Below, piece by piece: positions 1 to 64,000 of a DNA stretch of 64,000 nucleotides. How positions within the stretch are numbered: the stretch's first letter is position 1; every line of letters begins with the position of its first letter. The DNA is from Fischerella muscicola PCC 7414. Lineage in GTDB: Bacteria; Cyanobacteriota; Cyanobacteriia; Cyanobacteriales; Nostocaceae. Under the pieces are notes generated by a model. That model saw only the letters and a program-made list of their open reading frames with translations, did not search any database and was not told the origin of the DNA. A program made the position numbers and the translations under genes. Where the stretch lies: assembly GCF_000317205.1 (NCBI RefSeq), contig NZ_AJLK01000150.1:1-64000 (forward strand), given 5' to 3'.

Positions 1-91
1 TTGGTTGTTAGTGGTTAGTAGTTAGTGGTTGATTGTTGGTTGTTAGTTGTCATTGGTCATCATTTGTCACTATTTATTCTCCTCACACTCC
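1..91. repeat. G/T-rich STRR and pyrimidine tract
   Basis: The window opens in a run of degenerate heptads of the TTAGTGG / TTAGTAG / TTGGTTG type, followed by a C/T-rich stretch (CTCCTCACACTCC). This is the short tandemly repeated sequence typical of heterocystous cyanobacteria and recurs throughout the window. No coding potential is apparent. Confidence 0.75.
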
Positions 92-880
92 TCACACTCC
101 CCCCACTCCCAACCGCACAGCTTTTACTAAATCATTTGGTGTACCAATATCTAGGTAGGTTCCATCGGCAAATACTTCTGCTTGTACGTGAAAACCCTGT
201 TTAATTGCAGCTTGAATGACATCTCCAATCGGCACTTCTGGTAACTGAGGCAAATTAGGATTAGCCCTGAGAGGAATAAGATACTTATGTAGAAACTGAG
301 TAAAAGCTGGTGTCCAAACGGCAATACCCCACATATATCGCAAGTCCGACTGATGGGGTTTCTCGATTATTTGCCGTACTCTACCAGTATCATCAAAGTC
401 AACCATACCTGCTTTCTCTGGTTGATCAGTAGGGAATAATCCCAAAACCACATTTGCTTGAGTTGTCTGTTGACGTGCTAACACCTTTACAAACGCATCT
501 TGAGGTTGAAATAAGATATCAGGAAAACCCAATGCGATTATTGCATCCCGAACAAAAGGGTAAGCTTGATCTAAGGTAAACGGTACACCATAAGGCAAAC
601 CCATAATTAGATAGCCCAAGCTCATAGAAAGCATAGCACCATCCCTAAAATACTCCGGGATATCCCACTTCCCCGGACGCAAAATAAAGTATGCCTGATT
701 AATTCCCGCCAGTTGCATTTTTTCTAGCAAGTACTGGCAAACCACTTTCGGTCGCCAATTATTTGGCTCACCAAAATCTTGAAAACCGACAGGATATAAC
801 TCTTTGCTTAATGGTAAAGGAGAAATCCGTTTTGCCTGTCCACCTGCTGGTAGCAGCCCAATAACTTGGTGGTTATTCAT
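92..880 (-). CDS. Sugar-phosphate nucleotidyltransferase family protein
   Basis: A 262-residue protein of the NTP_transferase (RfbA/GalU-like) fold. Residues 9-28 contain the nucleotide-binding signature LLPAGGQAKRISPLPLSKEL, with the Gly-Gly/Arg/Lys pattern that binds the NTP. A later GFPD (around residue 118) is a candidate metal-binding site, and FADGTYLDIGTP near the C-terminus is typical of the family. It should transfer a nucleotidyl group from NTP to a sugar-1-phosphate for cell-surface glycan precursors. The sugar cannot be inferred because no glycan genes are adjacent. It is at the short end for the family, and no left-handed beta-helix acyltransferase domain is attached. The ATG start at 880 has no convincing Shine-Dalgarno. 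Confidence 0.8.
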   Translation of the reverse strand: MNNHQVIGLLPAGGQAKRISPLPLSKELYPVGFQDFGEPNNWRPKVVCQYLLEKMQLAGINQAYFILRPGKWDIPEYFRDGAMLSMSLGYLIMGLPYGVPFTLDQAYPFVRDAIIALGFPDILFQPQDAFVKVLARQQTTQANVVLGLFPTDQPEKAGMVDFDDTGRVRQIIEKPHQSDLRYMWGIAVWTPAFTQFLHKYLIPLRANPNLPQLPEVPIGDVIQAAIKQGFHVQAEVFADGTYLDIGTPNDLVKAVRLGVGGV

Positions 881-1133
881 AAATAATTTATAAGTAGTTA
901 GTTGTTAGTTGTTAGTTGTTAGTTGTTGTAGAGACGTGCCATGGCACGTCTGTACAGTAGTTAATAGTTAGTAGTTAGTAGTTAGTAGTTGGTTATTTCC
1001 AATGCCTACTCCTCACACCCCCCACACCCCTCACACTCCACCCTTACCTTAAGCCTATGAGCGCGTCTACACAACCCTCACACTCTCTCCATCTCCCCAA
1101 TCCAAAATCTAAAATCCAAAATCCAAAATTGTA
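881..1133. repeat. STRR heptads with REP-like palindrome
   Basis: Noncoding spacer. It holds TTAGTTG/TTAGTAG heptads, a near-perfect palindrome at 928-955 (GTAGAGACGTGCC / GGCACGTCTGTAC), and an ACCTTAAGCCTATGAGCGCGTCTAC motif near 1045-1070 that recurs near 3495 and 40330. A small ORF across this stretch is not credible. Confidence 0.7.
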
Positions 1134-1134
1134 T

Positions 1135-1180
1135 AAAAAATACCCCCCTTCCCTAGCCATTCTGGCAACAGAAGGGGGTG
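1135..1180 (-). terminator. Rho-independent terminator of the DUF1232 gene
   Basis: On the minus strand, CACCCCCTTC at 1180-1171 pairs with GAAGGGGGGT at 1151-1142 with one bulged base, followed by a T-rich tract (the A-run at 1135-1140 on the plus strand). It lies 26-71 bases after the stop of the minus-strand DUF1232 gene. Confidence 0.75.
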
Positions 1181-1205
1181 ATTCAATTTTAAGATTCGGT
1201 TGCAA

Positions 1206-1538
1206 CTACTTAACGGAAACTGCATCAACATCTACAGTTGCGCTGGAGGTAGAATCCTTAGTATTGTCAGTGGCTTGAACTTCTACATTGGCGTCTATAT
1301 TACCTCGACGCGCTTTGAAACCTTCAATTACCAGCCCTGATACCTCAGTTACCAGTAAAGTTAAAAGAAAAACATCGTCAATTTGTCCCACAATCGGTAA
1401 GAAGTCTGGGGCAATATCAATCGGACTAACAAAATATAAAAGTGTTCCCAAAATTACCCACCAGCGGTATTTAGGGTTACGAATCAAGTCGCGATACCAA
1501 GTATAAAGAGATTGAACTGAAAATTTCATGACCTTCAC
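1206..1538 (-). CDS. YkvA-like DUF1232 small membrane protein
   Basis: A 110-residue protein. Residues 22-60 carry the DUF1232/YkvA core: KYRWWVILGTLLYFVSPID, then IAPDFLPIVGQIDDVFLL, with the P-D-x-P-x-G-x-x-D-D pattern. A hydrophobic segment suggests membrane association. The C-terminal 30 residues are polar and low-complexity (VQATDNTKDSTSSATVDVD). The molecular function of the family is unknown. The ATG at 1538 is preceded by GAGGTGAAGGTC, a good ribosome binding site. A hairpin terminator follows the gene. Confidence 0.85.
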   Translation of the reverse strand: MKVMKFSVQSLYTWYRDLIRNPKYRWWVILGTLLYFVSPIDIAPDFLPIVGQIDDVFLLTLLVTEVSGLVIEGFKARRGNIDANVEVQATDNTKDSTSSATVDVDAVSVK

Positions 1539-1741
1539 CTCTAGTTACTTTTAATTTTGGCAAATGATTCTTTATAGTTCTTGGGGAAATAACCGTCCTA
1601 ACATGTCTGGAAGTTGCTACCAAAATTGGGAGATAGGGGATAGGGAAAATGGAAGGAAGTATTTTTCTGTTTCTCTCCCCAATCCCCGATCCCTGATCCC
1701 CGATCCCCAACCCCTAATCCCTAACTCCTAGTTAAACTTGT

Positions 1742-2344
1742 ATGTCTTCCCAACTCTGGCCCTACCTAAGTCCTGGTATTCCCGATGATTTATTTGAGCA
1801 TTTGCCAGGAATTCCCCTTAGTCAAAGAGAAATTAGACTACTGTTGATTGCCCAATTACGCCTATTACCCAACACAGTTTTATGGGATATTGGTGCAGGT
1901 ACGGGTACTATTCCCGTAGAAGTTGGATTGTTATGTCCCCAAGGGCGAATCATTGCAGTAGAACGGGATGAAGAAGTTGCTAACCTAATTCGTCGTAACT
2001 GCGATCGCTTTGAAGTCAAAAATGTTGAAGTCATAGAAGGTAGCGCTCCTGAGTGTTTGCATAATCTCAAAGAAACACCGCACCGTGTCTGTATAGAAGG
2101 TGGACGGGCCATCCAGGAAATTTTGCAAGCAGTCTGGGATTATTTGCCACCATCAGGTAGAGTGGTCGCCACAGCTGCTAATCTAGAAAGTCTGTATGCG
2201 ATTTCTCTAAGCTTTGCCCAACTGCAAGCGAGAAATATTGAAGTTGTACAGTCTGGAATTAACCGCTTAGAAACACGCGGTTTTTCTCAAACCTTTACTG
2301 CTGTCGATCCAATTTTTATCCTCAGTGGTGAAAAGTTAGATTAA
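1742..2344 (+). CDS. cbiT: Precorrin-6Y C5,15-methyltransferase subunit CbiT
   Basis: A 200-residue class I SAM methyltransferase. The motif LWDIGAGTGTIPVEVGLLCP (residues 47-66) is the SAM-binding glycine loop. IIAVERDEEVANLIRRNC and VIEGSAPECL follow as in CbiT/CobL C-terminal domains. It methylates C15 of the corrin precursor and decarboxylates the C12 acetate side chain in cobalamin synthesis. The length fits a stand-alone CbiT, so the C5-methylating CbiE partner must lie elsewhere. It is codirectional with cdsA, 91 bases apart. Confidence 0.9.
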   Translation: MSSQLWPYLSPGIPDDLFEHLPGIPLSQREIRLLLIAQLRLLPNTVLWDIGAGTGTIPVEVGLLCPQGRIIAVERDEEVANLIRRNCDRFEVKNVEVIEGSAPECLHNLKETPHRVCIEGGRAIQEILQAVWDYLPPSGRVVATAANLESLYAISLSFAQLQARNIEVVQSGINRLETRGFSQTFTAVDPIFILSGEKLD

Positions 2345-2435
2345 ATTCAATAACAACAAGCTAGGAGATTACTCAATTCAAAATTAAAAAATCTTAATTG
2401 ATTAGTCTCCAGTCCCTAGTCTCTATTTCCTACCT

Positions 2436-3317
2436 ATGCCTTGGTCTCGAATTTTTAGTGGAATTGTTGCGATCGCTGTTGCTTTATCAGCAACTGTTTT
2501 GGGTGGATGGTACTTTACCATCGTATTTGCAATCATTATCTTTTTAGGTCAAAACGAATTTTTTGATTTAGTCAGAGCCAAAGGCATAGCTCCCACTGTT
2601 AAAACCACTATGGTTGTTAGTCAAATTCTCCTAGCAATTTGTACACTAGATGGCAACTTAGCTGATGCTGTTATGCCCTTGGCAGGTACTTTTATTTGTT
2701 TTTACTTGCTGTTTCAACCCAAAATGGCTACGATCGCGGATATTTCCGCTTCAATACTGGGACTTTTTTATACTGGCTATCTGCCAAGTTATTGGGTAAG
2801 ATTGCGAGCATTTAACACTACAGCTAGTAATCTTCCTCTAGGAGGCTACTGGCCTCCTAGTTGGGCAGATTTCTTCGCACATAAACACTCAGTTACTTTA
2901 CCAGATGGTCTGACAGCTACACTGATGACTTTCCTTTGCATCTGGGCAGCAGATATTGGTGCTTATACTTTTGGTAAATTTTTTGGTAAAACCCCCTTAT
3001 CTGATATTAGCCCAAAAAAAACTGTAGAAGGTGCTGTCTTTGGTGTTGCTGCGAGTGTAATGGTTGCATTTGCTACAGCTTACTATTTTAACTGGCCTAA
3101 ATACCCTATTACTGGTTTAATCTTGGGCTTGTTAATTGGGGTTGCTGGTCTTTTAGGTGACTTAACTGAGTCAATGCTGAAACGGGATGCTGGAGTCAAA
3201 GATTCAGGGCAACTAATCCCCGGTCACGGTGGCATTTTAGACCGTACTGATAGTTATATTTTTACCGCTCCTTTAGTTTACTATTTTATATCTCTTCTAT
3301 TACCGTTATTGATTTAG
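2436..3317 (+). CDS. cdsA: Phosphatidate cytidylyltransferase
   Basis: A 293-residue polytopic membrane protein converting phosphatidate and CTP to CDP-diacylglycerol, the precursor of phosphatidylglycerol. The C-terminal signature is complete: SMLKRDAGVKDSGQLIPGHG followed by GILDRTDS, with the K-R, K-D and H-G-G-x-x-D-R-x-D residues. About eight hydrophobic segments span residues 8-290. Length and motifs are normal. The ATG at 2436 gives the expected hydrophobic N-terminus. Confidence 0.93.
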   Translation: MPWSRIFSGIVAIAVALSATVLGGWYFTIVFAIIIFLGQNEFFDLVRAKGIAPTVKTTMVVSQILLAICTLDGNLADAVMPLAGTFICFYLLFQPKMATIADISASILGLFYTGYLPSYWVRLRAFNTTASNLPLGGYWPPSWADFFAHKHSVTLPDGLTATLMTFLCIWAADIGAYTFGKFFGKTPLSDISPKKTVEGAVFGVAASVMVAFATAYYFNWPKYPITGLILGLLIGVAGLLGDLTESMLKRDAGVKDSGQLIPGHGGILDRTDSYIFTAPLVYYFISLLLPLLI

Positions 3318-4030
3318 TTAGTAGTTAGTAGTTAGTAGTTAGTGGTTAGTGGTTGGTTGTTGGTTGTCATTGGTCATTGGTCACTATTTATTCTCCTCAC
3401 ACTCCACCCTTACCTTAAGCCCTCCGGGTACTCTACCCTACGCTCACGCCTTACGGCGTACGAGAAGCCGGGCTTCGCCCGTCTACGGGGGTTCGCATAC
3501 CCTTACCTTAAGCCTATGAGCGCGTCTACGTGACCCAAAGCCCTTTCGGCAGTCGCTCATGGGGGACTCACCGGCCCCCACGATCGACAGGGAGGAGCCA
3601 GTGCGGTGGACGGGTTTCCCGGCATAAAGCACCTGGCGTTGGGGATTGGGGGCTAGGGGCCCCCTTTGGGGTTGGGGGAGGGAACCCCCCTTCTGCGCGC
3701 TGCCTCACCACCGCACTGCCTCGTCTACACACTCCTCACACCTACCCATTGCCCCATCTCCCAATACCCATAACTTAATAAATCTAATTAAATTTCTAGT
3801 GATGCTGATAGTAAAGATTACAAAGTTCTATCGTTTACTTTCAAAAGCAACCCTGAAAAATATACTTTAATAAGGATAAGAAATAATATATTATCTCAAT
3901 ACAAGGGATAAAGTAGTTGCATTGCAACTATTGACAAAGTATATCAACATTCTAGGCTGCATTCGACCAAACACTTCGTACCCATATAAATAATTTTTTG
4001 AAAAAAGTGGCAATAACAGCCCAGCGGCAA
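3318..4030. repeat. Composite intergenic repeat field (STRR plus dispersed repeats)
   Basis: About 710 bases without a credible gene. In order it holds: STRR heptads (3318-3365); a pyrimidine-rich tract; a segment with palindromic AAGCCGGGCTTCGCCCG and GGGGGTTCGCATACCC motifs (about 3415-3530) that recurs near 40260-40370; and the reverse complement of the roughly 85-bp dispersed repeat also found twice at 51.2-51.4 kb (about 3552-3645). The remainder (3780-4020) is AT-rich and probably contains the AraC gene promoter. Short ORFs here are products of the repeats. Confidence 0.7.
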
Positions 4031-4041
4031 AGGAGAAGGCA

Positions 4042-4935
4042 ATGCGGGGGGAACAGTCCCTGGCCATTGATGTGACTAGAGTAGATGTTCGTAAGCATGT
4101 TCTCACCAGACCGCCCATATTATCAAGCCATGAATCAGGATGGGAAAACCTGGGTTTGGAGCATCACATCCAGCCTGCCTATGAAAGCCCGGAACATTAC
4201 TCTACTAATTATGTGCTTGTAATTAGAATTAAATGCCAGTTAGAATTAGAAAGGTGGCTAGGTGAATGCCATAAAAGCGAAACCTCCATGCCAGGAGATG
4301 TTGCAGTCATCCCGCCTTACATAACTCACAGAGCAATTACTGTAGAGGAATCAGAGTTTATAGCTTTAACTTTAGATTCTGAATTAGTAGCCAAAATAGC
4401 CCACGAATCAGTTGATCCAGACGTAGTTGAAATCATACCCCACTTTTCCAAGCCTGATCCTTTGATTTATCAAATTGGGCTTGCCCTCAAGAGGGCACTA
4501 GAATCTAATCATTCGGTTAGTCGTCTATATGCTGATTCTATGGCAACTGCATTGTCAGCCCATTTGTTGCAACATTACTCTGCCCCAAAACATTGTCTGC
4601 AAGATTACCGAGGAGGTTTACCCAAACACAAGCTACAACGGGTAACTGAATATATTATTGACCATTTGGCAGAAGATTTGTTGTTGGGAGCAATGGCTCA
4701 GGAAGTTGGTATGAGTAGGTACCACTTTGCCCGATTATTCAAGCAATCCACAGGTCTTTCTCCCTATCAGTACGTAATTCACTGTCGAATTGAGCGTGCT
4801 AAGATGTTGCTCTTACAGAGTAAACTCAAAATTTCTGAAGTTGCCTCCATAGTCGGTTTTGCAGATCAAAGCCAATTTACACGTCATTTCAAGCGTATAT
4901 TGGGAGTCACACCCAAAGAATTACGTAGGAAATAG
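4042..4935 (+). CDS. AraC family transcriptional regulator
   Basis: A 297-residue protein with an N-terminal cupin-like sensory half (roughly 1-180; PGDVAVIPPYITHRA is the beta-turn typical of AraC arms). The C-terminal 100 residues hold two helix-turn-helices: LLLGAMAQEVGMSRYHFARL with FKQSTGLSPYQYV, then ISEVASIVGFADQSQFTRHF with KRILGVTPKELR. It should bind DNA in response to a small ligand, which cannot be read from the sequence. The ATG is preceded by AAAGGAGAAGGCA, a strong ribosome binding site. It is monocistronic, with the Dps-like gene about 420 bases downstream. Confidence 0.88.
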   Translation: MRGEQSLAIDVTRVDVRKHVLTRPPILSSHESGWENLGLEHHIQPAYESPEHYSTNYVLVIRIKCQLELERWLGECHKSETSMPGDVAVIPPYITHRAITVEESEFIALTLDSELVAKIAHESVDPDVVEIIPHFSKPDPLIYQIGLALKRALESNHSVSRLYADSMATALSAHLLQHYSAPKHCLQDYRGGLPKHKLQRVTEYIIDHLAEDLLLGAMAQEVGMSRYHFARLFKQSTGLSPYQYVIHCRIERAKMLLLQSKLKISEVASIVGFADQSQFTRHFKRILGVTPKELRRK

Positions 4936-5355
4936 CAATAATATCCTAAAAAAGCAATAATCATCTATACAGCAACAATCAAGTTTATATACCTTTAGAT
5001 AGAAGATTTAAAATCCCTATTGAATTCGGCTAGTGGTGTTCAGCCCTAGCAATCCCCCCAATTTCTGCCCTAACAGGCAGCTAGCTGTCTACAACCCAAA
5101 GTAAACCGATGGGTAAAGGTTAAAGATCAAGGGGAAAGGTACTTTTCATCTATAATTAACCCTTTCCCTTTTTCCCCTCTTCTTTACCCTAACCTCTGCG
5201 ATGAGTCTGGTGCTTGTAAGGAAATCAACAGGTGTGAGGGGGGGATAAAAGCTTAAGCAAAAGTCTGAAAGTGCATCTCAACAGATACTTATGCCAAAAG
5301 CGCTAGCTGGGCGTTCTACCACTAGATCCTTTTCTTTCTTCTCTAAGGAGAGCGA
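4936..5355. other. Intergenic region with nested inverted repeats
   Basis: No gene seen. Nested inverted repeats lie at 5111-5189: outer arms GGGTAAAG (5111-5118) and CTTTACCC (5182-5189), inner arms GGGAAAGG (5132-5139) and CCTTTCCC (5161-5168). The inner stem is followed by five T, so it may terminate transcription from the AraC gene. The last 100 bases should hold the promoter of the Dps-like gene, ending in a clear AAGGAGAGCGA ribosome binding site. Confidence 0.45.
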
Positions 5356-5904
5356 ATGAACGGTAGTAGTGAGCCTCGCGGTAAACGCCTTGATACATCT
5401 GAAATTAGTCTGCCCTTACAAGTTCGAGCGCAACTTATTGATATCCTCAATCAAACGCTTGCAACCACGATCGATCTCAAGACTCAAATTAAGCAGGCAC
5501 ATTGGAATGTTGATATTACAAATTCCTCCAATTTACACGAGTTGTTCAATGAAATTGCAGCTGAATTAGATTTGTATATCGACTTGCTGGCACAGCGAGT
5601 TACAGTTCTTGGAGGTTTAGCAATTGGTACTGCTCGGAGTGCAGCAGGACTATCAATTTTACCTGAATATCCCCTTCATATTGTACAAGGTAAAGATCAT
5701 GTGAGTTCGATCGCAGAGCGTTTGGCAATATACGGAAATTTACTCTGGGAAAACATTGATCGGACAGCAGTTTTGGGGGACGCTGATACAGCTTACCTTT
5801 ATGCAGAAGTTTCTATGGTGGTTGATAAGCGTTTATGGTTCCTAGATGCCCATCTAGTCAATTCGGTTTTGCAAGTTAGTCACCAGCTTGCGGAATATAA
5901 CTAG
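5356..5904 (+). CDS. Dps family ferritin-like DNA-protection protein
   Basis: A 182-residue four-helix-bundle protein of the Dps/miniferritin family, oxidising and storing iron and protecting DNA under oxidative stress or starvation. IKQAHWNV (around residues 44-51) supplies the ferroxidase histidine, and LHELFNEIAAELDLYIDLLA (around 57-76) supplies the acidic metal ligands, followed by the usual RVTVLGGLAIGTAR turn. ATG at 5356 follows an AAGGAG site. Cyanobacteria usually carry several paralogues and this one cannot be assigned to a named Dps from sequence alone. Confidence 0.88.
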   Translation: MNGSSEPRGKRLDTSEISLPLQVRAQLIDILNQTLATTIDLKTQIKQAHWNVDITNSSNLHELFNEIAAELDLYIDLLAQRVTVLGGLAIGTARSAAGLSILPEYPLHIVQGKDHVSSIAERLAIYGNLLWENIDRTAVLGDADTAYLYAEVSMVVDKRLWFLDAHLVNSVLQVSHQLAEYN

Positions 5905-5969
5905 ACCAGTGTAAAAGTCAATTGTCGATGGTCAATAGCAGAAAAACTCTTGACAATTGACTACATTTA

Positions 5970-6686
5970 TTAAGGGTTAACATTAATTCGTCCGTGACAA
6001 ACTAATTTTCCTGGGAGCAGCTTTAGCTGTTGGATATCAACATCTGAACCCAAATTCAGATAGTGTCCATTATGGCTTTCTAGGACTGTTCCCTTATTGT
6101 TTTTTGCCTGGATGTGTGATATTTGCAACTCATGAGCGCTGAGTAACTCAATGTTTGCACATACTTCTGAAACTGTGAAGCTGTTTTCAGCAGGTTGAGA
6201 AATGTAAAGTATTATCCGACTGTGATCAAGAATAATTTTTTGGTAAAAAATTGACTTGGATTTTGGACACTGTTCTGGTAAAAGTTTATCCAGTACATCA
6301 TTTAAAGCAGTTGATAACAAAGAAGATGAAACAGAAGCGTTAAGTTCATCCTCCTCTACTATGACTTCGCCAACCACTGGTACAGTTTCTAAGAGCCGTA
6401 ATGGCTGACCCTTGAGTACTGAGCCAATGTTGATACGAATATTTTCTGCCACAAGTTGAATTTGCGTAAGATGAATATCTTGATAAACGGCATGACTAGC
6501 AAAAATAGACACCCAAGGAATGTAACCAGAGAGAATTTCGTTATCGCTCGCCTTAATCTCGACTTCCAACTCATAGACTTGGCTGACTTGGGATCTTAGC
6601 CATAATTTGAGTGCTTTCGTCAGCACATTCGTAATGATGCGAATTTTTTTGTTGGGAGTTTGCGTTTCTAAATTGTTTTGTGCCAT
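5970..6686 (-). CDS. DUF2993 domain-containing protein
   Basis: A 238-residue protein matching the cyanobacterial/actinobacterial DUF2993 (LmeA-like) family in its alternating beta-strand pattern. The N-terminal half contains ALKLWLRSQVSQVYELEVEI and VYQDIHLTQIQLVAENIRIN. No clear signal peptide is visible. Function is unknown; some family members act in the cell envelope. It converges with the Dps-like gene and diverges from the pseudouridine synthase gene. Confidence 0.75.
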   Translation of the reverse strand: MAQNNLETQTPNKKIRIITNVLTKALKLWLRSQVSQVYELEVEIKASDNEILSGYIPWVSIFASHAVYQDIHLTQIQLVAENIRINIGSVLKGQPLRLLETVPVVGEVIVEEDELNASVSSSLLSTALNDVLDKLLPEQCPKSKSIFYQKIILDHSRIILYISQPAENSFTVSEVCANIELLSAHELQISHIQAKNNKGTVLESHNGHYLNLGSDVDIQQLKLLPGKLVCHGRINVNP

Positions 6687-6850
6687 CTACCACTCTATTA
6701 TTTGTTTATGATTAATTACTTACAAATCTATAAATATTTAAACAAGTCTTAACTGTATCATTTGCGGCTACTTACTACCAACCGCAAAGGTAAAATCTTG
6801 TGCAATTAATTGTGTGTTTTATTATTGACTAAAAGTCAAGTAATTTCCAC

Positions 6851-7606
6851 ATGGAGGAAAGGTTACAAAAAATCTTATCCCAATGGGGTATTGCCTCACG
6901 CCGTCAAGCCGAAGAAATGATTAGGCGATCGCGCGTGCGGGTTAATGGCGATTTGGCACATTTGGGTCAAAAAGTAGATCCTCAAAAAGATACAATCACA
7001 GTTGATGGAAAGCCAGTATCATCTGGGCAGCGTCCGAATTTAGTGTATCTGCTACTGCACAAAAGCGTAGGCGTAGTTTCCACTTGCCATGATCCCCAAG
7101 GAAGAAAGACTGTTTTGGATCTGCTACCACCAGAATTGCACTCTGGTCAAGGAATTCACCCTGTTGGTCGCTTGGATATAGACTCCACAGGAGCAATCAT
7201 CCTGACAAACGACGGAGAGTTAACATTCTGGCTAACCCATCCACGCCATAGTATCCCAAAAACTTATCGTGTTCTAGTAGAAGGACATCCGACCGAATCA
7301 GTACTACGCATGTGGCGTCAGGGTGTGCTGTTAGACGGAAGAAAAACACGACCAGCACAGGTGAAATTAATCAAAAATTTTGCTGATACTACTTGTTTGG
7401 AAATCATTTTAAAGGAGGGAAGAAATCGTCAGATTCGCCGTGTAGCGGAACTGTTAGGACATCCAGTCATTAAATTGCACCGTACCGCCATAGGTCCAAT
7501 TCAACTACAATCACCTGGAAGTAAATCCTTACGTGAAGGTGAATATCGTCACCTAGAAGAAAGTGAAATTCGCTTTTTACAAAAAGTTAAAGCAGATTCC
7601 TATTAA
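6851..7606 (+). CDS. RsuA/RluB-family pseudouridine synthase
   Basis: A 251-residue protein with an N-terminal S4 RNA-binding domain (ERLQKILSQWGIASRRQAEE, residues 3-22) and a pseudouridine synthase domain. The catalytic motif is HPVGRLDIDSTGAIILTNDG, with the nucleophilic aspartate in RLD, and the family C-terminal motif GRNRQIRRVAELLGHPV is present. It isomerises a uridine in 16S or 23S rRNA; RsuA and RluB cannot be separated with confidence. It is followed 34 bases later by the RodZ-like gene and is probably cotranscribed with it. Confidence 0.9.
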   Translation: MEERLQKILSQWGIASRRQAEEMIRRSRVRVNGDLAHLGQKVDPQKDTITVDGKPVSSGQRPNLVYLLLHKSVGVVSTCHDPQGRKTVLDLLPPELHSGQGIHPVGRLDIDSTGAIILTNDGELTFWLTHPRHSIPKTYRVLVEGHPTESVLRMWRQGVLLDGRKTRPAQVKLIKNFADTTCLEIILKEGRNRQIRRVAELLGHPVIKLHRTAIGPIQLQSPGSKSLREGEYRHLEESEIRFLQKVKADSY

Positions 7607-7640
7607 CGATTTAGCTAGATTTAAGGAGTAAAAATAAAAC

Positions 7641-8429
7641 ATGAATTGGCTAAGTAGGAAAAAGAAGCATGAGTTTACAATTTCATTAGAGCAACAGCAA
7701 AGGGAAAAGTTAACAGCAATGGGCGCACAACTTAACTCCTCACGTCAGGAAAAAGGTTTATCATTAGACGAAATGGTTTTATTGACCAGAATACCCCGAC
7801 GGCTGTTGCAAGCAATTGAACAAGGTAATTTAGCAGAACTACCCGAACCAGTTTACATTCAGGGCTTAATTCGGCAATTTGCTGATGCATTAGGTCTTAA
7901 TGGTGCAGAATTTGCGAGTAGTTTTCCGATAGGGACTCATCGAGTCAGCTTAAAATCTAGTTGGAAACATACACCAATAGGTGAGTTACGTCCATTGCAT
8001 CTTTACCTACTTTACATATTTATGATTTTGTTTTCTGTAGGTGGCTTATCTCAGTTATTGAATGCTAATGCTTTGCAAGCAGCAAACAATAATCAAAATA
8101 AGTCCAAACAGAATCAAGAGACTGTAATTCAATCGCAAAAGTTTCAGCCTGTTAGTCATATAAATAAAAGTGTAAATCCTCAACAAGTGCAAATTGGTTT
8201 GACCCTAACAGAAAAATCTTGGATTCAGGTATTAGTTGATGGCAAGGTAGAGTATGAAGGTGAACTACCAGAAGGAACTCACAAGACTTGGAAAGCTCAA
8301 GAGCAACTAACAGTCAGAACTAACAATGCTGGTGGTGTATTAGTAAGTATCAATAAAGAAAAAGCTAAGCAACTCGGAGAACCAGGGAAACAAAAAGAAG
8401 TGACGATCGCTGCTAATACGAGGTCATAG
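7641..8429 (+). CDS. RodZ-like helix-turn-helix membrane protein (DUF4115)
   Basis: A 262-residue protein. Residues 28-95 form a Cro/C1-like HTH (LNSSRQEKGLSLDEMVLLTR, then IPRRLLQAIEQGNLAELPEP), as in RodZ. One membrane segment lies at about 119-138 (LYLLYIFMILFSVGGLSQLL), followed by a polar Asn/Gln-rich linker and a C-terminal DUF4115 domain (IQVLVDGKVEYEGELPEGTH). RodZ proteins link the cell-shape machinery to the membrane. AAGGAG precedes the ATG. A terminator hairpin lies just downstream. Confidence 0.8.
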   Translation: MNWLSRKKKHEFTISLEQQQREKLTAMGAQLNSSRQEKGLSLDEMVLLTRIPRRLLQAIEQGNLAELPEPVYIQGLIRQFADALGLNGAEFASSFPIGTHRVSLKSSWKHTPIGELRPLHLYLLYIFMILFSVGGLSQLLNANALQAANNNQNKSKQNQETVIQSQKFQPVSHINKSVNPQQVQIGLTLTEKSWIQVLVDGKVEYEGELPEGTHKTWKAQEQLTVRTNNAGGVLVSINKEKAKQLGEPGKQKEVTIAANTRS

Positions 8430-8451
8430 TTAAATTGTGAATTATAAACTT

Positions 8452-8490
8452 GTGCTGTCTATGCTTTGGGTATGGCAGCACTATTTTTTT
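8452..8490 (+). terminator. Rho-independent terminator after the RodZ-like gene
   Basis: GTGCTGTC (8452-8459) pairs with GGCAGCAC (8474-8481) with one G-U pair, followed by TATTTTTTT. It lies 23 bases after the stop codon. Confidence 0.8.
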
Positions 8491-8643
8491 AGTATTTTAA
8501 CTCCAAGTTTAGCAGTCATCGGTAATCGTAAAAAGTTGCGATCGCTGTTCATATGGCTGTCTTCATGGGCAAATTAAACATAGGGTTAAATCAAACTATG
8601 GTTAATCCGATACCATCAAGCAAACTAGATTCATTATAGATTC

Positions 8644-9048
8644 ATGAGTATATCTAACTCACAACAGGATTTAGTATCCTTAATCTTCAGAATTTCACAG
8701 CTAGAAGAAGAACATAATATCCGTAGAAAAAATATTACATGGCTGAAACATTATCTTGATGAACTGAAACAAGAATTTAATGCCAGACCAGAATTAGAGC
8801 AGATCGAAGTTATACAGCAGGCGATTGTGCAGTTAACTGCACAAGTTGCTGAGTTACAAGAGCGATTCAAGTTATTGCCTATTTTTAATACCAATCTGGA
8901 GCGGAATAACACTACTTATGCATCAAATGAGTTGGTAAATCTTGATAATGCTGATGGTATTAAACAGCAACAACCTCAAGAAGCATTGGTAGACAAGTTT
9001 GCTATTCCTGTAAGTATTAGTGCTGTTGAAAGTGTGGGGCAGGTCTGA
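8644..9048 (+). CDS. Coiled-coil protein, N-terminal part of a frameshifted pentapeptide-repeat gene
   Basis: A 134-residue, mostly helical, glutamine- and glutamate-rich protein (for example ELEQIEVIQQAIVQLTAQVA). Not recognised as a named family. The reading frame ends at TGA 9046-9048, immediately before a run of pentapeptide repeats in the -1 frame. The shift falls at GTGGGG (9034-9039), so the intact gene was probably a coiled-coil/pentapeptide protein of about 172 residues. It is either a one-base loss in the G run, a sequencing error, or less likely a -1 slippage site. Confidence 0.6.
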   Translation: MSISNSQQDLVSLIFRISQLEEEHNIRRKNITWLKHYLDELKQEFNARPELEQIEVIQQAIVQLTAQVAELQERFKLLPIFNTNLERNNTTYASNELVNLDNADGIKQQQPQEALVDKFAIPVSISAVESVGQV

Positions 9049-9161
9049 AGAACGCAAATTTAGAAAAAGCCAACTTGAAAGATGCAAATTTGAGTGGAGC
9101 CTATCTGGAAAATGTAAAACTCAGTGGTGCTATTATGCCAGATGGCACAATTCACGATTAG
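9036..9161 (+). pseudogene. Out-of-frame pentapeptide-repeat tail
   Basis: Frame starting at 9048 reads KNANLEKANLKDANLSGAYL, then ENVKLSGAIMPDGTIHD and a stop at 9159-9161. This is a run of A(N/D)LXX pentapeptides ending in a typical MPDGTIHD cap. It has no start codon of its own and follows the coiled-coil ORF directly, so it is best read as that gene's C-terminus after a frameshift. Confidence 0.75.
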
Positions 9162-9184
9162 GCATTTTGCAAACAAATCTTTGA

Positions 9185-9249
9185 GGGCGAAGCATTTGTA
9201 TAGAGATACTTCTTTTTGACCAAAAATTATGGCAACAAATGCTTCGCCC
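9185..9249. repeat. REP-like inverted repeat upstream of the RAYT transposase
   Basis: Perfect 15-base arms GGGCGAAGCATTTGT (9185-9199) and ACAAATGCTTCGCCC (9235-9249) enclose a 35-base loop. The element sits 44 bases before the REP-associated transposase gene, the normal place for its cognate REP/BIME. A relative with nearly the same arms and loop size lies inside the transposase gene (9571-9636). Confidence 0.8.
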
Positions 9250-9292
9250 CTACAAATCGCATATTAAATAAATCAAAATATTTTAATTAATC

Positions 9293-9904
9293 ATGAAATT
9301 TGATCCGCAAAAACATCATCGTCGTTCAATTCGCATCCCTAAATATGATTATGCGAAGTTAGGAGCATATTTTGTCACTATTTGTACTTATCAAAGAGAG
9401 TGTTTATTTGGTGAAATTGTAGATGGTTTGATGTCTCTGAATAATATGGGTCTAATTGTTCAGATGTGTTGGAATAATTTGCCGTGCCACTTCACAAATG
9501 TGCAATTAGATTCTTTTGTAATCATGCCTAATCATCTGCATGGAATTATTGTTATTGGTGATGATTGTAGGGGCAAAGCACTTGTGCAGACAAACCAGAA
9601 TTCAAACTCAGAGATTTCAACACAAGTGCTTTGCCCTTCTTCACAATCCCAAGGAACAAAACCAGGTTCTTTAGGCGCAATTATCCAAAATTTTAAATCG
9701 GTTTCTACACGCAAAATTAACCAAATTAGGGCGAAATATTCTCATCTAGCTGACGGAATACAACACCCCTACATTTGGCAGCGTAATTATTATGAGCATG
9801 TTATTCGTAATGAGGAATCATGGCATAACATTCGCCAATACATTGTTGAAAATCCTATACACTGGGCAGAAGATAAAGACAATCCAGTCAATCATGTCAA
9901 ATAG
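9293..9904 (+). CDS. REP-associated tyrosine transposase (RAYT, Y1_Tnp/IS200-like)
   Basis: A 203-residue HUH-family DNA strand transferase. The N-terminus has YAKLGAYFVTICTYQRECLF, and VIMPNHLHGIIVI supplies the His-hydrophobic-His metal site. WQRNYYEHVIRNEESWHNIR, with the catalytic tyrosine, is near the C-terminus and ends in IVENPIHWAEDKDNP. RAYTs nick single-stranded REP hairpins and are vertically inherited domesticated transposases. Residues 93-115 (about GKALVQTNQNSNSEISTQVL) are encoded by an inserted REP-like hairpin, lengthening the variable linker between the HUH and tyrosine parts without breaking the frame. Confidence 0.88.
   Translation: MKFDPQKHHRRSIRIPKYDYAKLGAYFVTICTYQRECLFGEIVDGLMSLNNMGLIVQMCWNNLPCHFTNVQLDSFVIMPNHLHGIIVIGDDCRGKALVQTNQNSNSEISTQVLCPSSQSQGTKPGSLGAIIQNFKSVSTRKINQIRAKYSHLADGIQHPYIWQRNYYEHVIRNEESWHNIRQYIVENPIHWAEDKDNPVNHVK
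9571..9636. repeat. REP-like hairpin inside the RAYT coding sequence
   Basis: Perfect 16-base arms GGGCAAAGCACTTGTG (9571-9586) and CACAAGTGCTTTGCCC (9621-9636) enclose a 34-base loop. Arm sequence and geometry match the upstream element at 9185-9249. The whole repeat is translated in frame within the transposase. Confidence 0.85.
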
Positions 9905-9975
9905 TAGTGCGATCGCTCTCAACTCCACTGATTAATATTAAGTTAGGGATATACCCTTGTAGGAGCATCCCCACC

Positions 9976-10692
9976 ATGAGTGAAGCAAAAGTTGCAGTAG
10001 TCGTTGGTGTCGGGCCAGGATTAGGTTCTGCCGTTGCTCATCGGTTTGCCCGTGAAAGATTTGCTGTGGGGCTGATGGCTAGAAATATAGATAAACTTAG
10101 GCAATTTCAAAAGGATATTGAAGCTAATGGTGGGAAAGCGCTGGCTGTTGCTTGTGATGTGTCTGATCCTGCTTCTGTCAACAACGCCTTTGAGCAAGTA
10201 AAGTCGCAACTCAATGCACCGGAAGTCTTAGTTTATAACGCTGGAGCCTTTACAATGGCTGGTATTCTGGAACTGACACCAGAACAGTTTGAAGCGAATT
10301 GGAAAGTTAACTGTTTTGGTGCATTTCTCGCAGTACAGCAGGTTCTACCCGCAATGGTAGAACGAAGTCGAGGTACAATCCTGCTGACAGGTGCTACTGC
10401 TGCAACCAGAGGAGGGGCGCGGTTTGCAGCTTTAGCTGTAGGCAAGTTTGGGTTGAGGGCGCTGGCGCAGTCCTTAGCACGGGAGTTTGGTTCTCAAGGT
10501 ATTCATGTTGCTCACATTATTATTGATGGCATGATCAATACTCCCAGAGTCCAAGCAATGGCAAGCAACCGAGATGCACATACTTTAGTTTCACCAGATG
10601 CTATAGCCGAAACTTACTGGCAACTCTACAAACAGGATACAACTGCTTGGACTTTAGAACTGGATTTGCGACCTGCGGTGGAGAAGTTTTAG
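9976..10692 (+). CDS. SDR family NAD(P)-dependent oxidoreductase
   Basis: A 238-residue Rossmann-fold short-chain dehydrogenase/reductase. VVGVGPGLGSAVAHRFARE is the cofactor-binding glycine motif, followed by VYNAGAF (NAG motif) and an ILLTGATAATRGG segment. The usual YxxxK is altered: where Tyr-x-x-x-Lys is expected the sequence reads FAALAVGKFG, keeping the lysine but not the tyrosine, so activity is uncertain. I chose ATG 9976 because AGGAG (9961-9965) sits 10 bases upstream. An in-frame start at 9907 would add 23 residues without family similarity. Substrate unknown. Confidence 0.78.
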   Translation: MSEAKVAVVVGVGPGLGSAVAHRFARERFAVGLMARNIDKLRQFQKDIEANGGKALAVACDVSDPASVNNAFEQVKSQLNAPEVLVYNAGAFTMAGILELTPEQFEANWKVNCFGAFLAVQQVLPAMVERSRGTILLTGATAATRGGARFAALAVGKFGLRALAQSLAREFGSQGIHVAHIIIDGMINTPRVQAMASNRDAHTLVSPDAIAETYWQLYKQDTTAWTLELDLRPAVEKF

Positions 10693-10866
10693 AGTTTTGT
10701 TAGTGGTTAGTGGTTAGTAGTTAGTAGTTAGTGGTTGTTGTAGAGACGTGCTATGGCACGTCTCTACATTGGTTAAGTGGTTAGTTTTTTATTTTCTCCC
10801 GTTCTCCCCTGTCCTCCGTGTCCCCCTTGTCTTCCTTGTCCCCTTGTCCTCCCCATCTCCCCTCTC
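10693..10866. repeat. STRR, GTAGAGACG palindrome and pyrimidine tract
   Basis: A convergent intergenic spacer with TTAGTGG heptads, a palindrome at 10740-10767 (GTAGAGACGTGC / GCACGTCTCTAC) and a long C/T-rich tract. The palindrome could act as a bidirectional terminator between the SDR gene and the AI-2E gene. Confidence 0.65.
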
Positions 10867-12018
10867 CTAATCATCATCAATGCCAGATTCTTCTTCGCTT
10901 TTTGTTATTTTTTTGATTACTAAATCATCTGTTTCTTTTGCAGTTTCCTCGTTTAATTTATCAGAAACTATGACAAATTCAGTTTCTCTTTTAGATTTAC
11001 CATTCCATTGATCTAAAACATCTTTCACAAAAACTTCTTCCAACCAAATTTTTGCTACTACAGTTAGCGGTAGAGCTAAAAATAAGCCTAAAAAGCCAAA
11101 TAAATAGGCGAAAAATAGTTGAGCAATTAAAGTAATCGCTGGTAGTAAGGAAACTTGATGCGCCATCACTACTGGTGTGATGAAATTGCTTTCAGCTTGT
11201 TGAATGAAAAAGTAGAGTCCCAAGACAGCCAGAGATTTCCAGGGAGCATCCAAAAGAGCGATCGCCATTGCTGGGATGACGCTGAGTGTTGGGCCTAGAT
11301 TAGGAATCAAGTTTAAAAATCCTGCTAAAACCCCTAAAGCTAGGGCGGCGGGAACCCGCAAAATTGATAAGCCGATGACACTCATCAGTCCTACTACAGA
11401 CATGGCAATAAAAGCGCCTGTAACCCATCCTTCTAAGGAAACTTCGCATCTATCCAAAATTCCATCTACTCGTCGCCGATAGAAGGAAGGAAATAACCGA
11501 ATAAATAGCTTGCGGTATGCTTGGGGTTCGGCTAAGAACATCCCTGTTAAAACAAGCACTAATAATATTTTCAGAACAGCTTCCAAAGAACCAGAAACGA
11601 CGGCAAAAGAAGTACCGACTGCACGATTAATAAAGGGTTGTGCTTGTTGGCTTAAACTGTTGATATCAGGAATGTATGGAGTTACCTGGCTAGGAAGGGC
11701 TGATCTGAGATGGAAAAGCCAAGTATTAAAGCGCTCTATACCTCTAGGAACCTGATAGGTGAGTTGTTGAAACTGAACGGCAAAAGGCGGGACGATTAGC
11801 CAGAAAAAACCAATAATACCAGCTATAAAAATGCCTACAGACAAAGCTACAGCCAATCCACGTCTCATTCCCGAACGTTGAAATCTGCGAGCGAGCCGAT
11901 TTAAGGTAGTTGCTAATACAATCGCAGCAAACATCAGTAAAAGTACTTCTTTTAGTTGCCACAATATATACAGTGATAAAAGTATGGCAATTAAGCCTAT
12001 CCATTGACCTAGATTCAC
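10867..12018 (-). CDS. AI-2E family transporter (PF01594)
   Basis: A 383-residue membrane protein with the AI-2E/PerM family layout: two N-terminal membrane segments (IGLIAILLSLYILWQLKEV and a second about 25 residues later), a soluble loop, then four to five C-terminal segments with VLAGFLNLIPNLGPTLSVIP and FGFLGLFLALPLTVV. Members export small molecules or ions; the autoinducer assignment is historical. The last 40 residues are an acidic, charged cytoplasmic tail ending ESGIDDD. Confidence 0.88.
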   Translation of the reverse strand: MNLGQWIGLIAILLSLYILWQLKEVLLLMFAAIVLATTLNRLARRFQRSGMRRGLAVALSVGIFIAGIIGFFWLIVPPFAVQFQQLTYQVPRGIERFNTWLFHLRSALPSQVTPYIPDINSLSQQAQPFINRAVGTSFAVVSGSLEAVLKILLVLVLTGMFLAEPQAYRKLFIRLFPSFYRRRVDGILDRCEVSLEGWVTGAFIAMSVVGLMSVIGLSILRVPAALALGVLAGFLNLIPNLGPTLSVIPAMAIALLDAPWKSLAVLGLYFFIQQAESNFITPVVMAHQVSLLPAITLIAQLFFAYLFGFLGLFLALPLTVVAKIWLEEVFVKDVLDQWNGKSKRETEFVIVSDKLNEETAKETDDLVIKKITKSEEESGIDDD

Positions 12019-12178
12019 GCCTTAACTCCTGGCAGTTAATAGACTGCTATCTGAAATCAGTCATCACCTACCAATTTTCAGTGAACAGGCAAATCTGATA
12101 ACTGTTAACTGATAACTGATAACTGTAAAAAGCAGCTAGGTTAGCTGATTTTAGCAACTTTCACCTTGTAGGGATAAG

Positions 12179-12409
12179 CTAGCTTTGTTTGTGGGCTTGA
12201 AATCGCCATAACAGAGCGATCGCCATCATCACAGTCGGGAATAAAACTATAATCAAAGCGTTGACTGACGTCGCAGGTATGAAGAGAAAAGGACCCGCAT
12301 ACTTAATCAATAGCGAAATCACAACAGAGAGAAAAAATACCTTTAAAACAAAGCTAAGTTGATCTTTCATAGAAAGTACGGCTATTCCCATTGTTATAGG
12401 GGGGTACAC
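12179..12409 (-). CDS. Small two-segment membrane protein, hypothetical
   Basis: A 76-residue ORF with two hydrophobic segments (VLKVFFLSVVISLLIKYAG and ALIIVLFPTVMMAIALLW). Translation may instead start at the internal ATG at 12370, giving 63 residues beginning MKDQLSFV. Neither start has a clear ribosome binding site. I do not recognise a family. It diverges from the DUF1614 gene. Confidence 0.5.
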   Translation of the reverse strand: MYPPITMGIAVLSMKDQLSFVLKVFFLSVVISLLIKYAGPFLFIPATSVNALIIVLFPTVMMAIALLWRFQAHKQS

Positions 12410-12488
12410 ACGAAAACGAATTGTAACACCCAGTTTTTACAATAAATTCAAGCAGAGCAAAAGCAAATTCCCTGCTTGCACACCCTTT

Positions 12489-13157
12489 ATGATCTATTTG
12501 CCAGTTTCACTACTGCTATTTCTGCTGCTGCTGTTACTAGTCCCTTTTCTCTGGTTAGTGCTGGCAGTAGATGTGGTAAGGATTGCAGTAGCTAAGTTGG
12601 GATTTTCTCCTAATATAGCTTTTCTATTGTTGACGCTGGTAATTTTAGGCAGCACCATCAACATACCTTTGTACCGCGCTCAATCTGAGATTGTTGTAGC
12701 AAACGACTTGATTGATTTGTGGTTAAAGGAGTTTTGGGGTATTCCTCTGAGGAAGGTGCAACGTTCCACTATCATAGCCCTCAATGTTGGTGGTGGTTTA
12801 ATCCCTGTGCTATTAGCGCTGTATCAATTTACGCAAGGAAATATATTAGCTATTTTGTCAGTGACTGCAATTGTCACAGCAGTAAGCTACTTTGCAGCGC
12901 GGGTAGTGCCAGGAATTGGTATCCAAATGAACCCCTTACTAGCGCCCTTGGCTGCTGCTGTGTCAGCTATGTTAATTGCTCCTTCCCACGCGGCACCTGT
13001 TGCCTTTGCAGGTGGCATTTTGGGAACTTTAATTGGTGCTGACTTATTGCACCTGAGGGATATCATCACTAAAAGTTCAGGAGTATTAAGTATTGGAGGT
13101 GCTGGCGTATTTGATGGTATCGCTTTGTGTGGCTTATTTGCACTGTTATTGAGTTGA
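12489..13157 (+). CDS. DUF1614 domain-containing membrane protein
   Basis: A 222-residue polytopic membrane protein. Features typical of DUF1614 include LLTLVILGSTINIPLYRAQS, NVGGGLIPVLLALYQF, GIGIQMNPLLAPLAAAV and the C-terminal LHLRDIITKSSGVLSIGGAG with VFDGIALCGLFALL. Function is unknown. The stop codon lies inside the first copy of a 45-base direct repeat. Confidence 0.85.
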   Translation: MIYLPVSLLLFLLLLLLVPFLWLVLAVDVVRIAVAKLGFSPNIAFLLLTLVILGSTINIPLYRAQSEIVVANDLIDLWLKEFWGIPLRKVQRSTIIALNVGGGLIPVLLALYQFTQGNILAILSVTAIVTAVSYFAARVVPGIGIQMNPLLAPLAAAVSAMLIAPSHAAPVAFAGGILGTLIGADLLHLRDIITKSSGVLSIGGAGVFDGIALCGLFALLLS

Positions 13158-13330
13158 TGGTTGGTAGTTGGTTGTTGATTGGTGATTCCAACAACAAACA
13201 ACAATTGAGTTGATAGTTGGTAGTTAGTTGTTGATTGGTGATTCCAACAACCACCAACAAACAACCATCAACAAACAACCACCAACAAACAACCACCAAC
13301 AAACAACCAACAAAACAAACTTTTCAATCG
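13151..13330. repeat. Direct repeat and C/A-rich STRR before ftsH
   Basis: A 45-base unit beginning GAGTTGATGGTTGGTAGTT occurs at 13151-13195 and 13207-13251 with two mismatches; the first copy contains the DUF1614 stop codon. It is followed by C/A-rich heptads (ACAAACAACCACCA). An ORF can be read through the repeat into ftsH, but its 37 extra residues are repeat-encoded and not part of FtsH. Confidence 0.7.
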
Positions 13331-13345
13331 GAGAGTAAATCAAAA

Positions 13346-15286
13346 ATGCCTGTAGAAACTAACAATAATAAAAATCCCATTAAACCCCCAAAGGCGCGGC
13401 AGTTTGGTGGCAGTTTACTGATCCTTTTTACCCTGCTGTTACTCCTTAACTTTATTGTTCCCAGTTTTCTTGGCCCCAGGTTGCCGCAAGTCCCCTATAG
13501 TGATTTTGTGGCTCAGGTAGAAGCAGGTAAAGTTGATCGGGCGGTTGTAGGTAGCGATCGCATTGAATATTCCATCAAAACTCAAACGCCCGATGGCAAA
13601 ACTGTTGAACAGGTTTTCCAAACCACACCCATAGCAGTTGATCTGGATTTACCTAAGATTCTCCGCGACCATAATGTCGAATTTGCAGCACCGCTACCAA
13701 ACCAAAATGGTTGGATCTCCACTCTTCTGAGTTGGGTTGTACCACCATTAATTTTCTTTGGAATTTGGGGCTTTTTACTCAATCGTGGTGGCGGTGGCCC
13801 TGCTGCACTTACTGTAGGTAAAAGCAAAGCTCGTATCTATTCCGAAGGAACAACAGGTGTAAAATTTACAGATGTTGCTGGTGTAGATGAAGCTAAAGCC
13901 GAACTGGAAGAAATCGTAGACTTCCTGAAAAATGCTGCTAAATACACCCGCTTGGGTGCAAAAATTCCCAAAGGTGTGTTATTGGTAGGCCCTCCGGGAA
14001 CTGGTAAAACCCTCTTAGCCAAAGCCATAGCTGGGGAAGCAAGTGTTCCCTTCTTCAGCATCTCTGGTTCCGAATTCATCGAGTTGTTTGTGGGTGTAGG
14101 TGCGGCCCGTGTCCGTGATTTGTTTGAACAAGCAAAACAACAAGCGCCTTGTATCGTCTTTATTGATGAATTAGACGCGCTGGGTAAATCTCGTGGTGGT
14201 GCAGGCCCCATTATGGGTGGTAACGATGAACGGGAACAAACCCTCAACCAGTTACTCACCGAGATGGACGGCTTTGATGCTAACACCGGCGTCATCATTA
14301 TTGCTGCAACCAACCGTCCAGAAGTCCTTGATCCAGCTTTGCGCCGTCCCGGACGTTTTGACCGTCAAGTAGTTGTAGATCGTCCTGATAAAATCGGTCG
14401 AGAAGCAATTCTGAAAGTCCATGCCCGCAACGTCAAGTTAGCTGAAGATGTAGACTTGGGCATTATTGCCGCTAGAACCCCTGGTTTTGCTGGAGCAGAT
14501 TTAGCTAACCTGGTGAACGAAGCTGCACTGATGGCTGCACGGCAAAATCGGCAAGCAGTGACAATCGCAGATTTCAACGAAGCGATCGAGCGCCTTGTAG
14601 CTGGTTTAGAAAAACGCTCTCGTGTCCTTAATGAAACCGAGAAGAAGACTGTAGCTTATCACGAAGTTGGCCACGCTATCATTGGTGCTTTGATGCCAGG
14701 AGCTGGTAAAGTCGAAAAAATCTCCGTTGTACCTAGAGGCGTGGGTGCTTTAGGTTACACAATTCAGATGCCGGAAGAAGACCGCTTCTTGATGATTGAA
14801 GACGAAATTCGTGGTCGTATTGCTATCCTGTTGGGCGGACGTTCCGCAGAAGAAATAGTGTTTGGCAAAGTCTCCACTGGTGCTAGTGACGACATCCAAA
14901 AAGCCACTGATTTGGCAGAACGCTATGTTACTCTCTACGGAATGAGCGATAAACTTGGCCCTGTGGCATTTGAGAAGATTCAACAGCAGTTTATTGAAGG
15001 TTACGGTAATCCGCGTCGAGCTATTAGTCCACACGTAGCTGAGGAAATTGACCGGGAAGTGAAGCAAATAGTAGATAATGCTCATCACATGGCTTTAACT
15101 ATTTTGCACGAAAACCGTGACTTGTTAGAACAAACCGCTCAGGAACTGTTGCAAAAAGAAATTCTCGAAGGTGCAGAACTGCGCGAGAAACTCAATCAAG
15201 CCAAAGCACCAGCACAATTAGAAGAATGGTTGCGTACAGGTAAGGTATCAGAAGATCAGCCTTTGATGCAAACACTTCTTGTTTAG
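13346..15286 (+). CDS. ftsH: ATP-dependent zinc metalloprotease FtsH
   Basis: A 646-residue membrane AAA+ protease. Two membrane segments (about residues 20-37 and 130-150) flank a small lumenal/periplasmic domain. The AAA module has Walker [14 protein letters not shown], Walker [13 protein letters not shown] and the second region of homology [20 protein letters not shown]. The protease site is [10 protein letters not shown], with the zinc aspartate in the downstream [20 protein letters not shown] region. It degrades damaged membrane proteins such as photosystem II D1. I chose ATG 13346; an upstream frame-open start runs through repeat DNA. An HIP1-built terminator follows. Confidence 0.95.
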
Positions 15287-15307
15287 GGATTTAAGAACGC
15301 ATCCCAG

Positions 15308-15342
15308 AAAAAGCGATCGCATATCTAGGCGATCGCTTTTTT
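15308..15342 (+). terminator. ftsH terminator built from two HIP1 octamers
   Basis: AAAAAGCGATCGC (15308-15320) pairs with GCGATCGCTTTTTT (15329-15342) around an 8-base loop and ends in six T. Both arms contain the HIP1 octamer GCGATCGC. It lies 22 bases after the ftsH stop. Confidence 0.88.
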
Positions 15343-15410
15343 GTGTTTTGAAACTTGCACAACTATCACAACAAGATTAAACTTAGTCTGTAGACTTAGT
15401 CATAAAAAAT

Positions 15411-15656
15411 ATGAAAACTGTAAATATCCATCAAGCTAAAACAAACTTATCAAGGTTGTTAGCGCGTGTGGAACATGGAGAAGAAATCATTATTTCCAAT
15501 CGAGGTATCCCAGTTGCGAAACTAGTTCCGTTTCATACCTCATCCAATCGACGAGATAGTCTAGGACAAGATCGAGGTCATTTCGTAGTTCCAGAAGATT
15601 TCAATGCGCCTTTACCGTCAGAAATCTTGGCAGCATTTGAAGGTGATCAAGAGTGA
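15411..15656 (+). CDS. Phd/YefM-type antitoxin
   Basis: An 81-residue protein with the Phd/YefM N-terminal fold: MKTVNIHQAKTNLSRLLARV, then EHGEEIIISNRGIPVAKLVP. It should bind DNA and neutralise the PIN toxin encoded next. The stop codon overlaps the toxin start by four bases (GTGA), the usual arrangement of a toxin-antitoxin operon. The C-terminal toxin-binding tail is acidic (ILAAFEGDQE). Confidence 0.88.
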   Translation: MKTVNIHQAKTNLSRLLARVEHGEEIIISNRGIPVAKLVPFHTSSNRRDSLGQDRGHFVVPEDFNAPLPSEILAAFEGDQE

Positions 15657-16051
15657 GACTTTTGCTGGATACACAGTGCTGGTTATGGTGGTTTGCCCAA
15701 CCAGAACGGTTGAACGAGCAAGCGATCGCGCACATTGCTGATGAAACGAATGAATTGTGGTTCTCTGTTGCTAGTATCTGGGAGATAGGCATCAAGGTTG
15801 CGATCACAAAGTTATCATTGCCTGAACCAATTGACAGTTATATTTCTAAGCGAATGGTGCTGTTGGGTTCGCGATCGCTAGAGATTACAGCACCTCACGC
15901 TTTACGAGTAGCTACGTTACCTTTACATCATCGAGATCCCTTTGACAGAATACTGATTGCACAAGCTCAGATAGAAGACATGACGCTGGTAAGTGCTGAT
16001 GCAATATTCGGGAAGTACAGCGATATTTCTATTCTTTGGGCAATCAATTAA
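15653..16051 (+). CDS. PIN domain toxin (VapC-like)
   Basis: A 132-residue PIN-domain ribonuclease. MRLLLDTQCWLWW gives the first acidic residue, SVASIWEIGIK the conserved glutamate, and HHRDPFDRILIAQAQIEDM with LVSADAIFGKY the remaining acidic positions. It starts at GTG 15653 inside the antitoxin stop. It is of the DUF/PIN subtype usually paired with Phd antitoxins. All active-site acidic residues appear present, so the pair is probably functional. It converges with the GH13 gene, overlapping it by 4 bases. Confidence 0.88.
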   Translation: MRLLLDTQCWLWWFAQPERLNEQAIAHIADETNELWFSVASIWEIGIKVAITKLSLPEPIDSYISKRMVLLGSRSLEITAPHALRVATLPLHHRDPFDRILIAQAQIEDMTLVSADAIFGKYSDISILWAIN

Positions 16052-17187
16052 CCTTTTCGATTCACTTGTAACCAGCGATAACCGTATGCTTCTAAGGGGA
16101 TAGAAGACAAATCCCCATCACCATCAAGTGGTTCATATTGTGAATCGCTAAATAAATCAAACAAATACTTGTAATCCTGTACTTGGAGTCTGGCTATACA
16201 TGGCTTGTCCGATAAATTATGCACAGCAAGCGCTGCTTTACCTTCCCAATCACAACAATGAGCAAAGACACATTCAGAGTCTGTCTCTAAAATTTGCCAT
16301 TTACCCCAACCAAACTGCGGACATTGTTTGCGAATCCCGATTACTCGTTCCATCCAGTTAATTAAAGAATCGCGATCGCGCTGCTGTGTTGCAACATTAA
16401 CCCGTTTATACCCATACTCTCCTTCTTTGATCACAGGTTGAGCAAGTGCATCCGGCGAAGCTGTGGAGAAACCCCCATTATGTGCATCCGACCATTGCAT
16501 CACTGTACGAACACTGTCTCGACCCGGAAGCGACAGGTCATCACCCATACCAATCTCTTCCCCGTAACGTAACAGTGGTGTACCAGGTAGACTAAATAAC
16601 AGACTGTAGGTGAGTTCGATCCGACGCCGGTCACCTGCTAACATTGCTTCCTGTACTTCTGGGTTCGCAATGTTTAAATCTGGCTGTTCTTTGTAAAAAT
16701 GATGCAGATAGTATGCCCCAGCTTTTTCGTCGTACTCCCAAATACTTTCCTGCTCACCAGGAAAGTTAATCTGTTCTGGTTGTGTTTGGGGTGGATTTTC
16801 CACCCAAACATAGTAGTCATGGTACTTAGAGTTTTTGTCAGAACGTGCCGCTTGAAACCAAGGATGTAAATTAGATGTATGATTTACTACCAAGTCAATC
16901 ATTACCCGAATCCCACGTTCCCCAGCCTGATGCATAAACTCAACAAAATCCCCCAAAGTTCCTAGTCGGGGGTCTATGTTGTAATAATCCATAACATCGT
17001 AGCCGTTATCCCGATTAGGCGAAGGATAAAAAGGTAGCAGCCACAAACAAGTAATTCCCAATGCAGAAAGATAATCTAGACGGCTGGTCAGTCCTTGAAA
17101 ATCACCAATTCCATCACCATCTGAGTCCATGAATGTTTCTACATCCAAGGAGTAGAAAATAGCATTTTTATACCACCAGTTTCTCAT
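16048..17187 (-). CDS. GH13 alpha-amylase/trehalose-synthase-like protein lacking its catalytic core
   Basis: A 379-residue protein that aligns by eye with cyanobacterial GH13 enzymes of over 500 residues, but in two halves. Residues 1-178 contain the N-terminal barrel with region I (MIDLVVNHTSNLHPWF, 96-111) and end at DLNIANPEVQ. At about 179-184 the sequence jumps to MLAGDRRRIELTYSLLFSLP and the C-terminal part (LRYGEEIGMGDDLSLPGRDS). The missing middle normally carries GFRxDA with the nucleophilic aspartate, the acid/base glutamate and the NHD motif, so the enzyme cannot be catalytically normal. The frame is preserved, so it may still be translated. Confidence 0.82.
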   Translation of the reverse strand: MRNWWYKNAIFYSLDVETFMDSDGDGIGDFQGLTSRLDYLSALGITCLWLLPFYPSPNRDNGYDVMDYYNIDPRLGTLGDFVEFMHQAGERGIRVMIDLVVNHTSNLHPWFQAARSDKNSKYHDYYVWVENPPQTQPEQINFPGEQESIWEYDEKAGAYYLHHFYKEQPDLNIANPEVQEAMLAGDRRRIELTYSLLFSLPGTPLLRYGEEIGMGDDLSLPGRDSVRTVMQWSDAHNGGFSTASPDALAQPVIKEGEYGYKRVNVATQQRDRDSLINWMERVIGIRKQCPQFGWGKWQILETDSECVFAHCCDWEGKAALAVHNLSDKPCIARLQVQDYKYLFDLFSDSQYEPLDGDGDLSSIPLEAYGYRWLQVNRKG

Positions 17188-17392
17188 TGCAATTGTTTTT
17201 ATCAGCTTAACAACAAGTTCGAGTGTAGCAATTGTGAAACATCCCTATCCACACGCACACATGTTTATAAGTACAAGTATGTGTTGGATAGGGATACAAA
17301 CGTTACTAAAAATGTATTGAAGTTAGATATTAGGAATTAGGTTTGATTCAAATATTAGTCCTAATATTTGCACAAGCAACTTTTAACTTGAT
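17188..17392. other. Intergenic inverted repeats
   Basis: Two imperfect inverted repeats lie upstream of the GH13 start and after the exported-protein stop. ATCCCTATCCACAC (17241-17254) pairs with GTGTTGGATAGGGAT (17281-17295) with one bulge. ATATTAGGA (17327-17335) pairs with TCCTAATAT (17359-17367). The second may terminate the minus-strand gene that starts at 17188 downstream or be part of its promoter; no T-run supports either choice. Confidence 0.4.
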
Positions 17393-18022
17393 TTAGTTCA
17401 AAAAGACCTGACCATCCTGTTGAATTCTCAATGCACTGCGACTGTTATTAAAATCAGTCGTTTCATCCAGCAAAACTGTTAGTACTCCCTCTGGGGAATC
17501 AGAGGCAGGTTGAACTTGGAGCAGTCCTCCATCTTCACGTACCATTGTTATGGTTACAGGTGTTGGTAGACCTTGCAGGACAATTTCTTCTCTACCTGCA
17601 AGCGATCGCGGTTCCGTATGTCCGATCGCTTGATAGGAAACACGGGCATTAGTGTTATTTTTTATTCTCACATTTACTGTGCCTGCTGTTGGTGTGATGG
17701 TGGCGATCGGACTCTGTCTAGTTTCTGGCAAAGGTGGTTGTACAGGAGTCACACCTGTAACACTAGGAGCAACAGGAGGAGTCTGTTCTCCAGATACTTG
17801 ACCTTGCTGTCTCAGGGTTGCAGCATTCGGTGGACATCCCTGGGGAACCAAAACTCGATTATTATGTGGCTCTTCGTAGAAAATTCTAGGACAGGGGTTG
17901 AGTGCAGAAGAAGGAGCTGCTGATGCAGCTAAGGGTATAACAGGCAAACCGATTAATAAACCGCCAAATATACTTCCTAATAGCCCTAGCTGTTTTGTAG
18001 TTTTGAGATTTTGTTGATTCAT
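17393..18022 (-). CDS. Exported protein of unknown function
   Basis: A 209-residue protein with a signal peptide (positively charged NQQNLKTTK, then LGSIFGGLLIGLPVIPLAAS and an ASA-type cleavage site), a proline-rich linker (PPVAPSVTGVTPVQPPLPET) and a beta-rich C-terminal domain (VNVRIKNNTNARVSYQAIGH). I do not recognise the domain. ATG 18022 is preferred over the upstream in-frame ATG at 18055 because GGAG sits 6 bases before it and the signal peptide then begins at the N-terminus. Confidence 0.7.
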   Translation of the reverse strand: MNQQNLKTTKQLGLLGSIFGGLLIGLPVIPLAASAAPSSALNPCPRIFYEEPHNNRVLVPQGCPPNAATLRQQGQVSGEQTPPVAPSVTGVTPVQPPLPETRQSPIATITPTAGTVNVRIKNNTNARVSYQAIGHTEPRSLAGREEIVLQGLPTPVTITMVREDGGLLQVQPASDSPEGVLTVLLDETTDFNNSRSALRIQQDGQVFLN

Positions 18023-18593
18023 AGTTATCTCCATTGATTCAATAGAAATTTGCAAGTAAAAGATTTAATTCTGATTTTTATATTCTTTAAATTTTTTCAA
18101 TAACAACTTATAGTCTTACTTTTGCTTATCTGTTGAGAGTTATCATTCAGAATAGATCAAAACATTGCTTTAATTCCAGCTTAAAATCCGATAGTGAAAA
18201 ATTAGTGAATCATAGAAGGTAATTTTAAAAATTACTACTTAAGAAATAGTATTCACAGCATTTCTGAGATTTTCTAATTTTCTGAGGGCTTATAAATTAA
18301 AACTACAGACTGATAAATATTTAATTCTGAAGAGAGAAGCTAAAATCAAATCTATCTTGCCTAGCTAAGTTTTAATATTTGAAAATAAAAGATGATAGCC
18401 ATCCAAAATCTAAATTTGTCTAACTATAAACTGTGTACAATCAAATACATAAGAATAACTTATTAATTCGAATTTTTGATTGCGAAACATTAAGGAATAT
18501 TGCAATTACGTGAAATCCTAAGAGACACAGAGAAATGAGCCAAAAGTCCGTGATACTATGCTTTCGGTAAATGTGAAGATTGGGAGTAGACCT
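18023..18593. other. AT-rich divergent promoter region
   Basis: About 570 bases between the minus-strand exported protein gene and chlP. The sequence is AT-rich with many oligo-A and oligo-T tracts. It must hold both promoters. I see no hairpin, repeat or small ORF that I can defend. Confidence 0.4.
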
Positions 18594-19814
18594 TTGACAC
18601 TACGGGTTGCTGTTGTTGGGTCAGGCCCAGCTGGCTCATCTGCCGCAGAAACTTTGGCAAAAGCTGGGATTGAAACCTACCTGTTTGAGCGCAAGCTAGA
18701 CAATGCCAAACCCTGTGGCGGTGCAATTCCCCTGTGCATGGTCAGTGAGTTTGACCTGCCTCAGGATATTATTGATCGCCAAGTGCGGAAGATGAAAATG
18801 ATTTCACCCTCCAATCGTGAGGTTGATATCAATTTAGTAAAACAAGAAGAATATATAGGAATGTGCCGTCGCGAGGTGCTAGATGGTTATCTGCGAAATC
18901 GTGCGGCAAAGCTAGGCGCAAATTTAATAAATGCCACTGTTCATAAACTAGATATTCCCACAAACAACACTGACCCCTATACCATCCATTATGTAGACCA
19001 TACAGAAGGTGGCGCCCAGGGCATTGCCAAAACCCTCAAAGTTGATTTAATCATTGGGGCAGATGGGGCGAACTCCCGTATTGCCAAAGAGATAGATGCC
19101 GGGGATTACAATTATGCGATCGCTTTCCAAGAGCGCATTCGCCTGCCCCAAGAGCAAATGGCTTATTATAATGACCTAGCAGAAATGTACGTCGGTGACG
19201 ACGTTTCTACCGACTTCTACGCTTGGGTTTTCCCCAAATACGACCACGTAGCCGTCGGTACTGGCACAATGCAGGTTAACAAAGCCAGCATCAAACAACT
19301 GCAAGCTGGTATTCGTGCCCGTGCTGCCCGTAAACTGGTAGGCGGTCAAATCATTAAAGTAGAAGCACATCCCATTCCGGAACACCCCCGTCCCCGTCGC
19401 GTCGTCGGTCGTGTCGCCTTGGTGGGAGATGCAGCAGGTTATGTGACCAAATCCTCTGGAGAAGGTATTTACTTTGCTGCAAAATCTGGACGCATGTGTG
19501 CCGAAACCATTGTAGAAATGTCCAACGGCGGTACTCGCATTCCCAGCGAAGCTGACCTTAAGGTTTACTTAAAGCGTTGGGATAAAAAATACGGACTCAC
19601 CTACAAAGTATTAGACCTCCTGCAAACCGTATTTTATCGTTCTGATGCCACCCGCGAGGCATTTGTGGAAATGTGTGCTGACCTCGATGTACAAAGGCTA
19701 ACTTTTGATAGCTATCTGTACAAAACTGTTGTGCCAGCAAATCCCATTACCCAACTCAAAATTACTGCCAAGACAATTGGTAGCTTAATTCGCGGTAATG
19801 CCCTTGCTCCCTAA
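18594..19814 (+). CDS. chlP: Geranylgeranyl diphosphate reductase
   Basis: A 406-residue flavoprotein that reduces the geranylgeranyl chain to phytyl for chlorophyll and tocopherol. The N-terminus has the FAD-binding TLRVAVVGSGPAGSSAAETL motif. PCGGAIPLCMVSEFDLPQDI and the second FAD motif RVALVGDAAGYVTKSSGEGI are family hallmarks. I prefer the TTG start at 18594 because GGGAG (18582-18586) is 7 bases upstream and family members begin at this point. The ATG at 18558 would add 12 residues without similarity. A strong hairpin (19860-19903) follows the gene. Confidence 0.92.
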   Translation: MTLRVAVVGSGPAGSSAAETLAKAGIETYLFERKLDNAKPCGGAIPLCMVSEFDLPQDIIDRQVRKMKMISPSNREVDINLVKQEEYIGMCRREVLDGYLRNRAAKLGANLINATVHKLDIPTNNTDPYTIHYVDHTEGGAQGIAKTLKVDLIIGADGANSRIAKEIDAGDYNYAIAFQERIRLPQEQMAYYNDLAEMYVGDDVSTDFYAWVFPKYDHVAVGTGTMQVNKASIKQLQAGIRARAARKLVGGQIIKVEAHPIPEHPRPRRVVGRVALVGDAAGYVTKSSGEGIYFAAKSGRMCAETIVEMSNGGTRIPSEADLKVYLKRWDKKYGLTYKVLDLLQTVFYRSDATREAFVEMCADLDVQRLTFDSYLYKTVVPANPITQLKITAKTIGSLIRGNALAP

Positions 19815-19859
19815 TCGGGTGAAGATTGAGACTAAGGGTTATTGAGAAGAGGACACATA

Positions 19860-19903
19860 AGACGCACCTGATTTGGGGAAAACTCTCCGTTTTAGGTGCG
19901 TCT
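19860..19903 (+). terminator. Two-part hairpin after chlP
   Basis: AGACGCACCT (19860-19869) pairs perfectly with AGGTGCGTCT (19894-19903), and AAAAC (19879-19883) pairs with GTTTT (19889-19893) inside it. It lies 46 bases after the chlP stop. There is no T-run, so termination or 3' end stabilisation is inferred. Confidence 0.6.
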
Positions 19904-20125
19904 AGTCGTTGAGGAATATACTGATTTTTCTACGGCGGGCTGTCTTGAAAATAGTGATCAGGGATGAAACCTAACAGCAAACCCATAATCCATCTGTGTG
20001 CCATGAGTGTACCTTACGGAAGTCTATGAGCGCGTCTACGTCTATTTCTTATGCCCTGGTTGTACGCAATTCCCCCTGGGGTTCTAGCTTGTAATTTTTG
20101 GCGATCGCTCAAGTTTTCTATCTAT

Positions 20126-20149
20126 TGTCTATCTTTGGGTAGATAGACA
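20126..20149. promoter_or_regulatory. Inverted repeat, candidate operator of the XRE regulator
   Basis: TGTCTATCT (20126-20134) and AGATAGACA (20141-20149) are perfect 9-base arms around TTGGGT, 22 bases before the first possible start of the XRE gene. The same TCTATC core also occurs at 20118-20123 and inverted near 20171. The position suggests autoregulation; this is inference. Confidence 0.5.
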
Positions 20150-20170
20150 TCGCATTATATCTAACTACAA

Positions 20171-20473
20171 ATGATAGATATAAAGCTCTTTATACCTGTT
20201 TTTGCAATGGCTCTGAAGGTAAAAAGGCTGAGTGCAGAGCAACCGATGATTGGCAAACTTGTTCGAGAACTGCGGCAAGCGATGAACTTATCCCAAGAAA
20301 AATTTGCTCAGGAATTAGGGATGACCTTTCCCACGATTAATCGTTGGGAGAATGGACACGCTACACCTTCGCCTCTAGCATTGAAGCAAATTGAGATTTT
20401 ACTGCAACAGTTAGGCGATCGCGGCGAGGCATTGCGAACAAAATATTTTCCAGAAGATAAGTCAGAATCATGA
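20171..20473 (+). CDS. XRE-family helix-turn-helix regulator
   Basis: A 100-residue protein whose central part is a Cro/C1 HTH: LRQAMNLSQEKFAQELGMTF then PTINRWENGHATPSPLALKQ. The start could be 20171 or the ATG at 20207 (MALKVKRLSAEQ); neither has a good ribosome binding site. Its stop overlaps the start of the hybrid sensor gene (ATGA at 20470), so the two are translationally coupled. That suggests the regulator controls, or acts with, the sensor. Confidence 0.8.
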   Translation: MIDIKLFIPVFAMALKVKRLSAEQPMIGKLVRELRQAMNLSQEKFAQELGMTFPTINRWENGHATPSPLALKQIEILLQQLGDRGEALRTKYFPEDKSES

Positions 20474-23379
20474 GTGCAGCGCAACCAGGGGCGATTAGTG
20501 AAGAAATTTTCGCGGGTGACAGTGAGATGGCTCAGTTAATGCGATCGCACGACTGGTCAAAAACGCCCCTCGGCCCTGTAGAACATTGGTCGCAGAGTTT
20601 GAAGATTGCGGCCAATATTTGTTTGAACTCGCGCTTTCCGATGGTGATTTGGTGGGGTGAAGAGTTGACCCTACTTTATAACGATGCATGGCGACCGATT
20701 TTAGGCAACAAACATCCGCAAGCATTGGGCAAACCAGGACAGGAAGTTTGGTCAGAAATTTGGGACATTGTTGGCACACAACTACGCAGCGTCCTCACAA
20801 CTGGCAAAGCAACCTGGTCTGATGATCAGCTGTTATTAGTCTATCGCTACGGATATACCGAGGAAGCCTACTTCACCTATTCCTACAGCCCAATTTTTTT
20901 GGAAACAGGAGAAGTGGGGGGAGCCTTTACAGCAGTTGCTGAAACAACCCAGCGAGTTGTAGGAGAACGTCGATTAGCCACCTTACGGAATTTAGCTGCT
21001 CAAACTGGGCAATCCAAAACGGTCGAGCAAGCTTGTCAAAAGGCGATCCAGACCCTTTGCGAAAACTCATCTGACATTCCTCTTGCCCTGCTTTATCTGT
21101 TGAATTCTGAAGCAACCCAGGCAACCTTACAAACACAAACTCCTGCTCAAATTCAGCCTGTGATTGCCCCAGCAGAACTCGACCTGACTCAACCGAGCGA
21201 TCCGTTGACACAAGCACTTGCTTGTGTCGTAAAAAGCAACGAACTGTTTGTATTAGAGAATCTGACCCAATATTGGGGAGATTTCCCAGTGGGACCCTCA
21301 CACCTTCCTCTTCAGCAAGTGATCGCCCTGCCGATTCGAGCTTCAACCCAAGATTCAATGGTGGGGGTGCTGGTACTGGGAGCCAATCCCTATCGGGCTT
21401 TAGATGAAGATCAAATGCAATTTTTAGAGATGACAACGGGGCATATTGCCAACGCGATCGCCAGTGCCCGCGCCTACGAAGAAGAACGCAAACGAGCGGA
21501 AGCATTAGCAGAACTTGATCGGGCCAAAACTACATTTTTCAGTAATGTTTCCCACGAATTTCGCACGCCGCTAACGCTGATGTTGAGTCCGTTAGAAGAG
21601 TTGTTGGCAAACGAGGGCGTGATTCCACCCGAACAACATCAGCAAATTGAACTCATCCATCGCAACTCATTACGGTTACTAAAACTAGTCAACACACTAC
21701 TAGATTTCTCGCGGATCGAAGCCGGACGGGTGCAAGCGGTTTATGAACCGACCGATTTAGCCGCATACACCGCAGAATTAGCCAGCGTGTTTCGCTCAGC
21801 GATCGAGGGATTAGAGGCAGGAGCAGACGACTACTTGACAAAGCCCTTTTCTGCCCGGGAATTACTGGCGCGAGTGGAAGCAAACTTGAAACTAGCTCAA
21901 CTGCGGCGAGAAACAGCACAAAAAGAGCAGGCACTACGACTCGAAGCAGAAAGCGCCAAGCAAACTGTCGAAACCATTTTGTCAAGCATCAGTGACGGGT
22001 TTTATACACTCGATCGCCACTGGCGTTATACCTACGTCAATGATCGCTACTGTGAAATGGCTAGGATGGAGCGGGAAGCTCTTTTAGGTAAAAGCATTTG
22101 GGACTTGTTTGCTGATGCCGTTGATACCGATATTTATTTTCAATTCCAGCGGGCAATGAGTGAGCAAGCACCCCTCCAGTTTGAGTATCTCTACGTCACC
22201 TGGAATCGTTGGTATGAACACCGGGTCTACCCCTCGCCTAATGGACTAACGGTTTTTATTGCTGAAATTACTGATCGCAAGCAGACAGAAGCCGAAATTC
22301 AACAGCTTAATCAGCAACTCACCCACCGCCTCAACGAACTAGAAACTCTGTTTGATTTGCTACCTGTTGGCGTGGCGATCTCCCAAGACCCAGAGTGCCG
22401 CATAATTCGCGTTAATTCCTACCTATCTGAACTGATTCGCCTTCCAGTCGATGCCAACGCCTCCCAATGTGCGCCGCCCGAAGAACGCCCTGTGTATCGC
22501 ATTTACCGGGATGATCAAGAGATAGCCACCGCAGACTTGCCTATGCAGTATGCGGCATTTCACAACACAGTCGTGCGGGATGAAGTGGTAGACATTGTAC
22601 ATCCCGACGGAACCGTGATCAAGCTGCTGTGTTACGCTTCCCCGTTACTGGATGAGCAGGGCAATGTCAGAGGTGTGATTGGAGGATTTGCAGACATCAC
22701 TCAGCGCATCCAAAAAGAAGTTGCCCTCAGAGAACAACGAACATTACTAGAAACCATTTTGCGTCAGGCAGCCGATGGCATTATCGTGTGTGACGCAACA
22801 GGAAAGCTGACTTTTGTCAATAAGGAAGCCAGACGACTGGCACAGCAAGACCCAGACGGTACAACCCTCGATCTCAACTTGCTGGATTGGGGCACTGCTT
22901 ATGATACTGATGGAAATCTCATTCCTCTAGAAAGTTACGCCATCTCCAAAGCCTTGCGGGGAGAAGTTAGCAATGGCTTTGAAACACGTATGGTTCGTCG
23001 GGATGGTAGTTACTATGACATACTGGTGAGTGCAGCGCCTTTATGGAACGAGAAGCAGGAGATTATTGGTGCTGTTAACACTTTTATTGATATTAGCGAT
23101 CGCAAACGAACTGAACAAGCCCTACGCCGCAGCGAAGAACGCTTCCGCATCAGTCAAGAACTCTCCCTCGATGCCTTCACCATTCTCGATAGCGTGCGTG
23201 ATCAAAGCGGCAGGATCATTGATTTTGTCTGGACTGTGAGTGCGATCGCCCTCACTGCCTATGCCGGGGAATATGACCAACAAAAAGCTCTAAAGGCTGG
23301 ATTTCAACAACATATTCCTAAACCTGTAGAGCCAGAAGTGCTGGTGAGTGCGATCGCCACTTTGGTAAATCAGAAGTGA
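20470..23379 (+). CDS. Hybrid sensor histidine kinase with two internal domain deletions
   Basis: A 969-residue protein. Order: PAS-like domain (about 15-150), GAF (about 170-335), HisKA (about 345-435, phospho-acceptor histidine 362 in SNVSHEFRTPLTL), then at about 444 an abrupt jump to the last 40 residues of a receiver (GLEAGADDYLTKPFSAREL). Three PAS domains follow (about 495-605, 620-750, 755-880). A fourth PAS begins (DAFTILDSVRDQSGRIIDFV) but jumps at about 924 into the tail of another receiver (IALTAYAGEYDQQKALKAGF). Both HATPase domains and both receiver aspartates are missing. GCGATCG occurs at both joints (21799-21805, 23242-23249). It cannot autophosphorylate as it stands. Confidence 0.85.
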   Translation: MSAAQPGAISEEIFAGDSEMAQLMRSHDWSKTPLGPVEHWSQSLKIAANICLNSRFPMVIWWGEELTLLYNDAWRPILGNKHPQALGKPGQEVWSEIWDIVGTQLRSVLTTGKATWSDDQLLLVYRYGYTEEAYFTYSYSPIFLETGEVGGAFTAVAETTQRVVGERRLATLRNLAAQTGQSKTVEQACQKAIQTLCENSSDIPLALLYLLNSEATQATLQTQTPAQIQPVIAPAELDLTQPSDPLTQALACVVKSNELFVLENLTQYWGDFPVGPSHLPLQQVIALPIRASTQDSMVGVLVLGANPYRALDEDQMQFLEMTTGHIANAIASARAYEEERKRAEALAELDRAKTTFFSNVSHEFRTPLTLMLSPLEELLANEGVIPPEQHQQIELIHRNSLRLLKLVNTLLDFSRIEAGRVQAVYEPTDLAAYTAELASVFRSAIEGLEAGADDYLTKPFSARELLARVEANLKLAQLRRETAQKEQALRLEAESAKQTVETILSSISDGFYTLDRHWRYTYVNDRYCEMARMEREALLGKSIWDLFADAVDTDIYFQFQRAMSEQAPLQFEYLYVTWNRWYEHRVYPSPNGLTVFIAEITDRKQTEAEIQQLNQQLTHRLNELETLFDLLPVGVAISQDPECRIIRVNSYLSELIRLPVDANASQCAPPEERPVYRIYRDDQEIATADLPMQYAAFHNTVVRDEVVDIVHPDGTVIKLLCYASPLLDEQGNVRGVIGGFADITQRIQKEVALREQRTLLETILRQAADGIIVCDATGKLTFVNKEARRLAQQDPDGTTLDLNLLDWGTAYDTDGNLIPLESYAISKALRGEVSNGFETRMVRRDGSYYDILVSAAPLWNEKQEIIGAVNTFIDISDRKRTEQALRRSEERFRISQELSLDAFTILDSVRDQSGRIIDFVWTVSAIALTAYAGEYDQQKALKAGFQQHIPKPVEPEVLVSAIATLVNQK

Positions 23380-23597
23380 GGCAATACTTTTCGGAAGAAG
23401 CTAGCAAGAGTTTTCTTTACTATAGGGTGAGTACTGCCCAGTGTGTTACACTCTTGTTTATTTACGTGAGCCGATTTTTTTCTGCCTATTACCTATATTC
23501 TCACTAGAGGCGAAGCCTCCCAGTGTCGTGTACCCAAACTTTAACCAATTTACAAAACAACAACCAACAACCAACCCCCAACCCCCAACCAACCAAT
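23380..23597. other. Intergenic region between the sensor and ahcY
   Basis: A convergent spacer. The first part has no recognisable element; the last 60 bases are C/A-rich STRR (CAACCAACAACCAACCCCCA) leading into the ahcY terminator. Confidence 0.5.
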
Positions 23598-23627
23598 AAA
23601 AAAAGGGATAGGCGGTGTGCCTACCCC
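23598..23627 (-). terminator. ahcY terminator
   Basis: On the minus strand GGGGTAGGC, loop ACACC, GCCTATCCC (one mismatch) followed by seven T (A-run 23598-23604 on the plus strand). It lies about 75 bases after the ahcY stop. Confidence 0.85.
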
Positions 23628-23702
23628 AAGGCAATAGCCTTAGAAAACCTAGCTATAGCTTAAGCTTTTCTTCGATGACTTTTGGTAAATTATCGGTAAA
23701 GA

Positions 23703-25409
<1,707 letters not shown>

Positions 25410-27062
25410 TTGCGCTCTCGATTCGTAGCGATCGCTTTCTCTTCAATAGTCGTCACTGTTGGAGTAATGCCACAAGCTACAGCGCAGATTCCCTTTATAC
25501 CCAACCTGCAACCCCCGAATTTGCGGAGTAGTGAATCGGATAGCAGAACAGTTACAGGCTGGGTTTATTTGGATGGTAAGCGTTTATTTCAGATCACCGC
25601 ACCAAGAGCGAATATTACGGAGCGTTTAGAGAATATCCAACAAAAAGTCGATCAAATTAGTCAAGAATACTTTCAAAATCCGGATGCAAAACTAGATGTG
25701 CAAGTTAAGTCTGAAAACGGATTGCCAGTAATTTATGTCAACAACCGACAGTTAATGACTATTACTGACCAAGATGCCAGACTGCGACAGGTAGATGCTT
25801 CGACATTAGCAAATCAAATCTCCCAAAGCTTAGAAGAACAACTAGAACAGGCAAAACAAGAGCGGGAACCAGAGTTTTTAGTCCGCCAGGGTGCAATTGC
25901 TGTTGGATGTGGACTAAGCATCCTTGTCATTAGTTGGGGACTTACTCGTTGGAAAAACCGCTCACAAAGGACTTTTATCCAACAGCAACTAGCTTCTACC
26001 GCTTCACCAACAGCTAGACCAATTACGACACAGCTAAATCAACAGCAACAACGCCATATCCAAGAAGTCACAAAACGGCTGTATCAGATCGCTCAAGTAG
26101 GTATTTGGGGAGGCGGAGGATTATTTATCCTGGGTTTGTTTCCCTATACGCGATCGCTCCAGTTAGGAATTTTCCTCGGTTTACAATATCCGGTGATCTT
26201 AGGTGCTGTAGCAATTGCAACTTATGTATCGGTGCGTCTTAGCTATGTACTTATTGATCGCTTCACCTCTGCTTTTGTCAGTAGTAGTGCTTTACTGACT
26301 CCAGAAACTTCCGAACGTCTACAACTACGAGTTTCTACTATTTCTGGTGTCACAAAAAGTATAGTTACAATCGTTTGTGCAGGGGTGGGTATTCTATGTG
26401 CGCTGCTGGCCTTAGGTATAGATGTCGTTCCTTTGCTAGCGGGTGCAGGTTTAGTTGGTGTGGCTGTATCTCTCGCTTCCCAAAACTTGATCAAAGATGC
26501 GATTAACGGCTTTTTGATCATCCTAGAAGACCAGTACGCTTTAGGTGATGTCATTTCTGTGGGGACTGTGGGAGGTTTAGTAGAAAATCTGAATTTGCGG
26601 ATGACTCAAGTTCGAGATGCAGAAGGACGCTTAATCACCATTCCCAACAGTGAAATTAAAATCGTTGCGAACCTCTCTAGTCGTTGGTCACGCGCTGATT
26701 TAACAATTCCAGTTGACTACAAAACTGATATTGACGAGGCTTTGAATTTAATTAAGAAAGTCGCCATCGAAATGGATGAAGACCCCAATTGGCAACATCA
26801 AATCGTTGAAACACCCCAGGTTTTGGGGATAGATAACTTTGGCGATCGCGGTTTATTAATTCGTGTCTGGATCAAAACCCAGCCACTCAAGCAATGGGAC
26901 GTAGCGCGAGAGTTTCGCCGCCGTCTCAAAATCGCCTTCGATCATGCCGGAATTTCTATTCCTGTCCCCCAACAAGCCATCTGGGTAAACGATGCTCAAC
27001 TGTTAGTTAGTTCAGATTCTAGAGTCAGGGGTCAAGAGTCAAAAGTCAATGGTCATCAGTAG
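25410..27062 (+). CDS. MscS-family mechanosensitive channel protein
   Basis: A 550-residue protein. It has an N-terminal signal peptide (RSRFVAIAFSSIVVTVGVMP, AxA site), a periplasmic domain to about 150, and membrane segments at about 153-171, 228-250, 255-275 and 305-350. The MscS pore and beta domain contain LLAGAGLVGVAVSLASQNLI, KDAINGFLIILEDQYALGDV and the RLITIPNSEIKIVANLSSRW motif. It opens under membrane tension after osmotic downshift. The start is TTG 25410, chosen because AAAGGAGG lies 6 bases before it and the signal peptide begins there. The last 20 residues are translated from STRR-like DNA. Confidence 0.87.
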   Translation: MRSRFVAIAFSSIVVTVGVMPQATAQIPFIPNLQPPNLRSSESDSRTVTGWVYLDGKRLFQITAPRANITERLENIQQKVDQISQEYFQNPDAKLDVQVKSENGLPVIYVNNRQLMTITDQDARLRQVDASTLANQISQSLEEQLEQAKQEREPEFLVRQGAIAVGCGLSILVISWGLTRWKNRSQRTFIQQQLASTASPTARPITTQLNQQQQRHIQEVTKRLYQIAQVGIWGGGGLFILGLFPYTRSLQLGIFLGLQYPVILGAVAIATYVSVRLSYVLIDRFTSAFVSSSALLTPETSERLQLRVSTISGVTKSIVTIVCAGVGILCALLALGIDVVPLLAGAGLVGVAVSLASQNLIKDAINGFLIILEDQYALGDVISVGTVGGLVENLNLRMTQVRDAEGRLITIPNSEIKIVANLSSRWSRADLTIPVDYKTDIDEALNLIKKVAIEMDEDPNWQHQIVETPQVLGIDNFGDRGLLIRVWIKTQPLKQWDVAREFRRRLKIAFDHAGISIPVPQQAIWVNDAQLLVSSDSRVRGQESKVNGHQ

Positions 27063-27421
27063 TGGTTGGTGGTTGATTGTTGGTGGTTGGTGGTTGGTGG
27101 TTGATTGTTGATTGTTGATTGTTGGTGGTTGGTGAGACCAGCCCCCCAAAAAGGCGGTCTCCGTCACGATGGGGGACTGGCGAACCCGAAGGGTGGTTGG
27201 TGGTTGGTGGTTGGTGGTTGGTGGTTGGTGGTTGGTGGTTGGTGGTTGATTGTTGATTGTTGATTGTTGGTGGTTAGTAGTTGTTTAATACTTACTCCTC
27301 CCACACCCCTCACACTCCATCCTACGGGAAGCCGAAGAAGGTGCATCTACACACTCCCCCAACTCCCCTAGTTTATTTATAGTACTCATGTACTATAATA
27401 AAAAAGGATTCACAAAGTGAA
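27063..27421. repeat. Long G/T-rich STRR block
   Basis: GGTTGGTGGTT and GATTGTTGATTGTT heptads run from 27063 to 27135 and 27193 to 27275, split by a GC-rich segment (CACGATGGGGGACTGGCGAA) that resembles part of the dispersed repeat near 3555 and 51280. A minus-strand ORF (27164-27346) is purely repeat-encoded. Confidence 0.75.
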
Positions 27422-27526
27422 ATGTGGAAAGGACAAAGGGGTAAGGATTTTAAATCCCTTTACCTTTTCCCTTTCCCGTTTTCTCCAACTAGACAGACTT
27501 CTGGAGATGGGTCAAGGATTTGCCAT

Positions 27527-27790
27527 ATGATTAAGCACTATATTCTCAGCCTCAATCCAACTGCTAAACATGACTGGGATCGGTGTATTCTACGTGATCC
27601 ACTAACAGCCAAGCGTCCAGATATTGCCAAACTTGTAGCTGAGGCTGTTGGTGCTGACACAGGTAGTTATTTGGTGAGTGTGAATATCGAAGTAAAAGTT
27701 TTAGAACAAGCAACTGTAGTTCAGGCCGAACAATTATCTTTAAATGTTTCAGAGGTGAACGAAAAACCACAACTAAGGGAAGTAGCATAG
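27527..27790 (+). CDS. Small hypothetical protein
   Basis: An 87-residue protein beginning MIKHYILSLNPTAKHDWDRC, with an alpha/beta look and a Val/Glu-rich end. I do not recognise a family. ATG 27527 is preferred over the upstream in-frame ATG at 27422 because AAGGA lies 9 bases before it and the 35 upstream residues are translated from pyrimidine-rich spacer. A hairpin lies downstream. Confidence 0.6.
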   Translation: MIKHYILSLNPTAKHDWDRCILRDPLTAKRPDIAKLVAEAVGADTGSYLVSVNIEVKVLEQATVVQAEQLSLNVSEVNEKPQLREVA

Positions 27791-27804
27791 TCAAAATTGA
27801 ACTA

Positions 27805-27832
27805 CCCTACCTATACCGAAGGTTAGGTAGGG
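27805..27832. terminator. Inverted repeat after the small hypothetical gene
   Basis: CCCTACCTA (27805-27813) and TAGGTAGGG (27824-27832) are perfect 9-base arms 14 bases after the stop codon. There is no T-run, so its role as a terminator is inferred from position. Confidence 0.5.
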
Positions 27833-28009
27833 ATTGTGTCTAGAATATTAAGGACACGAAAATTTATTGTTCCTGTGAACAGCGACAAAATTATATATAT
27901 TACTTCAGCTTGCTTTTGAGTTTTTCGGCTTCTGACTCTGGACAGGTTAAATATCAAGCAAGTGTTGTTAGTATATATAAAATAATTAAAAATTATCGTT
28001 TTATTTAAA

Positions 28010-28786
28010 ATGCCGACTGCTTTAATTACAGGAGCCTCCGCTGGTATTGGCAGAGCCTTTGCTGAGGAGTTAGCTGCACAAAATTATAATCTTGTTCTTG
28101 TCGCTCGTTCAGAAGAGAAATTAAACGAATTAGCAAACCAATTAAAGCAAAAACATGAAATTCAAGTTGATGTAATAGCTAAAGATTTGACAGAGTTAAG
28201 TGCTACTAATGCTGTCTTTGAGTTTACCAAAGAAAAAGAATTGACAATTGATTTATTAATTAATAATGCTGCTTTTGGAGACTACGGAGACTTTGCCGAA
28301 ACAGATGAAGAGCGGCAAATTAAAATGATACAATTAAATATCTTGGCATTAGTAGATTTAACCCATAAATTTTTACCACTGATGCGACAGCGCCGTTCTG
28401 GTAGCATCATTAATGTTTCTTCTTTAGCTGCATTTCAACCGATACCATATCTTTCTGTTTATTCTGCTAGCAAAGCTTTTGTACGTCATTTTAGTGAAGC
28501 ATTGTGGGCAGAAAATCGTCAATATGGCATTCGCATCTTAGTTTCTTGTCCAGGGCCAACAGAAACAAACTTTTTTACAGAAGCAAAGTTCCCATTAACT
28601 CTTGCAAGCAAAAATACTCAAATTTCAACTTCAGAACAAGTCGTGAAAGAAACCCTCAAAGCATTAGCAAGGGGAGATTCTACTGTTGTAATTGGCGGAT
28701 TTTCTACTCACTTCATTACCAAAGTAGCTGGTGTAGTCCCACGTGAGACTTTGTTAAATCTTTTGGAAAAGCAGTTTAAAGCGTGA
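28010..28786 (+). CDS. SDR family oxidoreductase (DltE-like)
   Basis: A 258-residue short-chain dehydrogenase. TALITGASAGIGRAFAEELA (residues 3-22) binds NAD(P), LLINNAAFGDYG is the NNAG-type motif, SIINVSSLAAF supplies the catalytic serine, and YLSVYSASKAFVRHFSEAL the Tyr-x-x-x-Lys pair. All catalytic residues are present, unlike the SDR at 9976. Substrate unknown. Start ATG 28010 gives the canonical N-terminus. Confidence 0.88.
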   Translation: MPTALITGASAGIGRAFAEELAAQNYNLVLVARSEEKLNELANQLKQKHEIQVDVIAKDLTELSATNAVFEFTKEKELTIDLLINNAAFGDYGDFAETDEERQIKMIQLNILALVDLTHKFLPLMRQRRSGSIINVSSLAAFQPIPYLSVYSASKAFVRHFSEALWAENRQYGIRILVSCPGPTETNFFTEAKFPLTLASKNTQISTSEQVVKETLKALARGDSTVVIGGFSTHFITKVAGVVPRETLLNLLEKQFKA

Positions 28787-28864
28787 AGGTGTTGGTAGTT
28801 GATTGTTGGTAGTTGGTAGTTGATTGTTGATTCTTCCAAACAACAACTAACAACCAACCAACAA

Positions 28865-29644
28865 CTACATATAACGAGTCAATTGCACACGATATCTGTC
28901 TTTTTTGGTAACAGCAATATCTCCAACTTCTAAACGTCCTTTACCACGAATGGCAATTAAATCGCCTGTTTTGACTTGAGAACTAGCTTGAGTGATTTCT
29001 TTCCAATTGACGCGTACATCACCACCATCAATTAACTCCACCATTTTACTGCGGGACATGCCAAATCCGGCTGAGGCGATCGCATCCAATCTTAAGGAAG
29101 CTTCAACAGTAGTTAATTCTTTTTTCTTCGGTTCTCGTACTTTTAACTCGCTTAAATCAATGCGTTGAGTTTTGACAGGAACTGAACGTACCTGCTTGAG
29201 GTTCATTTCTAAAAATTCTACCAATTCCGGTACAACAATCGCCTGCGCTCCTCGTTCACCCAGAACAATAATATCCCCCGTCTTTTCGCGGTTAATACCA
29301 GTTCCCAACATTGCGCCTAAAAAGTCGCGGTGATTGGCAGTATCAAACAGAAAATTTCCAGCAATATCTAGTGCTGCGATCGCAACTTGAGATAAATCTA
29401 AAGAAAGTTCCGAGCGTGCGATCGCCATTCTTTGACGTTCAGCTTGCGGGTATCCTCCCCACGCTAATAACTGCACCTCAGTTAACCGACTAAATACCCG
29501 TTGAATTTCTGCTAACTCTGGGGGAGAAAGAAAATGAGTCAAAACTACTTCCCAAGTTTTAATCGCTTGCTCAGCTTGATCAATGACACGAGCAACCGTA
29601 TCTCTATTTTCAATACCTTTTAAAAGTTCTTCCCTTGGTAGCAT
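28865..29644 (-). CDS. Photosystem II S4 domain protein
   Basis: A 259-residue protein with an N-terminal helical domain and a C-terminal S4 RNA-binding domain (LDAIASAGFGMSRSKMVELI then DGGDVRVNWKEITQASSQVK, about 187-226). This architecture is the family annotated as photosystem II S4 domain protein (YlmH-like), conserved in cyanobacteria and plastids and proposed to bind RNA. GTGINREKTGDIIVLGERGA is also characteristic. Its precise role is unclear. Confidence 0.87.
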   Translation of the reverse strand: MLPREELLKGIENRDTVARVIDQAEQAIKTWEVVLTHFLSPPELAEIQRVFSRLTEVQLLAWGGYPQAERQRMAIARSELSLDLSQVAIAALDIAGNFLFDTANHRDFLGAMLGTGINREKTGDIIVLGERGAQAIVVPELVEFLEMNLKQVRSVPVKTQRIDLSELKVREPKKKELTTVEASLRLDAIASAGFGMSRSKMVELIDGGDVRVNWKEITQASSQVKTGDLIAIRGKGRLEVGDIAVTKKDRYRVQLTRYM

Positions 29645-29738
29645 TATTTCATTCTTTTGGTGGTTGGTGGTTGGTAGTTGATAGTTGGTAGTTGATAGTT
29701 GGTTATTTTTCTAAACAACAAACAACAAACAACTAAAA

Positions 29739-30233
29739 CTACTCTTTATAACCTTGAATATTTTCAGGCTCAAACTGACGTAAAATCCGAGTTGCTTGAC
29801 GGTGAACACTATCTGAACCTTGCACCACTATTAAGTATTTACCTTCATTCAAGCGATTGCGGTAAGGTAAAGCGTCGCCGCTACCAGCAATTAGACCTAT
29901 TCCTCCACCAACAAATACACTACCCAAAGCCCCACTTCCAGCGCCCAGCAACCCTGCAACAACATGATTGCCGATTTCACCCGCCCAGGCAAAGGTATCT
30001 AACCCTGTAATGATGTTAAAAGTAGCTCCTGCAAAAAATCCAAAAGGTATCAGCCAGAAAGCCATCAGTCTTGCTTGCTTTTGAGCAACTTCTTTGGGGT
30101 CAATTAAGCCAAATTCATCAGCACTTTTATAACCCTTACCGAGAATTGTACCTTTTATGCCTTCTTTTTCTAAGGCTAAGTAAGCTGATTCGGCTTGAAT
30201 ACGGTCTGCTAATACGGCAATAAGGTAATTCAT
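29739..30233 (-). CDS. Conserved hypothetical glycine-rich membrane protein
   Basis: A 164-residue protein. The N-terminal and C-terminal parts look like the two halves of a small alpha/beta domain (NYLIAVLADRIQAESAYLAL and LIVVQGSDSVHRQATRILRQ). They flank two glycine-rich hydrophobic segments (FWLIPFGFFAGATFNIITGL, then VVAGLLGAGSGALGSVFVGG) resembling glycine-zipper membrane helices. The arrangement looks like general stress-type proteins of cyanobacteria; function unknown. Confidence 0.6.
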   Translation of the reverse strand: MNYLIAVLADRIQAESAYLALEKEGIKGTILGKGYKSADEFGLIDPKEVAQKQARLMAFWLIPFGFFAGATFNIITGLDTFAWAGEIGNHVVAGLLGAGSGALGSVFVGGGIGLIAGSGDALPYRNRLNEGKYLIVVQGSDSVHRQATRILRQFEPENIQGYKE

Positions 30234-30358
30234 TGATATAACAATAGTCGTCTCAAGTAAAATTTGCCCTATTTAACAGGGTATCAGTGGTGATTAGTTA
30301 GTGGTTAGTAGTTGGTGGTTGATTGGAACAAACAAAAAACAACAACCAACAATGACCC

Positions 30359-30739
30359 TTACTCTAACACTTCATCTAGTGGTTCACAAAAAGTATTAAC
30401 GCCTTGTTTAAGGACATACATCAAAACTGGTGTTCCTAAAATTTGCGGAAATGTGGATATTGTTTTTAACTGTGCCATCATCCCTTGGACTGAACCTTGA
30501 AGCAAATCTTCGCGAAATCCTTGCTCACAGATCACAGCACGCCACTTTTTCGCCAAAGCATCCAACCACTCTGAGTTACCTGTTTCTGGTTGTTGTCCGG
30601 CTCGAATGGCTAATGTCATTGTTGCATCTTCCAAATCACCTTCACAATCCTCAATGACATCCAGTGCTTCCATCACCGTAGGGTTTTCTGCTAGCTGAGA
30701 GCGAAACTGTGCTATTTCTTGCGCTGTGACTTTTGTCAT
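30359..30739 (-). CDS. Conserved hypothetical protein
   Basis: A 126-residue soluble protein, mostly helical (MTKVTAQEIAQFRSQLAENP, then TVMEALDVIEDCEGDLEDAT). I do not recognise a named domain. It is monocistronic or loosely grouped with the neighbouring minus-strand genes. Confidence 0.6.
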   Translation of the reverse strand: MTKVTAQEIAQFRSQLAENPTVMEALDVIEDCEGDLEDATMTLAIRAGQQPETGNSEWLDALAKKWRAVICEQGFREDLLQGSVQGMMAQLKTISTFPQILGTPVLMYVLKQGVNTFCEPLDEVLE

Positions 30740-30865
30740 AGTTATACTTTTTCCTAGCCGAGGGACTGACCACTCAGTGTATGTTATTCCAAATTTGACT
30801 GCATAATTAATCGCAAGTAATTTATAATCAATAATTTTTAATTAATTAGGTAGTTGCTCATCAAT

Positions 30866-31831
30866 TCATCTATTTTCCCTTTCCCCCGCCAAACTCTTCA
30901 ACGCTAACAAGCCAGCACCGTAAGCAGGTTCATATCTTGGCAAAATAACTTTGGCCGAAGAAAATTTATTGCTCATAGATGCTGAAAATCTTTCATACAT
31001 ATTGCATCTACCTTGCCATATACTTCCGGTTGTGACGATTTCAAAAACTTCGCCGGGACTAAAAATAGCGTTAACTATTGTAGAAGTTGCTTTGACTAAC
31101 TCTTGAACAGCACCGTCAATAATTTGATTTGCAACTTCATCTGCTACAGCTGCGGCATGATCCACAATTGGTGCTAAAGCTGCTATTTCTTTAACACCCC
31201 AACCACGTCGGTATACTACTTCAATTAAATCTTCAATACTTGCTAAACAAAGATGCTGCTTTAAATCTGCCAAAATTCTAGTTTTGATCTCACGTCCGTC
31301 ATAATATTTTAACGCTGCTTGCATACCAGCAATAGCAATTTTATAAGCACTTCCTTCATCGCCTAAAAGATAACCCCAACCCCCGACTCTTTTAGTAACT
31401 CCTTGCTGATTTCGTCCCAAAACTATTGAACCAGTTCCAGCTGCAACGACAATTCCTACATCATTACCAATTCCCCCAACTAAGGCGATCAAAGCATCAT
31501 TGGTGATGATGATATTAGATGATTTTAATGACCAAATAACAGGAATATAGCCGCTATTTTGCAAATATTCTAATATACCTTTAATAATTTCGATATCAGC
31601 GGCACGACCTACACCTGCTAGTCCTAGACAAATAGCTTCGACCGTAATTGGATCAGTTAAATTTAAGGCGGCGATCATTGCAGTTTGAATTGATGTGATA
31701 GCTGCTTCAACCCCAATAATCTGATAATTCGATGCACCAGCTTCTCCACGACCTACTACTTCTCCTTGATGATTCATTAAGACACAAATCGTCTTACTGC
31801 CACCACCATCTATTCCTAAAACATAGCTCAT
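30866..31831 (-). CDS. BadF/BadG/BcrA/BcrD ATPase family, N-acetylglucosamine kinase-like
   Basis: A 321-residue ASKHA-fold kinase. Residues 4-13 GIDGGGSKTI form the phosphate-1 loop, VAAGTGSIVLGRNQQG the phosphate-2 loop, and GGWGYLLGDEGSAYKIAIAG is the hallmark of GlcNAc/glucosamine kinases. It probably phosphorylates an amino sugar from cell-wall recycling. That fits the AmpG muropeptide permease remnant immediately upstream (31906-32232). Because the permease is truncated, its substrate supply in this strain may be internal or through another transporter. Confidence 0.82.
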   Translation of the reverse strand: MSYVLGIDGGGSKTICVLMNHQGEVVGRGEAGASNYQIIGVEAAITSIQTAMIAALNLTDPITVEAICLGLAGVGRAADIEIIKGILEYLQNSGYIPVIWSLKSSNIIITNDALIALVGGIGNDVGIVVAAGTGSIVLGRNQQGVTKRVGGWGYLLGDEGSAYKIAIAGMQAALKYYDGREIKTRILADLKQHLCLASIEDLIEVVYRRGWGVKEIAALAPIVDHAAAVADEVANQIIDGAVQELVKATSTIVNAIFSPGEVFEIVTTGSIWQGRCNMYERFSASMSNKFSSAKVILPRYEPAYGAGLLALKSLAGERENR

Positions 31832-31905
31832 ATTATTTTAGATTAGGATTGTAAAAATAATATGGAATGAAGAATGCGATCGCCTCTCCCACCTAAAATA
31901 CTATA

Positions 31906-32232
31906 CTATTTTTCTTCATTTAAAGGAATAAATAGCATAGAAATCATACCAGGAATAGTTAATATACAAACCAAGATAAAAAATAATGGATACCCAAAAA
32001 ACTGTTGAAGATAACCACTAATAATTCCTGGTAACATCATACCCAAAGCCATGATGCCAGTTGAAATAGCAAAATGAGAAGTCTTATATTCACCTTGAGA
32101 AATATACATTAAATAAACGCTAAAAGCCGTAAATCCAAAACCATAACCAAATTGCTCCAAAGAAACTAAAGGATATACTAAACTGAGTGAAGGTTGATGA
32201 TAAGCCATATAAGGGAGATACAAATTGATGTT
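31906..32232 (-). pseudogene. C-terminal remnant of an AmpG-like MFS permease
   Basis: A frame of about 108 residues with three hydrophobic segments (SLEQFGYGFGFTAFSVYLMY, ISTGIMALGMMLPGIISGYL, FFILVCILTIPGMISMLFIP). These match the last membrane helices of PAT/AmpG muropeptide permeases, including the LEQFGYGFGFTA motif. A stop codon at 32233-32235 precedes it in frame, the only early start is TTG, and the expected 300 N-terminal residues are absent from the repeat-filled upstream spacer. The gene is truncated and probably dead. Confidence 0.75.
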
Positions 32233-32235
32233 TCA

Positions 32236-32618
32236 TAAATCGAACCGTAGAGGTACAGAGAACTCAGAGAGAAGTTAAGAAGAGAGGATAATAGACCTCT
32301 TGCAAAAGTCTATTTTCAAAAAACGAACACCGATGAACACCGATAAACACCGATAAAATCTATATCCATCTGTGTCCATCTGCGAAAAGTTTGTAGACGC
32401 TTTGCGGCTTCGCGTCTACGCGTCTACAAAGCAGCGTCCCGGAGGGAACCTCAAAGCTTTTCAAGAAAGTGTTCGTAATTAATAATTCTCCTGATTTTTG
32501 CAAGATATCTAATCTATTTGACACTGTTTTGGAGAAAATTTATATAGAAATTCATAACACCAACGAATATACTTTCTCCATTCTCCTTCCTCTGCGTCCT
32601 CTGTGTCTCTGTGGTTTA
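32236..32618. repeat. Repeat spacer between AmpG remnant and ATP-grasp gene
   Basis: The spacer contains a CAGAGAACTCAGAGA segment, tandem GAACACCGATAAACACCGAT 12-mers (about 32322-32356) followed by their relatives on the other strand (CATCTGTGTCCATCTG), and a GACGCTTTGCGGCTTCGCGTC palindrome-like stretch (about 32395-32430). No gene is seen. This replaces the missing 5' part of the AmpG gene. Confidence 0.65.
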
Positions 32619-33899
32619 TTAACACCCAACTGGACACCAATAGGCAATATTATCTGTAATTTCTCCCTCAGAAACACGCATTCCTAAACCACCAGCAACA
32701 AACTTGTCATAGCCATTGTTATATAACCAAGCACCCCAAACCGTAGTCATAGGTTCGCCAACAATTTCTACCTTGGGAAACTCTAATAACTCTTGGTAAA
32801 CATAAGTTTGTTCCGTGTACCACAGATTATTACTGCTACTTTTTGCAACTATTTTTCCAGAATTAACAGCAAATCCACCTTCACCTTCCCTACCTAAAAT
32901 AGGTTTAGCAAAATAGGAATCTCCTATATCATTTGCATTCAATGAAGTCTTGGGAAAATATTCAAAAATTGTCTCTGCATCTTTACCACAAAAAAAATTC
33001 AAGCCCAAATCAGAAATTAAAGCAAATACACTCTTTGGTTGCAATGCAAACGCAGAACCAAAATTTACAATCACAACCTTTATCTGCAAAATCAACTTTT
33101 CCAAAGCCGGCCATAATATTTCGCCATTTTCATCAGTATCATGGATTGCCCATTCTACCGGATACCACATGAATAATATATCTACAGGCTTGCCAGTTCT
33201 CTGGTCAAATAAACATTTGCCATCTTGAATTCGCAAATATTCCAGCGGCATAATAGTACTTCGATGCACATAACCACTCAACCATTGCATCGTTCCTAAA
33301 TCTTCAGCATTATTTAAAGTAGTAAAAACAACTTCACATTCCTCAAGCGGTTTATCTAAAAATACTGCTGCCCTTTTTATATGCTGATTGAGTGTAAATT
33401 GTAGCGTATCGTGAGCATTTACATCAGGCGATCGCAAGCCAAAATGTTCCGCAACCCTATGATTCCCCACCGTACATTCAAACCAAAAACTCGGCGTTTG
33501 GGGATTAGTTTCCACAACCTTCTTCACCCCAGTTTGTTCATTCCAGCACCAATCAAGCCGCATACAAAAAGGTGCAAGCGCATCATACTTCACCAACCTG
33601 ATACTTTCTTGGGGAAAGCCATAATAAAGTAACGCTTCCTCATCAAGATTGCGAATCACCGACCAAGCTTGCATCAGTACACTACCAACCGCTTCCGAAG
33701 CTTGTTTAATTTCCCTGATAGTTTGCGGCGAAACTTGCTGACAATGATAAAGAGCATAAGGACTTGCTTGCTCAGTCAACAGCATACCTGTTGTTTCATC
33801 AATTGGGCAAACATTATACCAACCCATTTTCATCGAACGAAACAAGCGATCGCGTTGGGGACAATCAAAAATATTCATCACACTACTCACTTTATCCAC
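32619..33899 (-). CDS. Glutathionylspermidine synthase family ATP-grasp protein (YgiC-like)
   Basis: A 426-residue protein of the GSP_synth family (carbon-nitrogen ligase half only, no amidase). Recognisable parts are YYGFPQESIRLVKYDALAPF, MRLDWCWNEQTGVKKVVETN and the ATP-grasp region DSYFAKPILGREGEGGFAVN. The C-terminus has TTVWGAWLYNNGYDKFVAGG. E. coli YgiC/YjfC are homologues with unproven substrates. The start is GTG 33899 (overlapping the upstream lipoprotein gene by 8 bases) or ATG 33878. Tight coupling with a Ser/Gly-rich lipoprotein mirrors the ygiB-ygiC pair. Confidence 0.83.
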   Translation of the reverse strand: MDKVSSVMNIFDCPQRDRLFRSMKMGWYNVCPIDETTGMLLTEQASPYALYHCQQVSPQTIREIKQASEAVGSVLMQAWSVIRNLDEEALLYYGFPQESIRLVKYDALAPFCMRLDWCWNEQTGVKKVVETNPQTPSFWFECTVGNHRVAEHFGLRSPDVNAHDTLQFTLNQHIKRAAVFLDKPLEECEVVFTTLNNAEDLGTMQWLSGYVHRSTIMPLEYLRIQDGKCLFDQRTGKPVDILFMWYPVEWAIHDTDENGEILWPALEKLILQIKVVIVNFGSAFALQPKSVFALISDLGLNFFCGKDAETIFEYFPKTSLNANDIGDSYFAKPILGREGEGGFAVNSGKIVAKSSSNNLWYTEQTYVYQELLEFPKVEIVGEPMTTVWGAWLYNNGYDKFVAGGLGMRVSEGEITDNIAYWCPVGC

Positions 33900-34179
33900 T
33901 CACCCGACTACCACTACCGAAACTACCAAAACCACCACGCCCTACTTTAGAGTTGCTCTTTGTCGTGGAAGTACCAGACTTGCTTCTGTAAGTGCTAGAA
34001 CGATGGCGACTGCTGCTATGACTACCAGAGTCATCATCACAGTCATCAGCTTGCTGTGTAGATTGTTGCGGATTATTGCAGTATGACTGATTTGTATTTG
34101 AGCTTGTGGTACAGGAAGCCAGTAGTGATACTGTCATTAAGACAACGATGAGTTGGAATAAGCTAGGTTTCAGTTTCAT
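33892..34179 (-). CDS. Small Ser/Gly-rich lipoprotein (YgiB-like tail)
   Basis: A 95-residue protein. The signal peptide KLKPSLFQLIVVLMTVSLLA ends in the lipobox LLASC, predicting lipid attachment at Cys22. The mature part is low-complexity: a CDDDSGSHSSSRHRSS stretch and a terminal GRGGFGSFGSGSR. This end resembles the Ser/Gly-rich C-terminus of YgiB (DUF1190). ATG 34179 is chosen because the signal peptide begins there; an upstream start at 34221 would add 14 polar residues. It overlaps the ATP-grasp gene by 8 bases. Confidence 0.72.
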   Translation of the reverse strand: MKLKPSLFQLIVVLMTVSLLASCTTSSNTNQSYCNNPQQSTQQADDCDDDSGSHSSSRHRSSTYRSKSGTSTTKSNSKVGRGGFGSFGSGSRVSG

Positions 34180-34299
34180 GCTCTGGGTATAAGGTAGAAA
34201 TTGATCAATAAATAAATACAAGGGTTGGGGGTAGATTTCGCTTTATAGTGTTATTTTTTAATGAACCGCAGAAACGCAGAGAACACAGAGAAAAGAGAT

Positions 34300-34722
34300 T
34301 TAGGAGAGGATGATGCGTTTTATACCTTCTTTGAGGAGGGGAACGTTAAAGTTGATGAGTAGACCGAGTGAGTTTTTGGTCATTTTTAAGTAAGACATGA
34401 CTTGTGCTTCGTGAATTGGCGCTAACCTTTCTACAGCTTTCAGTTCAACGATTAGGACATCACCAACGAGAAAATCTAATTCGCCCTCGCCAACTTGATG
34501 ATTTTTATATTTAACTGCTACAGGGTGCTTAAACTTGTGAGGTATCCCCCGCATCTCAAACTCAAACCTTAAAGCTTGGTGATACACCGACTCCAAAAAC
34601 CCCGGTCCCAATAACCGATGCACCTCAATCGCTGCACCAATTACCATTCCCGTCAGCCGACTCATCTCCTCTCCTAACTCTCTTTTCTCTGCGCCCTCTG
34701 CGCCTCTGCGGTTCATTTCCAT
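34300..34722 (-). CDS. GxxExxY family protein
   Basis: A 140-residue member of the GxxExxY family (PD-(D/E)XK-like fold), named for GPGFLESVY in the N-terminal half. The candidate catalytic part is GEGELDFLVGDVLIVELKAV (D-x(n)-E-x-K), followed by QVMSYLKMTKNSLGLLINFN. Function is unknown. ATG 34722 is chosen because GGAGGG lies 7 bases upstream; a longer frame from 34770 has no such site. The first codons (NRRGAEGAEKRE) are translated from the AACCGCAGAGGCGCAGAGG repeat that also lies beyond its stop at 34264-34290. Confidence 0.8.
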   Translation of the reverse strand: MEMNRRGAEGAEKRELGEEMSRLTGMVIGAAIEVHRLLGPGFLESVYHQALRFEFEMRGIPHKFKHPVAVKYKNHQVGEGELDFLVGDVLIVELKAVERLAPIHEAQVMSYLKMTKNSLGLLINFNVPLLKEGIKRIILS

Positions 34723-34784
34723 AAAACACCCTCCAACCCTGTGGCAAAATTTATTAAAGTCCTTCCGCACTTAGTTTTCCCAGC

Positions 34785-37700
34785 ATGACCGCAACAATTA
34801 CTAATCTCCCTGATCGATACGATCCCTTTACCACCGAAGCCAAATGGCAAAAATTTTGGGAAGAAAATCAAACCTACAAAGCCGACCCCCACGCAGGCGG
34901 TGAACCCTACTGCATCGTCATCCCACCGCCCAACGTCACCGGTAGCCTGCACATGGGTCACGCTTTTGACAATAGTTTGATTGATACCCTCGTGCGCTAT
35001 CACCGCATGAAAGGAGATAATGCTCTCTATCTCCCCGGAACTGACCACGCCAGTATCGCCGTCCAGACAATGCTGGAAAAGCAACTCAAGGCAGAGGGCA
35101 AAACTCGCTATGAATTGGGACGCGAGAAGTTTCTAGAACGAGCTTGGCAGTGGAAGGCAGAATCTGGGGGGACTATTGTCAATCAACTGCGACGCTTGGG
35201 TGTGTCGGTAGATTGGTCGCGGGAACGCTTTACCCTGGATGCAGGTTTAACCAAAGCTGTTTTGGAAGCTTTTAACCGTCTCTACGAAGAAGGGCTTATT
35301 TATCGTGGCAAGTTTTTAGTCAACTGGTGTCCAGAGTCACAATCAGCTGTTTCTGATTTGGAAGTGGATGCCAAAGAAGTTGATGGTCATCTTTGGCACT
35401 TCCGCTATCCGTTGACTGATGGTTCTGGTTATGTGGAGGTGGCGACGACTCGACCAGAAACTATGCTGGGTGATACGGCGGTGGCGGTGAATCCCAATGA
35501 TGAACGCTATCAGCATTTGATTGGCAAGACTCTCACGTTGCCTATTATGAATCGGGAAATTCCGATTATTGGCGATGAGTTGGTTGACCCGACTTTTGGG
35601 ACTGGTTGTGTGAAGGTGACTCCTGCCCATGATCCGAATGATTTTGAAATGGGCAAACGTCACAGTCTGCCGTTTATCAATATTATGAATAAGGACGGCT
35701 CTCTCAATGAGAATGCCGGCGAGTTTCAAGGGCAAGACCGCTTTGTTGCGAGAAAGAATGTGGTTGCTCGTTTAGAAGCAGACGGTTTTCTGGTGAAGGT
35801 GGAAGATTATAAGCATTCGGTTCCTTATAGTGAGCGTGGTAAAGTGCCTGTGGAACCGTTGCTTTCAACCCAGTGGTTTGTCAAAATTCGCCCGCTAGCA
35901 GACCGGGCGCTGGATTTCCTCGACCAGAAAAATTCGCCCCGGTTTGTGCCTCAACGCTGGACTAAGGTTTACCGTGATTGGTTGGTGAAACTGAAAGATT
36001 GGTGTATTTCCCGGCAATTGTGGTGGGGACACCAAATTCCGGCTTGGTACGCTGTGAGTGAAACGGGTGGCGAAATTACCGATAACACGCCGTTTGTGGT
36101 GGCGCGGAGTGAGGCAGAAGCACGAGAAAAGTTGATAGCACAATTTGGCGAAAATGTCAAGATAGAACAAGATCCAGATGTACTGGATACTTGGTTTTCT
36201 GCTGGACTTTGGCCGTTTTCCACTTTGGGATGGCCGGAACAAACCCCGGATTTAGCGACTTATTACCCTACTAGTACTTTGGTTACTGGTTTTGACATTA
36301 TCTTTTTCTGGGTTGCCAGAATGACGATGATGGCAGGACATTTTACTGGGCAAATGCCGTTTAAGGATGTTTACATCCACGGGTTGGTATTGGATGAAAA
36401 TGGTCAAAAGCAGTCTAAGAGTAAGGGTAATGGTATTGACCCGTTGATTTTGATTGAGAAGTACGGTACGGATGCCCTACGCTACACGATGATTAAGGAA
36501 GTAGCTGGTGCGGGTCAAGATATCCGCATGGACTACAACCGTAAGACGGATGAGTCGCCGTCGGTGGAAGCGTCCCGCAACTTTGCCAATAAGCTGTGGA
36601 ATGCGGCGCGGTTTGTGATGATGAATTTGGATGGACAGACGCCGCAGCAGTTGGGTGAACCAAATCCTACAGAGTTAAGCGATCGCTGGATTCTTTCGCG
36701 TTACCATCGTGTTGTTCAGCAAACCCGGAATTATCTGGATAATTACGGTCTGGGTGAAGCTGCTAAGGGTCTGTATGAGTTCATCTGGGGTGATTTTTGC
36801 GACTGGTATATTGAACTCGTCAAATCTCGCCTGCAAAAGAATGCTGATCCGGCATCGCGGCGGGTAGCACAACAAACTCTGGCATACGTGCTGGAAGGGA
36901 TTTTGAAACTGCTTAGTCCTTTTATGCCTCACATTACGGAAGAAATTTGGCACACTCTCACTCAACAAGGGGCAGAGACTAAGCAAAGTTTATCTCTGCA
37001 ATTGTATCCAGAGGCACAGACAAATTTTATAGACTCTGGTTTAGAAGAACAGTTTGAACTGTTAATTAGTACAATCCGCAGCATTCGCAACTTGCGCGCC
37101 GAAGCCGATGTGAAACCAGGGGCAAGAGTAAATCTCAACTTGCAAACCGACAGCGACAAGGAAAGGCAAATTCTCACTGCCGGACAATCTTACATTCAAG
37201 ATTTGGCGAAGGTAGAGAATTTAACAATTACTGCTGGTGAGAGTAAGCAACAAGCAGAAAAACCCCGGATTGGTTGGAAGAATATCGCCTTAATTATTGC
37301 AGTAATCTACTTTTTCCGACTTGGTTTAGCGATCGCTGATGCGGTTGATGATATTCCCTTGCTGGGAAGTTTCTTTGAAGTTGTAGGTTTTGGTTATGCA
37401 ACGTGGTTTGTTAGCCAAAATTTACTGTCTGCTGAGGCTAGACAAAAATTCTGGCAACAATTGTTCAAACCAAGTGCTGAGCAAATGGCATCATTGGAAG
37501 TATCACCACAACCACACGCACCAGAAAAAGCGATCGCAGGTGTGGTTGGTACAGTACAGGTTCTACTTCCCCTGGCTGGCGTGGTAGATATAGATGCTTA
37601 TGTAGCCAAACTGCAAAAGCGCCTGACAAAGCTGGAAGGAGAGATTAAATCCCTAACTGGTAGGTTAAGTAATCCTAAGTTTGTCGAACAAGCCCCGCCC

Positions 37701-37787
37701 AATGTGGTACAGGAAACACGAGACGCTTTAGCAGAAGCTCAAAAACAAGCTGAAATTTTGCGCGATCGCTTGCGTCAGCTAGCATAA
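34785..37787 (+). CDS. valS: Valine--tRNA ligase with CAAD membrane domain
   Basis: A 1000-residue class I synthetase. The catalytic domain has [15 protein letters not shown] (HIGH motif) and [12 protein letters not shown] (KMSKS motif), with the editing domain between ([19 protein letters not shown]). An anticodon-binding region follows. At about 820-920 an insertion carries two hydrophobic segments ([20 protein letters not shown] and [20 protein letters not shown]). This is the cyanobacterial CAAD domain, which anchors some synthetases to thylakoid membranes. The C-terminal coiled coil ([20 protein letters not shown]) resumes after it. Confidence 0.95.
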
Positions 37788-37794
37788 CAATAAA

Positions 37795-37863
37795 GAATTA
37801 TGAATTATAAATTATGAAATTTCTAATCATTGATAATTCATAATTCGTAATTCATAATTTTTC
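37795..37863 (+). terminator. AT-rich hairpin after valS
   Basis: ATTATGAATTATAAATTATG and, about 15 bases later, TAATTCATAATTCGTAATTC form a long imperfect AT-rich inverted repeat ending in TTTTTC. It lies just after the valS stop and before the next gene. Such attatgaatt repeats are common cyanobacterial spacers; the terminator role is inferred. Confidence 0.45.
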
Positions 37864-37870
37864 TAAAGTC

Positions 37871-38314
37871 ATGTTATATCTAGCCCAAGTACACAAAAAC
37901 GAATTTTTAGACCAGTTCCAGTTACATTTATTAGCACGTCAGGAAGCTCAAAATATATGGGTGAGAATCCCAGAAGAAGCTTTTATTCTCCTGGGAAAGG
38001 GCAAGACTCTGACAGAAAAATTGCTTGTTTTAGTCGAGCTTTCTCCCACAGGTGATATAGAAAGAATAGAAGAAGCTACTAACTGGGTACTGGATTTAAT
38101 AGGTACTTACCTCACCACTGGTATTACTCCAGATTTTTTGCGCCAAGAAGCAGAAAGGGCTGAACAGTGGCGGCAAAGTTTGACTTTGCAAAACCAAGAT
38201 TTAGCACGTCGTACCCTGGAATTAGAAGCACGTCGAGAACAAATTCAAGCCCTCGAAGAAAGTCTGAAACGAGAAAAAAACCTGGTCAATAAAGGTGATA
38301 ATCCTGGGGAGTAG
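37871..38314 (+). CDS. Conserved hypothetical protein with C-terminal coiled coil
   Basis: A 147-residue protein: an alpha/beta N-terminal half (MLYLAQVHKNEFLDQFQLHL, then AFILLGKGKTLTEKLLVLVE) and a charged C-terminal helix (RRTLELEARREQIQALEESL) predicted to form a coiled coil. I do not recognise a characterised family. It lies directly after valS on the same strand. Confidence 0.65.
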   Translation: MLYLAQVHKNEFLDQFQLHLLARQEAQNIWVRIPEEAFILLGKGKTLTEKLLVLVELSPTGDIERIEEATNWVLDLIGTYLTTGITPDFLRQEAERAEQWRQSLTLQNQDLARRTLELEARREQIQALEESLKREKNLVNKGDNPGE

Positions 38315-38324
38315 GGATTGGGGA

Positions 38325-38480
38325 TGGGAGATGGGGTGATGGGGTGATGGGGTGATGGGGTGATGGGGTGATGGGGAGTGGGAGGAGAATAAATAGTAAC
38401 AAATGACCAATGACTTTTGACCACTAACTACTAACCACTAACAAATGACAATTGACAATTGACCATTGACCATTGACAAA
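38325..38480. repeat. GATGGGGT octamer tandem repeat and STRR
   Basis: Six tandem copies of the 8-base unit GATGGGGT lie at about 38330-38377, followed by C/A-rich heptads (CCACTAACTACTAACCACTA) and TGACAATTGAC repeats up to the next start codon. Confidence 0.75.
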
Positions 38481-39082
38481 TGACTACAGAATTTGAAAAA
38501 ACAAGTTTAGGTTGGCAGAGTTCTCAATTTCAGCAACAAATTGGAGAATGGCTGGAATATCAGTGGTCTCGTCTTAATCCCACACTACCAGAATTGCCTT
38601 CTGGCTGGTCGATTGATTCTTGGTTTATCTCGCTCTTAAAGTTTCTGTTGTGGCTGGGAGTCGGTGTATTTGTGGTTTGGCTAGTCTGGTGGTTGTGGCG
38701 AGAATTTAGTCCTTATTTATATTCCAGACTAGCTGGAGGTAGTAGTTCTAACTCTGCTTGCCAAACAGCAAACGTTGAGTTGTCAGCAGCAAAATTATTG
38801 ACGCGATCGCAAGAATTTTACCGACAGGGAAACTACCGTGATGCTTGTCGCTATCTTTACTTAGTGATGTTACAGCACTTGCACGAAAAAGGTATTCTAC
38901 CCCATAAAAAAAGCCGTACCGATGGCGAGTATTTACAACTTTTGCGCTTGTCATGTCCCCAAATCCAGCCCTATGAAACTCTAATTACAACTCATGAGCA
39001 GTTATGCTTTAGTGATGCTGAGATGCTTGCTGAAAATTACGAGCATTGTCAGCAAGCATATCGGGAAATCTTTCAAGAATAG
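38480..39082 (+). CDS. DUF4129 domain-containing protein
   Basis: A 200-residue protein with one membrane segment (LLKFLLWLGVGVFVVWLVWW, about 52-71). A cytoplasmic DUF4129 domain follows (LLTRSQEFYRQGNYRDACRY, then HKKSRTDGEYLQLL and the helix ending QQAYREIF). DUF4129 proteins accompany MoxR/DUF58 systems and transglutaminase-like genes. It is 6 bases from the DUF4350 gene and certainly cotranscribed with it. Confidence 0.82.
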   Translation: MTTEFEKTSLGWQSSQFQQQIGEWLEYQWSRLNPTLPELPSGWSIDSWFISLLKFLLWLGVGVFVVWLVWWLWREFSPYLYSRLAGGSSSNSACQTANVELSAAKLLTRSQEFYRQGNYRDACRYLYLVMLQHLHEKGILPHKKSRTDGEYLQLLRLSCPQIQPYETLITTHEQLCFSDAEMLAENYEHCQQAYREIFQE

Positions 39083-39088
39083 TATTAG

Positions 39089-40186
39089 ATGAAACCTTCA
39101 AATCGCCTAATCTGGCTAGGTGCGATCGCTATTGCAGTATTAATTTTACTAACCATCATTGCTGCTCCCAGTAATAGCAAAATTAACAGTGGTTCTACTT
39201 ATGGTCTTGCTCCTGATGGTTACGGAGCCTGGTATGCTTTTATGCAAGACCGTGGAACAACAATCAAGCGCTGGCAAAAGCCTTTTGATGAATTAAAGAA
39301 AGAAAAACGTCCTGTAACACTGTTGCAAATTTACAGCCAACTAAACCACCCGGTTCTATTATCCCAAGAAAGAGAATGGGTGGAAGCAGGCAATACTCTG
39401 GTAGTTTTGGGTGTGCGTGAACGGGTAACAGCAGCCAACTTTAGCACCATGCAAAATTCGCCCTTTGGCGATGTCAAAATTGAAACACGACGACGATTGG
39501 CGTCCATATCTGATCAGGAAAAAATTTCTTTAGGCGATCGCTTTGGTGCTGTTGTTTGGGAAGAAAAGCGTGGTAAAGGCAAAATAATTTTTTCTACTAC
39601 TCCCTATTTAGCTGCGAATGCCTACCAAGATTATCCCAGTAATTTCCAGTATTTAGCCAGCTTGGTTAGCCAAAAAGGTAACTTATTATTTGTGGATGAG
39701 TATATTCACGGTTATAAAGATCCCGAAGTCAGAAAAAGTCAAGGGGAAGGGGATTTGTTTAGTTATTTAGCTAAAACCCCATTATTGCCAGCATTTATTC
39801 AGGTATGTATCTTACTATTAGTGTTAATTTGGGCCCATAATCGCCGCTTTGGTAAGCCTGTAGCTTTGGAGACACCAGAACTAGATAATAGCGAAGCTTA
39901 TATTCAAGCACTAGCTGGAGTACTGCATAAGGTCCAATCCACCGATTTTTTGGTAGAAATGATCGGCAAAGAAGAACAGTTACAACTACAAAAAACCTTA
40001 GGTTTAGGGTCAGATTTACTAGATAGACAAACTTTAGTCAATACCTGGCAGCAACAAATTCGCACTGCAACAGCAGAACTTGATGCTGTTTTGCAACAAT
40101 CTCCAAAGCGTCGCATGAGTGAACGAGAGTTGATTAGTTGGTTAGGAAAGTGGCAAACCCTAAGGAGAATGAAAAATAATGCTTAG
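39089..40186 (+). CDS. DUF4350 domain-containing protein
   Basis: A 365-residue membrane protein. N-terminal anchor IWLGAIAIAVLILLTIIAAP, an extracytoplasmic DUF4350 domain (YGAWYAFMQDRGTTIKRWQK with the GLAPDGYGA entry), a second membrane segment (FIQVCILLLVLIWAHNRRFG, about 238-257), and a helical cytoplasmic end. Together with DUF4129, MoxR and DUF58 it belongs to a widespread cluster proposed to assemble or insert metal-dependent or membrane complexes; the cargo is unknown. Confidence 0.85.
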   Translation: MKPSNRLIWLGAIAIAVLILLTIIAAPSNSKINSGSTYGLAPDGYGAWYAFMQDRGTTIKRWQKPFDELKKEKRPVTLLQIYSQLNHPVLLSQEREWVEAGNTLVVLGVRERVTAANFSTMQNSPFGDVKIETRRRLASISDQEKISLGDRFGAVVWEEKRGKGKIIFSTTPYLAANAYQDYPSNFQYLASLVSQKGNLLFVDEYIHGYKDPEVRKSQGEGDLFSYLAKTPLLPAFIQVCILLLVLIWAHNRRFGKPVALETPELDNSEAYIQALAGVLHKVQSTDFLVEMIGKEEQLQLQKTLGLGSDLLDRQTLVNTWQQQIRTATAELDAVLQQSPKRRMSERELISWLGKWQTLRRMKNNA

Positions 40187-41025
40187 TTATGTGAATTAAT
40201 CATTAGTTTCTAGAGAAGCGATACAAATAATCTATCAGTGTTCATCTGTGTTTATCTGTGTACCCTACGGGAAGCCCTACGGGTACTCTACCTTGAAGCC
40301 GGGCTTCGCCCGTGTACGGGGGTTCGCATACCCTTACCTTAAGCCCATGAGCGCGTCTACGTGACGGGAAGCTGCGCCACTGCGGTGGACTCTTCTCCCG
40401 GCATAAAGGAGCCACTGCGCCCTTGGGGGTTCCAACAGTTGTAGCACGTGGCGTCACGTGGCGTCCAAGACTGCGACCCCCTCACCGCTTGCGCGTCTAC
40501 GTTAAACAAAATAAAACTGGACAATTGCCAAAAAACCTTATGTTGCTTGTTCAATTCACATTAGAAGTAAATTGAGGCTGTAAACAAAATTGAGGTTTAG
40601 AGAAATCGAACACCGTGCAAGGCGATGAACACAGATAGACACAGATAGATGATTCGTAGGTATTTATGTTAGGTGTTGGCTGGGTATACCACTTCTAGCT
40701 TACATGGCTAGAAACACGATTAATCACATCTGTGTGATTAATTGCATTTCTACTTCATCAGTGTGTATCTGTGTGCATCGGTGTACCCTGCCTTAAGCCG
40801 CTACGCGTCTACGATGTCTCAAATTTCATTGCAAACCGCTATATAATTTATTGTCTAAATTCGGTAACTGTGCATTAAGTAAAAAAATGACTATAAAGGT
40901 TGGTTAATAGTTTTGGTTGGTAGTTGGTTATTCTATTTATCACTATCCACTGTAGGGACGCACAGCTAGCTGTGTATCCCTATTAACCACTAACTACTAA
41001 CCACTAACAACTAACAATTAAAAAA
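40187..41025. repeat. Repeat field splitting the MoxR cluster
   Basis: About 840 bases with no gene. In order: CATCTGTGTTTATCTGTGTA 12-mers; a GC-rich composite repeat (40257-40500) sharing AAGCCGGGCTTCGCCCG, GGGGGTTCGCATACCC and ACCTTAAGCCCATGAGCGCG with the field near 3415-3535; further GAACACAGATAGACACAG units; a palindrome at 40952-40984 (GGGACGCACAGCTAGCTGTG); and C/A-rich STRR ending at the MoxR start. It separates DUF4350 from MoxR and may hold a separate promoter. Confidence 0.65.
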
Positions 41026-41976
41026 ATGAGCGAAACCCACACTGTATTTAATCGCCTTAGTCAAGCTTTAAACCGAGTCATTGTTGGGCAGTCTGGCATT
41101 GTACAACAGCTACTCATTGCACTGCTGGCAGGTGGACACGTAATTTTGGAAGGTGTGCCAGGAACTGGTAAAACACTCCTGGTAAAAGTTTTGGCACAGA
41201 TCATCCAAGCGGAGTTTCGTCGTATCCAACTCACGCCGGATGTCTTACCCGCAGATATTACTGGTACAAATATTTTTGACTTAAATAGTCGCAGTTTTAC
41301 CCTGAAAAAGGGGCCAGTGTTTACTGAAGTGCTGTTAGCAGACGAAATTAACCGCACTCCCCCCAAAACCCAGGCGGCGCTACTAGAAGCAATGGAAGAA
41401 ATGCAGGTAACGCTGGATGGTGAAAGTTTGCCACTACCAGATTTATTTTGGGTAATCGCCACACAAAACCCTTTGGAGTTTGAGGGTACTTATCCTTTAC
41501 CAGAAGCACAACTAGACAGATTTATATTCAAGCTAGTGGTTGATTACCCAGATGAAGTAGCAGAAAAACAAATGTTACTAAATCGACAGGCGGGGTTTGC
41601 AGCACGACGCTTAGATATTGCTAGCCTTAAACCAGTGGCAAATGTAGCAGAAATATTACAGGCGCGGCAAGAAGTCAAACAAGTCCAAGTTTCGGAAGCA
41701 ATCATAGATTATCTTTTGGCATTGGTAAGAACATCGCGACAGCACCCAGATTTAGCTTTGGGTGCATCACCCCGCGCTGCTACTTCTTGGTTTGTGACAG
41801 CACAAGCAACGGCATACTTAGCAGGTAGGGATTTTGTTACTCCCGATGATGTCAAAACTGTTGCAACTCCACTGTTGCGTCATCGTTTGCTGTTGAAACC
41901 AGAAGCACTGTTAGATGGTTTGCAAATTGATGCAGCGATCGCTTCAATACTTAATAAAGTGCCAGTACCAAGGTAA
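41026..41976 (+). CDS. MoxR family AAA+ ATPase
   Basis: A 316-residue AAA+ ATPase. Walker A is [13 protein letters not shown] (residues 42-54), Walker B VLLADEINRTPPKTQAALLE, and sensor 1 lies in FWVIATQNPLEFEGTYPLPE. The C-terminal lid contains GASPRAATSWFVTAQATAYL with sensor 2 arginine. MoxR proteins act as chaperone-like ATPases with DUF58 partners carrying von Willebrand factor-like domains, here encoded 500 bases downstream. Confidence 0.93.
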   Translation: MSETHTVFNRLSQALNRVIVGQSGIVQQLLIALLAGGHVILEGVPGTGKTLLVKVLAQIIQAEFRRIQLTPDVLPADITGTNIFDLNSRSFTLKKGPVFTEVLLADEINRTPPKTQAALLEAMEEMQVTLDGESLPLPDLFWVIATQNPLEFEGTYPLPEAQLDRFIFKLVVDYPDEVAEKQMLLNRQAGFAARRLDIASLKPVANVAEILQARQEVKQVQVSEAIIDYLLALVRTSRQHPDLALGASPRAATSWFVTAQATAYLAGRDFVTPDDVKTVATPLLRHRLLLKPEALLDGLQIDAAIASILNKVPVPR

Positions 41977-42006
41977 TTATTTGAGTTGGATTTGCTTGAA
42001 GTTCTG

Positions 42007-42042
42007 GTTTCAATCCCTGATGGGGATTTATTAATTTGCAAC
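42007..42042. repeat. Solitary CRISPR-type repeat
   Basis: A 36-base sequence beginning GTTTCAATCCCTGATGGGGA and ending ATTTGCAAC has the hallmarks of cyanobacterial CRISPR direct repeats: its complement ends in GGGATTGAAAC, and it contains the short ATCCC/GGGAT palindrome. Only one copy is present and no cas gene or spacer array exists in the window. It lies between the MoxR stop and the DUF6888 gene. Confidence 0.6.
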
Positions 42043-42067
42043 CGTTAAAACTGAATAGAAGGCGATA

Positions 42068-42256
42068 ATGAAGAAACCAGTAGAGCCAACGCCTAAGCAG
42101 GCAATAGCTGCAATTATCGTCTGCGCTCAATTGACAAGAGTTTATAAACGGATAGACTTAGTCAGGCTAGATGAGCGTGATGGAAGTATCTACATACTAG
42201 CTAACGATTCAATTGAAGCGCAGATCAAACCAAATGGAGAAGTGATTTGGTTATGA
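42068..42256 (+). CDS. DUF6888-like small protein
   Basis: A 62-residue protein (TPKQAIAAIIVCAQLTRVYK, then IDLVRLDERDGSIYILANDS) resembling the small cyanobacterial family DUF6888: a helix then a beta-hairpin with D-x-R-x-G-x-I-Y-I-L-A. It is followed with an ATGA overlap by a DUF6887-type gene; such pairs recur in cyanobacteria and look like toxin-antitoxin or regulatory modules, but no activity is established. GAAGG precedes the ATG. Confidence 0.72.
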   Translation: MKKPVEPTPKQAIAAIIVCAQLTRVYKRIDLVRLDERDGSIYILANDSIEAQIKPNGEVIWL

Positions 42257-42450
42257 CAAAACCAGATTTCAGCCAAATGACAAAACAAGAATTGAGAGCA
42301 TATGTACTTGCCCATCGGGATGATTTGGAAGCTTTCTATGCTTATGTGGATAGAATGAAACAGCAACCTGGAGTGATTGTTACTTCAATGGAGCAATTAG
42401 AGCAATTGATTCGAGAAAGGGAAGACAATCAGACATCCCGAACCGACTAA
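42253..42450 (+). CDS. DUF6887-like small protein
   Basis: A 65-residue protein with the DUF6887 core MTKQELRAYVLAHRDDLEAF then YAYVDRM. ATG 42253 overlaps the previous stop (ATGA). The C-terminus is charged. Partner of the preceding gene; function unknown. The pair interrupts the MoxR-DUF58 operon, suggesting it inserted there as a unit. Confidence 0.75.
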   Translation: MTKPDFSQMTKQELRAYVLAHRDDLEAFYAYVDRMKQQPGVIVTSMEQLEQLIREREDNQTSRTD

Positions 42451-42476
42451 CCCTAATCTCCGCATATCTTAAGATA

Positions 42477-43811
42477 ATGATTCCCTCAAAACGAGTTTAT
42501 TTACTTTTAATTTTAGGAATTGCGATCGCCTCTACTTTAGCGATCTTTTTTGGCGTTCGTGCTAGCATCACTATGATTTTGCTATATGATGCCGTAGTTT
42601 TGGCATCTATGGTTGTGGATGGTTTGTTAGTTCGTCGTCAGCGGGTGCAGGTGTCACGGGAATTACTACCGCGCTTGTCTGTAGGACGGGATAATCTGGT
42701 AGTACTGCGAGTTACTTCGGGAAAAACTCAGGCAATCATTCAAATTCGCGACTATTACCCAAGTGAGTTTGGCGTATCTACACCAACATTGCACGCTGCA
42801 ATTCCGAGTCAAACCACTGAGGAACTAACTTATACTGTCCACCCAACCCAACGGGGAGAATTTCCTTGGGGAGATATCCAAGTCAGACAACTCGGTGCTT
42901 GGGGTTTAGCTTGGGACGATCGCAAGATTCCCCAAAGTCTGAAAGTTTGGGTTTATCCAGATTTAGTCGGATTGCGATCGCTTTCTATTCGCTTGACATT
43001 GCAATCTTCTGGTGCTATTCGTCAGTTTCGCCAGTTGGGAATTGGCACAGAGTTTGCAGAATTGCGAAACTATCGTACAGGTGATGATTTGCGGTTGATT
43101 GACTGGAAAGCAACGGCGCGGCGGGTTGGTTATGGGAATACACCGCCATTAGTCAGGGTATTAGAACCGGAACAAGAGCAAACTTTGTTGATTTTGCTGG
43201 ATCGGGGAAGATTGATGACAGCAAAAGTCCAGGGTTTGCGACGGTTTGACTGGGGTTTAAATGCAACTTTATCTTTAGCTTTAGCAGGATTACATCGAGG
43301 CGATCGCGTCGGGGTAGGTGTATTTGATCGCCAGATGCATACATGGATTGCACCTGAAAGAGGACAAAATCATTTAGGAACTCTGATTGATCGCTTGACT
43401 CCAATTCAACCAGTGCTACTGGAATCGGATTATATGGGTGCGGTAACTCATGTTGTCCAACAACAAACTCGTAGAGCCTTAATCGTAGTCATCACCGATA
43501 TAGTTGATAATACTGCCTCTGCTGAACTGCTGGCTGCCCTTTCTAGACTTACACCCCGCTATCTTTCTTTTGCTGTCACTTTACGCGATCCCCAAGTAGA
43601 TCGTCTGGCGCATATTTCCCCGACAGCAGACTTTGAGGGAGTGAAAAATGCTTATACCCGGGCAGTTGCTTTAGACTTATTAGCACAGCGACAAGTAGCA
43701 TTTGCCCAACTCAAGCAAAAAGGTGTGTTAGTACTCGACGCACCCGCAAATCAAATTACAGAACAACTAGTAGATAGATATTTGCAACTCAAAGCGCGGA
43801 GTTTACTTTAA
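42477..43811 (+). CDS. DUF58 domain-containing protein
   Basis: A 444-residue protein. Two N-terminal hydrophobic segments (VYLLLILGIAIASTLAIFFG and MILLYDAVVLASMVVDGLLV) are followed by a beta-rich region and the DUF58 motif FAELRNYRTGDDLRLIDWKA (about residues 197-216). A vWA-like C-terminal domain follows (LLILLDRGRLM as a degenerate MIDAS start, and ALIVVITDIVDNTASAELLA). It is the usual partner of MoxR ATPases. Its 3' end overlaps the convergent larE gene by 9 bases. Confidence 0.88.
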   Translation: MIPSKRVYLLLILGIAIASTLAIFFGVRASITMILLYDAVVLASMVVDGLLVRRQRVQVSRELLPRLSVGRDNLVVLRVTSGKTQAIIQIRDYYPSEFGVSTPTLHAAIPSQTTEELTYTVHPTQRGEFPWGDIQVRQLGAWGLAWDDRKIPQSLKVWVYPDLVGLRSLSIRLTLQSSGAIRQFRQLGIGTEFAELRNYRTGDDLRLIDWKATARRVGYGNTPPLVRVLEPEQEQTLLILLDRGRLMTAKVQGLRRFDWGLNATLSLALAGLHRGDRVGVGVFDRQMHTWIAPERGQNHLGTLIDRLTPIQPVLLESDYMGAVTHVVQQQTRRALIVVITDIVDNTASAELLAALSRLTPRYLSFAVTLRDPQVDRLAHISPTADFEGVKNAYTRAVALDLLAQRQVAFAQLKQKGVLVLDAPANQITEQLVDRYLQLKARSLL

Positions 43812-44609
43812 AACCCGATTTAATTTGCCACTGCTATAACCTTCTAAATCTAGAGTGACGTAGATAAAACCAAACTCTTGAAATGTGGTGACAACTGTGT
43901 TTAAATCTGTATTCAAGACAAAATTTTTGATTTTTTCTGGTGGTAATTCAATCCTGGCAGTGTCGCCTTCTGAACGAACCCGTAAATTCTGCCATCCCAA
44001 CTTACGCAGAAAAATTTCTGCCCTACCTACACGTTGTAACTTCGCTACAGTAATTTCTTCGCCATAAGGAAAACGAGAACTCAGACAAGGTTGGGCGGGT
44101 TTATCCCACCAAGGTAAACTTAGTTGTTGGGAAAGTTGCCGCACTTCGGCTTTGGTAATCCCAACTTCTGCTAGAGGCGATCGCGCACCTCTTTCTTTTG
44201 CCGCCTGAATTCCTGGGCGATAATCATGCAAATCATCAGCATTCACCCCATCTACTACGTAGGGATAACCCATTTCTACAGCTAAAGGTTTGAGGGTATC
44301 GTGCAATTCACTTTTGCAGAAATAACAACGGTTAACAGGGTTAGAAGTGTAATTAGGATTTTCCATCTCATGTGTAGTGATGATTTGATGGGGAATCCCA
44401 ATCGTTGCTGCTTGAATTTTAGCATCTTCCAATTCTTCAGGTAACAGACTTGGCGAAACAGCTGTCACTGCCAAAGCGCGATCGCCCAAGACATCATAAG
44501 CAACCTTAGCAACCAAAGTACTATCAACACCACCAGAGTAAGCAATTAAAGCTTGGTTCATCTGGGCGAATATTGCTTTAAGTTGCTCAAGTTTTTCTGT
44601 CAGCATCAT
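43803..44609 (-). CDS. larE: ATP-dependent sacrificial sulfur transferase LarE
   Basis: A 268-residue PP-loop ATPase. ALIAYSGGVDSTLVAKVAYD (residues 16-35) is the pyrophosphate loop, and NRCYFCKSELHDTLKPLA carries the cysteines typical of LarE, one of which donates sulfur when building the nickel-pincer nucleotide cofactor. DGVNADDLHDYRPGIQAAKE is also diagnostic. No larB or larC is visible here, so the other pathway genes would have to be elsewhere. Confidence 0.9.
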   Translation of the reverse strand: MMLTEKLEQLKAIFAQMNQALIAYSGGVDSTLVAKVAYDVLGDRALAVTAVSPSLLPEELEDAKIQAATIGIPHQIITTHEMENPNYTSNPVNRCYFCKSELHDTLKPLAVEMGYPYVVDGVNADDLHDYRPGIQAAKERGARSPLAEVGITKAEVRQLSQQLSLPWWDKPAQPCLSSRFPYGEEITVAKLQRVGRAEIFLRKLGWQNLRVRSEGDTARIELPPEKIKNFVLNTDLNTVVTTFQEFGFIYVTLDLEGYSSGKLNRVLK

Positions 44610-44639
44610 TTTCTAGCCTAGCCAAAACCCCATAATTTA

Positions 44640-45020
44640 CATTGTAGTTAGTGGTTGGTGGTTGGTGGTTGGTTGTTGGTGGTTGGTTGTTGGTGGTTGG
44701 TTGTTGGTGGTTGGTGGTTGGTGGTTGGTGGTTGGTGGTTGGTTGTTGGTGGTTGGTTGTTGGTTGTTGGTTGTTGGTTGTTGGTGGTTGGTGGTCATTT
44801 GTCAAAAGTCATTGGTCATTAGTTACTATTTATTCTCCTCACACCCCCACACTGCCCACACTCCTCATACTCTCCCTTCCTGTGTCCTCCTTGTCTCCCT
44901 AGTCGCCAAATGTATCAGATAGTGAAGCGATATTACTTATTTACTACTATCTACTAACAACCAACAACTAACAACCAGCAACTAACAACTAACAAATAAC
45001 AACCAACAACTAACACAATA
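44640..45020. repeat. Dense G/T-rich and C/A-rich STRR
   Basis: From 44646 to 44790 the sequence is almost entirely GGTTGGTGGTTGGTTGTT heptads, then a C/T-rich tract, then the opposite-polarity CAACTAACAACCAACAACTA heptads (about 44950-45016). The two blocks are partly complementary and could pair over about 300 bases. All ORFs through them are spurious. Confidence 0.8.
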
Positions 45021-45022
45021 AA

Positions 45023-45091
45023 ATATCCCCACAACTGGTTGGTAACTTGACGGAGATTCCGCCAGAGCCACTAGCAAGTGTGGGGAGTATG
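45023..45091 (-). terminator. Probable apcD terminator
   Basis: TCCCCACAACT (about 45027-45037) and AGCAAGTGTGGGGA (45076-45089) are imperfect arms; read on the minus strand they follow apcD by about 100 bases and lead into an AT-rich tract (ATATTTTATT). An inner CGGA/TCCG stem (45052-45062) is also present. Confidence 0.5.
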
Positions 45092-45190
45092 ATGGTATTA
45101 AGAAATAATGATCAATTTCAGGTGCTATTTTGCACTTAGACAAGCTCAAGCAAAACTACACCTTGAGACAGTGTGACTACTGACTTTCGA

Positions 45191-45676
45191 TTAAGACATC
45201 GCTTGAATGATGTAATCAAAGTAAGGTGCTGCTTCAGCAGAGTCGCCTGCATTCAGTAAATCAAGGGAGGCTTTTTTCAAGCAGTTGATGGCTTCTACCA
45301 TTCCAGGTACAGGAACACCCAAGGAATTGTACATTTCTCGCACACCTATTAAACCAATTTTTTCGATTGGTTCTTTGTCGCCAGCAAGTACGCCATAAGT
45401 AATTAGGCGTAAATACCAGCCAAAATCACGGATACATAAAGCACGTTGGCGTTCTCCGTAGGCATTGCCTCCTGGCGAGATAAAATCAGGACGCTTTTGC
45501 CAAAGCTGTTTGGTAGCTTCCTGAACAATCTTTTTTTCATTTTCAGCTAGGGTACTAGCAATGCGTACCCGCTGTTCGCCAGTTTGCAAAAACTCTTTGA
45601 TGCTTTTGAGTTCACCACTGCTGGGATAACGCAGTTCGTCGTCGGCTTTGAGAATAACTTGGCTTACTACAGTCAT
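45191..45676 (-). CDS. apcD: Allophycocyanin alpha-B subunit
   Basis: A 161-residue phycobiliprotein. The chromophore-binding cysteine lies in [20 protein letters not shown] (residues 74-93), and the N-terminus [20 protein letters not shown] and C-terminus [14 protein letters not shown] match ApcD, the terminal emitter that passes phycobilisome energy mainly to photosystem I. It is monocistronic, as is usual for apcD. Upstream lies a G-rich direct-repeat spacer. Confidence 0.93.
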
Positions 45677-45747
45677 GATATTGAATCACGAGATTTATTA
45701 TTTGCTAGTTTAACGAGTCTTGTGGACACAAGTGAAGGGGGATTGAG

Positions 45748-46008
45748 GAGATGGGGAGGTGGGGAACTCGGGGTCCCCTCTGGGGATTAGGGGCTGTGGG
45801 GAGATGGGGAGATGGGGAGGTGGGGAACTCGGGGTCCCCTCTGGGGATTAGGGGCAGTGGGGAGGTGGGGAGTGTGAGGAGTGTGAGGAGTGTGGGGAGT
45901 AGGGGAATAATTACTAACTACTAACCACCAACAAACAACAAACAACAACCAACCACTAACCACTAACCACTAACCACTAACAAACAACAACCAACAATCA
46001 ACTATCGA
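45748..46008. repeat. 54-bp direct repeat and STRR upstream of rlmD
   Basis: A 54-base unit starting GAGATGGGGAGGTGGGGAAC occurs at 45748-45801 and 45809-45862 with one difference; it contains the self-complementary GGGGTCCCC. GTGTGAGGA repeats and C/A-rich heptads (CCACTAACCACTAACCACTA) fill the rest up to the rlmD start. Confidence 0.75.
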
Positions 46009-46011
46009 CAA

Positions 46012-47385
46012 ATGACTAATTCTTTTTGGAAACAAGGTGAATTAATAGAAGTTCAGATCACAGACACAACTGATACAGGCGATGGTGTAGGACGATCGCA
46101 TGAACGGGTAGTGTTTGTACCAGATACTGTACCAGGCGATCGCGCTATTGTCCGTCTAGTACACGTCAAACCTAACTATGCTCACGCCAAGCTTAAACAA
46201 ATATTACAACCCTCAACCCACCGCATTCGGCCAAGCTGCATAGTCGCTGATAAATGTGGTGGTTGTCAGTGGCAACATATAAATTATGAATATCAGCTAG
46301 AAGCGAAACGCAATCAAGTTATTCAAGCTTTAGAACGTATTGGTGGTTTTGTCCAACCACCTGTAGATTTGGTTTTAAGGGCTGCTTCACCTCTAGGTTA
46401 TCGCAATAAAGCCACCTATCCTATGGGTGTATCTGCAACTGGAAATGTCCAAACAGGCTACTACCAAAAAGGTAGCCATCAATTAATTAATTTAAATCAA
46501 TGTCCAGTCCAAGATCCACGATTAAATTCTTTATTGGCAGAAATTAAACAAGATATTCAAAAGCGAAATTGGGCAATTTATAACGAAAAAGACCACACAG
46601 GAATAATACGTCATCTTGGGTTACGCATCGGTCGGCGGACAGGAGAAATATTATTGACTTTAGTTGTGAAAGATTGGGATTTACCAGGTATTAAAGAGCA
46701 AGCACAGGAATGGTTAAATCGCTATCCTGCTTTAGTAGGAGTTTGTTTAAACTATAACCCGAAACGCACAAATACCATTTTTGGCAGGGAAACTCGTTGT
46801 ATCGTCGGTAATGGTTATCTGCGAGAAGAATTTGCTGGGTTAGAATTTCAGGTACGTCCAGACACGTTTTTCCAGGTTTCCACGGAGACGGCAGAGACAT
46901 TGTTACAGGTTATTCAATCAGAACTACATTTACGTGGAACTGAGGTGCTACTTGATGCCTATTGTGGTATCGGTACGTTAACTTTGCCACTAGCAAAACA
47001 AGTTCACCAAGCCATTGGGTTGGAAATACAACCAGAGGCGGTAGAACAGGCGATTTGCAATGCTCAAAACAATCAAATTAGTAATGTGACTTTTCTGACG
47101 GGTACAGTGGAAAAATTACTGCCACAACTGGAAATTAAACCGGATATTGTTTTGCTAGATCCCCCACGTAAAGGATGCGATCGCCAAGTTGTCGAAACTT
47201 TATTAACATTTCAAGCAGAACGTATAGTTTATGTCAGCTGTAAAGTAGCAACCCTCGCACGCGATTTGAAATTATTTTGCGAAAATGGTGTATACACTCT
47301 TACACGTGTACAACCAGCAGATTTTTTCCCTCAAACCGCTCATGTAGAAGCAGCAGCCTTTCTTGTGCGATCGCAGCTGCCTTAA
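46012..47385 (+). CDS. rlmD: 23S rRNA (uracil-C5-)-methyltransferase RlmD/RumA family
   Basis: A 457-residue protein. It has an N-terminal TRAM domain (GELIEVQITDTTDTGDGVGR), a four-cysteine iron-sulfur cluster motif (SCIVADKCGGCQWQHI plus the later NQCPVQD), the SAM motif LLDAYCGIGTLTLPLAK, and the catalytic segments LLDPPRKGCDRQVV and RIVYVSCKVATLARDL. It methylates a uridine of 23S rRNA; whether the target is U1939 or U747 cannot be told from sequence alone. Confidence 0.9.
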   Translation: MTNSFWKQGELIEVQITDTTDTGDGVGRSHERVVFVPDTVPGDRAIVRLVHVKPNYAHAKLKQILQPSTHRIRPSCIVADKCGGCQWQHINYEYQLEAKRNQVIQALERIGGFVQPPVDLVLRAASPLGYRNKATYPMGVSATGNVQTGYYQKGSHQLINLNQCPVQDPRLNSLLAEIKQDIQKRNWAIYNEKDHTGIIRHLGLRIGRRTGEILLTLVVKDWDLPGIKEQAQEWLNRYPALVGVCLNYNPKRTNTIFGRETRCIVGNGYLREEFAGLEFQVRPDTFFQVSTETAETLLQVIQSELHLRGTEVLLDAYCGIGTLTLPLAKQVHQAIGLEIQPEAVEQAICNAQNNQISNVTFLTGTVEKLLPQLEIKPDIVLLDPPRKGCDRQVVETLLTFQAERIVYVSCKVATLARDLKLFCENGVYTLTRVQPADFFPQTAHVEAAAFLVRSQLP

Positions 47386-47815
47386 ACAACGATATATGGT
47401 TTATTTAAAAAACTCTAATTGAAAATTTGTAGTCCAGTCGATAGTAAAAATGCTAAACTTGAATTAAGCTAAAAATATAATTCTAATTGTGCAAAAAAAT
47501 AGAAGCTGCATGGGCTACTCTCAGATATGAATTGGGTCGTCTAAACTAAAAATCGGCAAATAAAAGAGTATGTTTATACTCTATTTGTGAAAGCAAAGCA
47601 ATTAAAAACTGCTCATTGCTTAGGTAGGTTTACTTCAGCCGTTTTATGTGAGAACAGCCCAAAATCATTTAGGAGAGCCAATGCTCCCTAGCATTTTCAA
47701 AATTTAGTTCCAAAGACGTTAGGTTTGAAGGCAACACGACCACCTCACAAATAATCAGGGTGCCTGTGACAGCAAACTGATGTCTAGCTAACTCTGAAGC
47801 TGCGGGGTTTCTCTT
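47386..47815. other. Intergenic region, no feature recognised
   Basis: About 430 bases, AT-rich in the first half. A short inverted pair AATGCTCCCTAGCATT lies near 47679-47694. The region should contain the promoter of the ATP-binding protein gene. I see no RNA gene or small ORF I can support. Confidence 0.35.
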
Positions 47816-48268
47816 GTGATCACCATTTCACTTCGTCCAGTTGGACGTAGTTGGGGAACTATTAGTTTCGCCTCAACTTTATATCTCTGTCCAATCTTAG
47901 ATTTGCTTCTGGCAGAAATTCCAACGCCCATGCAAGCCGAACTACGACTAGGGCTTCAAGAAGCCTTAGTCAATGCAGCTAAACATGGCAATAATCTTGA
48001 TCCAAGTAAAAAGGTAATAGTACGTTATTCCTTAATAGATAATAAATATTGGTGGATCATATCAGACCAAGGCGGAGGTTTTACTCCTTCTTGTAATTGT
48101 GATACAGATCCAACCGAGTACCTGCCACCAGATGAGTCAGAATGCGGTCGTGGTTTATCGATTTTGCATCTTGTTTTTGACGAAGTAGAGTGGAATACCA
48201 AAGGTACTGAGTTAAGGCTGTGTAAGCAATTGGAGCAAGCTCGACCGCGTATACCATTGCTGCGCTAA
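47816..48268 (+). CDS. Anti-sigma regulatory factor-type ATP-binding protein
   Basis: A 150-residue HATPase_c_2 domain protein of the RsbW/SpoIIAB type. RLGLQEALVNAAKHGNNLDP is the N-box, WWIISDQGGGFTP the G1 box and ECGRGLSILHLVFDEV the G2 box. Such serine kinases bind sigma factors or anti-anti-sigma proteins. The start is GTG 47816. No partner gene is adjacent; sigF lies 7 kb away. Confidence 0.82.
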   Translation: MITISLRPVGRSWGTISFASTLYLCPILDLLLAEIPTPMQAELRLGLQEALVNAAKHGNNLDPSKKVIVRYSLIDNKYWWIISDQGGGFTPSCNCDTDPTEYLPPDESECGRGLSILHLVFDEVEWNTKGTELRLCKQLEQARPRIPLLR

Positions 48269-48323
48269 AGATGGGGAGGTGGGGTGATGGGGTGCTTTTT
48301 TTCCCCATCTCCCAATCTCCCTA

Positions 48324-48608
48324 TCACCCCATCTTGGTTCCGTGTGTCGGACAAGGGGGTGCAGAAATAGAGTGGTCTAACCAACCTGTTGCTTGTTCTA
48401 ACCTCGCGAGGGCTTCCTGTGGTTCTTCCTTAAGGAGGAAGACAAGAGCTGCTGCTGCTTGCTCACCAGCGCGAGCTTTACGGTTAGATTTAAGGCGATG
48501 CCAATCATTAGGAGAAATGCTCAACCTCTCCATGAGGGCTTGAGCTAATTCTAAAGTAGTAAATTCATTCAGTTGACTGTTTTTAAGCGGCTGTGTAGAT
48601 TGAGACAT
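48324..48608 (-). CDS. Conserved small cyanobacterial protein, function unknown
   Basis: A 94-residue helical protein: TTLELAQALMERLSISPNDW, then KARAGEQAAAALVFLLKEEP and EALARLEQATGWLDHSISAP. The pattern of closely packed helices looks like a protein-interaction domain. I take ATG 48608 as start; GGAG is only 3 bases away, so TTG 48617 remains possible. It diverges from the gene at 48653. Confidence 0.65.
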   Translation of the reverse strand: MSQSTQPLKNSQLNEFTTLELAQALMERLSISPNDWHRLKSNRKARAGEQAAAALVFLLKEEPQEALARLEQATGWLDHSISAPPCPTHGTKMG

Positions 48609-48652
48609 ACACTCCAAGGTATCGTCGCATTTACTTTTACTCTACTACTTTA

Positions 48653-49021
48653 ATGAAGCAGCCTCAAAAACCGTCAGAACCACCACAAGAAGATAATCAA
48701 GAACTTGATTTTGAACAAGAACTCTTAGAAGTCGAGCGATCGCTTGCAGCTTTAAGAGAACGCTATCAACAGGTACAGCGCGATCTTCGTCAACAAAAAC
48801 AGTTACAATACAAACTTTATAAACTCAGTCAAGATAAAAAACCGACACCAGAAATACAAGCAGAGTTACGGCAAATTCAACAGCAATTAGAAGTATTAGA
48901 AGTCTGCTTAGAGAGTCAACTGTTTTCTTGGCGCAGTTTCAAAGAACCTTTCTGGCAAGCCATACGCTTTGGTGGAATGGGCGTAATCATAGGTTGGATA
49001 TTAAAGTCTTGCGCTGGGTAG
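48653..49021 (+). CDS. Coiled-coil protein with C-terminal membrane segment
   Basis: A 122-residue protein. Residues 15-85 are a charged coiled coil (LLEVERSLAALRERYQQVQR, EIQAELRQIQQQLEVLEVCL). The end is a short hydrophobic helix (AIRFGGMGVIIGWILKSCAG) suggesting a tail anchor. No family recognised. Confidence 0.65.
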   Translation: MKQPQKPSEPPQEDNQELDFEQELLEVERSLAALRERYQQVQRDLRQQKQLQYKLYKLSQDKKPTPEIQAELRQIQQQLEVLEVCLESQLFSWRSFKEPFWQAIRFGGMGVIIGWILKSCAG

Positions 49022-49127
49022 GGATCGGAGATTGAGGATTTATTTAAGATTTAATTCTTTTAAATTAAAATTTAGAGTCTACAATTCTAAAAATGTCACA
49101 CTCTAAATTTTATGCTTTGATAGAGAC

Positions 49128-50519
49128 ATGGTAGATAAAAGAATTGTAGAAATATTACGAAATGGTCAGCCTGATGACTCACTCGAAGTAAAAGGCTGGG
49201 TGCGTACCAAACGCGAATTAAAAGGTTTTGCTTTTATAGAAGTAAATGATGGCTCATCTCTAGCTAACCTACAAGTAGTAATTAATCAAGATTTGCCCGA
49301 TTATGAAAATATCTTGAAAAAGTTAAATACAGGCGCTTCGGTGGAAGTATCTGGGGTTTTAGTAGCTTCTCCTGCCAAAGGACAGCGTGTAGAATTAAAA
49401 GCAGATAGCGTCAAAGTATACGGAGAAGCTGATCCCGAAACTTATCCTCTACAAAAGAAACGTCATTCCTTTGAGTTTCTGCGGACTATTGGACATTTGC
49501 GATCGCGTACTAATTCCTTTGGTGCGGTTTTCCGTGTCCGTAACGCTTGTGCTACCGCGATCCACCAATTCTTTCAAGAACGGGGTTTTATGTGGGTACA
49601 TACTCCTATTATTACCGCCAGTGACTGTGAAGGTGCAGGCGAACTTTTTAGCGTCACTAGTTTAGATTTAAAAAATATTCCCCGCACAGAAAATCAAGCA
49701 GTAGACTATAGTAAAGACTTCTTTGCCAGACCCACATATTTAACAGTTAGCGGTCAATTAGAAGCCGAAATTATGGCGATGGCGTTTAGCAACGTCTACA
49801 CTTTTGGCCCTACTTTCCGTGCCGAAAATTCCAACACTTCCCGTCACCTCGCGGAATTTTGGATGGTTGAGCCAGAAATGGCTTTTTGTGATCTCCACGG
49901 GGATATGGATTTAGCAGAGGAATTCCTCAAATATATCTTTAAATATGTGCTGGAAAAATGCCCAGAAGACATGGAATTTTTTAACCAGCGCATTGATAAC
50001 ACTGTGTTAGCAACCGCAGATAATATAATTAACAATCAATTTGAACGTATCACTTATACAGATGCCATCAAACTTTTAGAAAAAGCCGATGTGCAGTTTG
50101 ATTATCCAGTCAATTGGGGCTTAGATTTACAATCAGAACACGAACGTTATCTTTGTGAACAATTATTCAAAAAACCAGTAATTGTAACTGATTATCCAGC
50201 CCAAATCAAAGCTTTTTATATGCGCTTAAACGACGATGAAAAAACCGTCGCAGCGATGGATATTCTTGCACCGAAAATTGGCGAAATTATTGGTGGTTCC
50301 CAACGGGAAGAACGTCTAGAAGTGTTAGAAAAGCGGGTACTAGCACAAGGAATGAAACTAGAAGACTTGTGGTGGTATCTGGATTTGCGCCGTTACGGTA
50401 CTGTTCCCCATGCTGGTTTTGGATTGGGCTTTGAAAGACTGGTACAGTTCATGACAGGGATGGGGAATATTCGTGATGTGATTCCTTTCCCGCGTACCCC
50501 AGAAAGTGCGGAGTTTTAG
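49128..50519 (+). CDS. asnS: Asparagine--tRNA ligase
   Basis: A 463-residue class IIb synthetase. The OB-fold anticodon domain has [20 protein letters not shown]. Class II motif 2 appears in [20 protein letters not shown] with [12 protein letters not shown], and motif 3 in [31 protein letters not shown] and ending in [12 protein letters not shown] identify AsnRS rather than AspRS. Length is normal. Confidence 0.95.
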
Positions 50520-50596
50520 TTTCACACAGAAGCAAAGGCGCAAAGTATTAGGGTATGTAGGGTGCAAAAGCTACTTTGAGTAGACTTAGATTATTA

Positions 50597-50624
50597 GCCC
50601 GCAGTTGACTTGCGGGCGAGTCAA
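50597..50624 (+). terminator. Alternative hairpins after asnS
   Basis: GCCCGCA (50597-50603) pairs with TGCGGGC (50611-50617). An overlapping alternative uses TTGACT (50605-50610) with AGTCAA (50619-50624). A T-run (AATTTTTTG) follows about 12 bases later. Position fits an asnS terminator. Confidence 0.5.
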
Positions 50625-50698
50625 TTGCTTAGGTAAAATTTTTTGTTATTCGTGCGTCAGAAGAAATGCTTAGACTTTCTATACGTCTGGTAATACAT

Positions 50699-50731
50699 CA
50701 TCTTAAGTATGCTTCAGTCCCACTTAAGATG
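50699..50731. repeat. Inverted repeat between asnS and the small HTH gene
   Basis: CATCTTAAGT (50699-50708) and ACTTAAGATG (50722-50731) are perfect 10-base arms around a 13-base loop. Role unknown; it may be a regulatory site or a hairpin in a 5' leader. Confidence 0.45.
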
Positions 50732-50799
50732 TCCTACACTCATCTGATTGCAGCGATCGCCTGATTCCTCTTCTATTTCTATAATTTGATAGTATTATT

Positions 50800-50835
50800 A
50801 ATTTATTAATGTTGTCAATATAGTATTAATAAATT
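50800..50835. promoter_or_regulatory. AT-rich inverted repeat upstream of the small HTH regulator
   Basis: AATTTATTAAT (50800-50810) and ATTAATAAATT (50825-50835) are perfect 11-base arms, 14 bases apart, ending 34 bases before the start codon of the HTH gene. The site overlaps the expected promoter and could be its operator. The AT-richness of the region lowers confidence. Confidence 0.45.
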
Positions 50836-50869
50836 ATTTTTAATAATAAATGTATGATTTTAAGAAATA

Positions 50870-51118
50870 ATGCCTATACAAAATCGAGTCAAAAGCTTCT
50901 TAGAAGCCAGAGATTTATCTGCATACCAGTTCATTAAAGATACTGGTATAGCTCCCGCTACTGGTTATAAGTTGGCCAAAAAGTCTAGCTACCTGCCTTC
51001 TGTCCGTGTACTAGAAGTTATTTGCGACACATACAAAGTCCAACCAAGTGAACTTTTAGAATGGGTAGAAGAACAAAAAAGCCTTATGGATATGGAACAG
51101 GATGATGAGAATGTGTAA
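50870..51118 (+). CDS. Small XRE-type helix-turn-helix protein
   Basis: An 82-residue Cro/C1-like DNA-binding protein: VKSFLEARDLSAYQFIKDTG then IAPATGYKLAKKSSYLPSVR and a C-terminal DTYKVQPSELLEWVEEQ as in phage-type repressors. It is flanked by repeats and has no partner gene beside it. It may be a stand-alone regulator or a former antitoxin. Confidence 0.8.
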   Translation: MPIQNRVKSFLEARDLSAYQFIKDTGIAPATGYKLAKKSSYLPSVRVLEVICDTYKVQPSELLEWVEEQKSLMDMEQDDENV

Positions 51119-51149
51119 TTTATTTTGTTTAGCTAGTTAGTTATGTAGT

Positions 51150-51424
51150 TAGTGGTTAGTGGTTATTTCCACACTCCTCATACTCCTCATACTTCCCCCT
51201 TGCCCCTAATCCCCAACGCCAGGTGCTTTATGCCGGGAAACCCGTCCACCGCACTGGCTCCTCCCTGTCGGTCGTGGGGGCCGGTGAGTTCCCCATCACC
51301 CTATCACCCCACTGCCCCTAATCCCCAACGCCAGGTGCTTTATGCCGGGAAACCCGTCCACCGCACTGGCTCCTCCCTGTCGGTCGTGGGAACCGGTGAG
51401 TTCCCCGCCTTCCCCATCTTCCCC
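51150..51424. repeat. Two tandem copies of a dispersed ~85-bp repeat
   Basis: The segment starting CCCCTAATCCCCAACGCCAG and running through TGCCGGGAAACCCGTCCACC to TCGTGGGGGCCGGTGAGTTC occurs at about 51203-51289 and again at about 51315-51405 with few differences. The reverse complement occurs near 3552-3645. No gene is encoded; ORFs here are repeat translations. Confidence 0.8.
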
Positions 51425-52258
51425 TCACGGTAGCCAAGGATATTGCCGGAAATTAGGCGGACGTTTCTCTAAAAAGGCCTGTTTCCCCTCGGCTCCTTCT
51501 TCTGTCATGTAATAGAGTAAAGTCGCATTACCAGCGAGTTCCTGTAAACCTGCTTGTCCATCGCAATCAGCATTGAATGCTGCCTTGAGACAACGAATAG
51601 CAATGGGACTTTTTTCTAAAACTTCCTTTGCCCACTGGATGCCTTCTGCTTCTAATTGTTCCACTGGTACAACACAGTTTACCAAGCCCATTTCCAGCGC
51701 TTGTTGAGCATTATATTGACGACAGAGAAACCAAATCTCTCGTGCCTTTTTTTGTCCTACAATCCGCGCCAGATAACTAGCACCAAAACCACCATCAAAG
51801 CTACCGACTTTCGGACCCGTCTGTCCAAAAATAGCATTGTCGGCGGCGATGGTAAGGTCACATATTAAATGTAGGACGTGTCCGCCCCCGATCGCATACC
51901 CAGCTACCAAAGCAATCACTACTTTTGGCATTGACCGGATGAGGCGCTGCAAATCCAATACATTCAATCGGGGAATGCCGCTATCATCTACATAACCCGC
52001 GTGTCCCCTTACACTTTGATCCCCGCCAGAACAAAAAGCATATTTACCATCTGTGTGTGGCCCGTAACCAGTAAGCAAGACAACTCCTATATTAGTATCT
52101 TCCCGGGCATCACAAAAGGCGTCGTATAGTTCAAAGATAGTTCTCGGGCGGAAAGCATTGCGCTTGTGGGGTCGATTGATGGTAATTTTGGCAATGCCAT
52201 CGGCTTTGTGATAAAGAATGTCTTCGTAAGTTTTGACGCTTTGCCAGTTAATTTGCAT
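51425..52258 (-). CDS. menB: 1,4-dihydroxy-2-naphthoyl-CoA synthase
   Basis: A 277-residue crotonase-fold enzyme cyclising o-succinylbenzoyl-CoA in phylloquinone synthesis. [20 protein letters not shown] forms the oxyanion hole and CoA site; [20 protein letters not shown] is the MenB-specific loop; [20 protein letters not shown] completes the active site. The C-terminus [20 protein letters not shown] is typical. No other men gene is adjacent. Confidence 0.94.
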
Positions 52259-52632
52259 GAGTGGTGGAATGCGACTTCAAGTTGAAAATTGTAGCTCAGG
52301 CTAGGTAACACACTATCAACTAGCTTGAAAAAGGGGTAAAAGGGAGTTAACTTAGTACAGCTTTACATAAAATCGTAGCGAACTTAAACCCAGAGGAACG
52401 CAGAGTCTTCTTATGGAAAATTCGCTATGAATTAATGAAATGCTCTACTAGCAGCACACGCGTAACCCATCTGTGTGCATCTGTGTTCATCTGTGTTCGA
52501 TATTTCTATGCCCCTCATTGTGGCCATTTGCCCTTGGAAATTTCCGGAATGAATCAAAAGCTTGGTGTATCTCCTCTAAATGCTTAGCTTGGTTTGACCA
52601 AACCTATAAAAGCCCAAAGGAGTTTTTCAACT
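52259..52632. other. Divergent spacer between menB and the AAA ATPase
   Basis: It contains CATCTGTGTGCATCTGTGTT 12-mer repeats at about 52470-52500, and CAGAGGAACGCAGAGTC near 52393. The final part carries AAAGGAG before the AAA gene. No gene seen. Confidence 0.5.
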
Positions 52633-54048
52633 ATGAGCGATGATATGTCGTCCCTGTCAGTCAATGACTTTGGTGCTTCCTTTAAAAAGTTTCTTGAGCA
52701 AGTAACGACTTCTGCCCCCACTGAAGAACCTTTTTTTAAGAGTCAGTTACACACTCATTTTTCAGAAGATCCCCGAACTCTTCCTGTTGTCTCTCAACAA
52801 TTTGAAAAATCAGACCACCCCAATCTGCAACTTGCTATAGATGAATATTTAGCACAAGGCGGATGTTCTGCTCAATTGTTGGGTGTAATTACCCCTCATG
52901 AACACCTGGGAGTCAGTTTATCTCAATTAGTTATTGATACCAATGGGGGGTTTATGAGTTCAGTACAACCGACTCCCGGTCCTGTGCAGTATGTCAATCT
53001 TCCCCTTGGTAATGACCAACTTTTAGCCTGCGTGCAATCTGGACTTTATCTGATTAGCAATGGCGATTTACATTTGGCTGTCATGGTGCGTGGTGCTAGT
53101 GATTACAGTTTTCGTGCGGGGATTACTGTAGAGGTAATGGCAAGCGATCGCTCCAGTGCCGAAGCCTTTCTCGCCCAGTTGCGAACTTCAATCCGCAGGC
53201 GTAATATCTATCGAGGACGGGTAATTTCTCTGGTACAAAGTGAGGATAGAAGGAGCTTAAACGTTATTTTTCATAGTTTACCGTCGTTAAATCGTGATCA
53301 AATTATCTTACCAGACGGCTTGCTACAAAGAATTGAGCGACAATCTATAGGTTTTTCCCAAGTAGCTGATAAGCTACAAGCGGCAGGGCGACATCTGAAA
53401 CGAGGCATACTTTTATACGGGCCGCCAGGAACTGGGAAAACATTGACAGCGATGTATCTTGCTTCCCAAATGCCAGACCGGACAATCATTCTAATTACGG
53501 GTCGGGGTATGGGTTTAATTGAAAAGTCTTGTGAGATGGCACGTCTTTTGCAACCTGCAACTTTGATTTTAGAAGATGTAGATTTAATTGCTGAAGAAAG
53601 AAGCAGCGACAAAGGTTGTAGTAATGTAGTGTTATTTGAACTGCTGAATCAGATGGATGGGTTGAATGAGGATGCGGATGTTCTGTTTGTGCTGACAACT
53701 AACCGACCCGAAATCCTGGAACCAGCTTTGGCAGCACGACCAGGAAGGGTCGATACTGCGATTGAAATTCCCTTACCTGATGCATCTTGTCGGCGCAGAC
53801 TGTTTGAACTTTATGGCAAAGGTTTGCAGGTGTCGTTGGAAAATTTAGATAGTTTTATTGCACGTACGCAAGGAGTGAGTGCTGCTTTTATTCGTGAGTT
53901 AATGCGAAAAGCGGCGCTGTTTGCCGCAGATGAAGGTCAGGAGATATTGATTTGCGATCGCCATCTTGATGAAGCACTATACGAACTTGTAGAGTTAGGA
54001 GGCGAACTAACTCACAGCATTTTGGGAGCAGGAGAAGCTTTTTCCTAA
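52633..54048 (+). CDS. AAA family ATPase
   Basis: A 471-residue protein with an N-terminal domain of unknown function (1-240) and a classical AAA module: Walker [19 protein letters not shown], Walker B ATLILEDVDLIAEERS, sensor and arginine region NRPEILEPALAARPGRVDTA. The layout resembles a 26S-like or ClpX-independent AAA protein, with FtsH/CDC48-like SRH but no protease domain. I chose ATG 52633 because GGAG lies 10 bases upstream; a TTG at 52594 would add 13 residues. Function unknown. Confidence 0.83.
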   Translation: MSDDMSSLSVNDFGASFKKFLEQVTTSAPTEEPFFKSQLHTHFSEDPRTLPVVSQQFEKSDHPNLQLAIDEYLAQGGCSAQLLGVITPHEHLGVSLSQLVIDTNGGFMSSVQPTPGPVQYVNLPLGNDQLLACVQSGLYLISNGDLHLAVMVRGASDYSFRAGITVEVMASDRSSAEAFLAQLRTSIRRRNIYRGRVISLVQSEDRRSLNVIFHSLPSLNRDQIILPDGLLQRIERQSIGFSQVADKLQAAGRHLKRGILLYGPPGTGKTLTAMYLASQMPDRTIILITGRGMGLIEKSCEMARLLQPATLILEDVDLIAEERSSDKGCSNVVLFELLNQMDGLNEDADVLFVLTTNRPEILEPALAARPGRVDTAIEIPLPDASCRRRLFELYGKGLQVSLENLDSFIARTQGVSAAFIRELMRKAALFAADEGQEILICDRHLDEALYELVELGGELTHSILGAGEAFS

Positions 54049-54071
54049 AGCTTTGGGATACACTCGTAATC

Positions 54072-55112
54072 ATGACTTGTTTGAATTCAGCTACTTTGCC
54101 CCCATCCCTGATTCACGGTGCTTACCCTCTCAGTGTTGCACCGATGATGGATCGTACAGACCGCCACTTCCGGTATTTTATGCGGCAGATTACACGCCGC
54201 ACTTTGCTTTATACCGAGATGGTGACAACTGCCGCGATTTTGCATGGTGACAAAGAACACTTACTCGGCTTTTCCCCAGAAGAAAAGCCCCTTGTTTTGC
54301 AAGTGGGGGGCGATAATCCCAAGGAGTTAGCCCAATGTAGCCGGATTGCTGAGGATATGGGCTACGACGAAATCAATCTCAATGTCGGTTGTCCGAGTAG
54401 CCGTGTCCAAGATGGTAATTTCGGTGCTTGTCTAATGGCACAGCCTGAAAAAGTGGGTGAATGTGTAGCTGCGATGATCAATGCTACTCATATCCCAGTT
54501 AGTGTTAAGCACCGCATTGGTATTGACGATCGCGATCGCTACGAAGATATGGTAAATTTTGTTCGTGTCGTCTCACAAGCCGGCTGCCAACGCTTTACTG
54601 TCCATGCCCGCAAAGCTTGGTTACAGGGGTTAAGCCCGAAAGAAAACCGAGATATTCCACCCCTGCGTTATGCTGATGTGTATCGTCTGAAACAGGAATT
54701 TCCCCACCTATTCATCGAAATTAATGGTGGAATTCTTAACATGGAGCAGGTAAAAGAGCATTTACAATCGGTAGATGCGGTGATGATTGGGCGTGCAGCT
54801 TACGATCATCCCTATTTATTCGCCACAGCAGACAGTGAAATCTACGGCGAGGCGATGCAACCTCTATCTCGCCATGAAGTTGCTGAAGCGATGTTGGCTT
54901 ATATTGATTACTGGGTGGCAAAAGGTCTGAAACTCAACAAAATTACCCGCCACATGTTGCAATTATTTGCTGGACAACCTGGTAGTCGAGTTTGGAAGCG
55001 TCATCTCACGGAAAATTCCTGCCGTCTGGGAGCAGGTTCTGCTGTGGTACAAGAAGCGTTAGCACAAGTTCCCGACTCGCCATTACTGGCAAATGTGCTT
55101 TCAGCCTGTTGA
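54072..55112 (+). CDS. dusA: tRNA-dihydrouridine(20/20a) synthase DusA
   Basis: A 346-residue FMN-dependent enzyme reducing uridine in the tRNA D-loop. YPLSVAPMMDRTDRHFRYFM is the DusA N-terminus, INLNVGCPSSRVQDGNFGAC carries the catalytic cysteine, and SVKHRIGIDDRDRYEDMVNF with FTVHARKAWLQGLSPKENRD the FMN site. It follows the AAA gene by 23 bases, and its 3' end overlaps the convergent sigF gene by 12 bases. Confidence 0.93.
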   Translation: MTCLNSATLPPSLIHGAYPLSVAPMMDRTDRHFRYFMRQITRRTLLYTEMVTTAAILHGDKEHLLGFSPEEKPLVLQVGGDNPKELAQCSRIAEDMGYDEINLNVGCPSSRVQDGNFGACLMAQPEKVGECVAAMINATHIPVSVKHRIGIDDRDRYEDMVNFVRVVSQAGCQRFTVHARKAWLQGLSPKENRDIPPLRYADVYRLKQEFPHLFIEINGGILNMEQVKEHLQSVDAVMIGRAAYDHPYLFATADSEIYGEAMQPLSRHEVAEAMLAYIDYWVAKGLKLNKITRHMLQLFAGQPGSRVWKRHLTENSCRLGAGSAVVQEALAQVPDSPLLANVLSAC

Positions 55113-55883
55113 TAACGCTTGTGTTTGCAGCATCGACATCAAATCCTGAATTCCCTTTTGCAGATACCGTGTGACTGTCATTGGACTAGTGCCAATTTTC
55201 TTAGCGGCATCTTTGCGAGAAAGTTCCTTCAAGAATACTAGTTCTACTGCCATGCGAGGCTTTTCTTCTAACATGCTAATTGCCCCTTGCAGTTGTTGCC
55301 GTTCTTCGTGTTGTAGCTGTTGGGCGCCAGAACGAGGACAAGGAAGCGCCTCACCCAAGGTGATTTGACAATCAATGTAGTTAACTACCGTGGCGTCTAA
55401 ACTCAAAGGCATACGATTTTGAGCAGCTAATTTGGTTTCTTGCCACTCTTGCACAGATACCTTAAGTTGCTTAGCAATTTCTGCATCTTTGGGAGGACGA
55501 CCTAAAATTTCCGCCAATTCCTTACGAACTTTTTGCCCTTCATTGTAGAGTTCTTGCCAACGACGGGGAATTTTTAAGAGAGTACTGCGATCGCGCAAAA
55601 AGTGCAGCATCTCGCCCCGAATATATGGGACAGCAAAGGAACTAAAAGCATATCCTTGGCTGGGATCAAAACGCTCAATTGCTCTGATTAAACCAAAGTA
55701 ACCGATTTGCTCTAAGTCTTCATAAGGCTCATTACATTGATGGCTAAATTTATGAGCCATTTTCCGTACTAAGCCAGTATGTAATTTAACAAGCTGATTA
55801 CGAAGTTCAATAGAAGGATTCTGATGGTATAACTGCAATAACTCCATACCATCAGACCGCATAGAGGACTGACTTGTTTCCAT
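55101..55883 (-). CDS. sigF: Group 3 RNA polymerase sigma factor SigF
   Basis: A 260-residue sigma factor of the SigB/SigF type. Region 2 includes YEDLEQIGYFGLIRAIERFD and YAFSSFAVPYIRGEMLHFLR; region 3 is LGRPPKDAEIAKQLKVSVQE; region 4 ends with ELSRKDAAKKIGTSPMTVTR. In cyanobacteria SigF governs motility, pilus and surface functions. No anti-sigma gene is adjacent, although an RsbW-type ATPase lies at 47.8 kb. Confidence 0.92.
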   Translation of the reverse strand: METSQSSMRSDGMELLQLYHQNPSIELRNQLVKLHTGLVRKMAHKFSHQCNEPYEDLEQIGYFGLIRAIERFDPSQGYAFSSFAVPYIRGEMLHFLRDRSTLLKIPRRWQELYNEGQKVRKELAEILGRPPKDAEIAKQLKVSVQEWQETKLAAQNRMPLSLDATVVNYIDCQITLGEALPCPRSGAQQLQHEERQQLQGAISMLEEKPRMAVELVFLKELSRKDAAKKIGTSPMTVTRYLQKGIQDLMSMLQTQALSTG

Positions 55884-56255
55884 AGAAATTCCTTTTGGTA
55901 ACTCCTATTCCCTAAAAAACGGAGTTGCGTAAACTTCACTTAAGCTGTAATTATTTTCCTTAGGAACGGTTGGAGAAACCATTCGTTGTTTCACTGAACT
56001 TATGTAGACTCTCACTCCGTAGCTCAGTATTTACACGCATAATTTTTGTACCCATATCTATTGGATGCAGAGATGCATGATATTGACGTTAAGTTTTAGC
56101 GAGCATGTAACCCTTGTGCAGTGCGAGGTCATCAAAGACCTTGATAAATATGCCCAGCGCTTGCAAACACAATGTCTACGGATTCATTTCTCTAATTATG
56201 AGCTAAAAATCTAGGTAAGAATGGAATTAGTCAGTAAAATTCTCAAATGTAAAAT
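55884..56255. other. Divergent promoter region of sigF and the Bax-inhibitor gene
   Basis: About 370 bases without repeats of the STRR class, unusual for this window. A short AGGTC-ATCAAA-GACCT inverted repeat lies near 56128. It should hold both promoters. No small gene is recognised. Confidence 0.4.
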
Positions 56256-56984
56256 ATGAGCAATACTAGCAACTTCCGTGATGCCATCCGTGAAGCCAGA
56301 ACTCAAGCCCTAGTCGGACCAAATGTCATAGCCAACGCTCTGCCTTATCTCGGAGGCGGTCTCATCTTAACAGCATTGGGAACCTATGGCGGTTTAGGAG
56401 TTATCCGTGCTAACCCCGGATTGTTCTTTCCCACTTTCATCGGTGCAGTGATTGTGGAATTAATTTTGTTCTTTGTCGCCCAGAATGTTGCTGAAAAGGG
56501 CAAAAATAGTGTTGCATTGCCGCTATTGGCCGCGTATAGCCTTTTATCTGGTTATACTCTCAGTGGCTTGGTATTTGTGGCACTCAGAAGTGAGGGTGTA
56601 GGTATTCAAGGAATAGGTTTAGCAGCCCTTGGTTGTGGAATCACCTTTATCGCCGCTCGTCAGATAGGTTCAAATCTTTCTGACACTGACGGTATGGCTC
56701 TGACAAAAACCATTAATCTGGGTATTATCGCCCTGGTCGTGGTTGTCGGCTTACAATTTGTTTTTGCTTTGTTTGGCGTTTACACTCCAGGCTGGTTAGA
56801 AATAGGTATTTCTGCTTTGGGGGTATTCCTATTTGCTGGAGCATCTGTAGTTGATTTTTACATCCTGCCACGCACCTACCGCAATGACCAATACCTACCT
56901 GCGGCTTTGTCGATGTACTTAACTTACATCAACCTTTTCATCTTCATTTTGAGGCTGTTGATCGCCCTAAATGGTCGTGACTAA
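56256..56984 (+). CDS. Bax inhibitor-1/YccA family membrane protein
   Basis: A 242-residue protein with seven hydrophobic segments, in the BI-1 arrangement. Recognisable pieces are LLAAYSLLSGYTLSGLVFVA, the sixth helix near GVFLFAGASVVDFYILPRTY with the aspartate-containing turn, and the final LYLTYINLFIFILRLLIALN-type helix (MYLTYINLFIFILRLLI). The family includes pH-sensitive calcium leak channels. A terminator follows. Confidence 0.87.
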   Translation: MSNTSNFRDAIREARTQALVGPNVIANALPYLGGGLILTALGTYGGLGVIRANPGLFFPTFIGAVIVELILFFVAQNVAEKGKNSVALPLLAAYSLLSGYTLSGLVFVALRSEGVGIQGIGLAALGCGITFIAARQIGSNLSDTDGMALTKTINLGIIALVVVVGLQFVFALFGVYTPGWLEIGISALGVFLFAGASVVDFYILPRTYRNDQYLPAALSMYLTYINLFIFILRLLIALNGRD

Positions 56985-57022
56985 GTATATCTAGTAGAAA
57001 AACCAATGTTTTAAACTTAATG

Positions 57023-57055
57023 CCGTGGTTATCTTTCTGATAACTACGGTTTTTT
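57023..57055 (+). terminator. Terminator after the BI-1 family gene
   Basis: CCGTGGTTATC (57023-57033) pairs with GATAACTACGG (57039-57049) with one mismatch around a 5-base loop, followed by six T. It lies 38 bases after the stop. Confidence 0.88.
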
Positions 57056-57174
57056 GTGGCTTACATGCTTGGGAAAGTCCTTTCTTGCCTTCTCTTTCAC
57101 TTTATAGTAAATAGTTAGGTGTACTACGAGATAAATCTGTGGTATGTCTCCATATCTGAGATTTAATTGACAGC

Positions 57175-59193
57175 ATGACGATGTTCCTTACAGATTCCGC
57201 CGACATCACCAGGATTTATTTCTCTTCAAGGTTGAATCTGAAGCAGCGTAGTGAGTTGGGTCAGTTTTTGACCCCTGCCCCAATTGCCCGTTTTATGGCG
57301 GGACAATTTAGTAGTCTATCGGATCACATCAGTCTTCTAGATCCTGGAGCCGGAGTTGGGTCATTAACTGCTGCTTTCGTAGAGCGGTTATTAGCAAATC
57401 CTAACGAGGTTAAGAGTTGCTTCATAACAGCATGTGAAGTTGAATCAGCCTTTCTGTCCTCTTTGAAGCAATGCCTTATAGAGTGTTGTGCAGCTTTAAA
57501 GAGCAAAGGAATTCAAGCAAATTATTGTTTGCGTGAAGAAAGCTTTATAGAGGCTTTTCCCCAAATAAATTTGCCGCTTTTTACTACATCATCTATAAAT
57601 TTTACTCATGCGATTCTGAATCCACCTTATAAAAAGATTCACAGCCAATCCGTCGAAAAGAAGATCCTTTCCAAGATTGGAATTGAAACTGTAAATCTAT
57701 ATAGTGCATTTGTTTGGCTTACTATATTACAGCTTGCCGAGGGTGGAGAAATAGTTGCAATTACGCCTAGAAGTTTCTGTAATGGTTCTTATTTTCGTCC
57801 TTTTCGTAAAGCTTTCCTGGAAAGCATGGGACTTAAAAAAATTCATATTTTTGAGAGCCGTTCAGCAGCTTTTGCAGAAGATGAGGTATTGCAAGAAAAT
57901 ATTATTTTTCATGCTATCAAAACAAAAAGCAAGCCTGATTATGTAGAAATTGCTAGTAATTCTGGAACCGAGTTAGATAAGTTTTCAGAATTAAGACATG
58001 TTCCTTATAGCGAAGTCGTTGAAGCCAATGACTCTGAGAGTTTTATTCATATTGTGACAAACTCTCTTGAAGATTGTTTGAGAGTGCAAATGGATAAGTT
58101 CTCATCTACTTTGGATGAAATTGGTTTAGAAGTTTCTACGGGTCCAGTTGTCGATTTTCGTCTCAAATCAGCTTTGAGAACTTACTTGGATGAGCAAAGT
58201 GTTCCACTACTCTACCCAGAAGCTATGAAGGCAGGGAAAGTTTTATTTCCACCCAGCAATCCTCGTAAGGCGATCGCTATTGAACAAAACCAACAAACAA
58301 GCAAATGGTTAGTTCAATCTGGTTGGTACGTTTTGATAAAGCGTTTTTCTGCTAAGGAGGAAAAGCGTCGTGTTGTTGCTGCTGTCTGTTCTCCTTTAGA
58401 TGCACCAGCAATAGGTATAGAGAATCACCTAAACTACTACCATGCTAAAGGTAAGGGAATGAACGCTGATCTGGCACGAGGTCTAGCAGCATTTCTCAAT
58501 TCAACTTTATTTGATCATTACTTCCGGCAGTTTAGTGGGCATACACAAGTCAATGCAACAGATTTACGTAGAATTAAGTACCCCTGCAAAGATGATTTAA
58601 TCCGACTAGGAAGCCAGATTGGTGATTTTCACTTTGATCAAGAGCAACTTGATCAGGTTGTACATAAAACTTTGTCGATTATGACTGAAGCAATCAATGC
58701 AGTTCAGGCTAGTAAACGAATTGAGGAAGCACTTGCAATTCTCAAAAATATTTCTGCTCCTAGAGAGCAACAGAACGAACGATCAGCACTTTGCTTACTC
58801 GCATTGGCAGACATTCGACCTGAAACACCTTGGAATCAAGCAACAGCACCAAGACGCGGAATTACAGAAATGATGGATTGGTTTCGCGATCACTATGGTA
58901 AACAATACGCACCAAATACACGCGAAACAGTTCGACGGCAGACGATGCACCAGTTTGTACAGATGGGGATAGTCGTTGAGAATCCAGATCGACCAGATCG
59001 ACCGATTAACAGTCCAAAATGGTGTTATCAACTTCATCAACAAGCATTGTCACTTCTTAAATCCTATGGCTCTGAGCAGTGGGAAGAGGCTCGTCGAAAT
59101 TATGTTGTTTCAGTCACAAATTTATTGCAGGCTAGGAATCGCAACATACCAATGATTCCCGTAACTTTGCCTGACGGTCAAGCCATTCAGTGA
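57175..59193 (+). CDS. DNA adenine methyltransferase fused to a truncated BsuBI/PstI-type endonuclease
   Basis: A 672-residue protein. Residues 1-510 are a gamma-type N6-adenine methyltransferase: LGQFLTPAPIARFMAGQF, SAM motif LLDPGAGVGSLTAAF (about 54-68), catalytic NPPY at 149-152 and NATDLRRIKYP in the target-recognition part. Residues about 515-660 match the N-terminal helical domain of BsuBI/PstI endonucleases (LLALADIRPETPWNQATAPR, YAPNTRETVRRQTMHQFVQM). The last residues (MIPVTLPDGQAIQ) are the first strand of the endonuclease catalytic domain, where the frame ends. The catalytic core is gone, so this acts at most as an orphan methyltransferase. Confidence 0.87.
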   Translation: MTMFLTDSADITRIYFSSRLNLKQRSELGQFLTPAPIARFMAGQFSSLSDHISLLDPGAGVGSLTAAFVERLLANPNEVKSCFITACEVESAFLSSLKQCLIECCAALKSKGIQANYCLREESFIEAFPQINLPLFTTSSINFTHAILNPPYKKIHSQSVEKKILSKIGIETVNLYSAFVWLTILQLAEGGEIVAITPRSFCNGSYFRPFRKAFLESMGLKKIHIFESRSAAFAEDEVLQENIIFHAIKTKSKPDYVEIASNSGTELDKFSELRHVPYSEVVEANDSESFIHIVTNSLEDCLRVQMDKFSSTLDEIGLEVSTGPVVDFRLKSALRTYLDEQSVPLLYPEAMKAGKVLFPPSNPRKAIAIEQNQQTSKWLVQSGWYVLIKRFSAKEEKRRVVAAVCSPLDAPAIGIENHLNYYHAKGKGMNADLARGLAAFLNSTLFDHYFRQFSGHTQVNATDLRRIKYPCKDDLIRLGSQIGDFHFDQEQLDQVVHKTLSIMTEAINAVQASKRIEEALAILKNISAPREQQNERSALCLLALADIRPETPWNQATAPRRGITEMMDWFRDHYGKQYAPNTRETVRRQTMHQFVQMGIVVENPDRPDRPINSPKWCYQLHQQALSLLKSYGSEQWEEARRNYVVSVTNLLQARNRNIPMIPVTLPDGQAIQ

Positions 59194-59392
59194 ATTAAAG
59201 CAGCTCTTTCAGTCCAGTCGTAAAGGATTAGTTTTTGTTACTGCTTTTCCAAGCCGTAAGGAAATGACTCGTTATCTTGCTGAGATTTCTTGGGAAACTG
59301 AAGTTTGGTTAGCAGACCAACCTGATCACATGATTCATTTCAATGGGGAGAGATTCCTTGGTCCCTATGAAGATCCAAAGAATCGTTCTTGA
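59165..59392 (+). pseudogene. C-terminal remnant of the BsuBI/PstI-type restriction endonuclease
   Basis: Open frame to TGA 59390-59392 in a different phase from the methyltransferase. From 59219 it reads RKGLVFVTAFPSRKEMTRYL, then AEISWETEVWLADQPDHMIH and FNGERFLGPYEDPKN, the end of the endonuclease family. The roughly 100 residues between DGQ of the upstream frame and this point, including the nuclease active site, are missing. No start codon. It is a deletion remnant. Confidence 0.85.
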
Positions 59393-59637
59393 AAATCCCG
59401 GTTGTGACAGTAAACCTAACAACACGATTGAACTGACGGTTGAGAAATCTCGATTTTGATGCATAGGTTATCTGCTGCTACTCATCTTTGATAAATTTCA
59501 CTGGATCTTTTTGGTAGGTGACTTTTCTTCTCCATTTCCCTACTTTCTAAGAAAATCTCAAGTTGATCTATATTAATTAATCCGAAATTGAGATATGTTA
59601 AAAATACGGTTCATCTATCGCCAATTAGGAGTTAACC

Positions 59638-60228
59638 GTGATATCTCCCTCTTTTCCTGTCATAAATCATTCTGATAGAACTATCATTCGGTATTTTAAA
59701 CAGCGTTCTTTTATCCCACTTCCGCAAGATATACTCTGGAAGATAGAAAAAGGAGTAGTACGAAATTTAACTTGGCATGAAGACGGTACACTCGTCACTT
59801 TAGGGGTTTGGGGACCAGGAGATGTCGTTGGTAGAGCTTTATCAAAAATAGAACCATATGAAATAGAATGTTTAACCAAAGTAGAGGTTACTATTTTTCC
59901 TGTAAATGATTCATATCAACTCACAGAGATACTACTAGCACACATCGAACAAGCAGAAGCATTAATGATGATTCGCAGCAATAAAACAGTAGAAATTATG
60001 CTGATTAAACTCTTGAGTTGGTTAGCCAAAAAATTTGGTCGTGCAGTAGAAACTGGGCAATTAATTGATTTACGTTTAACTCATCAAGACATTGCAGAAC
60101 TGTTAAACTCAACTCGCGTGACTATTACTAGAGTTCTCACTAACTTAGAAGAAAGAGGATTGATTCACCGTCTGCCTTTGCATCGAATTGTGCTGAAAGA
60201 AGAGCAGATATGGCACTATGAAATATAG
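59638..60228 (+). CDS. Crp/Fnr family regulator, possibly CysR-like
   Basis: A 196-residue protein with a cyclic-nucleotide-binding-type beta-barrel (for example VVRNLTWHEDGTLVTLGVWG, then PGDVVGRALSKIEPYEIECL). A C-terminal winged helix follows (LTHQDIAELLNSTRVTITRV, LTNLEERGLIHR). Residues that bind cAMP are not evident. Its location next to sulfate permease genes recalls CysR of Synechococcus, a Crp-type activator of sulfur genes; that assignment is inference. Start is GTG 59638, preceded by AGGAG at about 59626. Confidence 0.82.
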   Translation: MISPSFPVINHSDRTIIRYFKQRSFIPLPQDILWKIEKGVVRNLTWHEDGTLVTLGVWGPGDVVGRALSKIEPYEIECLTKVEVTIFPVNDSYQLTEILLAHIEQAEALMMIRSNKTVEIMLIKLLSWLAKKFGRAVETGQLIDLRLTHQDIAELLNSTRVTITRVLTNLEERGLIHRLPLHRIVLKEEQIWHYEI

Positions 60229-60250
60229 GAGCGTGATTAGTAGTTAGTGG

Positions 60251-60280
60251 GTAGAGACGCGATGTTCCTCGCGTCTATAC
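60251..60280. repeat. GTAGAGACG-type palindrome
   Basis: GTAGAGACGCGA (60251-60262) pairs with TCGCGTCTATAC (60269-60280) with one mismatch. It belongs to the same class as the palindromes at 928-955 and 10740-10767 and is likewise embedded in TTAGTGG heptads. Confidence 0.7.
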
Positions 60281-60374
60281 ATTAGTAGTTAGTGGTTAGT
60301 GGTTGAATCTTATTTTATACAACTGAAGGTAATTGATACAGCAATCCTATATGATTGGTGAGAATTGCAAAGCC

Positions 60375-60409
60375 AAGATCCCCGACTTCTTTAAGAAGTC
60401 GGGGATCTT
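60375..60409. terminator. Perfect 17-bp palindromic hairpin between convergent genes
   Basis: AAGATCCCCGACTTCTT (60375-60391) pairs perfectly with AAGAAGTCGGGGATCTT (60393-60409), with a single-base loop. It lies between the Crp-type gene and the last NIL gene, which converge. It is a widespread cyanobacterial repeat and may terminate transcription from both sides; no T-run is present. Confidence 0.6.
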
Positions 60410-60442
60410 GTCGCTCAACTTCACACAACTAACTACTAATAC

Positions 60443-60763
60443 CTAACAAAACCAACTATCTCCATCAACATTTGGCTTTCCTACAATTTTTAAATTTAGG
60501 GATTCTAAGTAACTTAAACCAGAAGAAATTTGTGATATATCTCCCCTAATTTGTATATCAAAATATCCCTCATAACCTGTGTTTTTTCCTAAACTAGCCC
60601 CAGTAATATTTACGACCAAATTATATTTGGAAATTAATTGAGAAATCACAGGTTGATGTTGATAACATGCAGGGATATAGAGGCGAAGACGAATCTGAGT
60701 AGCATTGCTGTGCTTGGAAAAATTTGACAATATTATATTTTGCTGATGATTCAAGGTTGTCAT
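60443..60763 (-). CDS. NIL domain protein (single domain)
   Basis: A 106-residue protein consisting of one NIL domain: IRLRLYIPACYQHQPVISQL, then SKYNLVVNITGASLGKNTGY, with FDIQIRGDISQISSGLSYLE. NIL domains bind methionine in MetN transporters. Here it stands alone, downstream of two other NIL genes and the sulfate permease genes. The ligand is unknown. Upstream is a terminator-like hairpin, so it may be expressed separately. Confidence 0.8.
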   Translation of the reverse strand: MTTLNHQQNIILSNFSKHSNATQIRLRLYIPACYQHQPVISQLISKYNLVVNITGASLGKNTGYEGYFDIQIRGDISQISSGLSYLESLNLKIVGKPNVDGDSWFC

Positions 60764-60817
60764 TGATGTAATGATTGATGAATAATATCAAGTTTGGTTG
60801 GTTACTGATAATAAAAA

Positions 60818-60859
60818 ACCTCACCCCTATCCCCTCTCCTTGGTAAGGAGAGGGTTTTT
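60818..60859. terminator. Bidirectional hairpin between NIL genes
   Basis: CCCTCTCCTT (60832-60841) pairs perfectly with AAGGAGAGGG (60845-60854). It is followed on the plus strand by TTTTT and preceded by AAAAAA (60812-60818), which gives a T-run on the minus strand, so it may reduce read-through into the last NIL gene. The sequence is a common cyanobacterial dispersed repeat. Confidence 0.65.
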
Positions 60860-60927
60860 GTATGATCATGAATAAAAAAACTATTTTAATAGTGTAAATG
60901 TCTACGTCTTTAAAAAGTACTAACTAA

Positions 60928-61545
60928 TCAAGCATTAATAAAAAAACTTTGCAGATAGCTAAAGCTAGAAAAAAGCTGATCTTGACTTCCCCAAATTTCT
61001 AAGTCAAACCAACCATCATTTTGGACATCAGGTTTTAATAGGGCCCCGCTAATATTAACTGTTACTCCATAGCGAGAAACCAATTCAGAAATTACAGGTT
61101 TGTGATAATGATTTTTCGAGATCCACAGTTGTAAACGTATTCTATTGGTTTGATTACTAGAAATTTGTGGATAGAGTTGGTTTTCCCATTTGGTGACTAA
61201 ACTAGTATGTTCATAGCGTTTTATATTACTCTCTGAAATTGGAAAAGACTGAGAGTCTTGACTAGGCTGAATACTTCCCACAATACTTACTTGCATGAGA
61301 TCCACACCCATTCGTTGCAAATAAGAGAGGCTATTAATTACTTGTTCTGGATTACCCTGAAGTTCTAAATCAAACCAACCGCAGCTATCAATGTCTGCTG
61401 TGAGAGAAGCTGCTTTAATGTTAACTGTAAGATTATAACGGGATATTAATCGAGAAATTACAGGTTGTCTTTGGTAGTGCTGAGGTACGCGAATCCGGAT
61501 GTGGACTGGGGGTATTTTTGCAGACTTAGATTTAAAGGTAGTCAT
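60928..61545 (-). CDS. NIL domain protein with two NIL domains
   Basis: A 205-residue protein with two tandem NIL domains: the first at about 14-90 (RIRVPQHYQRQPVISRLISR, WFDLELQGNPEQVINSLSYL) and the second at about 133-205 (RIRLQLWISKNHYHKPVISE, WFDLEIWGSQDQLFSSFSYL). A 40-residue polar linker separates them. No ATPase or iron-sulfur domain is attached, unlike most NIL proteins. Probably an adaptor or sensor for the sulfur transport system. Confidence 0.82.
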   Translation of the reverse strand: MTTFKSKSAKIPPVHIRIRVPQHYQRQPVISRLISRYNLTVNIKAASLTADIDSCGWFDLELQGNPEQVINSLSYLQRMGVDLMQVSIVGSIQPSQDSQSFPISESNIKRYEHTSLVTKWENQLYPQISSNQTNRIRLQLWISKNHYHKPVISELVSRYGVTVNISGALLKPDVQNDGWFDLEIWGSQDQLFSSFSYLQSFFINA

Positions 61546-61670
61546 ACAAAATTGACTGGAAAATATAAATGTTTATAACAGGGACTAAATAGCTTTGCAC
61601 CCTTACAGTCATTGATTGTTAATTGTTGATTGTCGAAACAACCAACAATCAACAAACAACAAACAACTAT

Positions 61671-61937
61671 TTACCAATTACCTATGTTGTTGTCTTCCCA
61701 AATTTCTAGTTCCAATTCTTTGAGATAATTCAGTCCACTATCAATTTGCTCAGGTGTTCCTTGTAAGTCTAGGTCAAACCAACCATCACCAATGGCATTA
61801 GCTCCAAGAATAGCAGCAGATATATTCACCGTTAGACCATAGTCAGAAACTAAGCGAGAAATAACAGGTTCCTGACGATAATCTTTGGGAATTCTAACGC
61901 GAATTCGTTTGTTGGTAAGGGTATTCTGAGAAACCAT
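61671..61937 (-). CDS. NIL domain protein (single domain), first of three
   Basis: An 88-residue protein covering one NIL domain: RIRVRIPKDYRQEPVISRLV, SDYGLTVNISAAILGANAIG, WFDLDLQGTPEQIDSGLNYL. It lies 124 bases after cysW on the same strand and is probably in the same operon. ATG 61937 is preceded by AGGAGAATTC, a good ribosome binding site. Confidence 0.85.
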   Translation of the reverse strand: MVSQNTLTNKRIRVRIPKDYRQEPVISRLVSDYGLTVNISAAILGANAIGDGWFDLDLQGTPEQIDSGLNYLKELELEIWEDNNIGNW

Positions 61938-62061
61938 ATTTGAATTCTCCTATTCCACTTTTGATGAATTAGTCATTAGTCGCATTGGTTATTTGTTGGT
62001 AGTTGATCGTTGATTCTACTTGCAAACAACAAACAACTTCAAAATGACTAATGACTAATGA

Positions 62062-62961
62062 CTAATGAGCCTTTGTTGATTTGACACCTGTTTTCCGTTC
62101 TAAAATCCCCTTCAACACCAAAGTTACGACTGCAAGCAGCGCTAAGATCACAGCAGCTGAGTAGGCTGCTTCTGTTTCATACTGTTTGTAAGTATCTTCT
62201 ACGAATAGGGGTAAGCTTTGAGTTTTACCAGCGATGTTTCCAGAGACTACGGAAACCGCACCGAATTCACCCATTGCTCTGGCATTGGTTAAGATTAAGC
62301 CATAAAGCAAACCCCAACGGATATTCGGTAATGTCACACGCCAAAATGTTTGCCAGCTGTTTGCGCCCAAAGTTTGTGCTGCTTCTTCTTGATCGCTTCC
62401 TAACTCCTCTAACACCGGAATGACTTCACGGGCAACAAAGGGCATACTAACAAAAGCTGTAGCCAGTAACATCCCAGGGAAAGCAAAAATAATTTTGATC
62501 CCATGCTCTTGCAACCAGCCCCCAAACCAGCCATTTCGTCCGTAAAGTAGCACGATCATTAAACCGGCGACCACGGGCGAAATTGAAAAGGGTAAGTCTA
62601 TAATACTCAAAATTAAAGTGCGACCAGGAAATTTGTGACGAGCGATCGCCCAAGCTGCACATAAACCAAATACAGTGTTTACTGGTACAGCAATTAAAGC
62701 TAGTAGTACTGTCAGCTTGGCTGCACTCAGAAAATCCTCTCGCGTTAGGTTAGAAACAAACGGCCCGACTCCATTTTTGAATGCTTGGTAAAAAACATTG
62801 ATAGCAGGGATATACAGCATCAACGCTAAATACCCCAACGCGACCCCAATTAATATTACAGGAACAAAACTTCTTGTTTTGGTTGGTTTTTGTTTGTTGG
62901 AATTTGCTTGTGTTGTATGAAAATGGGGTTGTGGAAAAGAGGCTTCTTCATTTGGTGTCAT
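62062..62961 (-). CDS. cysW: Sulfate/thiosulfate ABC transporter permease CysW
   Basis: A 299-residue inner-membrane permease with six hydrophobic segments. The family motif is [20 protein letters not shown] then [20 protein letters not shown] (EAA loop contacting the CysA ATPase), followed by [20 protein letters not shown], characteristic of CysW. It overlaps cysT by 14 bases. The ATPase gene cysA is not downstream; the NIL genes occupy that position. Confidence 0.93.
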
Positions 62962-63832
62962 ATCTTCTTGCCCAACTTTGTAAGAAATTAATAGCTAGCA
63001 ATATCAGCAAAGAAATCACTAGTAGCACCATGCCAATTACCGTTGCACCAGAATAGTCATACTGCTCTAGACGTTGGAAAATCAGTACAGGTGCAATCAA
63101 ATCTTTGAAGGGAGTGTTGGAAGATATAATTACCGTCGAGCCGTATTCGCCAACAGCACGGGAGAAACCCAAGGCTATACCTGTCAAAATAGTGGGAAAT
63201 AATGGCGGTAAAATCACTTTCCAGAAAGTCTGCCATTGCGATGCACCTAAAGACCAAGCAGCTTCTTCGATTTCTTTTTCCATCTCCTGAAGCACAGGTT
63301 GCACTGTCCGTACTATAAAAGGCAGCGAGATAAAAATCATCGCCACTGCTACACCCAAACTAGTAAAAGAAATCTTGATACCGAAAGGGGCCAACAGCGA
63401 ACCAATCCAGCCATTATCGCTGTACACAGTAGCTAGCGTTAAACCTGCTACAGCTGTTGGCAATGCAAAGGGTAAATCCACGGTGGCATCAATAAATCTT
63501 TTGCCTGGAAAGTCATAACGAACTAAGACCCAAGCAATCAAAGTACCAAAAACACCATTGAGTAAGGCTGTCACCAATGCCGTTACAAAAGTGACTGTAT
63601 ATGCAGATAAAGCGATCGGACTAGTAGCAATTTGCCAAAACTCAGCTGGGGATTTAGTCGCTGCTTTCAGAAACATGGCAGCGATTGGGACAATCAACAT
63701 CACTGTTAGATATCCCAAGGTAATTCGCCATGTCCAAGGAAGATGGAAAAATTGATCCAAAAACTTCTTCCAGTCTGGAGTTTTGCTTTTAGTTTTTTGC
63801 TGAGGTGGTGATGAAGGAGAGGATACGGTCAT
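62948..63832 (-). CDS. cysT: Sulfate/thiosulfate ABC transporter permease CysT
   Basis: A 294-residue permease, partner of CysW. It has six membrane segments, EAA loop [20 protein letters not shown], then [20 protein letters not shown] and [23 protein letters not shown] 63832 is chosen because the upstream 14 residues of the longer frame are translated from repeat-like spacer; the ribosome binding site is weak either way. It is transcribed with cysW and, upstream, the sulfate-binding protein gene. Confidence 0.92.
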
Positions 63833-63958
63833 GGGAATTGAGGGATCAGGGAACTCGGGGCCCCACTCCCCCAAGGGAGTGAGGATTAGGGGCGAAGGGG
63901 CAACGGGTATAAGAGGGACAAGGAGAATAACTAATGACTAATGACCATTGACCCTTGA
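63833..63958. other. Spacer between sulfate-binding protein and cysT
   Basis: It contains GGGGCCCCACTCCC and AGGGAGTGAGGATTAGGGG, matching the G-rich spacer repeats near 45.8 kb, and TGACTAATGACCATTGACCC repeats. No gene. Confidence 0.5.
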
Positions 63959-64000
63959 CTAACGCTTGATTTTGGCTTGGATTTGGTCAAAAACTGCTCC
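63959..64000 (-). CDS. C-terminal end of a sulfate-binding protein (partial)
   Basis: The last 13 codons plus stop (TAG at 63961-63959) read GAVFDQIQAKIKR, which matches the C-terminus of periplasmic sulfate-binding proteins (Sbp/CysP type). The gene continues beyond the window. Its location directly upstream of cysT supports this. Confidence 0.65.
   Translation of the reverse strand, partial: GAVFDQIQAKIKR

Follow-up and report, generated by a model that had tools for sequence, protein, structure and literature searches.

How does a hybrid histidine kinase gene that lacks its catalytic parts stay open over 969 codons, and were those parts removed, as originally predicted, by recombination between HIP1 octamers? 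The window analysed here is a stretch of 64,000 nucleotides (C150:1-64000) from a cyanobacterial draft genome of 6.9 Mb (270 contigs, 99.99% complete). On its forward strand, the stop codon of a gene for an XRE-family regulator overlaps the start of the kinase gene at 20470. The ORF listing and the translation bear out the 969 open codons announced for 20470-23379, with zero internal stops. The features of the locus are given below; L078 is the corresponding locus of the best relative, Chlorogloeopsis fritschii PCC 6912.

20171..20473, + strand: XRE-family helix-turn-helix regulator, 100 aa (HTH_3, E=2.4e-14)
20470..23379, + strand: internally deleted hybrid histidine kinase (ORF of 969 codons, Pfam, alignment)
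20470..21800, + strand: N-terminal part kept up to joint 1 (GAF, HisKA); 85% DNA identity to L078 across 20123-21807
21799..21807, + strand: joint 1, GCGATCGAG; L078 7332-8318 missing
21801..22280, + strand: tail of receiver 1 and next PAS; 84% DNA identity to L078 8319-8798
22281..23088, + strand: PAS region absent at the same place in PCC 6912, with the linker repeat GATCGCAA on either side
23089..23234, + strand: beginning of the last PAS, truncated by joint 2; 78% DNA identity to L078 8782-8927
23230..23236, + strand: joint 2; L078 8929-11748 missing
23236..23379, + strand: tail of receiver 2, with two GTGAGTGCGATCGCC copies; 81% DNA identity to L078 11742-11890

At E<=0.001, Pfam identified one GAF domain, PAS families, HisKA (residues 352-419, E=4.4e-17) and Response_reg (residues 443-470) in the 969-aa protein. 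The Response_reg match covers just positions 84-111 of the 111 in the profile, which agrees with the predicted jump at about residue 444 into a receiver tail. The second predicted jump, at about 924, was recovered by alignment: the tail of receiver 2 (about 924-969) has no Pfam call and aligns to the C-terminus of the full-length relative. Zero HATPase families were found at the same threshold, versus two in the PCC 6912 relative, and the acceptor aspartate is missing from both receivers, the first being reduced to profile positions 84-111 and the second to its tail. Pfam and the alignment to the relative thus confirm that both HATPase domains and both receiver aspartates are missing. The protein contains SHEFRTPL, the phospho-acceptor region. 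Because the ATPase and the acceptor aspartate are both missing, the product would be unable to phosphorylate itself or its own receivers, and the receiver tails are presumably fragments incapable of the receiver fold.

A contig scan of genomes yielded four relatives, among which PCC 6912 was the best. There, L078:5998-11889 encodes 1,964 aa, longer than the 1,500-1,700 residues that had been expected of a full-length kinase, with two HisKA, two HATPase_c and two Response_reg stretches. The DNA matches fall into four blocks, namely window 20123-21807 with L078 5654-7338 (85%), the two central blocks listed above (21801-22280 and 23089-23234), and window 23230-23377 with L078 11742-11890 (81%). 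Relative to PCC 6912, segments of 987 bp and 2,820 bp are missing, each divisible by 3, so that the claim of two in-frame excisions from a full-length kinase stands. The 987-bp segment corresponds to HATPase 1 and most of receiver 1. The 2,820-bp segment corresponds to the remaining part of the PAS, more PAS domains, HisKA 2, HATPase 2 and most of receiver 2.

Like the window gene, the PCC 6912 kinase has an XRE gene upstream, a PAS/GAF/HisKA N-terminus (88% aa identity, residues 1-446) and the same receiver tails. Unlike it, the PCC 6912 kinase has both HATPase domains and both receivers complete, lacks the PAS region 22281-23088 at that place, and has other gene neighbours. The kinase of a second genome, G019 (L069, 1,293 aa), also resembles the window gene over residues 1-450 (81% identity; 77% over 1-473 by tblastn) and in the receiver tail and PAS (69%), whereas it has both kinase cores and the XRE gene upstream of it is broken. 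The window XRE gene is intact, and its product shares 86% aa identity with that encoded upstream of the PCC 6912 kinase (dS 0.51, dN 0.06). XRE relatives with 44-55% identity lie near family kinases at loci such as L072, L029, L031, L013 and, in the window's own genome, L077 on contig C198. Compared with PCC 6912, the PAS domains at 22281-23088, which the original prediction had missed, are extra at this place in the window. Because GATCGCAA is common to both boundaries of this region (22264-22280 and 23089-23103) and to the single PCC 6912 site, PAS units may also be added or removed in frame at linker repeats in this kinase family.

The polarity of the change was sought in all three genomes of the genus that were examined (the window's own, G001 and G002). 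Both catalytic cores are missing from the window gene, and relics only were found in G001 and G002. These 3′ relics lie, like the window gene, beside the SAHH gene and share its receiver tail; unlike it, almost the whole gene is gone, with the tail left in both and an aspartate segment in addition in G002. The G001 relic matches window 23276-23420 at 89%, which covers roughly the final 100 bp of the gene together with some DNA beyond it. The G002 relic matches from window 23324 onward; directly upstream of the match, a segment reads DVGMLEINGYML, followed by a stop, and aligns with the acceptor Asp region of PCC 6912 (84% over 44 bp, E=5.1e-5). Because the G002 relic at the same locus still has this receiver aspartate segment, the short form is derived: the ancestor of the genus had a fuller receiver including the Asp segment, and the shorter forms came from it.

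Erosion of XRE-kinase genes also reaches beyond the window locus, because the more distant gene of G204 (L140, G204:C1:1938500-1945500), a genome from another genus, is broken too. Here, an XRE gene is accompanied by a 358-aa ORF, which matches residues 11-309 of the window protein at 43%, and by a 962-aa ORF in another frame, which begins after the first HATPase. Like the window locus, it combines an XRE gene with an N-terminal PAS/GAF part and with downstream parts that belong to the same family, and the first kinase core is lost. Unlike in the window, the loss (GAF end, HisKA 1 and HATPase 1) shifts the frame, and the second core and both receivers are kept intact.

In-frame and out-of-frame deletions were further tallied over about 80 kb of contig C150 compared with G002, with stretches of contigs C13, C72, C103, C42, C138 and C73 set aside; the 11 block junctions inspected held too few such deletions for statistics. 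Beside the kinase, there is one large clean deletion in a coding frame on the window's side, in an amylase-like gene (16048-17187, - strand) that the original prediction had likewise passed over. Compared with G002, an in-frame stretch of 489 bp (163 codons) is missing; the joint lies at 16643-16646 and has no HIP1-like word nearby. The deletion takes out GFRIDAAPF and LLAEANV, which correspond to GH13 catalytic regions. The gene of G002, in turn, is frameshifted closer to its end. This parallel fits ordinary gene loss in the genus, not specific to HIP1 or to kinases.

The two genomes also differ elsewhere. At a 672-aa ORF of the window (57175-59193, + strand), 1,671 bp are missing in G002 with a clean junction (57828/59500). 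Near 18390-18413, a 420-aa ORF of G002 is wholly missing in the window. At 5002-5009, G002 has about 750 bp between two copies of GAAGATTT, which is single in the window; this pattern resembles an insertion into G002 accompanied by duplication of the target site.

The hybrid histidine kinase gene of the XRE-kinase pair has probably been eroded recently, being dispensable and in the course of loss. The alignments show that the gene has common ancestry with full-length kinases like that of PCC 6912, and the deletions would have arisen by ordinary illegitimate events at short microhomology, with HIP1 lying beside one end of each without recombining. The gene would be dispensable in the genus and undergoing loss, with two siblings already down to 3′ relics. 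The present species would have been caught earlier, with a frame that has stayed open because the deletions happened recently and each removed a multiple of three bases. The clean-jointed block matches to PCC 6912, the aspartate segment of G002, the sibling relics, the single occurrence of each joint 30-mer, the stops that a neutral ORF would gather, the broken G204 gene and the similar loss in the amylase gene support recent erosion. Counting against it, the remnant has no stop, frameshift or nonsynonymous excess, the XRE partner is intact, and two in-frame deletions would be expected by chance in about 1/9 of cases if the frame were irrelevant.

Between the window gene and PCC 6912, three blocks have dN/dS values of 0.11, 0.14 and 0.12, and the tail of 43 codons has 0.24. 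With G019 as outgroup, and with 51 ambiguous differing sites and a 47-codon PAS block that has no outgroup left out, the window branch carries 42 nonsynonymous and 75 synonymous changes versus 47 and 82 on the PCC 6912 branch (Fisher p=1.0). Translation and these branch counts reveal no stops, frameshifts or nonsynonymous excess in the remnant. At most about 9-13% of the window branch could have been neutral (95% upper bound). In simulations, the share of runs in which a neutral ORF was still open fell from 52% at 0.005 substitutions per site to 9% at 0.02 and to 0/1,000 at 0.1; at 0.1 substitutions per site, a neutral ORF of the length of the kinase remnant has about 11 stops. For the 28 window genes that have a strong match in G002 and were kept (two more were dropped for short alignment), dS has a median of 0.177, or about 0.09 per branch. 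Overall, the kinase gene was constrained until recently, or still is. Because the retained codons look constrained, either the deletions are recent or the remnant is kept.

If it is kept, the short protein would be functional: a kinase-dead PAS/GAF/HisKA sensor might dimerise and act on the overlapping XRE regulator, or its HisKA histidine might be phosphorylated in trans by another kinase. The open frame, a ratio of nonsynonymous to synonymous changes equal to that of the full-length branch, the intact overlapping XRE gene and the retention of SHEFRTPL, the phospho-acceptor region, are all consistent with this. However, a recent deletion explains the constraint equally well, the gene is lost in both siblings examined, and the receiver tails presumably cannot form the receiver fold. 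In addition, the junction is absent from every other protein opened among the matches listed. A search of 388 genomes of the order with the junction peptide gave matches at E<=1e-12 in 99 of them; among the matches listed, at least 15 besides the window's own begin at residue 1 or 2 of the query and extend beyond residue 80. Ten of these 15 were opened and the same junction was found in none: nine run into HATPase, and in the tenth (L139) the two halves lie about 1 kb apart. L144, and L141-L143 with similar matches, also run on into HATPase, and L140 and L145 match the right half of the junction peptide alone. A kinase-dead scaffold that acts on the XRE regulator may exist, though recent loss is the likelier explanation, and a functional remnant kept as such seems unlikely to us.

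Homologues with the same short architecture, which the original prediction had named as an observation that would speak against a deletion, were not found among the junction matches opened. An old designed short architecture was rejected, since none of the opened matches, among those listed, has the junction. Among the titles listed by a literature search, none dealt with the window locus.

The joints themselves bear on a bolder possibility. At joint 1, the left and right matches to L078 overlap by 7 bp, and GATYGAG is common to both ends in PCC 6912, with HIP1 just on the left. At joint 2, the two ends in PCC 6912 have TGGAC in common. Simple crossing at this word would put the frame out by one base, and the window is one base short versus the right flank of PCC 6912. 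Microhomology as a mechanism fits joint 1 and is less clear for joint 2, which may be a non-homologous join or include a frame-restoring second change. In the boldest form, joint 2 would be a TGGACT microhomology deletion that broke the frame and was then mended by the loss of one base. The result would be a maintained kinase-less PAS/GAF/HisKA sensor directly controlling the overlapping XRE regulator, a one-component-like switch made via domain loss. We consider this quite unlikely; if true, a TGGACT deletion with a one-base correction would imply selection for the open frame.

HIP1 words are indeed where the original prediction had placed them, GCGATCG at 21799 and GCGATCGC at 23242-23249. 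The 64 kb contain 57 HIP1 octamers versus a mean of 0.17 in 100 shuffles, and bases no more than 8 bp away from a HIP1-like heptamer make up 5.7% of the window kinase gene. The locus also illustrates that, in a genome rich in HIP1, the presence of the word beside a joint is no proof that it recombined. The full-length relatives were inspected for HIP1 at both ends of each missing segment. The left end of joint 1 reads GCGATCGAG in both PCC 6912 and G019, and the right end reads CGGATTGAG / CGGATTGAGGG in PCC 6912 and CGTGTAGAG / CGTGTAGAGGGG in G019, with no HIP1 in either. The left end of joint 2, readable in PCC 6912 only (no match was obtained in G019), is TGGACGTATGTA, again without HIP1. 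Its right end in PCC 6912 is GGTGGACTAGTAAAGGCGCTCGC, with a degenerate GCGCTCGC where G019 has the HIP1 word GCGATCGC. The right-hand HIP1 of joint 2 falls in the receiver motif AIALTAYA, and GCGATCGCC occurs in 7 of the 12 non-own rows for this motif; the right-side HIP1 of G019 is a native receiver motif. The word was thus found on the left only at joint 1, in two relatives, and not on the left at joint 2, and the proposed recombination between HIP1 octamers is not supported. As main mechanism it was rejected, HIP1 being seen in the full-length relatives at one end only of each lost segment.

HIP1-directed removal of the domains, with HIP1 or its CGATCG core marking where the DNA breaks or is exchanged at one end or at both, is very unlikely. 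Some published indication exists for HIP1 in site-specific and illegitimate recombination (PMC4390886), and two of the four deletion endpoints have a HIP1-like heptamer no more than 8 bp away. Given the density in the PCC 6912 gene (7.1%), the probability of this by chance is about 0.027, a weak excess chosen post hoc. On the other side, the word is at one end only of each lost segment in the full-length relatives where both ends are readable, and the amylase joint in the same window has no such word nearby.

The 15-base repeat at 23236 and 23344 was also confirmed, with exactly two occurrences in the window. The copies lie in the same receiver tail, 108 bp apart, and the PCC 6912 words differ at both places. 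A template switch mediated by HIP1 might have carried GTGAGT from the second 15-mer place to the first, but the preceding valine codon is also present in PCC 6912 and G019, so that coincidence suffices and the repeat was rejected as a recombination scar.

Each joint 30-mer is single in the window's own genome at up to 3 mismatches. When this genome, the locus aside, was compared with L078:7339-11741, matches of more than 200 bp reached at most 71% identity, higher identity being confined to matches of 113 bp or less; the missing DNA would thus be present elsewhere in the assembly only as paralogues. Since the other contigs of this assembly, which is 99.99% complete, lack the missing DNA and neither joint 30-mer recurs in the genome, misassembly is unlikely, and a full gene hidden by a wrongly joined contig, a concern raised by the 270 contigs of the draft, is highly improbable given also that words common to the joint ends are 7 bp or less and that the locus is eroded in two siblings too.

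Recent erosion remains the preferred reading, and the locus is most likely a snapshot of a gene being lost, not a new kind of protein. It provides a base-resolved loss series, from the full-length gene of PCC 6912 through the window gene, gutted in frame, to the bare relics of two siblings. A remnant proven to be maintained would offer a natural case of a kinase converted into a non-catalytic sensor.
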